40,821 nucleotides of DNA, taken from the IMG/VR virus record IMGVR_UViG_3300009593_000040, positions 1 to 40,821 of that record, one strand, 5' to 3'. Positions 1 to 40,821 of the stretch are shown in pieces. The DNA is from a virus. A program made the translations under genes and the position numbers. Positions within the stretch are counted from its first letter, which is position 1. Every line of letters starts with the position of its first letter. Under the pieces are notes generated by a model, which did not search any database, had not been told where the DNA came from, and saw nothing but the letters and a program-made list of their open reading frames with translations.

Positions 1-139
1 CTGGCATTCGGTCAATAAGAGTTTTTATCTGGTCTCTTATGTCACGCTTCTCTGTCAGCGTCAATAACTTATCGACTTGGCTCTGATATTCTACAAAACT
101 TTGCATATCATTCCATCCCATAAAGGTTTCTATGTTCAT
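1..139 (-). CDS. Unknown protein, 3' end cut by window edge
   Basis: An open frame begins with ATG at 137-139 and runs off the left edge after 46 codons. It reads MNIETFMGWNDMQ and continues as a charged, probably helical segment (KLLTLTEKRDIRDQ). It lies directly behind a strong promoter-like sequence at 151-179. Only about 11 nt separate the -10 box from the ATG and there is no Shine-Dalgarno sequence, so the transcript would be almost leaderless. I do not recognise the product, and its length is unknown. Confidence 0.6.
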   Translation of the reverse strand, partial: MNIETFMGWNDMQSFVEYQSQVDKLLTLTEKRDIRDQIKTLIDRMP

Positions 140-150
140 TATTTAGTGTT

Positions 151-179
151 ATTATACAATGAAGAATCATGTTTGTCAA
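151..179 (-). promoter_or_regulatory. Sigma-70-type promoter (ACTTGACA / TATAAT)
   Basis: On the minus strand TTGACA (174-179) and TATAAT (151-156) are separated by 17 bp, a perfect consensus pair. The TGA stop codon of the methyltransferase gene lies inside the TTGACA box. It would drive the gene running off the left edge. Confidence 0.85.
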
Positions 180-928
180 GTTAAAAGTTGAACTAAAGCG
201 TCATTATAGTTTTCAATACGAGTCTTGGCTATCTGGTAGAACTCGTTGTTCATCTCTATTCCCCAGAAGTCTCTCTTGTTCATCTTACAAGCGAGTCCAG
301 TAGTTCCTGAACCCATCGTGAAGTCTAACACTATATCATCCTCGTTTGAATAAGTCAAGACCAAATATTCCATTAAGGAAACTGCTTTCGCAGTCGGATG
401 GTCTCCAAACTCTCTCTTGGTTCGGATGATGCCGTTGGGATAGTTCGTGTACTCAGACACATATTCTTTCCCTGTCATGGAGTTGTGCGTTTCAGTATCA
501 CCCCAAGTTGGACCCATCTCTCCTGCGTCCCTCTTTTTGATTTTGGGTTTATCCAACTTTATCAGACCTTGAGGATTGTATGTTCCTCTCTTTCTCCAGA
601 AGACAAGTACATCCTCAAACCCTTTCATCGGCATCTTGTTACAGTTGCCAACGTTGGTTGAATATCCTTTGTCCCAAACCCAGTTATGAGAGTAGTCCTT
701 TACATTGGACATTACGAGTTGTGAGGTGAATGGTTGTTGACAACACAAGACTATCGGTGCTGTATCCTTAGCTACACGATACAACTCTTCCCACATTTTG
801 TCAAGCGGAATTATTGAGTCCCATTTACATTCCGTTGTCCCATAAGGCGGGTCGCAAATAACAGTATCAATACTATTGTCTGGAAAGTCTTTCATGACAT
901 CCAGACAGTTTCCATTGAAAAACTTCAT
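176..928 (-). CDS. DNA adenine/cytosine-N4 methyltransferase, DPPYG type
   Basis: Predicted S-adenosylmethionine-dependent DNA methyltransferase of the N4/N6 amino class, 250 aa. The catalytic motif DPPYG is at residues 26-30 and the SAM-binding motif FTMGSGTT at 203-210. DPPY before the SAM motif is the order of beta-class enzymes. The region between them, including the target-recognition part, is short, as in many phage orphan enzymes. No restriction nuclease lies nearby, so protection of phage DNA or regulation is more likely than a restriction-modification pair; that is inference. The start ATG overlaps the gp46 stop (ATGA), showing co-transcription with the gp47-gp46 genes. Target base and sequence cannot be read from the protein. 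Confidence 0.9.
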   Translation of the reverse strand: MKFFNGNCLDVMKDFPDNSIDTVICDPPYGTTECKWDSIIPLDKMWEELYRVAKDTAPIVLCCQQPFTSQLVMSNVKDYSHNWVWDKGYSTNVGNCNKMPMKGFEDVLVFWRKRGTYNPQGLIKLDKPKIKKRDAGEMGPTWGDTETHNSMTGKEYVSEYTNYPNGIIRTKREFGDHPTAKAVSLMEYLVLTYSNEDDIVLDFTMGSGTTGLACKMNKRDFWGIEMNNEFYQIAKTRIENYNDALVQLLT

Positions 929-2598
929 TCTACACTCAATATTGAGAAGTTCCCTTGTTTCTTGACATTGATAGTTCGTGAGAACTTATCTGCCAATATC
1001 TCGCCTTTGTGCGAGATGATGAAAATGTTTGTCCCAGTCAAATCGTAAATAATTTTAATAAGTTCCTCTGTTCCAGAAGCGTCTAATGAGGAATCGAAAG
1101 TCTCGTCTAGGATGAGTAGATTGGTTGATACAGAACCGCGAGACTTTGCGATAGCTCTCCATGTTAATAACAAAGCTAGGTCAATACGCTGTCTTTCTCC
1201 CATAGAGAAGTTCTCGTATTTAAACTCATCTTGATATCTAGACCTAACAATTTCCTTGAATGATTCGTCCAATTCAAATCGAATCGGTAGTCCCATTCTC
1301 TGTAAATAAACATTTGCTGTATGGTTAATGATAGGAACATACTGCTTGATTATCTGGGCTTTTATCCCATCATCTCTCAATAGTTTGTACGCTACATCAT
1401 AGAGGTCTTTGACAAGAATAAGAGCTTCCATCTCCTTCTGTAAGATGAACAGTTTCTTTTTCTCCTTGTCCAACTCCTCAGTATCCATCTCTTCAACTTC
1501 AGATTGTATCTCTTCAATGCGTTGACTGTACAATACAATAAGTTTCTTCGACTGGTCTATCTCAGAAATTTTCTTTTTGATTTTGTCGCTAAGCTCAGCA
1601 CACCTGTCAAGAACAGTTTGGATGGTAGACTGCTTTGTTCCCAGTTCTGTGATGGCGTGGTCACATTCCTCTCGTTTTTGCTCTGCATCAGTCTTCTTAG
1701 AGTTTCGTATTTCATCGGGGAGGTTTTGGGTACACGTTGGACATTCAGTATGTTTTTCAAAAAAGTCATATTCCTGTTTATATTTACTAGCATTATTTTT
1801 GAGTTGATATATTAAATCGTTGAAGGAGTCTAGTTCGTCATTCCTCTTGGAGGAATTAAAACCAGTCAGTTCCGCAGTGAGGTCTTCTTGTTGTTCTCTG
1901 GTCTGTTCAAGATGTTGAGTCTCCTTGAGTAGGTTGTCCTTCTCCAGTTTTATTTTCTCTTTCATCGAGCCCTTCAACTTCTTGATGTGCCCTTCTTTGA
2001 TTTGAATAGACTGGGTCACCAAGTCTAGTTCATGTCTGGAGTCAACAAGGTCAGTCTTATTGTCTGACCTCTTGGTTCCCAGTACATCATTCATCAAAGA
2101 GAAAATCTCGATGTCGAGTAAGTCCTCGACTATCTTTCTTCTTTCTCCAGTTCCCAATAACATAAAAGGAGTATGAGAAGCAGAGCCCAGACAGACAACT
2201 TGTCGAAACGAGTTTATCCTCATCTTGAGAATGTTCTGTTCTAAGTTCTTCTGGTAGTCTGAAGCGGCGGCAGGTTTGGGTTGTAGTTTCCCATCACACC
2301 ATATCTCAAACTGGTTAGGTCCAATACCTCTAACCACCTTGTATTCTCTCGTTCCAATAATAAACTCTATTTCAACGACACAGTCTCGTTTGTTTAGAGA
2401 GTTGACTATTTGACTCTTCGATATGTTACGGAATGCTTTTCCATATAAACCCCAACATATCGCATCAAGCATTGTGGACTTACCAGCCCCATTGTCTCCT
2501 GTTATTAATGTTGTAGGATGACTGTCTAAAATAAACTCATTAAATTGGTTTCCAGTCGACAGTAAGTTCTTGTATCTTACCTTCTTAAATTCTATCAA
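925..2598 (-). CDS. 46: gp46 recombination nuclease subunit (SbcC/Rad50-like ATPase)
   Basis: The 557-aa protein is the ATPase partner of gp47 in the Mre11/Rad50-type complex that resects DNA ends for recombination-dependent replication. Visible features are a Walker A motif (GDNGAGKST, 34-42), a coiled-coil arm from about 180 to 400 broken by a CPTC zinc hook at 286-289, an ABC signature (FSMGERQR) at about 467, and Walker B (LLILDE) at about 497. T4 gp46 is 560 aa, so it is full length. The start is a TTG at 2596-2598 overlapping the gp47 TGA (TTGA), with AGGGA six bases upstream. Placement directly after gp47 is the normal T4-family arrangement. Confidence 0.97.
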   Translation of the reverse strand: MIEFKKVRYKNLLSTGNQFNEFILDSHPTTLITGDNGAGKSTMLDAICWGLYGKAFRNISKSQIVNSLNKRDCVVEIEFIIGTREYKVVRGIGPNQFEIWCDGKLQPKPAAASDYQKNLEQNILKMRINSFRQVVCLGSASHTPFMLLGTGERRKIVEDLLDIEIFSLMNDVLGTKRSDNKTDLVDSRHELDLVTQSIQIKEGHIKKLKGSMKEKIKLEKDNLLKETQHLEQTREQQEDLTAELTGFNSSKRNDELDSFNDLIYQLKNNASKYKQEYDFFEKHTECPTCTQNLPDEIRNSKKTDAEQKREECDHAITELGTKQSTIQTVLDRCAELSDKIKKKISEIDQSKKLIVLYSQRIEEIQSEVEEMDTEELDKEKKKLFILQKEMEALILVKDLYDVAYKLLRDDGIKAQIIKQYVPIINHTANVYLQRMGLPIRFELDESFKEIVRSRYQDEFKYENFSMGERQRIDLALLLTWRAIAKSRGSVSTNLLILDETFDSSLDASGTEELIKIIYDLTGTNIFIISHKGEILADKFSRTINVKKQGNFSILSVE

Positions 2599-3635
2599 AC
2601 GAAATCCCTTAGTTGCGAGGCTTCAGAGTATAGGTTACTCATCAGTAGTTTCAAGTCTTCTGGACGTTGGTATTCTAATTGGTCCACATACTGAGTAAGA
2701 ATGGACAGAGTGTCTTTTGTCTCTATCTGCATCTCACCCACTTCCAGTTCTGAAAAGTCTTCCAGAATAGAAATGTCAAGTGGGTTCTGAACTTCAATGT
2801 CCGTTATAAAAGTATCAAATAAAAATGGATTCTTTTTGTTAGTTACAAATACTTTAACCATCTTGTCGGTTAAAGAGTTAGGTAGAATCTCTGGTATCTT
2901 ATCTTCGTCATACATAAGTTTGACGAACATCTCTTGGTTGTTCTTGTAGAAGGTCTTAGTCCTTGTTTCAGTATCAAAGATATGAAAACCTCTTTCGTCA
3001 CCATAGTCAGCCCATGTAAGCTGGTATGCATTTCCAAGATAGGTGATGTTCCCTTTACTATTCTTACGATGGAAGTGACCTGACCAAACCTCATCAAAAT
3101 GTTTGAACACTTTGGTTGGAGTTCCAGTCTGACAAACAATCCCTGCGTGCATCTCAAAACCATTCAGTTCAAGATGACCACAAACTATGTCAGCTTTCGA
3201 GTTAGCTATTATCTCTAAAGCATCTCGCTCATGGTCTTTCGCTATCCAAGGAACCATCAGAAAGTTTACACCACCGAGTTTCAACTCTGAGGTTATTAAC
3301 TGATAGGTCTTGATAGGGTAGTCACTCAGTAACAAGTCTGGAGCATTGACATTATTCTTTCTCTTGTAATAAGTGTCATGGTTCCCGATTATCATATGAA
3401 CTTCACCATCAAAGGTTGTCGATGGGTTGAAGAACATTTCCTTGGCGAGATGTAAAGAGTTGTAATTAATAAACTTTCGTCTATCGAAAGTATCCCCTAA
3501 GTGAATGATAGCATCACATTGTTCTTTGACTACAGGCCAGAAGTCTTCCATGAAGAACTTCTTCTGGTACTCTGCAAACATCAAATTGTCGTTTCGAACT
3601 CCGAAATGCGTATCAGTAATTAACGCTATTTTCAT
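2595..3635 (-). CDS. 47: gp47 recombination nuclease subunit (SbcD/Mre11-like)
   Basis: This is the metallophosphoesterase nuclease that pairs with gp46, 346 aa (T4 gp47 is 339). The metal-binding motifs of the family are visible: TDTHFG (7-12), HLGDTFD (45-51), GNHD (84-87), CGHLELNG at about 151 and SGHFHRK at about 185. It resects double-strand breaks during phage recombination and host DNA degradation, by analogy with T4. It is preceded by gp55 with an ATGA overlap at 3632-3635 and followed by gp46 with a TTGA overlap, so the three genes form one unit started by the promoter at 4211-4238. Confidence 0.97.
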   Translation of the reverse strand: MKIALITDTHFGVRNDNLMFAEYQKKFFMEDFWPVVKEQCDAIIHLGDTFDRRKFINYNSLHLAKEMFFNPSTTFDGEVHMIIGNHDTYYKRKNNVNAPDLLLSDYPIKTYQLITSELKLGGVNFLMVPWIAKDHERDALEIIANSKADIVCGHLELNGFEMHAGIVCQTGTPTKVFKHFDEVWSGHFHRKNSKGNITYLGNAYQLTWADYGDERGFHIFDTETRTKTFYKNNQEMFVKLMYDEDKIPEILPNSLTDKMVKVFVTNKKNPFLFDTFITDIEVQNPLDISILEDFSELEVGEMQIETKDTLSILTQYVDQLEYQRPEDLKLLMSNLYSEASQLRDFV

Positions 3636-4174
3636 TCTACAAAGTCCTCAACTGTACTTTCTGATTTCTCTTTTTTGGTTCTGGGTTTTCTCTTTACGTT
3701 GTTCTCATAGTATTCTATGAAGTTAGTTATCTGGAATCTATCGTAAAGGTCTTCGGATTGTCCGTAGGTTGCCGTGTCGTTCTCTGACTTTTCCATGAAG
3801 TCATCAACTGCGGCTTTCTCCAGTAATTTGTATCTAACGTAAAGGTTCTTTTTCTCTTTCCCTATTCGCCTGAGGAAGGCGTAGTAGACTACTTGGGTAA
3901 AGTAGGAGAAGGGGTTTTTGGATTTGGTAACATCAAATTTGTCTAAGTATCGTATGCATTCTTCTATCCCATCACCAATCATATCATCGGTATATGGGTT
4001 CTTCCATTTTGCTTTGGTTGCGAATCGAGACGCTATGAGATAGATGGCTTCACCAACATACTCTGGTATTTCTGGTTTTTCTGGCTCGACTCCAGCCTCT
4101 TTATTTTTGACATACTGAGTTTTCCACTCTGATAGTTCATTGTAGAAACGCTCGTTGTCCACGAATTTCGGCAT
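3632..4174 (-). CDS. 55: gp55 late-transcription sigma factor
   Basis: Sigma-family protein of 180 aa (T4 gp55 is 185) that directs host RNA polymerase to T4-type late promoters. The central part, with SRFATKAKWKNPYTDDMIGDGIE and then KNPFSYFTQVVYYAFLRRIGKEKK as two separate stretches, has the sigma region 2 pattern of helices with aromatic and basic residues. The remaining C-terminal part is short and charged, as in gp55, which lacks region 4. The ATG has AGAGGA seven bases upstream. A consensus promoter sits in the short gap ahead of it, so gp55 would be an early or middle gene that switches on late genes. It overlaps gp47 by ATGA. Confidence 0.93.
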   Translation of the reverse strand: MPKFVDNERFYNELSEWKTQYVKNKEAGVEPEKPEIPEYVGEAIYLIASRFATKAKWKNPYTDDMIGDGIEECIRYLDKFDVTKSKNPFSYFTQVVYYAFLRRIGKEKKNLYVRYKLLEKAAVDDFMEKSENDTATYGQSEDLYDRFQITNFIEYYENNVKRKPRTKKEKSESTVEDFVE

Positions 4175-4210
4175 AGGGTATTCCTCTTGGAGTTAATAAG
4201 ATAAGTAACC

Positions 4211-4238
4211 ATTATAACAGACTTTACTGTTCTGTCAA
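4211..4238 (-). promoter_or_regulatory. Sigma-70-type promoter upstream of gp55
   Basis: Minus-strand TTGACA (4233-4238) and TATAAT (4211-4216) are 16 bp apart, both exact consensus. The -35 box is one base beyond the TAA of the preceding gene. It leaves a leader of about 30 nt with a good ribosome-binding site for gp55. Confidence 0.87.
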
Positions 4239-4239
4239 G

Positions 4240-4644
4240 TTAATTTAACTTAGTGAAATCTATTACAAAGTCTTTAAATGCATCTGGTTTCTCCTCTCTG
4301 TCTGGGTCGCCTGGATGGACAGGTTTCTTCACATCCTCTATTTCGGTGACTGTAGGTTTATTGACTGCGGAGAAGTAGAACTCAGCAAACTCACTTGATA
4401 GTTCCGTCACGACCGCAACTGTTTCTAATCGGACAGGTACTTGTTCGTTTGGCGAAAAATGAGGCCACGCTTGTAGTCCCACTCTTCCTCTGAGTTCATT
4501 CTTCTCGTTTACTGCATTATCCATATGAACCAACTGGTGTGGTTGCAATAAGAATAAAAACTGCGGTTTACTTTTATCTATTACGACATGACTCATTAGT
4601 TCAAGTCCGTCAATTAGTCTTACATACTTAGGTGTAGGTTTCAT
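4240..4644 (-). CDS. Small phage protein, possibly Sm-like fold
   Basis: 134-aa protein. The pattern is a short opening strand (YVRLIDGLELMSHV), a middle strand ending LQPHQLV, then GLQAWPHFSPNEQVPV and a strand with acidic tail (TELSSEFAEFYFSAV). This layout resembles small Sm-like beta proteins often carried by T4-like marine phages, in which a VKL.sGEel-type start and a WxPF/WPHF segment recur. The match is from memory of the pattern, not a search. The C-terminal 35 residues are charged and proline-containing and look disordered. It overlaps uvsW by ATGA (4641-4644) and ends one base before the gp55 promoter. Function unknown; an RNA- or protein-binding role would be a guess. Confidence 0.75.
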   Translation of the reverse strand: MKPTPKYVRLIDGLELMSHVVIDKSKPQFLFLLQPHQLVHMDNAVNEKNELRGRVGLQAWPHFSPNEQVPVRLETVAVVTELSSEFAEFYFSAVNKPTVTEIEDVKKPVHPGDPDREEKPDAFKDFVIDFTKLN

Positions 4645-6104
4645 GATATTGGTACTCTCGCGATTGTTGTCTTAAACTCCTCGGCTCCATAAAAGGCCAG
4701 TCGTTCTTCAAAATGTTTGTAAGTGTAATTCTTCTTCTTTTTAAACCTCAAGTCATCTACGATATCGAACAGGACTACATTAGTTTTTCCTTTTGCTTTT
4801 CGGAGTCCTCTTCCGATACTTTGTAAGGTTCGTATCTTACTCTTTGAGGGATGGGCGAAGATAACTTGTTTGATCTTAGGAATGTTGATTCCTGTGCTAA
4901 AAGTTCCCATGCTCGCCACAATGATAGCATTCTCATTCCTTTCACAAATGAGTCTGACTGCCTCTCTGTCCTCGGCCGCTACTCCGCCATGAACATAGAA
5001 AATAGTCTTTGTTTCGTTACTCTCTTTGATAGACTTCAGTAACAACTCTCCGTGGTTTTCTACGAACTGGAAAAGTATCAGAGTGATACCTTCTTGGTCC
5101 AGAGCTAGGTTACGAATGAACTTCGTCCTATTCGCATTTCTACAGAGAAAGTCTATCTCTTCTTTATAGTTGTAGTCCTTAACTACCATAGCTTGGTCAA
5201 CTGGGTAGGTTAAAACTACAGTCTTGATATACAGTTCAGCAAGAGTTCCTTCTTTCATCAACTGGGATGAAGTCGTGAGTCTCTTTATCTTTCCAAACAA
5301 ACCTTCCAACTCTAGTCGGTTGGTCTTAGCATCTTGAATAGTTCCACTCAAACCATATCTCAGTTTAACATCTGTAGCCTTGGTCATTATTCCCTTTAAA
5401 CTCTGGGAAGTAGCCAAGTGACATTCGTCAACCATTATCATTTGAAACTGGTTGAACCATTCTTTTCTTTCTTTGTAAATGCTTTGCCAAGTAGAAACGA
5501 ATATCTGACAGTCTGACATCTTCGCCGCACCTGCACTTATCCTATGGACTCCTCCCGCCCATCCATACGACAAAATGTCCTTAGACATCTGGGTAACGAG
5601 TGAGATAGTAGGGACAACAATGAGGGTCTTAACATCGAACCATTCTGACATGAGGTAGATGAGAAATGACTTCCCACTCCCAGTAGGGCTAATGATAACT
5701 GCTCTTGGGTTTTGGGTTGCATAATGTAATCCAAAGGTTTGATAATATTTGGGACTGAACGGAAGAGACTGCATGCCTAACCATTCAGCAATTTCTTGCG
5801 GTCGAACAGATGGTAGTGTCAATTTTTCACTATCAACATCCGATATTGATGTCAAGACTTTTCGGTCTTCACAAAACTTTTGTACGTAGGGGAGTAGACC
5901 TGCGTAAAGTATCTTCTTACGCCAGTCAAATAAGCGGACTTTCCCATCCCAGCCACCTCTTCGGTATTGGGGCATGAACTTCGCATTGGGAACATCAAAG
6001 GTGAAATAGTCAGCTAACGACTTCAGAAAGCCGTTATCGTCACAAGTCACCTTGATGTATGCATGATTTAAAAACTCTATATTCAATGGCGGTCGGTAAC
6101 TCAT
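4641..6104 (-). CDS. uvsW: UvsW RNA-DNA/DNA helicase
   Basis: Superfamily 2 helicase of 487 aa (T4 UvsW is 503 aa) that unwinds R-loops and branched DNA and promotes the shift from origin- to recombination-dependent replication in T4. The N-terminal 110 residues match the small T4 UvsW N-domain region. Walker A is TGSGKS at 141-146, motif II is DECH at 226-229 and motif VI is QSIGRGLRKAKG at about 430. A TTG/ATG choice is not an issue: the ATG at 6104 is followed by the expected conserved start. It is preceded by a small acidic gene with a 7-nt gap and overlaps the next gene by ATGA. Confidence 0.96.
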   Translation of the reverse strand: MSYRPPLNIEFLNHAYIKVTCDDNGFLKSLADYFTFDVPNAKFMPQYRRGGWDGKVRLFDWRKKILYAGLLPYVQKFCEDRKVLTSISDVDSEKLTLPSVRPQEIAEWLGMQSLPFSPKYYQTFGLHYATQNPRAVIISPTGSGKSFLIYLMSEWFDVKTLIVVPTISLVTQMSKDILSYGWAGGVHRISAGAAKMSDCQIFVSTWQSIYKERKEWFNQFQMIMVDECHLATSQSLKGIMTKATDVKLRYGLSGTIQDAKTNRLELEGLFGKIKRLTTSSQLMKEGTLAELYIKTVVLTYPVDQAMVVKDYNYKEEIDFLCRNANRTKFIRNLALDQEGITLILFQFVENHGELLLKSIKESNETKTIFYVHGGVAAEDREAVRLICERNENAIIVASMGTFSTGINIPKIKQVIFAHPSKSKIRTLQSIGRGLRKAKGKTNVVLFDIVDDLRFKKKKNYTYKHFEERLAFYGAEEFKTTIARVPIS

Positions 6105-6111
6105 CCCATAT

Positions 6112-6444
6112 TTAGGATGACAAACTCCCTGTTAGTGTTAGTATTGTCTTACCTGCGACAAGGGCTTCGTCAAGAACATACTCGACCTCTTCGTCAATGA
6201 TTTCAGGAAATTCTTCCTTCATCCACGATAGAAGTTCTTCGTATTCTTCTTCATCAATATCAGTTATCTCTGGTAGGACTTGGTCAATATTATCTATTGC
6301 GTCTCCCAGAGATTTTATTGGTTCGATGAAGTTCTTGGCGTCATACCAATCAAATTCGCCATCTTCATAAGTAGTTTTAAGAGCCCTAATGAACGACAAA
6401 ACGAACCTTAGAACCTCTTTGGTTTCTTTAATACCTTCAGACAT
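6112..6444 (-). CDS. Unknown small acidic protein
   Basis: 110 aa, strongly acidic and predicted helical throughout (for example EITDIDEEEYEELLSWM and FPEIIDEEVEYVLDEAL), with a short hydrophobic C-terminal end (AGKTILTLTGSL). It has no cysteine cluster, signal peptide or membrane segment. It is not UvsY, which is found elsewhere at 9211-9633. The ATG lies two bases after the stop of the 683-aa gene, so translation is probably coupled. The size, acidity and helical pattern are those of small phage accessory or structural proteins; I do not recognise a function. Confidence 0.75.
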   Translation of the reverse strand: MSEGIKETKEVLRFVLSFIRALKTTYEDGEFDWYDAKNFIEPIKSLGDAIDNIDQVLPEITDIDEEEYEELLSWMKEEFPEIIDEEVEYVLDEALVAGKTILTLTGSLSS

Positions 6445-6446
6445 AG

Positions 6447-8498
6447 TTATTCCAAAATAGAAGATTTCAAGTTTAAGTCAAGGTCAAGAGAATGAATCAT
6501 AATCTTTCCACTTAACTCAGTATATGCAGGGCCAGGATGTGCCCAGACAACCTTACCATCATGAGAGGTAGCAAGGTTTCCAATGTCGAATAAGGGTTGT
6601 TGTTCCATATTCGGGTCTTGTATTATTTGAGCAGGTTTTCTGATGTTTCCAAACTCATCACAAACCAGAGCCTTCATACCTAGTCGGCAACCTGACAACT
6701 CTGAATCTATTTTCTTACTCTGGTCAAACTTAGACTCCATCCAGATAACCACGTAGTCATCTCCGATTCTCACAATCCTTGGATGTGCAGCGGAACCAAC
6801 TTCTATATCTGTATGGTCAGTAAGGAAAACACAAGGATTTTTTGCCGTCCAAGACTTAATAGGTGGTCGGCAGTTAAACATCTGCTGTTCTGATACTGAG
6901 ATGTTTGGATTTCTATCCTGAATAATCCAAGGTCTTTCCTCTGTATCTTCGTACTGGAAATATCCTCCATCCATAACATCAAGCTTTACGTTTACAAGTC
7001 CTATGTTCTGAGGAGCACAAGCGGAGTTCCATCTTCTAGGAACAACGTATGATGGAGTTCTATCTGCAGAAAATACTACGACAAAACTTTCCTCGCCCAC
7101 TACCATATTACCAGAAGTGGAATGAGTATCTTGGTAAGCATAACCTGCTGTTACCAACTCCAAACCTTTTTTGGAAGCCTCATCACCCTGAGATGCTTTC
7201 CAACGGAGTGTACTTTCGTATGCTTGGTCACAACCACCTTTGGCGTCCCAAACATTCATGGTTCTTTTGTACTTGTAAGTGCTGTACATTTTCCCATTCC
7301 ACTCTCGCTTTGGACCTTTGACATGAATCTCACGATGAGCGTTACCCATCAGTGGGCCTCTCATACCTGCATCGCCCAAGTCGTTGTAGTAGAACTCTCC
7401 ATTGTGATATGCAAGTCTTGTACTGAAAGAGTGCGATGGACCTAACTTTGGTCGACCATGACACCCAAGGTTTCCAGCATCAAGAGTGACAAAAATACTG
7501 AGCATATGTCGTTTACCATCTCGTGCAACGTTTCCATAATAGGTAAAACCTACACAGACTTTTCCATCTGCGTAAAGAACATCACCATTTCCATTGTCGG
7601 TGATGTTACAGAAAGCTGCTCCCCATCTTGGTTTGATTGCTTCAACGATATCTTGTGAACGAACAATGTTTCCACCCTTGTCGAGTTTGTGTATCATGAG
7701 TTGGTTGTTCATGTGCTGAAACTTCTTAGGAGTAGTAACGAATCTTCTGTCCTCGCTCAGTGCTGTAACGACATAGATGTTTCCATCATCGTCTTTATCT
7801 GCACCTACCAAAAGACCAAGTGAAGGTATTTCAATATGTTTTCCTGCTGGTTTGTATGAACCATCTGGAAGAGGCACGACTACTGAACACCAAATCTTTC
7901 CTGCCTTCTGAGATGGAGCGTGAGGTACTTTACCCATTGAGTCATCGCACCAAATCATCAACATTCCCATTTCGTGTGGTATTAATACCTGTCTTACTTT
8001 GCCAGGACTCCAGAAACTAACATTTACATCACTTGTATTTTCATCGCCTGGGTCACCTACTTCTGTTATAGGTTTGTCAAACCATGCACTTGGAGGAGGG
8101 GGAGGCGGTGGAGGTTCAGGTGGTGGTTCCCACTCAATCTCTCCATCAAACAACCCTTGGTTTCTCGCACTTAATACAAACTGTTCTACGGCATCCATGA
8201 TGAACTCAGCAGGGTCTCTGCCGTCAAACATATCGCCATGTTCTTCTTCCGCCCATTCACAGACTGCTCTCCAGTCTTCGTATGAGAATGAGTCTAGTTC
8301 TGCTTGAACTTGGTCTAAACCATCGTAGGCTAAGTTCATTTTACTGAATGACCTCCAAACTTGGTTAAGTTCTCCGCCATCCATTCCATTACCATTATAC
8401 GCATCACGAATAAGTCTGTTCCAATCCCATTGAAACATCAATACTTCTGCTAGATTCTTCCCCTTCATTTGGGGTCCATCTTTCGGTGGTCCGTACAT
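6447..8498 (-). CDS. Large unknown protein, probable beta-propeller with polyproline linker
   Basis: 683 aa with three parts. Residues 1-125 are helical, acidic and tryptophan-rich. A polyproline linker (EPPPEPPPPPPPPSAW) follows at about 125-140. Residues 150-683 are rich in beta strands, with repeated blocks of the type 'DGxIYVV', 'GDVLYADGKVCVGF', 'DGKVVWAHPGP' that suggest a sialidase-like or WD-like propeller. No signal peptide or membrane segment is seen. It has a Shine-Dalgarno GGGAG seven bases before the ATG and overlaps the upstream membrane gene by TAATG. A virion surface or host-interaction role is possible, but no family is recognised. Loss of an enzyme active site could not be judged. 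Confidence 0.8.
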   Translation of the reverse strand: MYGPPKDGPQMKGKNLAEVLMFQWDWNRLIRDAYNGNGMDGGELNQVWRSFSKMNLAYDGLDQVQAELDSFSYEDWRAVCEWAEEEHGDMFDGRDPAEFIMDAVEQFVLSARNQGLFDGEIEWEPPPEPPPPPPPPSAWFDKPITEVGDPGDENTSDVNVSFWSPGKVRQVLIPHEMGMLMIWCDDSMGKVPHAPSQKAGKIWCSVVVPLPDGSYKPAGKHIEIPSLGLLVGADKDDDGNIYVVTALSEDRRFVTTPKKFQHMNNQLMIHKLDKGGNIVRSQDIVEAIKPRWGAAFCNITDNGNGDVLYADGKVCVGFTYYGNVARDGKRHMLSIFVTLDAGNLGCHGRPKLGPSHSFSTRLAYHNGEFYYNDLGDAGMRGPLMGNAHREIHVKGPKREWNGKMYSTYKYKRTMNVWDAKGGCDQAYESTLRWKASQGDEASKKGLELVTAGYAYQDTHSTSGNMVVGEESFVVVFSADRTPSYVVPRRWNSACAPQNIGLVNVKLDVMDGGYFQYEDTEERPWIIQDRNPNISVSEQQMFNCRPPIKSWTAKNPCVFLTDHTDIEVGSAAHPRIVRIGDDYVVIWMESKFDQSKKIDSELSGCRLGMKALVCDEFGNIRKPAQIIQDPNMEQQPLFDIGNLATSHDGKVVWAHPGPAYTELSGKIMIHSLDLDLNLKSSILE

Positions 8499-8749
8499 TA
8501 CTTAACTCCCATTTGAGCGTCTTGTTGTTGTTTCGCTTGGTCGCCTGCATTCTTACCAGAAATGTAACCAGCAATGATACCAACGATACCAGTAATTGAC
8601 ATAGAGAGTAAGTTGATTACATCTTTACTTACTTCCCTTTGTGTTTCCATAGCAACCCAAAAGTCACCTAATGTTATGACGAAAAGTAATAATATCGTGC
8701 CAAATGCAAGAGACATTACAATCCAGTCTTTAATTTCACTTCTGCTCAT
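8498..8749 (-). CDS. Small two-helix membrane protein, holin-like
   Basis: 83 aa with two predicted membrane helices, about residues 9-29 (WIVMSLAFGTILLLFVITLG) and 45-65 (INLLSMSITGIVGIIAGYISG). A short charged loop separates them, and the tail is polar and glutamine-rich (KQQQDAQ). This hairpin topology is that of class II holins, and similar small proteins occur in marine phages. Holin function is inference from topology and size alone, and a minor structural or membrane protein is possible. It is preceded by an AAAGGAAA ribosome-binding site and a CTAAATA motif, and its stop overlaps the next start (TAATG). Confidence 0.75.
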   Translation of the reverse strand: MSRSEIKDWIVMSLAFGTILLLFVITLGDFWVAMETQREVSKDVINLLSMSITGIVGIIAGYISGKNAGDQAKQQQDAQMGVK

Positions 8750-8783
8750 GTTTTCCTTTCATTCAAATTTTTATTGTACACGT

Positions 8784-8790
8784 TATTTAG
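8784..8790 (-). promoter_or_regulatory. Candidate late promoter motif CTAAATA
   Basis: CTAAATA on the minus strand, 35 nt ahead of the holin-like start, overlapping the stop of the transporter-like gene. It resembles the T4 late -10 element TATAAATA read with gp55. The same heptamer lies upstream of gp22 and gp67. Confidence 0.35.
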
Positions 8791-9227
8791 AAGCGAGAGA
8801 GGTATTTTGCGATATGTCCTACCCAAGGTAACAACGCAAAAGCCATCAAAAGGTTTGCTCCAGTATGAGCCATCGCTATTCTAAGAGTATCTCCTTTTGG
8901 GAAACCATCGGAAACGAGGAGACCCGCCAACCAAATGGTCCCAGTCGTGCCTAAATTTGCACCTAGAACTGCAGCGATTGCACTTGGGAGAGGGAGAGCC
9001 CCACCTGCGACTAAACCAATAATAGCGGTGGTACTGAGTGAAGATGACTGCCAGAGTAGGGTCATCACGATTCCTCCGATAAACATATAGATAGGGTTAC
9101 CAAGGAACCATTGTAGGTGGTCGATATTTCCCATTGACTTCATTCCGCCTGAGAACATCTTGAGACCGATATAAAAAACAATAAGACCAAATAAGGTCTG
9201 AAAAATAGGATTATGCACCCAATTCAA
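8787..9227 (-). CDS. Half-length Na+/phosphate cotransporter-like membrane protein
   Basis: 146 aa and almost entirely hydrophobic, with about four membrane helices. It carries the paired signature of Na/Pi cotransporters (NptA/YjbB family, PF02690): QSSSLSTTA at 60-68 and LGANLGTTGT at 88-97. Family members contain this repeat twice in inverted orientation and are 380 aa or longer. Here only one repeat is present, so it is either a half-transporter that must dimerise or a remnant with another role. The start is TTG at 9225-9227 with GGAGG five bases upstream, and it overlaps uvsY by 17 nt. Phosphate uptake during infection is a plausible role, since DNA synthesis needs phosphorus, but transport is not shown. 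Confidence 0.85.
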   Translation of the reverse strand: MNWVHNPIFQTLFGLIVFYIGLKMFSGGMKSMGNIDHLQWFLGNPIYMFIGGIVMTLLWQSSSLSTTAIIGLVAGGALPLPSAIAAVLGANLGTTGTIWLAGLLVSDGFPKGDTLRIAMAHTGANLLMAFALLPWVGHIAKYLSRF

Positions 9228-9633
9228 ATTTCCTCCATTCTATGGCATTTTTTATAGTCCATTGTCGTTCAACAATATTTTTTATTACCTGTTCTATTAA
9301 TGATATAGTGTGCTCTTTGGTAGTTCTTCCGTCTTTAATTTCTCCAAGGATATTATCAGAGTCTAACCACATTGGTAGGTCTGGTTTGAGTATTTTTTGT
9401 AGGAAAGGTTCCCAGTCCATTTGTTTAAGGACTTCGTGGTCGATGGTTCCATTGTAGTATTCCCATCGCATCCTTTTCATTTTGGAATAGGCTCGGTTGA
9501 TGATGACCAGTTCGGATTTCTCACGCATGAGAAACTTCATCCATTTTGAGTGTAGTTGTGGGATTCGTAAGGACTCAAGAGTAAGGTCATCACTAATACG
9601 TGCGTCCTTTTCCCACTCTTCAAGGTAGTTCAA
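9211..9633 (-). CDS. uvsY: UvsY recombination mediator
   Basis: 140 aa (T4 UvsY is 137). UvsY loads the UvsX recombinase onto gp32-coated single-stranded DNA. The recognisable parts are the HSKWMKFL segment near residue 28 followed by a long basic helix and RWEYYNGT, matching the T4 YSKWL ... LDYYSG pattern. The C terminus IKNAIEWRKFELG parallels T4 IKHIQDMRAFEAG. The start is TTG at 9631-9633, overlapping the TGA of the tube-like gene (TTGA). Its location between structural and recombination genes matches other T4-like marine phages. Confidence 0.9.
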   Translation of the reverse strand: MNYLEEWEKDARISDDLTLESLRIPQLHSKWMKFLMREKSELVIINRAYSKMKRMRWEYYNGTIDHEVLKQMDWEPFLQKILKPDLPMWLDSDNILGEIKDGRTTKEHTISLIEQVIKNIVERQWTIKNAIEWRKFELGA

Positions 9634-10154
9634 GATTTATTTATTTGGTCTATTGAGTAATGGTTGTATGCGAAAGTACAAGTTGCTATTTGGTAGTCGA
9701 TACCTGCTGACCTATAGTCGAATGTAACAGGGTCGAGAGATGAGGGAAATGCGTCACGAAACACACACTTGATGTTTGAGTTTCTATGAGAAGTATTTAT
9801 TATCAGTATCATATCAGAGGTTGTCTTCCCTGTGATAGGGTCTTCGACTTTCTCTGGTTCTCGACAAACACCTGCGACAGTTGTCATCCAAGACCATATC
9901 TCTATATAGTTCTTCATATCTTCGTCAATAGCGAAGGTAACTGTGAGGGGTTGGAAGTCGATAATTTCTGAGTAGAATTTGTAGGGTACTGTTCCAGTAG
10001 CTATCTGTGACTGTCCAAGGTCAATGCCTGGCATAGTAACAGACTGGATAAAGAAGTTCATATTAGGAAAACGACCTATCCCAAACTCAAACGATACATT
10101 CTGTAAAAAGTTATGATTTTCGGTTGTAGTGGCGGGGCTAGTCTGTATTGACAT
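9630..10154 (-). CDS. Tail-tube-like structural protein (gp19 family)
   Basis: About 174 aa, beta-rich. Motifs such as NVSFEFG, FIQSVTMPGIDLG, IDFQPLTVTFAIDEDMKNYIEIWSWM (read as consecutive strands) and a final strand with TCTFAYNHYSID are those of T4 gp19-type tube subunits and tube-cap proteins gp48/gp54. T4 gp19 is 163 aa. The true tail tube normally sits upstream with gp18, so this copy after gp23 could be a tube, a baseplate tube-cap component or a paralogue. I chose ATG at 10154 because TTGGAGA lies just upstream; an ATG at 10172 would extend it by six residues. It overlaps the 103-aa gene by 17 nt and uvsY by four. Confidence 0.72.
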   Translation of the reverse strand: MSIQTSPATTTENHNFLQNVSFEFGIGRFPNMNFFIQSVTMPGIDLGQSQIATGTVPYKFYSEIIDFQPLTVTFAIDEDMKNYIEIWSWMTTVAGVCREPEKVEDPITGKTTSDMILIINTSHRNSNIKCVFRDAFPSSLDPVTFDYRSAGIDYQIATCTFAYNHYSIDQINKS

Positions 10155-10449
10155 CATTCTCCAAAGTACCATCCCCAGCTTCTACAGGCGAACTTTCCTT
10201 TTGGGTGCCACTTGTAGGGGGAGTCAAAGAAGGAGTTGAATTCCGTGCATCTCGACCCGCATCCTGTGCGTGCATCACACGATTTGCATCGCGGTCTATC
10301 ACCCTGAACGGAGTAAGTGCAATCGTGAAAACTAGAACAACTAGAACACAGGGTAACAAAAACAAATATAAACCCGATGATTGAAATTTTTGATATGCGT
10401 TTGCTGAGTCTGCGTACAAGTCTTTCATTGCCATTCTGTTCCATTTCAT
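10138..10449 (-). CDS. Small single-helix membrane protein
   Basis: 103 aa. The N terminus is cytoplasmic-like (MKDLYADSANAYQKFQ), then comes one membrane helix at about 27-46 (LYLFLLPCVLVVLVFTIAL). A polar, Asp/Ser/Thr/Pro-rich tail of about 55 residues follows and would lie in the periplasm. This type II topology is that of inner-membrane spanins, but the tail is not clearly a coiled coil. The N-terminal block is the kind seen in conserved marine-phage proteins. The ATG at 10449 is preceded at 11 nt by AGGTG; a TTG at 10458 is an alternative start. It is the first gene after the gp23 terminator, yet no promoter is evident. Confidence 0.7.
   Translation of the reverse strand: MKWNRMAMKDLYADSANAYQKFQSSGLYLFLLPCVLVVLVFTIALTPFRVIDRDANRVMHAQDAGRDARNSTPSLTPPTSGTQKESSPVEAGDGTLENDVNTD
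10154..10444 (-). CDS. Overlapping ORF: basic leader, hydrophobic core, cysteine-rich tail
   Basis: A second reading frame of 96 aa lies almost wholly inside the 103-aa membrane gene. It has a basic N terminus (RLVRRLSKRIS), a hydrophobic core (IIGFIFVFVTL), a CSSC break and then nine further cysteines scattered in a polar tail. That architecture suggests a secreted or lipoprotein product, as when an outer spanin is encoded inside an inner spanin gene. The lipobox is poor because Cys, not Leu, is at -3, and no separate ribosome-binding site is evident. It may be a fortuitous frame. Confidence 0.25.
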   Translation of the reverse strand: MEQNGNERLVRRLSKRISKISIIGFIFVFVTLCSSCSSFHDCTYSVQGDRPRCKSCDARTGCGSRCTEFNSFFDSPYKWHPKGKFACRSWGWYFGE

Positions 10450-10474
10450 CGTGTACAAATCACCTGTCTAAATT

Positions 10475-10504
10475 AAAAAAAGGGAGGAGGACGAGCCCCC
10501 TCCC
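10475..10504 (-). terminator. Rho-independent terminator after gp23
   Basis: On the minus strand, arms of 9 bp (10496-10504 and 10482-10490) of the GGGAGGGGG / CCTCCTCCC type pair with one G-U wobble around a 5-nt loop, followed by seven Ts at 10475-10481. It ends the highly expressed capsid transcript. Confidence 0.92.
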
Positions 10505-10514
10505 TGTGAATGCC

Positions 10515-10530
10515 TCTAATTAAAATTAGA
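10515..10530 (-). repeat. AT-rich palindrome next to the gp23 stop
   Basis: TCTAATT (10515-10521) and AATTAGA (10524-10530) form a 7-bp inverted repeat with a 2-nt centre immediately after the gp23 stop. It precedes the GC-rich terminator by 10 bp and could protect the mRNA 3' end. Confidence 0.55.
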
Positions 10531-11976
10531 TTATCCTAACAGTCCTTTGACTGCGACACCTCTGTAGTATTCGTTGGCGTTAGCAGTTACGGCACCAGCT
10601 CCAACAGTCGCACCTTGACTGAATGGATTCTCAACTACGCCGTAGCGAGTCTTGAAACCAATTTTTGGTTGGAAGGTGTTTTCACCGATAGCACGAACCA
10701 TCTGCAGTGGAACGTAAGGACAATAGAAAAGTCCTGCGTCGTAGGCACTTGAACCTTTGTATCCAACTACGAAATAATGCATTCCGTTGTCAGAACCAGC
10801 GGTGAAGTTACCTGCATATGGGTCAACATATACTTTGAAGCGTCCATTGAGGACACCAGCGAATGTATTTCCTGTGTCATCGACATTGAGGGAATTCATT
10901 CCGTTGAGGATTGTTCCGTAATCGAGAACTCCTGCCATTTGAAGGGCTGACGCAACATCTGCTGAAGTGATGATAATGTTACCCTTACCGCGACGTGTTC
11001 CCTTAGCGACTTCGTTCGCCTCAATTTCCATTTGGAACATGAGGGACTTAAATCGTTCTACGGACCATCTTCCATCGTGGTCTGCTGAACCTGCGGACAG
11101 GTCAAGCGTTCCAGCAGCTGCATTATTAGCTCCACCTGCTTTGGCGATGGTGTAAACTGTTCTTACAATCTCTCTATTGATTTCAGCTAGAATCTCAGTC
11201 GAAAGAATGTTAGCGAGTTCGGTCTCAGCGTCAAGTCCGTGAACTGCACGGAGGTCTTGAGCCAATTCCATTGAATACTCACCTTTCAGTGCACGAGTTT
11301 TTGCCTCTACGGACATACGCTCGATACTGAATGCCATCTCGGCAATTTGACCAGCTTGAGTTCCTAATCCAGTCGATGCGTTTGCACGAGCTGAACCATC
11401 TCCTGCTGATTCACCTTCCAGAACGGAAGCACCTCCACCTTGACCACTAAGGGCTAGGTCGAGTGGGGAACCAGTTCCCTGTCCGAGAATAGCGGACTGG
11501 GCTGAAGTGATGGCGGAACCATCTGATGTGTTTTGTCCAGAATGGAAAGTGTTTGGTTCGTTATAGAAAGTCTCTGTTCCAGACTGACTGTCATAACGTG
11601 CACGCATTGCGAAAATGAGTCCTGTTGGTCCTGTCATAGGTTGGACACCACAAATGTCATATGCGATAAGGTTAGGCATTGCTCGCCTGACCAGGCTAAT
11701 AAGCACTGGGTCAACGAATTGAATGGCCTGGTCTCCAGTTCCTACTGAAGCACCAGAAAAACCACCTAATCCGTTAGCACCGCTCATCGCGTTTGTTGGT
11801 GCGGCCTCTGACAGAAACATGGAATGCTCAGAGACAAATTGCTCTCGCAGTGCGTTCTCTTGGTTTTCCAAAAGAATGGCTGTAACAGCCTTCTTGTAGG
11901 GGTCTTTGATTTCAGGTAAATCCTGATGCTCAAGGACTGGTCCCCACTTCTTCTGGAGTTGTTCCGAAAGATACAT
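10531..11976 (-). CDS. 23: gp23 major capsid protein
   Basis: 481 aa (T4 gp23 is 521). It forms the hexamers of the elongated or isometric head with an HK97-type fold. Recognised segments are the N-terminal scaffold-binding region (MYLSEQLQKKWGPVLEH), LISLVRRAMPNLIAYDICGVQPMTGPTGLIF read in two parts, and the C-terminal PLQMVRAIGENTFQPKIGFKTRYG region. A prohead-protease site of the L/I-x-E type, LSE followed by A, is at 55-58, close to the T4 cleavage at residue 65, so the mature protein probably starts at Ala58. The ATG has AGGAG five bases upstream. It lies 17 nt after gp22 and is followed by a strong terminator, fitting high late expression. Confidence 0.97.
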   Translation of the reverse strand: MYLSEQLQKKWGPVLEHQDLPEIKDPYKKAVTAILLENQENALREQFVSEHSMFLSEAAPTNAMSGANGLGGFSGASVGTGDQAIQFVDPVLISLVRRAMPNLIAYDICGVQPMTGPTGLIFAMRARYDSQSGTETFYNEPNTFHSGQNTSDGSAITSAQSAILGQGTGSPLDLALSGQGGGASVLEGESAGDGSARANASTGLGTQAGQIAEMAFSIERMSVEAKTRALKGEYSMELAQDLRAVHGLDAETELANILSTEILAEINREIVRTVYTIAKAGGANNAAAGTLDLSAGSADHDGRWSVERFKSLMFQMEIEANEVAKGTRRGKGNIIITSADVASALQMAGVLDYGTILNGMNSLNVDDTGNTFAGVLNGRFKVYVDPYAGNFTAGSDNGMHYFVVGYKGSSAYDAGLFYCPYVPLQMVRAIGENTFQPKIGFKTRYGVVENPFSQGATVGAGAVTANANEYYRGVAVKGLLG

Positions 11977-11993
11977 AGTTGCTCCTGTCTTGG

Positions 11994-13322
11994 TTAAGTT
12001 ACAATACGCTGTACTCTGCGTATCGCTTGAGTGTATCTGTCCATTGTGGGGTCTGCATCAGTTGATTCCTCTTCAGTATTTGTGACTGCTTCGGTCAACG
12101 TCTGTCGTGTTTCCTCAATCCCAGATGTTTCTCTTGTGTTAAAATATGACTCACGGAGAGTGTTTAATTTGGTGACAAACTCACTGTGGTCTTCGTATTG
12201 AACGGCCTCAGCCAGTTCACACATTTTGTCCGTTTCTACGGAAGTAAGACCTTCACAAGCTTCGGCTATTGCCTCAACTTTTTTGAAGTTCTTCATTTCT
12301 TTGAGGGCTTCAATGTTCGTTTGCATTTCAACATTGAGCTTCTCTTCTAGAGACTCGACCTTAGAAAATAACTGTTCTACAATGTCAACTTTCTCTTCGG
12401 GCACATCTACGTAATGTTTTTCAAAAAGTGACTTGAGTCCAGTAATGAAGTTCTCAGCGAGTTCGGCACGAATACCTCTCTCGATTGCGAGTTCATTCTC
12501 TTTACAGAATTCTTCTGCAACGTAGGTCAAGTAGTCATCGATTTTCTCAGCCATCGAAACCTCGGCCTCTGCGATTCCCTCTGCTATTTCAACAGCGGCA
12601 ACCTCTTCCAAAGTCTCAAGTCTTTCGTTGACTTGTTCCAGAATTGCTTTACTGACTACAGTCTCAAAGATAACTGAAGCTCGTTGTTTGAACTCCTCAT
12701 CAAGTTCTTGTCCTTCAAACAATTCTTGTGTTTGTGAACTCAGGTCGAGATTAAGGTCTTCAGCTTTCAGCTTGTCAACTTTGACGCTTGCTGGCTTAGC
12801 TTGAACTTCCTCTTCTTCTTCTGGTTCTTCCTCTTCGGCCTTTTTGGCTTCAGAAGCGATTTGTTGTTCTTCGGCCTCTTTGGTTTTCATACCAGAGAGA
12901 ACTTCTTCAACTTCTGTCTTTTTCATCGCCCCTAGTCGGTCTTGGACCTGTTTGAGCATCCCAAGCTTTGTGCGTGGGTTTGGTTGTACCTCTTCTTGCT
13001 CATCGTCATCATCGTCTTTACCCTTCGCTTTTTCGGCGTTGGCCTTGGCGAGGGCAGGGGGTAATTCGCCCTCTGCGACTTTTTCGACTTCGTCTTGGTA
13101 CATCATCTCACTAGAGTCAGATGGTTCTTTTATCTTGGTAGCGGAAGGTTCGGCAGATGCTTTTTTAGCTTTAGCGGCGCCCTTACCCGCAGTCTTTAGA
13201 CTGAGAGCTTTGGATTGTCCGTCTTCTCCGCCCATGTCTTCGGCTTTCCCCGATTGACCAGGCGTCTGCACTTTCGTTCCTTCTTCCTCAAGAATTTGTT
13301 CTAACATTTCTTTTTCTGTCAT
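11994..13322 (-). CDS. 22: gp22 prohead core scaffold protein
   Basis: 442 aa and very rich in Glu, Lys, Ala and Gln. It is the internal scaffold around which gp23 assembles and is destroyed by gp21. Identity rests on position between gp21 and gp23, on the long helical, acidic composition from about 190 to 400, and on the SxxETDKMCELAEAVQYEDHSEF-like core helices that marine gp22 proteins share. T4 gp22 is 269 aa; the extra length is mainly a low-complexity Lys/Glu/Pro segment between 20 and 190. Many L/I-x-E sites are present, as expected for a gp21 substrate. AAGGA sits five bases before the ATG, with a CTAAATA motif 35 nt further up. Confidence 0.9.
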   Translation of the reverse strand: MTEKEMLEQILEEEGTKVQTPGQSGKAEDMGGEDGQSKALSLKTAGKGAAKAKKASAEPSATKIKEPSDSSEMMYQDEVEKVAEGELPPALAKANAEKAKGKDDDDDEQEEVQPNPRTKLGMLKQVQDRLGAMKKTEVEEVLSGMKTKEAEEQQIASEAKKAEEEEPEEEEEVQAKPASVKVDKLKAEDLNLDLSSQTQELFEGQELDEEFKQRASVIFETVVSKAILEQVNERLETLEEVAAVEIAEGIAEAEVSMAEKIDDYLTYVAEEFCKENELAIERGIRAELAENFITGLKSLFEKHYVDVPEEKVDIVEQLFSKVESLEEKLNVEMQTNIEALKEMKNFKKVEAIAEACEGLTSVETDKMCELAEAVQYEDHSEFVTKLNTLRESYFNTRETSGIEETRQTLTEAVTNTEEESTDADPTMDRYTQAIRRVQRIVT

Positions 13323-13357
13323 TAGAATCCTTTAGTATATGAAAGTGTCCTGTTATC

Positions 13358-13364
13358 TATTTAG
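13358..13364 (-). promoter_or_regulatory. Candidate late promoter motif CTAAATA upstream of gp22
   Basis: CTAAATA lies in the 44-nt gap between gp21 and gp22, three bases after the gp21 stop and about 35 nt before the gp22 start. The spacing and resemblance to TATAAATA suggest a gp55-dependent late promoter for the gp22-gp23 pair. Confidence 0.45.
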
Positions 13365-13366
13365 GG

Positions 13367-14047
13367 TTACCGCAAACTAGAAGCGAAGATATCAAACTTG
13401 GAAATCCAAGCTTGTTGTCTTTCTTCCGCGAGCACACTAGATTTCGTGGCGGCAACAGAGTTTATTTGGTCTCTTGCAAATTCAAGGTCGACCTTTTTCA
13501 AAAGACCATTGTCCCAAATCCATTCCACACCTTCCATAATACCTTCTACGAAAGCATCTGGAGCGGATGGGTCTGCTACAATGTCGGCAGCGGTAGCTAA
13601 CATGAAATCTTTTTGGACTTCGTTTACTCCACTACTATTTGGTTTCAACGAGCCCATACCTCTCGAACTTACTCCTAACTTGGCTCCCTCATCAATAAGG
13701 TTCTTCACGATTTCTCCCATTGGTGTACTCATAATTTTAGCCCTACCAATATAATTGGAACCATCTTCGTTAAGTTCTTTAATCATGTGGGATGCACGAT
13801 CAAGGTTTACTGTAGGAGAATCGGGATGACCCAATTCACCAAAAGCTCTATTACTATTCACATACTCCTTCGTGTAGCGTTTAACTTCCTTCTGGAGTAC
13901 GGGCTTCGGGTAGACTCGACCATTACGATTCTTGATGTCTCCCTGCAGAAAAACCCCTTCTATGAAATAGTCTTTTTTGCCTGTATCGGATTCCGACACT
14001 ACGCTTTCACAGATTAGGTTTTCGTTAAATTCTTTAATTAGTTTCAT
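13367..14047 (-). CDS. 21: gp21 prohead protease
   Basis: 226 aa (T4 gp21 is 212). Serine protease of the herpesvirus-assemblin-like fold that cleaves scaffold, capsid and internal head proteins after L/I-x-E motifs. The catalytic His lies in GELGHP (His74) and the catalytic Ser in LGVSSRG (residues 124-130), as in T4. The segment KNRNGRVYPKPVL at 39-51 is also typical. It overlaps the basic gene by ATGA at 14044-14047. Position and order (gp67, basic protein, gp21, gp22, gp23) are those of T4. Confidence 0.96.
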   Translation of the reverse strand: MKLIKEFNENLICESVVSESDTGKKDYFIEGVFLQGDIKNRNGRVYPKPVLQKEVKRYTKEYVNSNRAFGELGHPDSPTVNLDRASHMIKELNEDGSNYIGRAKIMSTPMGEIVKNLIDEGAKLGVSSRGMGSLKPNSSGVNEVQKDFMLATAADIVADPSAPDAFVEGIMEGVEWIWDNGLLKKVDLEFARDQINSVAATKSSVLAEERQQAWISKFDIFASSLR

Positions 14048-14388
14048 GCTGACTTTCCAACATTTTTGATGCCAAACTTCTTTCGGAACTTGTGGGCGAT
14101 AGATGCTTTAAAAGCTACTCGCTTCTTATAAGCCGGTCCTAACGCCTTCTTAGTTTTCTGAGCTTTCCTTCGTCCCAATTGGTCTTTTATTTTAGCACTC
14201 CCTGTCTTAGTGGGAACGCCTTTTGGAAGACATTTGGGTGGTTTGCCTGGTCCCATCGACTTTCGTTTTCGGCCTGGACCGCAGAAGAAGAACTTAACTC
14301 TCTTAGGAGCTTTTCCTCTTCCGCCGCCAGTCATCCGAAAGCCTGGGACTGGACCTTCCATTAATTCAGTGAAAGTCAGTTTACCCAT
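14044..14388 (-). CDS. Small very basic head-module protein (gp68 position)
   Basis: 114 aa, about one third Lys/Arg, with glycine- and proline-rich stretches (GGGRGKAPKR, GPGRKRKSMGPGKPPK) and a lysine-rich C-terminal helix region. It occupies the place of T4 gp68 (prohead core) between gp67 and gp21, but I see no clear sequence match to gp68. The N terminus holds LME at 9-11, a possible gp21 cleavage site. A DNA- or core-binding protein packaged in the head is the most likely role, by position and charge. It overlaps gp21 by ATGA. Confidence 0.78.
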   Translation of the reverse strand: MGKLTFTELMEGPVPGFRMTGGGRGKAPKRVKFFFCGPGRKRKSMGPGKPPKCLPKGVPTKTGSAKIKDQLGRRKAQKTKKALGPAYKKRVAFKASIAHKFRKKFGIKNVGKSA

Positions 14389-14395
14389 TCCTATC

Positions 14396-14566
14396 TCAGT
14401 TTTCCTCTGTACCTTGTTGCCCAGTTACAAGATTCTTTGCAATCTCTATTTTTTTCAAGTCTACGTGTTGACGAATGCGGTCTTGAAGATCAGCCTCTAT
14501 TTGATCTTTAAAACTGTTAATATCGTCATTATTCAGACTCTTAAGCATATCTTGTGTATTAGCCAT
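14396..14566 (-). CDS. 67: gp67 prohead core protein (PIP-like)
   Basis: 56 aa. The central helix (DLKKIEIAKNLV) parallels T4 gp67 (LIKEEKIAIARNFL), followed by an acidic/polar tail that is shorter than T4's (80 aa in total). gp67 is an essential minor component of the prohead core. I start at ATG 14566 because GAGGA lies six bases upstream; a TTG four codons earlier is less likely. A CTAAATA motif lies 15 nt before the ATG. In T4 gp67 follows the portal gene 20; here the ribonucleotide reductase gene lies downstream of nothing portal-like, so gp20 must be elsewhere. Confidence 0.82.
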   Translation of the reverse strand: MANTQDMLKSLNNDDINSFKDQIEADLQDRIRQHVDLKKIEIAKNLVTGQQGTEEN

Positions 14567-14580
14567 AAATTTCCTCAAAG

Positions 14581-14587
14581 TATTTAG
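14581..14587 (-). promoter_or_regulatory. Candidate late promoter motif CTAAATA upstream of gp67
   Basis: CTAAATA in the 35-nt gap between the reductase gene and gp67. A start site about 7 nt downstream would leave a leader of roughly 8 nt that just includes the Shine-Dalgarno sequence. It would start the head-gene transcript. Confidence 0.4.
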
Positions 14588-14601
14588 TAATATTGTTTTC
14601 T

Positions 14602-16725
14602 CTAGATATCAACCACTTCACACCCAGAATCGGAAGAACATGCGAGTTCTTGCGACCCAGAAGTGTAGTCTTGAGCCTCATATTTGGAAACTTCTTCCCA
14701 ATTTACGTTTTTCGGCATCCTACCTAGAAGTTCATTGTAAATCTGTTCGTCAATATCTTGATAAGGTGCTTGTGCATAGACATGGTCTGAGAAAGGTAAA
14801 AATGAAATACCTGAGATATCATCCATATTGTCGTATACCCATGAACCAACCTTCATCCATTCGTTTTCTTTTACTGAAACAGTTATACTTGGTTTGTGTT
14901 CACACCAGTCTTCAAGATATATTTTCCAGAGTTCCATCTGTTCGATGGCATCTCTATCGTATCTCATGACAGCATCGTCTGGAGACTTCATCGGAAACGA
15001 GAATACAGTAGTATGGTCTGGTTTCATAAAGTCTGGTTCGTAAGGAAAGTCATTGTCCTTCATGAACTGACAAAGCGGGTCTTTATTGTCTGCACGAACT
15101 GTCCGAATATAGTAGGGATTATGACGAGCATGTATACCACTAGCACTGTCAACCAACTGAGATACAGTACCAGAAGGTTTAACGCAAGTGATTGCAGCCG
15201 ACCTTTGGATACCCAGTTTATCTGCCCATTCTTCATTAGTTTCAACTGCCACCTCCCTTAATTGTTGTAACCATTTAGAGAGCTTCTCTTTTCCCTCTGA
15301 ACCATTGGTTACTGTATTATCCATAATACCTGTCATTGAAACACCAAGGAGTCTTTCTTCAGTACAGTTATTTTTCCATTCCTTGGTTAGGTATTTGAAG
15401 TTGGTAAGAGTGGATTGAAGCGTTCCAATGATTGTCGCAGTGCGGACTTTTGTTTTGAGAGATTTAAGAGTGTCTGCCCTTCGGACAACGACTTCAGAAA
15501 GGTTGCAGAATTCTCTTGAGCGAAGAATGATCTCACTGCACGGATTTGTGCCAAAATCCTCTCTTGGCTCGCGCCTTCGAATTGGTACTCCGCCATCTCC
15601 TCCAGAAAGTCCAGTTCCATCTCCTCGTCCATTGTCATTTCCGCTTCCAACTCCTCCTCGTACTCCGAGTCTATCCATTCGAATTCCATGTCTCTCATTT
15701 AACCTTTCTATTGTTTTCTTTGAGGCGTAAGAACTAAAGATTCCCCTCTCACCAGACTTGGAATCATATAAACTCAACCACTCTTTCATGAAGGAACCCA
15801 TGCCAGGCTTCTCTTGATAGTTGACTGAGTTATTACTCAAAGCCCGTTGGCCTTCGCTCTCCCACCAGTTTCCAGATTTAGCATATCGCATATCTCTGTC
15901 GTTGAGGTCGGATAGAGATATTAAGGCAGAACGCCTTACACCTCCGACTACAACTATCTCTGCGATTTTGCATACGATGTCGTGACACTCAAGGGATGTC
16001 AACTTTCTACCTGCCGCTGTTCTAAACTTAGAGACACAGAAGTTGAACAAATTGACTAGAGGTTCGGGTCCACTAGCTCGGCCACCGAATGTCTTTAGTG
16101 GTGCACCAGCAGGTCGTACCTTGGAAACATCCCAACTGGGAACTTCTCCATTGTATAATAATGCAGTCAACTGCTTTAATGCCTTAGCCCAACCCAACTT
16201 GGAGTCAGCTACTACGATGGTTGTATCAGTCGGATGAAACTCCTCATGAATAACAGGCATCTTATTTGTGTATTTTGTTTCTACCGAGAAACCAACTCCT
16301 GTTCCGTTCATTAGAACATAGAGTATTTCATCGAAAGCCCTTGGAGTATCAACTGCTACAAATGAACAGTTATACCCTGCTATGTTTTCTTTGTCTAAGG
16401 CTTCTCCCGCTGTCATTAAACATCTCATAGACGGCATAACCTTGAGTTCACCAATACTGGTTCTCAGTTCTTTTATCTCTTCGTCTGTTAAGTTGTACTT
16501 ATAATGTTCTCTGACATGGTTATCAAAAAAGTTAATATATCTGTCTACAGTTTCGCCCCATTCTTCTCTACGCTGTAAATCATAGTTCCATCTGGCGTAT
16601 CTACTTTTGTGGATAAACTGCTGATAAAATGTCGGTAACTCCTTTATAGGTTGTGTTGTTTTCGTTGTTGGTTCTTCGCGTTCTTCAAATTCTTTATGTG
16701 CAAGCTCAGTCATTGCATCAGTCAT
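14602..16725 (-). CDS. nrdJ: Class II (B12-dependent) ribonucleoside-triphosphate reductase
   Basis: 707 aa, reduces ribonucleotides to deoxyribonucleotides with adenosylcobalamin. Match to the monomeric Lactobacillus leichmannii enzyme: the redox Cys120 (AGYNCSF), the thiyl-radical Cys396 with Glu398 in NPCSE, and Cys407 eleven residues later. A C-terminal cysteine pair (Cys696, Cys702) regenerates the active-site disulfide. MNGTGVGFSVE (139-149) is also typical. A glycine-rich stretch at about 355-380 precedes the active-site loop. T4 itself uses the class I NrdA/NrdB; the class II enzyme needs no oxygen but needs cobalamin from the host. It overlaps thyX by ATGA (16722-16725), giving a nucleotide-synthesis pair. 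Confidence 0.95.
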   Translation of the reverse strand: MTDAMTELAHKEFEEREEPTTKTTQPIKELPTFYQQFIHKSRYARWNYDLQRREEWGETVDRYINFFDNHVREHYKYNLTDEEIKELRTSIGELKVMPSMRCLMTAGEALDKENIAGYNCSFVAVDTPRAFDEILYVLMNGTGVGFSVETKYTNKMPVIHEEFHPTDTTIVVADSKLGWAKALKQLTALLYNGEVPSWDVSKVRPAGAPLKTFGGRASGPEPLVNLFNFCVSKFRTAAGRKLTSLECHDIVCKIAEIVVVGGVRRSALISLSDLNDRDMRYAKSGNWWESEGQRALSNNSVNYQEKPGMGSFMKEWLSLYDSKSGERGIFSSYASKKTIERLNERHGIRMDRLGVRGGVGSGNDNGRGDGTGLSGGDGGVPIRRREPREDFGTNPCSEIILRSREFCNLSEVVVRRADTLKSLKTKVRTATIIGTLQSTLTNFKYLTKEWKNNCTEERLLGVSMTGIMDNTVTNGSEGKEKLSKWLQQLREVAVETNEEWADKLGIQRSAAITCVKPSGTVSQLVDSASGIHARHNPYYIRTVRADNKDPLCQFMKDNDFPYEPDFMKPDHTTVFSFPMKSPDDAVMRYDRDAIEQMELWKIYLEDWCEHKPSITVSVKENEWMKVGSWVYDNMDDISGISFLPFSDHVYAQAPYQDIDEQIYNELLGRMPKNVNWEEVSKYEAQDYTSGSQELACSSDSGCEVVDI

Positions 16726-17510
16726 GATAGTTTCTCCAAAAATTCTGTTTGTTCTCGAGCAGTCAGGTCATAGTCCGACATTGTCCAACTGCCATCAATT
16801 TGTGTTTTTATAATTCTCAATTCCTCTTGAGAAAAACTTATACTATTGAGAACATAATCTTCGAAAGCTTTGCAAGATATTGGATAAAGAGGTTTAACCA
16901 TTTCATACATGGCGTCAGAGTAGTCTCTTATTTCTTGTTGTGCGTGTTTGTCGCTTCTTAACCCTACCATATGAAAAAAGTTATGTAAGTCACTCTTCCA
17001 AACAACTTCTGTATAATTGGAAACAGGGAGCACCGCCCGCGCTATTTCTCTAGAAACGTCTTCTCTTAATAGGTTCTGATATGCAATATGACTGGAGTCG
17101 TGGGCTCTGTTATATTCGTATTGTAATAACCCAACATTTTCGACTTCTTCATCAGACCTACCCTGATTATTTGTTTGTGATTGCTTTCTAAGATATTCTC
17201 TACTAGGAACATAAAAGTCGTCACTCATCACCGAGTATCGACCAGAATATTCGTTCAACGATGCCGTCCTATGGCGTACAAGTTGTCTCATCACGAATAT
17301 TGGTAACTTGAGATGAAAGACAACTTCACACATCTCAAACGGAGATGTATGTCGGTGACGCATTAAGTATCGAATAAGTCCTTCTGTTTTTGACTTAGTT
17401 CGCGTGCCGTCACCATAAGATATCCGAGCCGCGTTTTCTATAGACTCGTCTGTACCCATGTGGTCGACCAAACGGACAAACCCGTGGTCGTGTAATTTCA
17501 CTTCTTCCAT
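16722..17510 (-). CDS. thyX: ThyX flavin-dependent thymidylate synthase
   Basis: 262 aa. Makes dTMP from dUMP using FAD, NADPH and methylenetetrahydrofolate. The ThyX signature RHRxxSxNxxSxR is exact at 79-91 (RHRTASLNEYSGR). The family is a homotetramer of about 220-260 aa, so this is full length. It sits between primase (13-nt overlap) and the B12-dependent reductase (ATGA overlap), so DNA precursor synthesis and priming share one transcript started by the promoter at 18524-18551. T4 uses the unrelated ThyA (td). Confidence 0.97.
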   Translation of the reverse strand: MEEVKLHDHGFVRLVDHMGTDESIENAARISYGDGTRTKSKTEGLIRYLMRHRHTSPFEMCEVVFHLKLPIFVMRQLVRHRTASLNEYSGRYSVMSDDFYVPSREYLRKQSQTNNQGRSDEEVENVGLLQYEYNRAHDSSHIAYQNLLREDVSREIARAVLPVSNYTEVVWKSDLHNFFHMVGLRSDKHAQQEIRDYSDAMYEMVKPLYPISCKAFEDYVLNSISFSQEELRIIKTQIDGSWTMSDYDLTAREQTEFLEKLS

Positions 17511-18505
17511 TGCGATAATTTTAGCGAGGCAATAGCCCCTTCAAAAGAGTTTCCATCGATGATATTTTGTATACCACGATGTCCATTTAAAATAGCTTCG
17601 TTGATGTCCTTACCTGAGAAATGTTCTGGGGGTATGAATACTGTCCAACCTGAGTCAATTGCTGAGGATATTTTCTTGACTGTTATATGGTTGCGGGGTT
17701 CATTGTCGAACACCAATGTGGTAAGTTTCTTATTTAGTAGATTGAATTCCGTAAGGTCTGCTCCAGCTACCGCTAGACAGTTGTCGATAAAAAGACTGTC
17801 CAGAGGACCTTCAACTACGTATGTTCTTCTGGATGGTTCCCACCTTTCCAGCCCGTAAACCTTCGGAGCATCCTCAACAAACTTGACTGTCAAATACCGA
17901 ATGGTACTCTTCATCAATGCCCGTCCCTGACATGCAATGAGTCTACCATTGGCATCATAGAATGGTATTACCAGTCTAGGGTCATCTTGTAATTCTGCGT
18001 ACCGCGGGTTGTCTGACTTGGTCTGTACCCATGTCTTAAACCTTGGTGCGAAATATAGTTCTTTTCTAGGGGGATAAGGGATCAATCTTTTTTCACAGAG
18101 GTTCCACGCGATGTGGTCATTAGTTAGTTGATGGACTGATTTAAGTCCAATATAATTATCTTCTACTTTTTTCGCCAGTTCCGTCTGCTGGACTGACTGA
18201 GTGGGTTTCTCCACAGGATTGTTCTGGTGCGACCCTTGTCGGAACTTCTCCACTTTATATTCTTCACCCAAAGCGGAATCGACTTGTCCGACCAGTTTTC
18301 CAAGTGTCGTTCCTCTACCACAGTTGTGACACTTAAAAAATAAGCCTCCCTTCTTTTGGTAGAAGTAAGCACGAGCTTTCCTTTTGTTTTTCTTGGAGTC
18401 ACCACAGAGAGGACAAGAGAAGTTAAAAAGATTACTCCCTTTGTCCTTGAAGTTTCGGAGCTGAACGCCCAGTCTTCGGGCGAACTCTACATCTACATAT
18501 AACAT
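17498..18505 (-). CDS. 61: gp61 DNA primase
   Basis: 335 aa (T4 gp61 is 342). It synthesises RNA primers for lagging-strand replication with the gp41 helicase. Four zinc ligands are visible at Cys31, Cys34, Cys59 and Cys62 (CPLC ... CHNC). The DPRLVIPFYDANGRLIACQGRAL block and a Toprim-like core (VVEGPLDSLFID at about 211, then DNEPRNH at about 249) correspond to T4 gp61. The ATG at 18505 has no good Shine-Dalgarno sequence and lies only 18 nt from the -10 box of the upstream promoter, so its mRNA leader would be about 11 nt. It overlaps thyX by 13 nt. Confidence 0.96.
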   Translation of the reverse strand: MLYVDVEFARRLGVQLRNFKDKGSNLFNFSCPLCGDSKKNKRKARAYFYQKKGGLFFKCHNCGRGTTLGKLVGQVDSALGEEYKVEKFRQGSHQNNPVEKPTQSVQQTELAKKVEDNYIGLKSVHQLTNDHIAWNLCEKRLIPYPPRKELYFAPRFKTWVQTKSDNPRYAELQDDPRLVIPFYDANGRLIACQGRALMKSTIRYLTVKFVEDAPKVYGLERWEPSRRTYVVEGPLDSLFIDNCLAVAGADLTEFNLLNKKLTTLVFDNEPRNHITVKKISSAIDSGWTVFIPPEHFSGKDINEAILNGHRGIQNIIDGNSFEGAIASLKLSQWKK

Positions 18506-18523
18506 TTTTAGTTAAATACAAAT

Positions 18524-18551
18524 ATTATATCACAGTTCCAACTCTTGTCAA
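18524..18551 (-). promoter_or_regulatory. Sigma-70-type promoter upstream of primase
   Basis: Minus-strand TTGACA (18546-18551) and TATAAT (18524-18529), 16 bp apart, with TG one base before the -10 (extended -10). The TAA of the 26-aa gene is one base from the -35 box. Predicted to start the primase-thyX-nrdJ transcript. Confidence 0.87.
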
Positions 18552-18552
18552 G

Positions 18553-18633
18553 TTAGAATACCCAATTGACTATTAAAGTCAAAATAACCGATAGGATGAT
18601 GGTTTGAATACCCCATTTAATCCATCCTATCAT
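18553..18633 (-). CDS. 26-residue membrane peptide
   Basis: A tiny frame, ATG at 18631-18633 to TAA at 18553, encodes 26 aa. After MIGWIKWG it is almost all hydrophobic (IQTIILSVILTLIVNWVF), a single membrane span. The start overlaps the stop of the upstream gene (ATGA), the usual coupling in this genome. The frame fills the space exactly up to the promoter. Its function is unknown; small single-span peptides in phages can act on lysis timing or host membrane proteins. Confidence 0.55.
   Translation of the reverse strand: MIGWIKWGIQTIILSVILTLIVNWVF
18590..18631 (-). repeat. 9-bp perfect inverted repeat around the start of the 26-aa gene
   Basis: GATAGGATG (18590-18598) and CATCCTATC (18623-18631) are perfect inverted repeats with a 24-nt loop. 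In the transcript the first arm covers the ATG of the 26-aa gene, so folding could hide its start. There is no T-tract, so it is not a normal terminator. Confidence 0.55.
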
Positions 18634-19064
18634 CTTTGTTCAACTGGTAGAGGAGCGTAACCTGCTTCTAGTTTACGTTGTTCCTCTTCCTTTTCGTCAT
18701 CCTTTTTTATTTTAGCTTCTTTGGACTTTTTGACAAAAGCATCACCAGTCTCATCTGTTTCGTTTTCAGTTGGTTCTAGTTCAGCGATTCCTGCTGGGGC
18801 TTGTTTACCCTTTTTCTTTTCTGGTGCTGGTGCTTCAGGTTTAGGTTGTCTTTCAGCTTTAGCTTGGTCTTTTCCTTTTTGGAATTCTCGACCAACGGCT
18901 TGAACGACTTTCTTCGCTCCTGACTTAACTCTATCCATTACTGAACTCTTACCATCACCGACTACAGCTTTTTTAATAGCTCCACCCGCTTTAGCAGCAC
19001 CCTTCTTGAGAGTATCACCGATACCTTCATTCTGAGTCTTTGTGTGTTCTAAAAAACTTTTCAT
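18630..19064 (-). CDS. Lysine/proline-rich protein, possible internal head protein
   Basis: 144 aa, highly charged and low in complexity: Lys/Ala-rich at 15-65, then Pro/Glu/Lys-rich (QPKPEAPAPEKKKGKQAP) and an acidic C-terminal third. No membrane segment or enzyme motif. The start MKSFLEHTK resembles the MKTYQEF-type targeting peptide of T4 internal head proteins, though no L/I-x-E site follows closely. I start at ATG 19064, which has GGAG seven bases upstream and overlaps the preceding stop (ATGA). The longer upstream frame has no such support. Confidence 0.75.
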   Translation of the reverse strand: MKSFLEHTKTQNEGIGDTLKKGAAKAGGAIKKAVVGDGKSSVMDRVKSGAKKVVQAVGREFQKGKDQAKAERQPKPEAPAPEKKKGKQAPAGIAELEPTENETDETGDAFVKKSKEAKIKKDDEKEEEQRKLEAGYAPLPVEQR

Positions 19065-19375
19065 TTGATTGCTCCGACATAAGTTGCGTACGTCTGCATG
19101 ACTGTCATAGCAAACGTGAGTGTCAGTAGGATGCCTGTGAACATCCACTTCCACCGATTTAGTCTATCGACTTCTTTCCATGTATTCTCTATGTCTTCGT
19201 TTATCTCATCTCTGAGTTTAGACAAACGAGAATGTACTTCTTTAAAATCTGTTATATTCTGAGATACGTGTTTATCAAAGGCGTTGGCGATATGGTCAAC
19301 CTTTACCTTCACAACCTCAACATCTACAATAGCTTCTCTCACTTCACTCCCAGGCACAAGTTTATCATCCGCCAC
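19061..19375 (-). CDS. Coiled-coil protein with C-terminal membrane anchor
   Basis: 104 aa from a GTG start at 19375, chosen because AGGGAG lies five bases upstream. Residues 10-75 form a heptad-like helix (VVKVKVDHIANAFDKHVSQ, then FKEVHSRLSKLRDEINEDI). A membrane span of about 20 residues (WMFTGILLTLTFAMTVMQTYA) lies near the C terminus. This order, coiled coil then terminal span, resembles the XhlA/hemolysin-type phage proteins linked to holins. I consider that only a topological resemblance. It overlaps its neighbours at both ends. Confidence 0.72.
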   Translation of the reverse strand: MADDKLVPGSEVREAIVDVEVVKVKVDHIANAFDKHVSQNITDFKEVHSRLSKLRDEINEDIENTWKEVDRLNRWKWMFTGILLTLTFAMTVMQTYATYVGAIK

Positions 19376-19574
19376 CTTTTCTCCCTCTGTAAGCCGCAAC
19401 GGCCATACCAATGATTTTCTTTTTCGATTTTCCTTTGAACTGAGGTGCATCTGAATCTAAAAAATCATCTATGTAGTCCTTTTGTGTCGCGTCAGCAGAT
19501 AGTTTTTCGTGTAAAACACCCAATAGCTTTTTTCGTTCACGCTCTCGTATTGAGAGTAGTTGATAGGTTCTCAT
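19365..19574 (-). CDS. Small basic protein with capsid-targeting-like N terminus
   Basis: 69 aa. The core DFLDSDAPQFKGKSKKKIIGMAVAAYRG, read as two halves, is of a type recurring in T4-like marine phages, where such small proteins sit among structural genes. The first residues MRTYQLLSIRE contain I-x-E at 9-11, like the T4 internal-protein signal MKTYQEFIAE cleaved by gp21. If cleaved, the mature protein would begin near residue 12. It overlaps its upstream neighbour by ATGA and the next gene by 11 nt. The function is unknown. Confidence 0.75.
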   Translation of the reverse strand: MRTYQLLSIRERERKKLLGVLHEKLSADATQKDYIDDFLDSDAPQFKGKSKKKIIGMAVAAYRGRKGGG

Positions 19575-20890
19575 TTAGCGAACTGTTCCTTTGTAGCCTG
19601 TCTTAGTTTTTCTTTAAGTCTGGCCAGTCGTGATTCGATACGACTTCTGGTCTCCCGAAAAGCTCTCGTTCGCCCGTCTACTCTTACCGATAACTCTTGG
19701 CATTTACACTGTTCCTCAATGAAGTCCATAATCTGAGATAAGTCCATCGATTCCCACGCCTTCAAAGCCTTTTGACTCGCGGCTGGGTTGTCAGGTTTAA
19801 TGTTCTTGTTTACCCACTCTATCCAGTCAGTTTTCTTTTTAAACTTCTTAGGATTAGACCTAGCTAAATCAGCTAGAGCAGACCAATCGACAGAGTCCCA
19901 AACAGCTTCATCAAGTTCAGGTTCTTCCAGTTTTAGGTTACGTTTCATGGCTTCCTTTTTTGCTGCTTTTCTCTGCATCGCTGCAGCTGCACCCATTTTG
20001 GAATCCATATCAAAACCATTGATAAAACCTTTTAGTTCCTTATCCGACATCTTACCGACATTAAATACTTCTTCAACCGCCTCCAGTTCTTCTTGGCGAC
20101 GAACCGAGCGATGACCCATTGGGATCGCTCCTTTTGTTTCTTTGTCTGAGAGTATTCCACGTGCACCCATTTTGTTAATTTTTTGAAGGAACCCTTCTGC
20201 CTGAGTCTTATCTGAAAAGTAGACTTGGCTTATTGGACCTTTTTTAGAAGTAGCATATTTTACGTACCATCCACCTGTCTCTTTCGCTTCAGTCATTTCG
20301 ACTTCTTGTTGCATTAACTTTTTGTAGTTCTTTGGGTCAAAGAAAGTAAAGTTATATTTCTTGCGGTCTTTCTCATCCTGAACCTCGTATCCTTTAGGTC
20401 CAACCTTTGTGATGATACCAGTCCTCTTGTCACCTTTTGTTGGTTCGTAAAAGTCAATACCTCTACCTTTTTTACATTCCTTCTTTGTTTCAGTTCCCAT
20501 ACCCTTACGAGCTAAGACTCTGTAGTTTTCAAGTTGAAGTTCCTCATAGTTAACAGTAGCCCTTTCTTGAGCTTCCTTTTTATCCATTGTCCGTTCATCG
20601 GCTCGTATAGTCTTCTTCTTGATGTCGACACTCTTTAGGTCTTTAGCCTCTGGTGGAACTGAGGAATCTTGTGGGTAGGCGTCTTTTTCGACAGAGGACT
20701 TCCCTCCCTCCTCATGGTGCTTTTTTAGCAATTTCTCGTCGCGATGACCTGCATCATGTGCCCTTTTGTCATCGACAGGAGACTCTTTAACCAGTTTCGA
20801 CATAGGAGTCAACATAGGATGATTCGCTATCGATTCTGGGAGTTCTGTAGAGTTTTCCTCTAGTTCTTTTAAAGTTGAATATGTTCTCAT
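19571..20890 (-). CDS. Large charged protein, probable virion-internal component
   Basis: 439 aa, Lys/Glu-rich and mostly helical. The N terminus MRTYSTLKELEENS holds L-x-E sites at 7-9 and 10-12. A central section (about 195-260) with GGWYVKYATSKKGPISQVYFSDKT and AEGFLQKINKMGARG, given here as separate stretches, looks like a small folded domain that recurs in phage structural proteins. The C terminus from about 395 is a basic helix (RTRAFRETRSRIESRLARLKE in part). No catalytic motif is seen. It overlaps both neighbours by ATGA. Head-packaged protein is the best guess from the N terminus and neighbourhood. Confidence 0.75.
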   Translation of the reverse strand: MRTYSTLKELEENSTELPESIANHPMLTPMSKLVKESPVDDKRAHDAGHRDEKLLKKHHEEGGKSSVEKDAYPQDSSVPPEAKDLKSVDIKKKTIRADERTMDKKEAQERATVNYEELQLENYRVLARKGMGTETKKECKKGRGIDFYEPTKGDKRTGIITKVGPKGYEVQDEKDRKKYNFTFFDPKNYKKLMQQEVEMTEAKETGGWYVKYATSKKGPISQVYFSDKTQAEGFLQKINKMGARGILSDKETKGAIPMGHRSVRRQEELEAVEEVFNVGKMSDKELKGFINGFDMDSKMGAAAAMQRKAAKKEAMKRNLKLEEPELDEAVWDSVDWSALADLARSNPKKFKKKTDWIEWVNKNIKPDNPAASQKALKAWESMDLSQIMDFIEEQCKCQELSVRVDGRTRAFRETRSRIESRLARLKEKLRQATKEQFAK

Positions 20891-21288
20891 TTTGCTTTCC
20901 CTTCATCTCCTGAGTCTGCTTTAAACCAGTAATCTGAAATTTTAGTAAACGTCGCGAGGAATCCCCCCACGAGTATGTTCAGCAGGTCACGAAACGCGTC
21001 TGTAATTTGAAAAAAGAATAGTATTGTAATAATCATAATAAAAATACCTATCTGAGTTAGAGACAAAGTAAAACGAGCGACAAACTGTCTTCGCCTTCTT
21101 GACTCTTCCAACTCAGCTTCATGTACAATTAAATCTGGGGGAACACCCCTATCAATAGCGTCAGCTATTTCGTCTAACTGTGTATGTGGGTTAGTCGCAG
21201 CCGTCTGCATTTCTCCTTCGGCCATATCATCCTCTTCCTTTGGAACCTCATTATTATTCAGGGGTTTGTTCCAGTCCAATGTACTCAT
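20887..21288 (-). CDS. Unknown membrane protein with acidic N-terminal domain
   Basis: 133 aa. The first 65 residues are acidic and polar, including a helix with AIDRGVPPDLIVHEAELEE. Two hydrophobic segments follow, about 73-95 (LSLTQIGIFIMIITILFFF) and 100-115 (DLLNILVGGFLATF), and a short acidic tail. GAGGGA precedes the ATG at seven bases. The gene overlaps the end of the 743-aa gene by 35 nt and the next gene by ATGA. A small phage membrane protein with unknown role. Confidence 0.75.
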   Translation of the reverse strand: MSTLDWNKPLNNNEVPKEEDDMAEGEMQTAATNPHTQLDEIADAIDRGVPPDLIVHEAELEESRRRRQFVARFTLSLTQIGIFIMIITILFFFQITDAFRDLLNILVGGFLATFTKISDYWFKADSGDEGKAK

Positions 21289-23485
21289 AATAATGTCCCT
21301 CTTTCAATGATGACTTCATTTGCCCGAATCTCAAATACTGCATAGCTTCGGTCTTACTATTTTTCACAATAATTGGTCTGTCTGGAAATTTCTTTCCATA
21401 TTCTATTATTTTTTGTTCTCCTGCACCCTCTCCAACAATCTTATTCCATCGTTGGTATTTCTCTCTACCCCATTTACATTGGTCGTAGACTTCAGGAGAA
21501 ACTACAAAGATAGGAGTACCAGAATCTTCGACTCCCTCTTTCATAAGGTTAAACATCTTTTGTGCTCCGCCACCGATAACCCTGTTACCTAGCACCGCAT
21601 CTTTCCAGTTCTCGCCCGTATGCTTCTTCCAAACTTTCATAAGAGGTTTCCCTTCTTTACTTGGAATAGTGAACATATCTGAGACTGGGTTGTACATAAC
21701 CTTTCCGTATTTTTTATGCTTAATAACGACATCGTCACCCTTCATTCCCATAACTTCCGCGGGTATCCTTTGTTTCCTAAGCATCTGGTCAATCTTTACT
21801 CTATCAAGTCCTTGTCCTTCGACTAAGTTTTCTGTGTCTTCTTTCAGTTTATTGACAAAGTTAGGGTTGACCTTATTTTTCTTCATGAACTTTTGAACAT
21901 CTGGTTTCTTGAGAAAGTCCTTGACTACTCCTCTTACATCCCCTTTAGGTCCGTCTTCTTTTTCTACTTGATGAAAAAGGTCAAACAGTCCATCGTCACC
22001 AGTAAGGTTGTAAAGCACTTTCGGTGCTCCTTTGACTGGGATAGGTTTTGTGAAAAGTCTCTCTAGTTCTTTAACTTTTTGTGGAGAGTCAGGTAACGCC
22101 CATGTTCCTTCTGTTATCATCTCCTCACCCTGAGTTCTGTCTTCGCAATAATAGTTCAGCTCAAACTTACCAGAGTCCATTCCGTATACTTGTGCGTGTA
22201 GTCTCTTTCTCTCTGGTTTACCAGTCTTAGCGTTATATCCTCCAATTGAGTATGAGTTCGTCTTACCCTTGGATGGTTTCTTTGGTCCCATGTTTACTTT
22301 CTGGAACCATTCTTCTGCGTCGACTTCAAAGTTGTGTTTCTTGAACGCATGGTTGATAGCATGAGTCAGAGCATCTGCCATTGTTGGATGGTATATTTCG
22401 TAGTCAGCTCCTTTACCTTCTTCGACCTGTTCCTCTTCTTCTACTTCTTCTGGTCGATGAGTCCAATACTTCTTCTGTTTTCCTTGTCCAGATGACCATT
22501 GTTTCCCACCTTTACCAGCACCATGTTTGTGATACTCGGCGTGGGATATTTCTCGTTCTTTCCCTTCTTCTATTTCGTGAACTTCCCCTTCGGTCATGAT
22601 AGTTGTCTCTGTCAATGTCAGAGTTTCGGATATCATATTCCTCGCGAAAGTATCAAGACAATCTACGAGATGAATATATTCGTCTTCTGTGAACTCTTCA
22701 ACTTTCAGACCAAAGTTAGTACAAAAGTCGTTAACTTCGTCAAAAGCCATTTGAGAATATTCTTCACTCTCAAACAGAAGATTTAAAGAGTTGTCTACTG
22801 CTTCTGTTTTCATGTCTTTCTTCCTTTTGAAAGGTGGAAACTGGTCAGTCCCTTTAATGGCTCCAGTCCCTACTGCATTTGTTGGTGCATCTTCGGTAAC
22901 TTCCACTTCTTCTTCTCCAGTAAGAGAGTGGACAAATGACATAAGGTTAGCTTTGTTTAAAGTCTTGTCGTCTATTCGCTCACGCTTTAACATTTGTTTA
23001 AATCTGCGTGGGTCCATCCTAGACTTCTCCCACATATCAGAAATTTTCTGGAGTAATTTCTCATCTGTTTTAGGGTTCATTGCCGCCTCGTATATTTCTT
23101 TTAAAACTTGTTCTGTCAACCAGTCTGGTAGATGGTCTACCGCCTGATAATGTTCGAAAGACTCCTTGAGATACTTTGGGTCTTCGTCAAGAGTCTCGTG
23201 TGATTCCTTCATCAAAAGAGCAGTAGCGGCGGCGACTCCTGCGAGCATCGAACCTCCGCCTGGAATAAAGGACATCATTTTCTTGATGTTCCAAATTACT
23301 CTGTCAAGGAGAGTGTATGCCCTCTTTTCCTTCTCATCGGTGAGTTCGGACATCTTCTTGAGCACTCTACCCTTCTTGTCGATAATACCGAGCTTGTAAG
23401 CGTCAGTCTTTTCGAAAGGGGTCGCCATCTTCTTGATAAAGAAGAATGCCGTTGCTACGTTGAAAGCCCCCGTCATCAGTCCCAT
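21254..23485 (-). CDS. Large conserved phage protein, probably virion-associated
   Basis: 743 aa. The N-terminal 110 residues form a distinct module: FIKKMATPFEKTDAYKLGIID, then a helical hairpin with a small GGGSMLAGVAAATALLM hydrophobic stretch. I recall this module from T4-like marine phages but cannot name it. The middle is acidic and low in complexity (EEVEEEEQVEEGKG). The C-terminal 300 residues mix basic domains such as TKPIPVKGAPKVLYNLTGDDG and GVVKDFLKKPDVQKFM. ATG 23485 has AAGGGA upstream; the ATG at 23428 (MATPFEK) is a possible alternative that would shorten the 83-nt overlap. It shows no enzyme motif. Confidence 0.72.
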   Translation of the reverse strand: MGLMTGAFNVATAFFFIKKMATPFEKTDAYKLGIIDKKGRVLKKMSELTDEKEKRAYTLLDRVIWNIKKMMSFIPGGGSMLAGVAAATALLMKESHETLDEDPKYLKESFEHYQAVDHLPDWLTEQVLKEIYEAAMNPKTDEKLLQKISDMWEKSRMDPRRFKQMLKRERIDDKTLNKANLMSFVHSLTGEEEVEVTEDAPTNAVGTGAIKGTDQFPPFKRKKDMKTEAVDNSLNLLFESEEYSQMAFDEVNDFCTNFGLKVEEFTEDEYIHLVDCLDTFARNMISETLTLTETTIMTEGEVHEIEEGKEREISHAEYHKHGAGKGGKQWSSGQGKQKKYWTHRPEEVEEEEQVEEGKGADYEIYHPTMADALTHAINHAFKKHNFEVDAEEWFQKVNMGPKKPSKGKTNSYSIGGYNAKTGKPERKRLHAQVYGMDSGKFELNYYCEDRTQGEEMITEGTWALPDSPQKVKELERLFTKPIPVKGAPKVLYNLTGDDGLFDLFHQVEKEDGPKGDVRGVVKDFLKKPDVQKFMKKNKVNPNFVNKLKEDTENLVEGQGLDRVKIDQMLRKQRIPAEVMGMKGDDVVIKHKKYGKVMYNPVSDMFTIPSKEGKPLMKVWKKHTGENWKDAVLGNRVIGGGAQKMFNLMKEGVEDSGTPIFVVSPEVYDQCKWGREKYQRWNKIVGEGAGEQKIIEYGKKFPDRPIIVKNSKTEAMQYLRFGQMKSSLKEGHYYEYIGLEQTPE

Positions 23486-23882
23486 ACAGTTCCCTTGTTG
23501 CTACTTCTTTTGCGTTATCTTCAAGTGGGATATTTCCCACGTTGATGTTCTGTCCATTAATACCTTTGACATTTCGTGGACAACGATTTGCCAATATTAA
23601 ATACATCTTCAGAAGCGTCCAATTTTCAGGGGGTATTTTAAAGAATAATAGCCTCTGTGCCGCATCTAGTCTGAAGACATTGAAATACATTATGACATGG
23701 TTCAATAACAATCGGGATTTTAAGTCTCCCTTCTTTCTGTAGTTATTGAAGTGTCTATTTATGTACTTCGTCTTATTCACATCCTGTTGAAATTCTCTAG
23801 TCGTTGTATGCTCTTTCATTATGTAATTTTGAAAGGCATACAACAACCAGTTTTCATTCGTCAGGTTCTCAAAACGAACCAT
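23403..23882 (-). CDS. Unknown conserved phage protein, 159 aa
   Basis: 159 aa, mostly helical in the first 100 residues, with aromatic-rich helices (NENWLLYAFQNYIM, LLLNHVIMYFNVFRLDAAQRLLFF). The pattern 'LLLNHvi..yNVF....A..LLFfKi....W.lLK..L' is one I associate with small structural-region proteins of T4-like phages, without a function. The final 28 residues overlap the 743-aa gene by 83 nt, an unusually long overlap here. The ATG lacks a good Shine-Dalgarno sequence. It follows the fibre-like gene with a 7-nt gap. Confidence 0.72.
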   Translation of the reverse strand: MVRFENLTNENWLLYAFQNYIMKEHTTTREFQQDVNKTKYINRHFNNYRKKGDLKSRLLLNHVIMYFNVFRLDAAQRLLFFKIPPENWTLLKMYLILANRCPRNVKGINGQNINVGNIPLEDNAKEVATRELYGTDDGGFQRSNGILLYQEDGDPFRKD

Positions 23883-23889
23883 TCAGCGT

Positions 23890-25605
23890 TTAGTAACTAG
23901 GATCAACCCAGTTCGCGTCTACACCTTCGGTATCGTGTATCAAGGTTTTTCCAGTAGCTTCTTCAATTGCTCTGACAACCTCAATCATGTTGATGTATCT
24001 ACGTCGCTGTATTCCTGCGTCGTATTCGTTGAAACACCATTCTCCTTTACTGTTGTGAGGAGATATTTGAGTTTCAGTCGCCCCGCCTGGAGTTGAACCA
24101 GAGGAGTTCATAACGAATAACTGAGCGAGACCAGAAAGTTGTTTCGCGTACAGATAAGCCTGATTATTGTTGGCCAATGTACCTACCGCTGTTCCGTCTG
24201 GTTTTGTTCCTTCAGTTGACAAAATCATTGTTGTGTCAACTTCAGCAGAACCAGCACCAACTCCTGTGTCAGCCGAGCCTGGACCAAGAATAAATGGTGC
24301 AGTCTCAATACGAATCTTGGAGTTTCCGTTTGGTCGGTAGTAGTGAAGTCCAGCTCTTCGTGCCGATACGCCCGTTCCTTCTTCAGGAGTGTGCATCGAA
24401 ACGTTGGAGTTGAAATGGGCTCCGTCTGTGGAAGCTGAGTTCAGGGTCAATGTTCCTGTTGCTCCGTCCCAAGACAATCTTTCTCCTGCCGTATCTGAGT
24501 ACAGATAGAAGTCTGATGCATTTCCATCTGAACCTACAGCCAATGCTCCGTCTACCTCTACTCCGTCTGTGGAGTTTACGACAAACTTAGCTTTGTTTGT
24601 TCCAGATATCCATTGTATCATTCCGTTCGCCAATCCACTCTTACCTGCGGCGGCAACACCATGAATAGTTGTATTGAAACCAACTTGTTCCTGTCCAACT
24701 TCTACTGCTCCGTTAGCGTTCAACTCTCCGTTGATTGTCATCTTTGAGTCAGTCGCCTTCATGATAACGTTACCAGAAGCGAAATGGAATGTCGCGTCGT
24801 GTTGTGCGGCGAGGTCTCCGTGAATCAAAGCTCCGTGAGACTGAGTGGAAGCGTTGATAGTGAACAAACTGTTCTGAGTGTCCCAAGAAACGAACTTGTC
24901 AGCTGCGTTTCCGTTTATCTTGACATCGGAACCTGTTGTCTCATTACCTAACATGGTTGAGCCATCTACAACAAGTGCAGATACGCTGTTCGCAACAACT
25001 TGTGCCTTCAGGAACTTAGTAGAACCTGTGGCCTTGTCGAAACGAATAGAAGCGGCGGATGAACCAGTCGCCCAAACAAATACATCTTGACCTGAAGTCA
25101 TGTCACCAAAGTGTACATTTCCTTGTAGGAATGTTGTATCAGCGTTTACTGACAATGCACTTGTTCCGTCAAAACTTACTTTTGCGGTTGGTGACTCTAT
25201 GTTAACACTCTGTCCGTTGGTACTGTTACCTACGAGAACGTTCGCACTTGCAAGGTTTGCTTCTCCGTACAAGTTGTATGTTCCGTAATGGTTCATTACC
25301 AAGGAAGTATTTACTGTGTTGTCACCAATCTCGATTGAACGAGTAAAGTTGGTATTTCCGTTTACTGTGAACGTGTCGTTAGCGGCCGTCCACATTACAT
25401 TTCCTTGTTGGTTCTGACCATACATTGTCAGGTTTTGCCCAGTCGTACTATTACCAATAGTTAGATCGGAGGGAATGTAATTAAAAAAGTTAGCGAGAGT
25501 TATCTTCGTGTTTCTCGCACTTGGGTTAAAATCGATTAAATGAAGAATGTCATCTGATGATGCTAACGATATCTCCGTTAAATCGGTTATTTTTCTATCA
25601 GCCAT
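23890..25605 (-). CDS. Repeat-built fibre-like structural protein
   Basis: 571 aa. After a 25-residue helix-poor head domain (MADRKITDLTEIS) it consists of imperfect repeats of about 40-50 residues with the core hGN-T/S-x-G-Q/S-x-h-x-h, for example IGNSTTGQNLTMYG, VGNSTNGQSVNIES, LGNETTGSDVKING. Thr, Ser, Asn and Gly dominate and there is no cysteine. This is typical of phage fibres made of beta-strand repeats that trimerise. The C-terminal 45 residues (YINMIEVVRAIEEATG) are helical and may be a foldon or attachment site. AAGGA precedes the ATG. A tail or neck fibre role is inferred; adhesin specificity cannot be read. Confidence 0.82.
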   Translation of the reverse strand: MADRKITDLTEISLASSDDILHLIDFNPSARNTKITLANFFNYIPSDLTIGNSTTGQNLTMYGQNQQGNVMWTAANDTFTVNGNTNFTRSIEIGDNTVNTSLVMNHYGTYNLYGEANLASANVLVGNSTNGQSVNIESPTAKVSFDGTSALSVNADTTFLQGNVHFGDMTSGQDVFVWATGSSAASIRFDKATGSTKFLKAQVVANSVSALVVDGSTMLGNETTGSDVKINGNAADKFVSWDTQNSLFTINASTQSHGALIHGDLAAQHDATFHFASGNVIMKATDSKMTINGELNANGAVEVGQEQVGFNTTIHGVAAAGKSGLANGMIQWISGTNKAKFVVNSTDGVEVDGALAVGSDGNASDFYLYSDTAGERLSWDGATGTLTLNSASTDGAHFNSNVSMHTPEEGTGVSARRAGLHYYRPNGNSKIRIETAPFILGPGSADTGVGAGSAEVDTTMILSTEGTKPDGTAVGTLANNNQAYLYAKQLSGLAQLFVMNSSGSTPGGATETQISPHNSKGEWCFNEYDAGIQRRRYINMIEVVRAIEEATGKTLIHDTEGVDANWVDPSY

Positions 25606-25650
25606 AGTATCCTTGACTAGGGTTTATTATTAAATTACGAAACGTTTCAC

Positions 25651-26559
25651 TTACTGTTCGCGTATCACGCTTGGCTTATAATAGTCCAAGTTCTGACCGC
25701 TGTTCATTCCATAAGTGTCACCTTTGGAATAGTCTGTGTCGCTGAAGTCCAGATTACCACTTGAGTCTGTCTGAACTTGAACTCCGTAGAGATGCTCGAT
25801 AGTCTGTAAAGACTGGTCAAGGTTCATCCCTGCAGCTTTGTAGAGTTCCAATAGTCTGTATATTTGTAACTGGGAGATGTCAGGCTTGCCATATATCTCG
25901 GCTGAGTCGGCTATTTGTCCGTCCCACATTCCTTCGGCTATCATTTTTTCCTTGACTCCGAATTCTTTGTCAACTGCTTCCCAGTCAAATGAATATCTCT
26001 CGTTGAGGTATTCTTGTCTTTCTCGAATCATGTCATCGATATCTCGTATGCCTGTAAAGGCTTCGACTTTGACTTTTTCTTTTTTACCTGACATTTTTAC
26101 CTTTTCTTTATCTTTTTTAGGAGTAACAGGAGACTTTTTGCCCATACCTGTTATTGGTCGACCCATTGAGTCGGTAGCTGGTGGTGCTTCTGCGTCTGCT
26201 GCAGCTGGAGGTGGTGCTTCTCCTTCTGGTGGAGGCTCTTCGCCGTCTCCGACTGGTTCTCCTTTTTCATCACCTTTGGGTGGAGGTTCGCCCTCTCCTG
26301 CGTCATCTTTAGGTTTCTCTTCGCCTTCTCCCTCTTCTTTGTCGGGACAGACGCAGTCATCACCTTTTCCTTGACACTCAGGACAAACTTCGTCACCATC
26401 TTTTTCTTCTGGTTTCTCTTCACCATCGGCCTCAGCTTTTAACTGCTTCTCTTCTGCCTTCTTGGTCTTCTCTTCAGTCCTCGCCTTCCGCACTTCTTCT
26501 TTGTGAGTCGCGTGGACCATGTCTACGATTTTATGTGCTAGGTCAGCGTATTTGGACAT
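25651..26559 (-). CDS. Acidic low-complexity protein with a small CxxC motif
   Basis: 302 aa. Residues 20-150 are extremely low in complexity (Glu, Lys, Pro, Gly, Ala) and contain CPECQGKGDDCVCP at about 59-72, a possible small zinc-binding knot. The C-terminal half is a normal folded sequence with DIDDMIRERQEYLNERY, an FGVKEKMIAEGMW helix and LEHLYGVQVQ-like ends. The start is ATG 26559 with AAGGA four bases upstream. It overlaps the preceding gene by 17 nt. It may be a structural or scaffold-like protein; the function is unknown. Confidence 0.75.
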   Translation of the reverse strand: MSKYADLAHKIVDMVHATHKEEVRKARTEEKTKKAEEKQLKAEADGEEKPEEKDGDEVCPECQGKGDDCVCPDKEEGEGEEKPKDDAGEGEPPPKGDEKGEPVGDGEEPPPEGEAPPPAAADAEAPPATDSMGRPITGMGKKSPVTPKKDKEKVKMSGKKEKVKVEAFTGIRDIDDMIRERQEYLNERYSFDWEAVDKEFGVKEKMIAEGMWDGQIADSAEIYGKPDISQLQIYRLLELYKAAGMNLDQSLQTIEHLYGVQVQTDSSGNLDFSDTDYSKGDTYGMNSGQNLDYYKPSVIREQ

Positions 26560-28588
26560 AGTTTCCTTGAGATAAATATTCTTCGTTTCTGATTCTAGGG
26601 TCTACGACAAAACCATTCTGTTTCATCCACTCAGTTCCCATGAGGACTGGATAACCCATGTGAGACCTGTCTGATAATGAGAAATCAACCATATATGTCT
26701 TCCCTTTGAAGTGCATTGGTATCTCAACGACTGGTCGTTTTTCTTTGTCAGTTCCTACTGCACCCATGACAACCTCATAATCCTTAATAGGAAAAGTTGC
26801 CATCTTACCAGTATCACCAACTTTAAACATTGCTTTCTTTTTAGTGAGCTTTAAGTCACGAGCATCGAGTGTAGCAGAACCAGAGTTTCCAGTATCCATC
26901 TTACACATCATTTCTCCCCAAGCAAAACCTACTGGTTCAATTACTCCAATTGGTAAGGACTGTTTTGTCCAGTTGGTTTTCTCTGAGTAGAACTCGTAAA
27001 GAACTTCGATGAGTTGTTTTCCATCGATGTCTTCTTTCTCTTCGATATCGTAATATTTAGCTGAAACGCCTGGCGAGCCATTGACTTCTAGAACTGTCAA
27101 TTCCCCACTTCGGTTAACTGCAATATCAACTCCAGATAGTCTCATACCTAGAGCATCAGTCGCACGTTCAGCGAGTGACTTCATTTTATCTGAGGGTTTG
27201 TAAGCTTCAAAGTCTCCACCCAAATCTACATTAGTTCGAAAGTCTCCTTTCGCAAGATTTCGTTTAAGACCAAACCTAGCCTTTCCCTCCATACAGATAA
27301 CACGAACATCATACTTGAGGTCAAAGAACTCTTGAGCTATGAGTTGTGCGTCTGTCTGTTTTGAGAAAGCATCTACGACACCTCTGAGTGATGATTGACT
27401 TTCCATCTTCATCACTCCCTTACCCTTAGAACCTGTGATGGTCTTCAACATCATTGGGAACTTTCCTCCCAAAGCCTCAACCACCTCATCGGTTATTCCT
27501 GAATGAATAACTGCAGTCTTTGGAGTTTCAACACCTTTAGCCTGAAGAATACGAGCAGTAGACAACTTATTACGAGCTGACTCCATCGCGTCCATCGAGT
27601 TTAAGAATGGAACTCCTGCCTGTTCGACCGCTTTAGCAACACCCATTCGACCTTCGTCCATTAATACTGAACCAAGAGGAATAGCAAATGTGTTGTTTGG
27701 GTCCACAGACAATGACTTGTTCTCCCCATCATAGTTGTGGATGACTAGCTTGTTGTCCTCAACTAGATGTGTAAATGCTTTGTCAACATAGACAATATGT
27801 ACGTTTTCATGTTTCAACCAATATTGTTGAGGGGTTGAATCCTCTGGCTTAACCACACAAAGAACCAAAAATGTTGGAGTATTGGTCTCTTCCATCAATC
27901 TCTGATAGGAAACTTTTTCCTCCTGCATTTTTACTTCTTGCAATATTTCTCGTTCTGGAAAATACTCATCCCACTCAAACTCACTCCAGTCTTCTTTTAT
28001 CTTCATCGCCTTTCTTAATGCCATATACATTTTCTTGGCGTCGTTGTCGTTTAGTTTTGAAGGAACCCCTTGTTTGAAATCACCAAACTTGTTGGTGGCA
28101 GCGAGTTCTCTCATCTTACTAGCCGACATTCCAGAAACATCTTCTGCGTCTGGGTCTCGTTCTCCTGCTGAAACAACTTCAAAATGTTTTCCAACTGACT
28201 TAGTTGGGTCAGTATGGTTTACATATTTGGCGAACTGAGCTTTGAACTGAGGAACCCTGTCGGACCCTGCTACCATAATCAGTCTCGTATATCCTTTGTC
28301 ACGTAAGTCGTAGGCAACATCAAACGCGGTTCTAGCATCATCCTGTTGGACGAGCTTTCCAAAAGCTTTCTTCGCGATAGCGACTTTGAGTTTATATGGT
28401 AGGGGGTCTTTTTTTGGATTCTCTGTATGAGACAAGTATAGGAATGGGTCAGCGGAGTTCTTCTTTGCGACTTTCTCTATAGTTTTCGCAAGAAGTTCGT
28501 GACCTGTCGTTGGAGGGTTTAGACGGCCAAATGCAAATACTGCCGTCTTCCCAGTATCTTCTCTGAACTGAAAAAATGACTTACTCAT
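26543..28588 (-). CDS. Fusion: nucleotidyltransferase + RimK-like ATP-grasp ligase + RimB-like protease domain
   Basis: 681 aa with three recognisable domains. Residues 14-195 are a cytidylyltransferase-like fold: FGRLNPPTTGHE (20-31) matches the nucleotide-binding (N)PxHxGH motif and SGMSASKMREL (152-162) the ISSTxxR motif. Residues about 235-545 match RimK-type ATP-grasp glutamate ligases, with LKTITGSKGKGVMKME and a metal-binding VLEVNGSPG near 505. Residues 548-681 match the RimB/ATP-dependent zinc protease domain (PF05618), with the aspartic motif MDTGNSGSATL (Asp565) and SLSDRSHMGYPVLMGTEWM. In bacteria RimK adds glutamates to ribosomal protein S6 and RimB acts with it. The target here is unknown. 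It lies among virion-like genes. Confidence 0.85.
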   Translation of the reverse strand: MSKSFFQFREDTGKTAVFAFGRLNPPTTGHELLAKTIEKVAKKNSADPFLYLSHTENPKKDPLPYKLKVAIAKKAFGKLVQQDDARTAFDVAYDLRDKGYTRLIMVAGSDRVPQFKAQFAKYVNHTDPTKSVGKHFEVVSAGERDPDAEDVSGMSASKMRELAATNKFGDFKQGVPSKLNDNDAKKMYMALRKAMKIKEDWSEFEWDEYFPEREILQEVKMQEEKVSYQRLMEETNTPTFLVLCVVKPEDSTPQQYWLKHENVHIVYVDKAFTHLVEDNKLVIHNYDGENKSLSVDPNNTFAIPLGSVLMDEGRMGVAKAVEQAGVPFLNSMDAMESARNKLSTARILQAKGVETPKTAVIHSGITDEVVEALGGKFPMMLKTITGSKGKGVMKMESQSSLRGVVDAFSKQTDAQLIAQEFFDLKYDVRVICMEGKARFGLKRNLAKGDFRTNVDLGGDFEAYKPSDKMKSLAERATDALGMRLSGVDIAVNRSGELTVLEVNGSPGVSAKYYDIEEKEDIDGKQLIEVLYEFYSEKTNWTKQSLPIGVIEPVGFAWGEMMCKMDTGNSGSATLDARDLKLTKKKAMFKVGDTGKMATFPIKDYEVVMGAVGTDKEKRPVVEIPMHFKGKTYMVDFSLSDRSHMGYPVLMGTEWMKQNGFVVDPRIRNEEYLSQGNYVQIR

Positions 28589-29445
28589 TATTTCTTCTGT
28601 GGTTCCACTTCAAATACTTTTTTACGCTCGCCTGGTTTTACTGAACCTTTACCTGGCAGGCCTGGTTTTGCTCCCCAACCTTCTTGTTTTTGTTGTGCAG
28701 CTTGTTCCCAATATTTCTGGTGATTTACTGCCCCTTTTTCCTGAGCGGCACGAACTGCCTCTTCGAATGTCATATTCTCTTTGACTTGTTCTTCACCTTT
28801 TTTGTTCTTCTTAATAGCTTTATGTGTCTCTGGCTTCATGGTAACCTTGTGGGTCTTTCCACCAATTTTGACCGAATCTTTCCCTTGAGAAGCGGCGTGA
28901 GCGATGGCACCCATAAAGGTTTCTTCCTCAGGCTTAACAGCTTTCTTCTCAGAAAGGTTCTCGACAGCTTTTAAATCGATATTCATTTCTGATTCCTCGT
29001 TGTATTGTTTAATTAACGCCATGTTTTGAGCGACGTAAGTATTAAAAACAGTTTCAGGTTTAGCGTTTTTCATGGCTATCCCAATAAAGTTATCCTTCTT
29101 TGCTAACTTCTTCATCTTACCCAAATCGAACTTGACCTTTGGCATTTGCATTTCGTCAACTTGTTCTTCTTGAGCATTGATATTTCCAGCTCCACCATCT
29201 TGACCTTTAACCTTATTAGATTTCCCATCTTTGTGGGCTCTCTCTTCAGGGTCAGGTTTATGCTCAGGTTTGTTTCCTTTAATGAAAACATCCCTGTCAT
29301 CCTTGGTGGCTCCAGATTTGAATAATTTTGATTCGTAGTCGGAAGTCTTTTTCGAGAGGGGATGTTCTTGATGACCACTCTTCTCGCCTGGCGTATCTAC
29401 GTACTTCTCATTCACTACGCTCTTGATCTGGTGCTCCAGTCTCAT
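28588..29445 (-). CDS. Charged unknown protein with helical C-terminal motif
   Basis: 285 aa from ATG 29445, chosen because AAGGA sits five bases upstream; an ATG 39 nt earlier is in a poor context. It is Lys/Glu-rich, mostly low in complexity. Segments such as MNIDLKAVENLSEKK, GAIAHAASQGKDSVKIGGKTHKV (in parts) and NMTFEEAVRAAQEKGAVNH are probably small helices and a short KIGGKxHKV strand. A basic C-terminal tail (KPGERKKVFEVEPQKK) resembles tails in neighbouring structural genes. It overlaps the 54-aa gene and the fusion gene (TAATG). The function is unknown; virion-associated by context. Confidence 0.75.
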   Translation of the reverse strand: MRLEHQIKSVVNEKYVDTPGEKSGHQEHPLSKKTSDYESKLFKSGATKDDRDVFIKGNKPEHKPDPEERAHKDGKSNKVKGQDGGAGNINAQEEQVDEMQMPKVKFDLGKMKKLAKKDNFIGIAMKNAKPETVFNTYVAQNMALIKQYNEESEMNIDLKAVENLSEKKAVKPEEETFMGAIAHAASQGKDSVKIGGKTHKVTMKPETHKAIKKNKKGEEQVKENMTFEEAVRAAQEKGAVNHQKYWEQAAQQKQEGWGAKPGLPGKGSVKPGERKKVFEVEPQKK

Positions 29446-29572
29446 CTTCGTCCTTCTTTGTGTATACTTGATTGACCGCATCAATGAGTGACCTTGTAAG
29501 AGGGTCGTGATTGGTCTCGTTTGGGTTAAGTCTTTTCTGTCTAGAAAACCTGTTTAAAAGTGGATTGTCCAT
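29408..29572 (-). CDS. Small unknown protein, 54 aa
   Basis: ATG at 29570-29572 overlaps the TAA of the preceding gene (TAATG). The 54-aa frame, MDNPLLNRFSRQKRLNPNE and onward, ends at TGA 29408-29410, 38 nt inside the next gene. It is polar with a helical stretch (SLIDAVNQVYTKKDED) and no cysteine. The coding signal is the perfect fit between the two neighbouring genes and the phage-typical overlaps. I do not recognise a family. Confidence 0.65.
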   Translation of the reverse strand: MDNPLLNRFSRQKRLNPNETNHDPLTRSLIDAVNQVYTKKDEDETGAPDQERSE

Positions 29573-30828
29573 TAGCCCCAGTTCTTTATTGCATTAAAAT
29601 TGTTCATCGAGAACTCCAGTCTATCTATAAGTTTGACTGCTTTGCCTCCAGATATTGCTACAAAACCTTCTGGGTTGGTAACTTTAAAACCTGTGTCCGT
29701 CTTGACGAAAGTATCTGTCATGCCTTTAATTTTTTCCAGTTTATGAGTGATAAAGTTTTTACAAACTTGGAAAGCTCGCATGACATCGAATATCATTTTT
29801 ATCTGGTCTTTTCGGTCCTCTAGAGTATCTAGGAGCAACTGCATCGCTGCGGTCTTCTTGTCCTTGGTCGCTTGAGTCTTGACTTTATCTATCGCTTTCA
29901 AGTGTTTTTCTTCGATATGTTTTATGACTCCTGCCGCCATTTTTGCCGTATCTCTGATGGGTTGTCCTGCTCTAACGTTCTTATTTATGTACGCTTTCAT
30001 GTCAACTGTCAAGGCGTTATCTTCAGCGATAGCGTTCAATACTGACTTGTCGACTTTTCTCCCTAGAGTATCTATGAGTTTGAGAAATCTGTCTATTATT
30101 GCTGTTTGTCTTTTGGTCCAGTTTACAGTTCCGCCCAAGTCCTTAACTGATGCGTCCTTTATCCAACATCCTTTCGCTTTCGTTCTTGATGCGTCAACTC
30201 CAAAAGAAGCTTTCATATCTGCGAGAGTTGGACCTCCAGTATATTTGGTATGGAATACAATTCCTAACTGAGCTTTCTTCATCTCTTTTTCAAGAGGAGT
30301 TCCAGAAGGAACTGCATAGACAATGGTATTTGGTTGGAAAGTCGTATATTGCTTTCCCTCGATTGTCTCTGAAGCAAAGTCTCCAGTTGTCCACATCATG
30401 TCTCCCTGCCAAACTTCCTTCGCAGGAATGTTGGCCGTAGACAATAACTTGAGGGCTAGTTTTAGTTTTGGATTGAGTCCTGAAGATGCGTAGTATTCGT
30501 CTGCATCTGCATCGGACTTAACAAGTTTGGGGTTGTTCGCGAAGACACCTTTTGTTCCAACAAAGAAACGACCATCGGCTGGGTCTTTACCACAAAAAAC
30601 AGCAGGAGCGCCGTCCCACTTCATTGTGATATTCGTTTCTCCTTTAGACTGTCCTGCGAGCATGTCTCGTAAGGCGACAAGGAAGTCGCGAGCCGTCTTG
30701 ACTCCTTCGACTCCACCATTGAGAACTTCATCTTCCAAGTGTTCAAGATGAACGTTCTTTCCTTCTTTAGATTCAACGAAAAACCATTTTCCGTCATCTG
30801 TCTCCGTTACCTGTTTGAAGCTGAACAA
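29572..30828 (-). CDS. Phage protein with ligase-like KxDG motif (DUF6267-like)
   Basis: 418 aa. ITMKWDGAPAVF at 67-78 carries the lysine-containing KxDG motif I of the DNA/RNA ligase and capping-enzyme superfamily (Lys70). A later block, NPEGFVAISGGKAVKL (385-400), resembles motif IV (EGxV) followed by the motif V lysine. Between them lies a helical insert with a coiled segment (EEKHLKAIDKVKTQAT). I associate similar proteins in marine T4-like phages with the unknown-function family DUF6267, but this is memory, not a search. Ligase activity is untested. The start is TTG at 30826-30828 with AGAGGA five bases upstream; it overlaps the methyltransferase by 35 nt. Confidence 0.7.
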   Translation of the reverse strand: MFSFKQVTETDDGKWFFVESKEGKNVHLEHLEDEVLNGGVEGVKTARDFLVALRDMLAGQSKGETNITMKWDGAPAVFCGKDPADGRFFVGTKGVFANNPKLVKSDADADEYYASSGLNPKLKLALKLLSTANIPAKEVWQGDMMWTTGDFASETIEGKQYTTFQPNTIVYAVPSGTPLEKEMKKAQLGIVFHTKYTGGPTLADMKASFGVDASRTKAKGCWIKDASVKDLGGTVNWTKRQTAIIDRFLKLIDTLGRKVDKSVLNAIAEDNALTVDMKAYINKNVRAGQPIRDTAKMAAGVIKHIEEKHLKAIDKVKTQATKDKKTAAMQLLLDTLEDRKDQIKMIFDVMRAFQVCKNFITHKLEKIKGMTDTFVKTDTGFKVTNPEGFVAISGGKAVKLIDRLEFSMNNFNAIKNWG

Positions 30829-31693
30829 AGAAATCCTCTACTGTAGCAAAAGGTTTATCATAGTTTAAAACAAGAAGTTCTTCACCCATCGACTTTTCCT
30901 TCTTGGTCGATGCGGCTTTCGCAAACTCCTTAGTTTCCCATAGGTACTTGTATTTAGGAAACCACTGCTCTAACAAATCAAAAGCATAGTAAGAAAGAGA
31001 CCACTTTCCTTGGGACGCTTTTAGGGTATTTGCCAGTCTTTCGTGGTCATCTACATCAAAGTCATGAGCTGAATAATAGTTCTCTGTCTTCCAATATGGA
31101 GGGTCGACATAAAAATAAGTAGCAGGAGAATCGTATTTTTCAATTACCTCCTGAAAATCTAAGTTCTCTGTGTTAGTTATACGACTGAACATTTCCTGCC
31201 ACTTGTGACTGTACAATTTATTCTTAAACGAGTCAAGCTTACAAGTGTATTCTCCTTTGTAGTCCATGAAGGTCGCCTTCTCTGGAGCTGTTCCTGAGAA
31301 AACTTGAGTCAGTACATATGCGTACTTGCAAGCTGTTTCGTATGGGTCTTTTATCTCGTAACCATCTGCGAAGATTTCATCTCTCCATTCGATGAACTTC
31401 TGTTCGAACTCAGGTGGAGTTTCAGACACACCCTTTTGTTGATGAGCGTAGTCTGGTTCGCATAACTTAGCGAACAATGCCGTTGGATGACGGGCACATT
31501 CGAATAGGTTGGTATTGAGTTGATTGAAGTCGTTGTAAACGACTGTCTTTAGATTGTGAAAGTATTTGTGGTCTAGGTTGAAGAAAACCCAGTACATTCC
31601 ACCAAAGGTTTCAACGTATGTTTCGATGTCTTGCGGGACATATTCCTTTATCCATTTACCTATGGAAGACTTCCCACCAATATAGGATATCAT
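30794..31693 (-). CDS. D12-class N6-adenine DNA methyltransferase (Dam-like)
   Basis: 299 aa. Motif X-like YIGGKSSIGKWI at 4-15 and TFGGMYWVFFN at 29-39 are the SAM-binding parts, and DPPYWKTENYY at 197-207 is the catalytic DPPY loop. The order (SAM motif before DPPY) is that of the alpha/D12 (Dam) class, unlike the beta-class enzyme at 176-928. So the phage carries two unrelated DNA methyltransferases and no visible restriction partner. Adenine methylation of phage DNA against host nucleases, as with T4 Dam, is the usual explanation. It overlaps the previous gene by ATGA. Confidence 0.9.
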   Translation of the reverse strand: MISYIGGKSSIGKWIKEYVPQDIETYVETFGGMYWVFFNLDHKYFHNLKTVVYNDFNQLNTNLFECARHPTALFAKLCEPDYAHQQKGVSETPPEFEQKFIEWRDEIFADGYEIKDPYETACKYAYVLTQVFSGTAPEKATFMDYKGEYTCKLDSFKNKLYSHKWQEMFSRITNTENLDFQEVIEKYDSPATYFYVDPPYWKTENYYSAHDFDVDDHERLANTLKASQGKWSLSYYAFDLLEQWFPKYKYLWETKEFAKAASTKKEKSMGEELLVLNYDKPFATVEDFFVQLQTGNGDR

Positions 31694-32274
31694 TTTGGTT
31701 TAATAAAGGACTCAGCTTTCAATGCGGCTCGATGAAATAATTCAGACTTCACCTCTGGGATGTTCGTCTGTACAAATCTGTCCAGAACATCTGACTGGGA
31801 AACGTTCCCTGTGGCGACATAGTCATACGCCAGTTCTGAAGAATAAGATTCTAGAGTAATAGGATGAACCTTGTTGTAAACAGGGTCGCTATCAGTGATA
31901 ACTCCTACGCTGATAATGGAAGTTACCTCATGTAGAATGACTTTGGTGAAATCGTGTTCCAAGTTCGCTAGAACTTGAATAGGAATCGTGATAGCCCTTG
32001 AATATATCTGAGGGGAACAATAAAACTTGATGTCTATCGTTGTGTCGGTAGAAGTTCCATCAACATAACATACATTCTCATCTAGGTCCGCAACTTGTTC
32101 AACTTGAAACTTTGTCTGCAGTTTTAGTTCTTCACTTAACTGGTTTGAAATTTTATTCTCAACAATGCCCCAGTCCACATGACAGTTCTGGACAAAATGT
32201 TGCCAGACACGATTGGAAGTCTCTATTGAAGCATTGAGTTTTTCAATACGTTGTTCTTCTGTTAAGTAGTCCAT
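31690..32274 (-). CDS. Unknown protein, 194 aa
   Basis: 194 aa. N-terminal helices (EEQRIEKLNASIETSNRVW) lead into a beta-rich middle (FKVEQV-like strands, TDTTIDIKFYCSPQIYSRAITI), followed by HDFTKVILHEVTSIISVGV and a C-terminal helical part (DVLDRFVQTNIPEVKSEL). The HE pair in ILHEVTS falls where some phage metallopeptidase-like proteins have HExxH, but the second histidine is absent, so no protease call is made. It overlaps gp41 by 13 nt and the methyltransferase by ATGA. The function is unknown. Confidence 0.75.
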   Translation of the reverse strand: MDYLTEEQRIEKLNASIETSNRVWQHFVQNCHVDWGIVENKISNQLSEELKLQTKFQVEQVADLDENVCYVDGTSTDTTIDIKFYCSPQIYSRAITIPIQVLANLEHDFTKVILHEVTSIISVGVITDSDPVYNKVHPITLESYSSELAYDYVATGNVSQSDVLDRFVQTNIPEVKSELFHRAALKAESFIKPK

Positions 32275-33671
32275 TCACCAAACTCTCTTTTATTTGTCAT
32301 ACGATTATCAGTTCCGCGGTCAAAGACTGGAGTATCATCCTCTTTGTCTTCTCCGTTTTTATGTGCTGGTTGTGTTATTACTGACTGGTCTTCAACATCA
32401 TACAGACGCATTTTTGACCTGTCAATTCCCATAACAAACCTACGATTCGTTGAAGGGTCGCCGTAACGATTCTTCAACTGTTTCCCAACTATCATACCTT
32501 TCTCATCCAATTCCTCGCTTGAGGTCAAGGCTAGAAAAAAGTCTGCAGTTGCAGGAAGTCCAAAAGATTCTGATGTGTCTCCTAAGTCAACATCTGAGGA
32601 CATGAATCCTGTTCTGTTAACTTGAGTTGCAGTAACGATAGGTAAGTTATTTTCGACTGCAAATCCCCGAAACTCTTCGGCGATGGACTTCACCAAAGTG
32701 TACATATTAGAAGCGTTCGCTCCTCTAATACGAGAGGATGCACAAATATTAAGATAATCGATGTAGATGATTTGTGGTGTAAAGTTTTTCTTTATCTTCA
32801 GTTCGTTTAGTAAATGTCTGAAGTGACCGACATGAGCGGCGGCGGTTGGGTACTCTTTAACTATTAACTTTCCCTTGACCATCTTGTTTATAGCATCAAC
32901 CTTAGAAGTATATAAGTCTCTACTAAGGTCTCGCAAATCTTGGAGTTTTACATCAAGAAGGTTCGCATCTATTCTTTCTGCGATTCGTTCTTCTGACATC
33001 TCCAAAGTAATATAAAGAACATTGTGTCCCATATTTAGGTTCGCTGCGGCACAATGACACATGAAGAGAGACTTTCCTACTCCTGTTCCCGCCATAATAA
33101 CGTTCAAGGTTTTGTTAGGAATTCCCCCATCTGTAATCTTGTTCATATACTCAAGGTCAAATGGAACTTTGAATTCTTTTTTGTGGTAGAAGTCAAATCT
33201 TTCTTCCCAGTCTTCGATATAGTCATGACCTACTTTTGAGTCAAACGAAACTGCGAGAGCATCGGACAGGAGTTTGGGTATCGCTCCTCTATCCATCTCT
33301 TTGGACTTTCCATCGTAAATATTGATGGACTCCATGATGGAATTATAGATAGCTTTTGACTGACACCAGTTCTCAGTCTCTTCGAATAACCACTCTTGAT
33401 TCACATCCTCAGATGGGTCAAAGAGTTTGTTGATACTTTCGACTGTTCCACGAAAGACATCTTCTGATAATCCCTGCTTTTGGTTCAGGTCAATTATCAG
33501 ACTTTCTAGACTGGGAACTGCATTGTATTTGAGGAGAAAGGTTTCTATTTCGGTAAAGACCTGTTTATCAATATGGTCTGCGAAATATTCTTTCTTTATA
33601 AAGGGAAGAGCCCTACGAGTGAACTCTTCATTAGTTACCAACTGGCGGAGTATTGTGTTCTCTAGACGCAT
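32262..33671 (-). CDS. 41: gp41 replicative DNA helicase
   Basis: 469 aa (T4 gp41 is 475), DnaB-family hexameric 5'-3' helicase that works with primase gp61 as the phage primosome. The N-terminal helical domain (to about 150) precedes the RecA-like core with Walker A GTGVGKS at 195-201, Walker B-type QIIYIDYLNICAS at about 297 and the VTATQVNRTG arginine/glutamine region at about 344. The start [17 protein letters not shown] agrees with other T4-like helicases, although it overlaps the preceding gene by 41 nt and has no clear Shine-Dalgarno sequence. Confidence 0.96.
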   Translation of the reverse strand: MRLENTILRQLVTNEEFTRRALPFIKKEYFADHIDKQVFTEIETFLLKYNAVPSLESLIIDLNQKQGLSEDVFRGTVESINKLFDPSEDVNQEWLFEETENWCQSKAIYNSIMESINIYDGKSKEMDRGAIPKLLSDALAVSFDSKVGHDYIEDWEERFDFYHKKEFKVPFDLEYMNKITDGGIPNKTLNVIMAGTGVGKSLFMCHCAAANLNMGHNVLYITLEMSEERIAERIDANLLDVKLQDLRDLSRDLYTSKVDAINKMVKGKLIVKEYPTAAAHVGHFRHLLNELKIKKNFTPQIIYIDYLNICASSRIRGANASNMYTLVKSIAEEFRGFAVENNLPIVTATQVNRTGFMSSDVDLGDTSESFGLPATADFFLALTSSEELDEKGMIVGKQLKNRYGDPSTNRRFVMGIDRSKMRLYDVEDQSVITQPAHKNGEDKEDDTPVFDRGTDNRMTNKREFGEWTT

Positions 33672-34005
33672 TTATTTTTGCCATTATATCTACTGCAATG
33701 TTCACGACAATTTCTTCAAACTCATCCTTGTCGTACTGGGATGTAAATTCTGACACATCTAAAGTTTCTGCAACTGCGATAATTTCATAGTCGCACGCGA
33801 AGGGGTATGAGCCGTCTTCATTCTGAGATGAGTCTTGGTAGCCCATGCTCTTAATTTTGAAGACAACTCCTTCATACTTTTCGTGTCTAAGTAGGATTAC
33901 TGGTTCAGCAGATTCTTTGTCTACTGGGTTTTCAATAAATGAATAGTCTAGGTTAACCTCGGCTTCCCTTGGTTCTGTTTCTAAGTGTAGTGTATCATGT
34001 TCCAT
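33631..34005 (-). CDS. Unknown small protein between uvsX and gp41
   Basis: 124 aa from ATG 34005 ([17 protein letters not shown]). The longer frame starting at 34089 lies inside uvsX and is not supported. It contains a mixed strand pattern ([37 protein letters not shown]) and a final helix ([17 protein letters not shown]). Acidic overall. Its start overlaps uvsX by 11 nt and its end overlaps gp41 by 41 nt, so the three genes are translated as a unit. I cannot name it; small accessory proteins in this position are common in T4-like phages. Confidence 0.75.
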
Positions 34006-35089
34006 TTGGGTCACTCGCTGATGCGAACTCTTCTGTCGCTGTTTCTTCGTTTGTTTCACCGACTTCGTTCTCGTAGTTTTCTGCCCCATACTTGAACTCT
34101 TGTGATACGTTTTCTTCTATTTGTTTCATCACCTCTTCCGTGAAGTAAGCTTCAGGGTTTTTCATAATTTCCTTCGAATAGACTTTCTTGTCGCCGATAT
34201 CTACTCTACTCCCTGACATTTTCCAGATATTGTAACCTACGGCAAAATCGACCATGCCATGCCATCTTGACAGTCCACCTGAAAAGGTGATGAGACTCTC
34301 GACTTTTTTGTTTTCTATTGTGAGTCGAGACTTGTAATTTCTGCAGGTGACGATGTTTCCAACCTGCTCTGTTCCATCCTTAAACTTTTTCTTAGTCAGG
34401 AACAGGATATTTGATGCGGCGAATTTAAGTCCCGCACCTCCACCCATTTCCTTGGTAGGTACATATGCTCCAATAACTTCGTAAGTATGGTTAGTCATAA
34501 AAATGGGAATTCCTGCGGCGCCTGCTTTGAGAGTCAGAACTCTGAAAGCTCCTCTTATGAGTTGGGCTCGGGTCATGTCGCGAGTATCCTTCCCCGCTGC
34601 GATATCTTCTACTTCTTTCTGAGTAGACAACATACCTAGTGAGTCAAGACAAATTACTAAAGGTGGTCTATCTTCTTGTGGAAGTTCAAGGTGTTTGTCG
34701 ATAACCTTGATAGCTTGATTTCTGAACTCTTGTATTGTAGTCACAGGGATGATGACCATGCGAGAGGAATCGATACCTCTCTGTTCTATCATTAGTTTGC
34801 TAATCGCAGACTCAGATTCAAAGTATAATACCCCACCAGTTGGCTCACGTTCAAGAAAGTTCCTGACCATGCTAAGTAGGAAAAATGTTTTTCCAGTAGC
34901 TTGTTCTCCAGCAATGGCCGTGACTTTGTTGCCAGCAAACCCCCCATAGAGAGAACCACTAACAAGAGCGTTAAGGGCATAACTACCAGTGTCAATATAA
35001 TGGGTAACATCACCAGTTCCCACACCTTCTTGTACGATTGATGCGTATTCATTTCCTGTTACCTTTACTAAGTCGTTTAAATAACTCAT
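33995..35089 (-). CDS. uvsX: UvsX recombinase (RecA-like)
   Basis: 364 aa from ATG 35089. That start gives an ATGA overlap with the upstream small gene and begins [15 protein letters not shown] as in other UvsX proteins; the TTG at 35116 is less likely. UvsX is the phage RecA (T4, 391 aa), promoting strand exchange in recombination-dependent replication. Walker A is [10 protein letters not shown] at 61-70, and [14 protein letters not shown] near 148 and FMTNHTYEV near 202 correspond to RecA Walker B and loop regions. The tail is acidic. It works with UvsY, also in this window. Confidence 0.96.
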
Positions 35090-35247
35090 TTCTTTTTCAT
35101 TTCCAAAACTCGCCAATTGTGTGGCTGATTATTAAAGAAGTTCAACATCGACTCCCAAGAATTCAGGTCGTATTCTATCCATGAGTTTTCTTCATAGGGA
35201 TGTTGAACCTTTACGTGTATTATACCATTGAATGGTGGGTATGTCAA
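35086..35247 (-). CDS. Small protein upstream of uvsX, start uncertain
   Basis: A frame of 53 aa ending at the uvsX start (ATGA overlap). It reads [17 protein letters not shown] and then [25 protein letters not shown], which looks like a real small alpha/beta domain. No ATG or GTG lies at the N terminus. The only start that keeps the domain is TTG at 35245-35247, but that TTG is part of the -35 box of the promoter at 35219-35247, so the message from that promoter cannot include it. Readthrough from gp43 would. The longer frame to 35373 lies inside gp43 and is rejected. Confidence 0.45.
35219..35247 (-). promoter_or_regulatory. Sigma-70-type promoter upstream of uvsX
   Basis: Minus-strand TTGACA (35242-35247) and TATAAT (35219-35224), 17 bp apart, preceded by CAAC as in the other four promoters of this family (ACTTGACA). 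It lies 14 nt after the gp43 stop and would drive uvsX and gp41. Confidence 0.87.
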
Positions 35248-35260
35248 GTTGATTTCTTTT

Positions 35261-37789
35261 TTATGCCCAGAAAGCGTCCAGCGTCGTGGTCTCTTCAAGG
35301 TTCCACCCAATCTTGTCCACCAGTTCCGCAAGCGGCGTATAGAAGGTTTTTTCATACATTCGATTTCTGTCAACGTATTTGTCTAATCCCATTTCGTCTG
35401 GGAGTCCGTCAACCATAGCAATAACATTCTCGTGAATAGGGTTTGGCATTTGAAGATACACAAACTTTATCTTCTCACCCTCTTGTATTTTAGCAAATGC
35501 TTTATCCAGTTTTTTCTCTTTGAGAAAATGGTTATATAACAAAGAACCTCTAACATGGATAGGGCAACCCTGCTTATAGATTTCCCTTCTTGAACCATAC
35601 TTGTCCAAACCTTTTACAGACCTTGGAAAAGCAATGTTCTCTACTGGTTCATTATTGAATGACTCTTTGAAGAGTTTGTTGAACTGTTGAAGTTCCTCTT
35701 CGGTCTTAGTCATAATGATACTGTAAGCTTCTTTCAACTTGACTCTGCAAATCTCAGGAGTTGATGACCTAACAGACTCCAAACCCATAACCTTGAGTTT
35801 CGGCTTTTCGTATTGAACTCCCTCATTATTCCATACATTTAGGATGTATCGTTTCTTCGCAGTCCATACTCCTCTATCGGAAATACCTTCCCTAGCCATC
35901 ACCATTTTCTGTTGAAACGCCTGAGTGTAAACAAACAGTTCTTGGTATGCTTTATCCAAAATTCCTTGTATCGGACCTGAACCCACTTTGTCGAGATACT
36001 TAACGATAGCTTTTTTGTTCTGAACCAAAGCGTCATCTGACTCGCTCATATCAAAAGGCAAATCCTCGTAAGTCTTCTTAACAAGTGGTCCGCAGTTAAC
36101 ATAAATAGAGTCAGTATCAGCGGCGATGATATAGTCTTTTTCAGTTCCCAACATATTTTGAAGAGTGTCATTAACTGTCTTCTCCGCGGTTCTGACTGAT
36201 AACTGTCCTGCGAGAGTAATAGCTTCAGCAATGTCTCTATCGTAATATCTGAAGAACTCGTTTCCTATCGCTCCGTATGCTGAGTTGAGAGATATCTTCC
36301 GAGCCATCTGCATATTGTGATAATATGATATCTGTTTCAACTTAACAGGGTCTTTGTCTTGTTCGTAGAGTTGTTGAGTTTCTAACATTTTCTTTTTGAA
36401 ACCCACTCTATCGTTGTAGAACATCTCAAGTATCTCTGGAAGAAATCCTTGTTTGTCAGTCTTGAACATCGCACCATTTGGTGTAACTGTGACTCCCTTC
36501 GGAAGTTCGTATTCCCTGTCCAACATTTTCTGGACGCCAGGCACTTCTGGAGTCATCCCTACTTTTGTCTCAAATGAAATGTTGTACTGCATAATCAAAT
36601 GAGGATAGAGAGAGTTGAGGTCAAAAGACATAACCCACTCATGCATACCCACATGCGGGTCTTTCACATAAGCTCCTTCAACTGAGCCAAGACTCTCAGT
36701 CTTCTCATATGTCGTTCTCAACGGAGTCACTATTTTCTTACGCCAGAGATAATCGTATATCTTGTTATCCCACATTTGCATCTGGGAGAAACAGGCGTTT
36801 GGATTACATTTCATCGACACAGTCAAAATGACTGCGTTCTCTAGAAACCTATTCTTGTCATCCATCTGGACAACCAATTCAACATCTTTGATATTGTAGT
36901 CGATGAACTTCTGATAGTCTCGTTTATGTAAAGTGTAAAGGTTTGAGTATTCGTCAAAAGAGATTTTACCTACTCCCAATTCTACGTGTGCAATATGGTC
37001 GAGTCGATATGACTCTTGGGCTGTGTAAGTAAACTTTTTATAGACCTCAAGATAGTCGAGAGAGTTGATACCTTCGATGGTTATTTCATCAAGGTGTTGG
37101 TTACCCATGTTGACTACTGTCTTGAAGACTCGATTCCAAGGTGAGAGTTTTAATGCAAACTTCTCATCTCCAAACAAACGAGTCAGTCTATTGTAGATAT
37201 AAGGTAAGTCAAAAAAGCGAGTGTTCCATCCTGTTACGATATCTATCTCTTGAGTTCTCCACCACATAACAAAGTCATGCATCATCTCTTTTTCTGACTC
37301 AAACTTTCGATAGTCTACATTTGGGCGGGATGGTTGATAGTGTTGATTTCCCCAGACATAGTAAACATCGTTAAGATAACAAGTGATAGCTACTATCGGA
37401 AATGCTGCTTTGTTTGCTTCTGGGAAACCTTCGTCTGATGAAACCTCAATATCAATGAAACAAGTATTGAACTGGTCATAGTCAACTTGAACTTCTTCTG
37501 GAAAGTTTTCGGTCATCCATTGTTGAACCCATCGTTCATAACCATAGACCTCAAAACCTGAGATACCTTCGTGTTTCTGTCTCCATTCTTGGAGTTCTCT
37601 TGTGGATTCGAATTTAAGTGGGGCAACTGACTTTCCGTCTACTGTCTTCCAAGGACTCTTGCCAGTTGTATCTGTGATGTATAATGAAGGGGAGTATTTG
37701 TTGATAACTTTAGAATATCTCTTTCCGTTATTTACTCCCCTAACGCATATCTTTTCACCTATTTTTACTACGTTTGTGTAAAAATGCAA
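35261..37789 (-). CDS. 43: gp43 family B DNA polymerase
   Basis: 842 aa (T4 gp43 is 898). Replicative polymerase with 3'-5' proofreading exonuclease. Exo motif I is DIE with Asp113/Glu115 (T4 112/114), exo II has WNTRFFDLPY with Asp194, and exo III is YNIKDVELV near 298-306. Polymerase motif A is DLNSLYP (390-396), motif B is KISLNSAYG near 498-506, and motif C is ADTDSIYV near 558. The start is TTG at 37787-37789, because the protein should begin M/LHFYTNVVKIG like T4 MKEFYISIE. GGAG is ten bases upstream, and the longer ATG start lies inside the M15 gene. It is one base beyond the M15 peptidase stop. Confidence 0.97.
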   Translation of the reverse strand: MHFYTNVVKIGEKICVRGVNNGKRYSKVINKYSPSLYITDTTGKSPWKTVDGKSVAPLKFESTRELQEWRQKHEGISGFEVYGYERWVQQWMTENFPEEVQVDYDQFNTCFIDIEVSSDEGFPEANKAAFPIVAITCYLNDVYYVWGNQHYQPSRPNVDYRKFESEKEMMHDFVMWWRTQEIDIVTGWNTRFFDLPYIYNRLTRLFGDEKFALKLSPWNRVFKTVVNMGNQHLDEITIEGINSLDYLEVYKKFTYTAQESYRLDHIAHVELGVGKISFDEYSNLYTLHKRDYQKFIDYNIKDVELVVQMDDKNRFLENAVILTVSMKCNPNACFSQMQMWDNKIYDYLWRKKIVTPLRTTYEKTESLGSVEGAYVKDPHVGMHEWVMSFDLNSLYPHLIMQYNISFETKVGMTPEVPGVQKMLDREYELPKGVTVTPNGAMFKTDKQGFLPEILEMFYNDRVGFKKKMLETQQLYEQDKDPVKLKQISYYHNMQMARKISLNSAYGAIGNEFFRYYDRDIAEAITLAGQLSVRTAEKTVNDTLQNMLGTEKDYIIAADTDSIYVNCGPLVKKTYEDLPFDMSESDDALVQNKKAIVKYLDKVGSGPIQGILDKAYQELFVYTQAFQQKMVMAREGISDRGVWTAKKRYILNVWNNEGVQYEKPKLKVMGLESVRSSTPEICRVKLKEAYSIIMTKTEEELQQFNKLFKESFNNEPVENIAFPRSVKGLDKYGSRREIYKQGCPIHVRGSLLYNHFLKEKKLDKAFAKIQEGEKIKFVYLQMPNPIHENVIAMVDGLPDEMGLDKYVDRNRMYEKTFYTPLAELVDKIGWNLEETTTLDAFWA

Positions 37790-37790
37790 A

Positions 37791-38300
37791 TTATTCAATC
37801 TCCTTGAGTCTGTTGATATGGTCTGTAGATGGCTCCCAAGGTTGGTATCCATTACTGTTCTTATTTATAAGCATTGCTTTTCCGCGGTTGTTTCCGTCAT
37901 GAGAATAGGACACGTGAACCCATCCGTCATTCGGGTCATTCTTTGCGGGGTCAAAGTATTCTAAAATTAGTTGGTCAAATGTCAAGTTTTTGACAATCCA
38001 AGTAGCGAGCAAATCGTTTGAGATACCACCAAGACATTCGATATCAGCCGCTTCACCTTTACAATGCTGGCTCTTACTTGACCCGCGGACAGCGGAGTTC
38101 AAGTCAGGACTGCGGTAACATGAATTGACAGTAACAACGCCCCATTTCTCTCTGACAGGTTGTAGTATCATTTGACATAAAGCCGTCATGGGTACGAGAT
38201 GAGCTGGACTTGGCGAGTTGTCTATATCAAGTCTTGTCGCTGTAGCGGACTTGGTCAATTCGTTTAGACTAAAATTCTTTGAAAGTTTAATATTATCCAT
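37791..38300 (-). CDS. M15-family peptidase (peptidoglycan hydrolase / endolysin-like)
   Basis: 169 aa. Peptidase M15_3-type domain, zinc-dependent, that cleaves peptidoglycan cross-link peptides. The motif SQHCKGEAADIE has metal ligands His79 and Asp86, and WVHVSY has the third His128. VNSCYRSPDLNSAVRG (58-73) is the characteristic strand preceding them. No signal peptide, so export would need a holin or a virion location. T4-like marine phages often carry such a gene near gp43. AGGAG lies four bases before the ATG, and it is separated from hsp20 by a GC-rich hairpin. It could be the endolysin or an entry enzyme. Confidence 0.92.
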   Translation of the reverse strand: MDNIKLSKNFSLNELTKSATATRLDIDNSPSPAHLVPMTALCQMILQPVREKWGVVTVNSCYRSPDLNSAVRGSSKSQHCKGEAADIECLGGISNDLLATWIVKNLTFDQLILEYFDPAKNDPNDGWVHVSYSHDGNNRGKAMLINKNSNGYQPWEPSTDHINRLKEIE

Positions 38301-38313
38301 TTTCTCCTCTGTA

Positions 38314-38329
38314 GGGGGCTTTCGCCCCC
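38314..38329 (-). terminator. GC hairpin with GAAA loop between hsp20 and M15 gene
   Basis: On the minus strand GGGGGC (38324-38329) and GCCCCC (38314-38319) pair around a GAAA tetraloop, a very stable 6-bp stem. It is followed by TACAGAGGAG and no T-tract, so intrinsic termination is doubtful; it may be a weak terminator or an mRNA-stabilising 5' structure for the M15 gene. A TAAATAAAT stretch just upstream (38332-38340) resembles a late promoter. Confidence 0.45.
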
Positions 38330-38337
38330 CGATTTAT

Positions 38338-38826
38338 TTACCCTTGGAGAAGTTCTTTTGTTCCATCTTCGGTATCCACTTTTAAAGTTTCACCTATCTT
38401 GATGTAACGAGCTTTCTTCTCATCGGGAACGATTCTCTCCATCGTAATGGTAAGCATTCCGTTCTTCATCTCAGCACCTTGAACAACAAGGTCGTCTGAG
38501 AGAGTAAACTTGCGGGTAAATGTTCTGGTAGCGATGCCCTTGTGGACAAATTCCATCTCCGCCTGTTCCAAGTTATCGGCAGTAGAAACTTCCAATACAC
38601 CATCTTCAACTTTTACTTGAAGTTGGTCCTCAGTAAAACCTGCGACTGCAAGTTCAAGGATGTATTTATATTCACCCTCTTTCCTGAGATTGTAAGGGGG
38701 ATACCCACCACTTGTCTGTGGCTGAGTAAAAAGACGATTCAACATTGTATCAAACCCTACGGCTCGTTCCAATGCTTTGTTGAATTCTGTGGGGAGATGT
38801 GCGGACCAGTTCATTTGCGTATACAT
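38338..38826 (-). CDS. hsp20: Small heat-shock protein Hsp20 (IbpA-like)
   Basis: 162 aa. Alpha-crystallin-type chaperone that holds unfolding proteins. The beta-sandwich spans about 45-140: AVAGFTEDQLQVKVEDGVLEV, RTFTRKFTLSDDLVVQGAEMKNGMLTI (two stretches) with the A-x-x-x-N-G-x-L signature of the family. Hsp20 genes are common in T4-like marine phages and are thought to assist folding during infection or virion assembly. The ATG has AGGAG five bases upstream. It is followed by the M15 peptidase gene. The 60-nt stretch before it holds a weak 6-bp inverted repeat and otherwise nothing recognised. Confidence 0.95.
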   Translation of the reverse strand: MYTQMNWSAHLPTEFNKALERAVGFDTMLNRLFTQPQTSGGYPPYNLRKEGEYKYILELAVAGFTEDQLQVKVEDGVLEVSTADNLEQAEMEFVHKGIATRTFTRKFTLSDDLVVQGAEMKNGMLTITMERIVPDEKKARYIKIGETLKVDTEDGTKELLQG

Positions 38827-38880
38827 AGTTACTCCTAAAAGGCAGTATTAAAAATAAGACATCCTCTTTATTGAGCGATG

Positions 38881-38991
38881 TCAATCCCGAAAACCTTCTC
38901 CTTGAAGGAAATGGGATAGTCTGTGTTTGAATACAGTCCAAAACAGACCAATGAGTGTATCTTCGGAATAGGTTCCCTCTGGAACACTCAA
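38881..38991 (-). CDS. Possible small protein before hsp20 (TTG start)
   Basis: An open frame ending at TGA 38881-38883 reads SVPEGTYSEDTLIGLFW then TVFKHRLSHFLQGEGFRD. The hydrophobic-basic pattern (LIGLFWTVFKHRL) and the GEGFRD end look like a genuine short phage protein. The TTG at 38989-38991 lies exactly where the promoter at 38999-39026 should start transcription, so it would be leaderless; an ATG at 39018 would give 45 aa but lies inside the promoter. Neither has a Shine-Dalgarno sequence. Confidence 0.38.
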   Translation of the reverse strand: MSVPEGTYSEDTLIGLFWTVFKHRLSHFLQGEGFRD

Positions 38992-38998
38992 TGTATAT

Positions 38999-39026
38999 AG
39001 TGTATCACATTTATTCATGTTGTCAA
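38999..39026 (-). promoter_or_regulatory. Sigma-70-type promoter upstream of hsp20 region
   Basis: Minus-strand TTGACA (39021-39026, within ACTTGACA) and TACACT (38999-39004), 16 bp apart, with TG one base ahead of the -10 (extended -10). The -10 deviates at two bases from TATAAT, so it is the weakest of the five sites. Confidence 0.65.
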
Positions 39027-39037
39027 GTAAAAAGTGG

Positions 39038-39289
39038 TTATTCGCGAGGTTTCCGTTTAGAACCTTTGAGTCGCGACTTTTCTGCCCGTCCTCGATTGAC
39101 GGAGGCATCTTCAAAGCCTACTATTTTCTTACCTTTATGGGAAGCGTCAAGACCATCACCATTTCCGTAAGTACCTTTTTCTCTATTGTACTTTACCAGT
39201 TCGGCTCTGTATTTAATTCGGTCTGGTCTCCCTTGGTAGTTTGCATATTCTTTTTTATAGTCTCTGGTATATTCCATGAATGTCATCAT
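39038..39289 (-). CDS. Small basic phage protein, 83 aa
   Basis: 83 aa, 83-residue protein of a type common in T4-like phages: YTRDYKKEYANYQGRPDRI, then GNGDGLDASHKGKKIVGFEDAS and a basic tail NRGRAEKSRLKGSKRKPRE. The DYKKEYANYQG start and the GDGxDxxHK core recur in many phage genomes. The DxxHK arrangement is reminiscent of small nuclease-like folds, but I cannot show activity. The start overlaps the lipase stop (ATGATGA); two adjacent ATGs are possible. It ends just before the promoter. Confidence 0.8.
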   Translation of the reverse strand: MMTFMEYTRDYKKEYANYQGRPDRIKYRAELVKYNREKGTYGNGDGLDASHKGKKIVGFEDASVNRGRAEKSRLKGSKRKPRE

Positions 39290-40008
39290 TTGTGCCTTTT
39301 TAATACTTTGAGGTAACCATCTATTGAGTGGTCAAGTGCGTCTATTTTACCAAAAGACTGTCTACTTTCTTCTCCGCCTTCAACCCATTTTAAAGTTTCT
39401 GCATCAATTTTAATTCCTGTGTGTGCGTAAGGAAAAGGCGGTACATAAGGAACTGGGTCACTTTCAAAGACAACGCGAAAGTGGGGTATTTTAAATTTGT
39501 ACCACCCTGTTACTGCTATTTTCGGTGAACCAAAAGTGTAAACCTGAACTATATGACCTTCTCTTTGATACCAGATTGATAATATCTGAGCTATCGCCCC
39601 GCCCAGAGAATGTCCAGTAATATAAAGAGTTTTGTCCTTCTTATGGTTTTCTAACGAGTCGTGGATTTTGAGAGCCGCATCATGGAAGCCTCGGTGAAAT
39701 AAAATTTCCGCTTTCTTTTCATGATAAAATCGGGCGTCGATATCAGAGACTACATTTCCAGCGTTCGCCGTTCCGCGAATCGCTATTATGGTTACACCAT
39801 CTTTGTAATACATTCTATACATCAAGGCACCAACTTTGGTTCCACTCTCATAAACATCTACGCAATACTGAGCCATCTCTTGTAGCTCTTCAACTTTTAC
39901 TGGTAGAGTCTCAGGACTTCCCTTTTCTCCATCCTCATAGAGAAATGGATTGAGAGCTGAACACGAACCAACAAATAAACATAATGCTATAACTAACTGT
40001 TTCATCAT
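39286..40008 (-). CDS. Lipoprotein class 3 lipase-like hydrolase
   Basis: 240 aa. Lipase class 3 fold (alpha/beta hydrolase): GHSLGGA with nucleophile Ser133, Asp183 in ESDPVPYVPP and His226 in LDHSIDG make a complete triad at the usual spacing. IAIRGTA at 74-80 supplies the oxyanion region. The N terminus MMKQLVIALCLFVGSC is a lipoprotein signal with a good lipobox (VGSC, Cys16), so the enzyme should be lipid-anchored at the cell envelope. Phospholipid or acyl-ester cleavage in the host membrane, for lysis or exclusion of other phages, is a possible role. It overlaps neighbours by ATGA-type junctions. Confidence 0.88.
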   Translation of the reverse strand: MMKQLVIALCLFVGSCSALNPFLYEDGEKGSPETLPVKVEELQEMAQYCVDVYESGTKVGALMYRMYYKDGVTIIAIRGTANAGNVVSDIDARFYHEKKAEILFHRGFHDAALKIHDSLENHKKDKTLYITGHSLGGAIAQILSIWYQREGHIVQVYTFGSPKIAVTGWYKFKIPHFRVVFESDPVPYVPPFPYAHTGIKIDAETLKWVEGGEESRQSFGKIDALDHSIDGYLKVLKRHK

Positions 40009-40394
40009 ACTTCCAACTTCTGATTCGGCGTCTGGAAGTTCTTCTTTCTCATAACTGTCTTGGCTATTAAGTCAAGTTCTCCAGTCTTCGAATCGTATTT
40101 TAACACAAATGGCATATTCACATCAGTCTTCATATCATGAATGACTGCTTCTGCGTCTGGTCCCATTGGAGGGATTTTTTTGCCGTGCTTTTTATATGTT
40201 TGTTTAAAGAGTCTGGTAAGTTCTGCGGCGTTGATAGGTTTTGCGTTGCGTTTGTCGTTGACTCTGTCTTTAAAATGGCGGGTGAATTCGACATCGATAC
40301 CAACGTGTCTGAATAATTTATCAGCGAACTTTTCGACTCCATCTATATCTTTCTGAGTTACTTCCTCTGGAATGTAGGACTTAAATCTTTTCAT
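40005..40394 (-). CDS. Unknown protein with capsid-targeting-like N terminus
   Basis: 129 aa, basic. The start MKRFKSYIPEEVTQ has I-x-E at 8-10, the same position as in the T4 internal-protein signal MKTYQEFIAE. The body, with EFTRHFKDRVNDKRNAKPINAAEL and TYKKHGKKIPPMGPD and a KTVMRKKNFQTPNQ end, has a small alpha/beta pattern that recalls RelE-like or ribonuclease-type toxins (FxxHxxxR ... basic C terminus), but only loosely. It overlaps the upstream small gene by ATGA and the lipase gene by a GTATGATGA junction. The function is unknown; possibly packaged and injected. Confidence 0.72.
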   Translation of the reverse strand: MKRFKSYIPEEVTQKDIDGVEKFADKLFRHVGIDVEFTRHFKDRVNDKRNAKPINAAELTRLFKQTYKKHGKKIPPMGPDAEAVIHDMKTDVNMPFVLKYDSKTGELDLIAKTVMRKKNFQTPNQKLEV

Positions 40395-40537
40395 GTTCCC
40401 TTTAATAGTTGCCTACGAGTTGAGAAATTAAATCGTTCTTTGGTATTTCCTAACCATCGGTGAGGAGTACAAAGACAACATCTTGGTATTCGTTTACGCC
40501 AAGATTTAGATTTACGTTTACCTACTCGTTTACTCAA
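40391..40537 (-). CDS. Small basic CxxC protein, TTG start
   Basis: 48 aa, starting at TTG 40535-40537 with AAGGA four bases upstream, and ending at TGA 40391-40393, overlapping the next ATG (ATGA). The first 19 residues are very basic (SKRVGKRKSKSWRKR). Then comes RCCLCTPHRWLGN, with a Cys pair (CxxC with an extra Cys) and a CTPHRW block that I recall from small cyanophage proteins. The fit between iscU and the next gene and the ribosome-binding site argue for a true gene. A nucleic-acid-binding role is a guess from charge. Confidence 0.72.
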   Translation of the reverse strand: MSKRVGKRKSKSWRKRIPRCCLCTPHRWLGNTKERFNFSTRRQLLKGT

Positions 40538-40821
40538 CTATTCCTTGTTTCGTTTTGTAATCTTGGATAGCAGATTTGATAGCATCTTCGGCAAGGACGC
40601 TACAATGAATTTTAACAGGTGGTAAGCTAAGCTCATCCACGATTTCTGTGTTGTCGATTTGTCCTGCATCGTCTAGGTTCTTTCCTCGTATCCATTCTGT
40701 AGCCAATGACGAACTTGCTATCGCTGAACCGCATCCAAATGTTTTGAATTTTGCGTCCTCAATCACTTGTGTTTCAGGGTTAACTTTTATTTGAAGTTTC
40801 ATCACATCTCCGCATTCTGGA
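40530..40821 (-). CDS. iscU: IscU-type Fe-S cluster scaffold, 5' end outside window
   Basis: The visible 96 codons match the C-terminal two thirds of IscU/NifU-N. PECGDVMKLQIKV holds the first conserved cysteine, FGCGSAIASSSLATEW the second and LPPVKIHCSVLAEDAI the third. All three cluster ligands are therefore present. The frame stays open to the window edge, so the ATG at 40805 is internal and the true start lies beyond. In bacteria IscU assembles [2Fe-2S] clusters delivered by IscS. A copy in a phage next to a lipase is unusual. A role in supporting Fe-S enzymes during infection is inference. Confidence 0.93.
   Translation of the reverse strand, partial: PECGDVMKLQIKVNPETQVIEDAKFKTFGCGSAIASSSLATEWIRGKNLDDAGQIDNTEIVDELSLPPVKIHCSVLAEDAIKSAIQDYKTKQGIVE

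What the first reader, a model, noticed from the sequence alone, without database searches (positions are those of the whole stretch)
26543..28588. Nucleotidyltransferase-RimK-RimB-like three-domain fusion in a virion gene block
One protein carries an HxGH/ISSTxxR-type nucleotidyltransferase, an ATP-grasp ligase of the RimK type and a C-terminal DTG aspartic domain like RimB. RimK and RimB are separate proteins in bacteria (S6 glutamylation). A fused ligase and possible protease suggest add-and-remove modification of a phage or host protein, perhaps ribosomal or virion. The nucleotidyltransferase might activate or adenylate a substrate. I did not check whether the fusion is known.
Basis: partly seen in the sequence, partly recalled or inferred. 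Interest (0 to 1): 0.7.

Follow-up and report, generated by a model that had tools for sequence, protein, structure and literature searches.

The report
Phage polyglutamylation enzyme, probably capsid-packaged
This marine virus gene joins three enzymes in one protein: a nucleotide-transfer enzyme, a protein-tagging ligase like RimK and a tag-trimming protease like RimB. Sequence signals and published mass spectrometry of relatives suggest such proteins travel inside the virus head and enter the bacterium with the DNA.

Summary
Minus strand 26543-28588 encodes one intact 681-aa protein: an N-terminal nucleotidylyltransferase (TxGH, PPAT/NMNAT fold), a RimK-type ATP-grasp ligase (Z 28 to RimK) and a C-terminal retropepsin domain like RimB/RloA. 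Catalytic and polyglutamate-contact residues are conserved, and all three domains are under strong purifying selection. The RimK-RimB pairing is not new: a phage RimK with a C-terminal DUF785 (PF05618) domain was reported in 2008, and a bacterial RimBK hybrid in 2025.

What appears new is the context. Hundreds of IMG/VR contigs encode the two-domain RimK-RimB protein. Most of those examined start with a peptide like the T4 capsid-targeting sequence (MKTYQEFIAE), ending in a prohead-protease site ([LI]xE). The nucleotidyltransferase family has it too, and its cyanophage member (T4-GC190) was detected by mass spectrometry in virions. The RimK-RimB relative in Yersinia phage YerA41 is annotated 'structural protein'. 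Nucleotidyltransferase-RimK(-RimB) fusions recur in several phage lineages. The window protein keeps a second targeting-like motif with an LxE site at the junction.

Best reading: a head-packaged, injected enzyme pair that writes and trims polyglutamate on a host protein, working like T4 Alt. Substrate and packaging are inferred, not shown.

The parts
26543..28588 (-). Whole ORF, 681 aa: NTase - RimK-type ATP-grasp - RimB-type retropepsin
   Evidence: same protein in four other contigs
28556..28588 (-). Residues 1-11, MSKSFFQFRED: N-terminal peptide in the place of a T4-type capsid-targeting sequence; relatives read FFQLRE|D/S, compare T4 gp24 MAKINELLRE
   Evidence: disordered in the model. 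Weaker match than in the two-domain relatives
27989..28552 (-). Residues 13-200, nucleotidylyltransferase domain (PPAT/NMNAT-like; T27xGH30, S155, R160)
   Evidence: PHROG cytidyltransferase E 5e-51; PDB fold match PPAT Z 13.8, rmsd 2.8, 152 aligned; catalytic residues (near-)invariant in 51 sequences
27881..27988 (-). Residues 201-236, disordered E-rich linker between NTase and ligase
   Evidence: pLDDT under 50 at 212-233; dN/dS 0.20-0.35
27884..27916 (-). Residues 225-235, KVSYQRLMEET: internal capsid-targeting-like motif with LxE prohead-protease-type site, just before the ATP-grasp domain
   Evidence: best match to T4 CTS in the whole window protein; EEKxxYxRLxE conserved in an otherwise variable linker; [LIMF]xE sites at junctions of fusions 17 observed vs 7 shuffled
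26954..27880 (-). Residues 237-545, RimK-type ATP-grasp ligase (K341, K382, D427, R429, R443, D488, E501, N503)
   Evidence: PF08443 E 5e-28; VIA-align Z 28.0 to RimK 7qys, rmsd 2.6 over 283; residues invariant in 39 sequences
26573..26953 (-). Residues 546-672, RimB/RloA-type retropepsin-like domain (D565-T-G; polyglutamate contacts K563, R618, R641)
   Evidence: PF05618 above cut-off; RloA 9g59 E 9e-16; invariant residues
29572..30828 (-). DUF6267 gene upstream in the same direction; KWDG and EGFVA...K motifs like ATP-dependent nucleic-acid ligases; recurrent neighbour of the NTase
   Evidence: PF19782 E 2e-102; motifs conserved in 119 sequences; within 4 kb upstream of NTase in 43 of 69 testable loci
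13367..14047 (-). gp21-type prohead protease, the enzyme that would cut LxE sites
   Evidence: phrog_207 head maturation protease E 2.7e-80
10531..13322 (-). Major capsid protein gp23 and scaffold gp22 genes, showing a T4-like myovirus
   Evidence: phrog_138 E 2e-154, phrog_237 E 1e-68

Best explanation
A multi-enzyme cargo protein of a marine T4-like phage. Shown by sequence and structure prediction: three domains with intact active sites. Inferred with good support: proteins of this kind are drawn into the prohead by a capsid-targeting peptide, cut by the gp21-type protease after LxE, kept in the head and ejected with the DNA, as T4 Alt and the internal proteins are. In the window protein the junction LxE site would also separate the NTase from the RimK-RimB enzyme. 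Inferred with moderate support: in the host the RimK domain adds an alpha-linked glutamate chain to a protein C-terminus and the RimB domain trims chains longer than about five residues. Having both in one chain would set a uniform short tag from the first minutes of infection. The likeliest target by precedent is host ribosomal protein S6, changing translation as T7 does by phosphorylating S6 and S1; this last step is a guess. The NTase is a separate NMNAT/PPAT-like activity delivered with it.
For: Domains, folds and residues. K563, D565, R618 and R641 match K46, D48, R114 and R137 of RloA, three of them polyglutamate contacts, two shown by mutation to matter (PMC12239564). R429 and N503 match R189 and N262, which hold glutamate in Pseudomonas RimK (PMC10092738). 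RimB needs six or more contiguous Glu (five at a C-terminus); no protein read in the window has a run longer than five, so a RimK-made tail is the natural substrate. Packaging: similarity to the T4 IPII/IPIII peptide is at or above 18 in 61% of 72 RimK-RimB N-termini, against 6% of 1630 other ORFs and 0.8% of 745 internal windows; 58 of 77 against 13 of 626 by a pattern. T4 peptides were read from the T4 record. The NTase family carries the same peptide, and its cyanophage member T4-GC190 was found in S-SM1 virions by mass spectrometry (PMC3037559; Syn33 GC190 is a homolog). NMNAT/cytidylyltransferase-like proteins were found in several other cyanophage virion proteomes (PMC10665884, PMC9602691). 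YerA41 gp66, a RimK-RimB protein, is annotated 'structural protein' in a phage with 63 particle proteins found by LC-MS/MS. The NTase-RimK link recurs: fusions L186, L192, L198, L236, L259 and the window clade, and adjacent genes in L231.
Against: The window protein's own N-terminus (SFFQFRE) is a weaker targeting peptide than its relatives'. A shared N-terminal motif does not prove packaging, and proteins found in virion proteomes can be contaminants (said in PMC10665884). The bacterial RimBK hybrid tested so far cleaved polyglutamate but did not glutamylate RpsF (PMC11957791). The window protein falls far below the NCBIfam score for true S6 ligases (82.7 against 331), and the acceptor-side residues of RimK (S7, R8, R64) do not seem conserved in this clade. 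In Mosig-like phages the gene sits between regA and the DNA polymerase gene, not with head genes. The host is unknown.
Confidence: 0.5

Rival explanations
1. The enzyme is not packaged. It is made after infection and modifies S6 or another host protein in the cell; the N-terminal motif is a common start peptide with no targeting role.
For: Mosig and L089 carry the gene in the replication cluster next to regA and gp43, where early or middle expression would be expected. The same view was taken in 2008 (PMC2530865).
Against: The motif matches the T4 targeting peptide far above background and above other parts of the same proteins. Members of both domain families are reported from purified particles. 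T4 ipII, ipIII and alt also lie outside the head gene cluster.
Confidence: 0.22
2. The enzyme acts on phage material: it polyglutamylates or trims head-internal proteins, or makes free polyglutamate in the head or cell as a polyanion.
For: E. coli and Pseudomonas RimK make free poly-alpha-glutamate and RimB stimulates this (PMC11957791). The scaffold and several neighbours are very acidic. The protein would be inside the prohead.
Against: The longest Glu run read in the window proteins is five, in gp22, below the six that RimB needs internally. ATP is not expected in the prohead in useful amounts (inference). The 40.8-kb window is only part of the genome.
Confidence: 0.15
3. Small-molecule role: the ligase and NTase act in one pathway on a cofactor or metabolite (NAD-, CoA- or F420-like glutamylation, or a LysX/ArgX-like carrier), not on a ribosomal protein.
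For: The NTase is of the NMNAT/PPAT fold. LysX and ArgX match the ligase domain as well as RimK does in structure (Z 27.6 and 27.3 against 28.0). NTase and ligase are repeatedly fused or adjacent.
Against: By sequence RimK is clearly closer than LysX/ArgX (145 against 81 bits). A polyglutamate-specific protease fused to the ligase has no obvious use for a mono-glutamylated cofactor.
Confidence: 0.13

Closest known systems
Marine phage RimK with C-terminal DUF785 (GOS contigs; Monier et al. 2008, PMC2530865)
   Same: RimK-type ATP-grasp followed by a PF05618 domain, in T4-like marine phage contigs; S6 modification proposed
   Different: No nucleotidyltransferase fusion, no targeting peptide and no identification of DUF785 as a RimB protease were described in the passages read
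Bacterial RimBK hybrid of Desulfotalea psychrophila (PMC11957791)
   Same: Ligase and polyglutamate protease in one chain
   Different: RimB domain is at the N-terminus; no NTase; cellular, no capsid targeting; ligase activity on RpsF not seen
RimK and RimB of Pseudomonas / RimK of E. coli
   Same: Fold, ATP/Mg/glutamate residues, catalytic Asp and polyglutamate-binding residues
   Different: Separate genes (with RimA in Pseudomonas); the window protein scores below the S6-ligase equivalog cut-off; acceptor-side residues differ
Cyanophage core virion cytidylyltransferase T4-GC190 (PMC3037559) and virion NMNAT-like proteins (PMC10665884, PMC9602691)
   Same: Homologous NTase with a capsid-targeting-like N-terminus; found in particles
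   Different: Not fused to RimK-RimB
T4 Alt and internal proteins IPI-III
   Same: How it would work: head-packaged through a short N-terminal peptide cut by gp21, ejected with DNA; Alt modifies a host protein at once
   Different: No homology of the enzyme domains; Alt ADP-ribosylates RNA polymerase

Membership tests
RimK family alpha-L-glutamate ligases (PF08443 / TIGR00768) | Score above Pfam RimK gathering cut-off | tested here: met
   98.5 bits against 21
RimK family alpha-L-glutamate ligases (PF08443 / TIGR00768) | Score above NCBIfam RimK-family cut-off | tested here: not met
   TIGR00768 135.9 bits against 143.4, narrowly below; so RimK-like, not filed as a TIGR00768 member
RimK family alpha-L-glutamate ligases (PF08443 / TIGR00768) | ATP-grasp fold and ATP/Mg/glutamate residues | tested here: met
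   Z 28.0 to 7qys, rmsd 2.6 over 283 residues; K341, K382, D427, R429, R443, D488, E501, N503 invariant in 39 sequences
Ribosomal protein S6--L-glutamate ligase (NF007764) | Score above equivalog cut-off | tested here: not met
   82.7 bits against 331; the S6-ligase name should not be given
Ribosomal protein S6--L-glutamate ligase (NF007764) | Acceptor-peptide residues S7, R8, R64 of Pseudomonas RimK | tested here: inconclusive
   R64 region reads IPLGSV in the window clade, R in many other phage members; alignment there is uncertain
Ribosomal protein S6--L-glutamate ligase (NF007764) | Adds Glu to S6 | not testable with these tools
   needs enzyme assay
RimB/RloA retropepsin-like proteases (PF05618) | Score above PF05618 cut-off | tested here: met
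   33.5 bits against 27
RimB/RloA retropepsin-like proteases (PF05618) | DTG catalytic Asp and polyglutamate contacts K46, R114, R137 of RloA | tested here: met
   K563, D565, R618, R641; D, both R invariant and K nearly so in 20 sequences (PMC12239564)
RimB/RloA retropepsin-like proteases (PF05618) | NCBIfam RloA1/2/3 models | tested here: not met
   38.8 bits against 210 and lower; not an RloA orthologue
RimB/RloA retropepsin-like proteases (PF05618) | Homodimer with two catalytic Asp; cleaves polyglutamate | not testable with these tools
   monomer models only
Bacterial RimBK hybrid | RimB domain N-terminal to RimK domain | tested here: not met
   RimB domain is C-terminal
Phage RimK-DUF785 proteins of T4-like marine phages | RimK ATP-grasp plus C-terminal PF05618 in a T4-like phage | tested here: met
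Nucleotidylyltransferase (PPAT/NMNAT fold) | Fold and (H/T)xGH plus S-x-S/T-x-x-R motifs | tested here: met
   Z 13.8 to PPAT 3pxu, rmsd 2.8 over 152; T27xGH30 and S155..R160; the substrate is not decided by this
T4-type internal head protein (capsid-targeting sequence) | N-terminal peptide like MKTYQEFIAE ending in a [LI]xE site | tested here: inconclusive
   met for the two-domain RimK-RimB family and many NTases; weak in the window protein's own N-terminus, better at its junction
T4-type internal head protein (capsid-targeting sequence) | gp21-type protease in the same phage | tested here: met
   13367-14047
T4-type internal head protein (capsid-targeting sequence) | Presence in the head and cleavage after LxE | not testable with these tools
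   needs virion mass spectrometry; published data exist only for relatives of the parts

The most novel reading that the evidence does not exclude
Marine T4-like phages carry, in the head, a writer-eraser enzyme for polyglutamate tags on a host protein. In the window lineage it is packaged as a polyprotein with two targeting peptides, which the prohead protease cuts into a nucleotidylyltransferase and a RimK-RimB enzyme before both are injected. A DUF6267 ligase-like protein with its own targeting peptide belongs to the same injected set.
Probability: 0.35. Interest if true: 0.8.

Novelty: new variant of a known kind. Interest (0 to 1): 0.58.

Why it matters
RimK homologs in marine phages have been known since 2008 without a role. 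If they are carried in the head, they act before any phage gene is expressed, which makes an old question testable: does polyglutamylation of S6 or another host protein change translation in favour of the phage? Ligase and trimming protease in one chain would be a simple device for setting tag length. The targeting-peptide approach also gives a way to list the injected proteins of Kyanoviridae-like phages, which are abundant in the ocean, from sequence alone.

Tried and rejected
Reading the fusion as an assembly artefact: rejected, four other contigs carry it. The fusion as unique to this phage: rejected, other NTase-RimK(-RimB) fusions exist; the tree places fusions in three groups, two forced by supported branches, though one gain with later losses is not excluded. 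RimK-RimB fusion as novel: rejected on the literature. Prohead or scaffold proteins as RimB substrates: disfavoured, no Glu run longer than five in the window. Sequence search of the NTase against PDB found only spurious S-layer hits; its fold was settled by prediction and structure search. In the full-length structure search the ATP-grasp domain fills the list, so the RimB domain was compared by sequence, not by structure search. L089, filed under a thaumarchaeal MAG, is a T4-like phage contig, so it gives no archaeal member. The genome scan otherwise found only ATP-grasp matches or a weak match. Host S6 C-termini could not be examined because the host is unknown. The YerA41 and S-SM1 supplementary tables were not available; statements about them rest on main text and record annotation. 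A paper search for phage-encoded glutamylation found nothing.
Full report
The feature. The ORF lies on the minus strand, 26543-28588, 681 aa with an ATG start. The window is a 40.8-kb IMG/VR fragment of a T4-like marine myovirus: gp23, gp22, gp21, tail tube, UvsY, DNA polymerase. Its major capsid protein is 58-60% identical to marine T4-like phages including Kyanoviridae members. The host is unknown.

Domains. Residues 10-200 match PHROG cytidyltransferases at E 5e-51. Residues 338-522 match PF08443 RimK and 600-665 match PF05618, both above Pfam cut-offs. AlphaFold2 on an alignment of 82 window and fetched-locus proteins gives mean pLDDT 88; residues 1-9 and the linker at 212-233 are mostly disordered. 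The ATP-grasp part aligns with RimK of Pseudomonas and E. coli at Z 28 (rmsd 2.6 over 283 residues); LysX and ArgX are tied in structure but weaker in sequence, 81 against 145 bits. The NTase folded alone is of the PPAT/NMNAT type, Z 13.8, with TxGH as in PPAT.

Active sites. In 39 sequences K341, K382, D427, R429, R443, D488, E501 and N503 are invariant. Aligned with Pseudomonas RimK, R429 and N503 are R189 and N262, which hold the glutamate chain. In the C-terminal domain D565, G567, N568, R618 and R641 are invariant in a 20-sequence alignment and K563 nearly so; D565-x-G-N is also present in all of the 39 proteins but one that lacks the domain. These correspond to the catalytic D48 and to K46, R114 and R137 of RloA, contacts for polyglutamate conserved in RimB. 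So the protease domain keeps the features that make RimB specific for polyglutamate. Purifying selection is strong in all three domains, dN/dS 0.03-0.09.

Relatives. Nearly all of the best 80 are two-domain proteins of about 460 aa without NTase. The full three-domain protein with high identity occurs in four other contigs. Among the loci held, further NTase-RimK-RimB fusions occur in L198, L236, L259 and L192 (with an insert), an NTase-RimK fusion without RimB in L186, and adjacent RimK-RimB and NTase genes in L231. The tree puts the fusions in three groups. Repeated linkage suggests the two enzymes are used together.

Capsid targeting. T4 internal proteins IPII and IPIII start with MKTYQEFIAEA (read from the T4 record). 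This kind of peptide brings proteins into the prohead, is cut off by gp21, and the proteins stay in the head (PMC5694885; PMC3012670). The two-domain RimK-RimB proteins start with MKAPKFKEFISEA, MEKFKSFITEA, MQVPKFRDFINEA, MKVPNFKEYLTEE and the like. Scored only against the T4 peptide, 61% of 72 N-termini reach 18 or more, against 6% of 1630 other ORFs of the same contigs and 0.8% of 745 internal windows of the same proteins. Many of the high-scoring 'others' look like targeted proteins too, so the contrast is understated. These N-termini are related sequences, so the counts are not independent. The NTase proteins carry the same start, for example MKTYRKFIIEA in L123 and MKKFSAFLTEA in cyanophage Syn33.

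Virion evidence from the literature. The cyanophage core protein T4-GC190, a putative cytidylyltransferase, was detected in S-SM1 virions (PMC3037559). The window NTase is homologous to the GC190 protein of Syn33. NMNAT- or cytidylyltransferase-like proteins were found in virions of S-CBWM1, S-SZBM1, S-SCSM1 and S-CREM2, with the caution that co-purification is possible (PMC10665884; PMC9602691). The RimK-RimB protein gp66 of Yersinia phage YerA41 is annotated 'structural protein'; 63 particle proteins were identified by LC-MS/MS in that phage. Table S2 could not be read.

The junction. In the window protein the sequence just before the ATP-grasp domain, KVSYQRLMEE, is the best match to the T4 peptide in the whole chain (in the close relatives other stretches score about as high). 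Among the four diverged copies EEKxxYxRLxE is kept while the linker around it varies. In fusions from all lineages, [LIMF]xE sites are enriched just before the ligase: 17 in seven linkers against 7 in shuffled ones, none of 5000 shuffles as high. The simple reading is that a complete targeted RimK-RimB gene was joined behind a targeted NTase gene and that the prohead protease can separate the products. This is inference.

Neighbourhood. The gene at 29572-30828, two genes upstream, is DUF6267. Its relatives often begin with a targeting-like peptide and lie within 4 kb upstream of the NTase in 43 of 69 loci that can be judged. KWDG and a late EGFVA...K motif are conserved in at least 90% of 119 sequences, as in ATP-dependent nucleic-acid ligases (recalled motif knowledge, fold not tested). 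Immediate neighbours of the fusion are otherwise uncharacterised, so the phrase 'virion gene block' is not established by annotation. In Mosig-like phages the gene lies between regA and gp43; a regA neighbour was noted in 2008.

Mechanism. Shown here: domain identity, intact residues, conservation, targeting-like peptides in the family, protease gene present. From the literature: RimK extends a C-terminal glutamate chain, and RimB trims it, needing six contiguous Glu, or five including a genetically encoded terminal one. Inferred: packaging and injection, cut at the junction, action on a host protein. The target is open: S6 is favoured by precedent only, the score is far below the S6-ligase equivalog, and a bacterial RimBK hybrid did not modify RpsF.

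Novelty. Phage RimK with C-terminal DUF785 was described in 2008 and a bacterial hybrid in 2025. The papers found do not mention the NTase fusion, the targeting peptides, the polyglutamate-contact residues in the phage proteins, or the junction site; most subscription papers could not be searched. I rate it a new variant of a known kind.

Noticed in passing
window 29572-30828 (-): DUF6267 protein with conserved KWDG and EGFVA...K motifs resembling ATP-dependent RNA/DNA ligases; its homologs often start with a T4-like targeting peptide (e.g. MKQYKQFLAEA) and sit upstream of the NTase. A possible packaged ligase.
   Followed up: partly
L089 (PAWD01000042.1): Contig filed under a Thaumarchaeota MAG is a T4-like phage contig (gp43 about 50% identical to Mosig, gp44, gp45, regA), so a binning error.
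   Followed up: yes
L090 248-6769: Parcubacteria MAG contig with about six consecutive ORFs all matching the RimK-RimB family profile (RimK-like ATP-grasp); unexplained tandem array.
   Followed up: no
window 8787-9227 (-): Short membrane protein with GANLGTTGT, like a fragment of a Na/Pi cotransporter.
   Followed up: no
window 39286-40008 (-): Predicted lipoprotein with GHSLGGA lipase motif and signal-like N-terminus.
   Followed up: no
window 40530-40805 (-): NifU/IscU-like Fe-S scaffold domain near the contig end.
   Followed up: no
L032 7314-9978: Array of genes sharing a MRLxxY(L/I/M)xE start, including the RimK-RimB gene, in a different phage group: looks like that group's own targeting peptide.
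   Followed up: partly
L013 and L026 (contigs 50,986 and 235,765 bases): Several unrelated proteins share MRLQRYLTE/MRLQKYLIE starts near the RimK-RimB gene.
   Followed up: no
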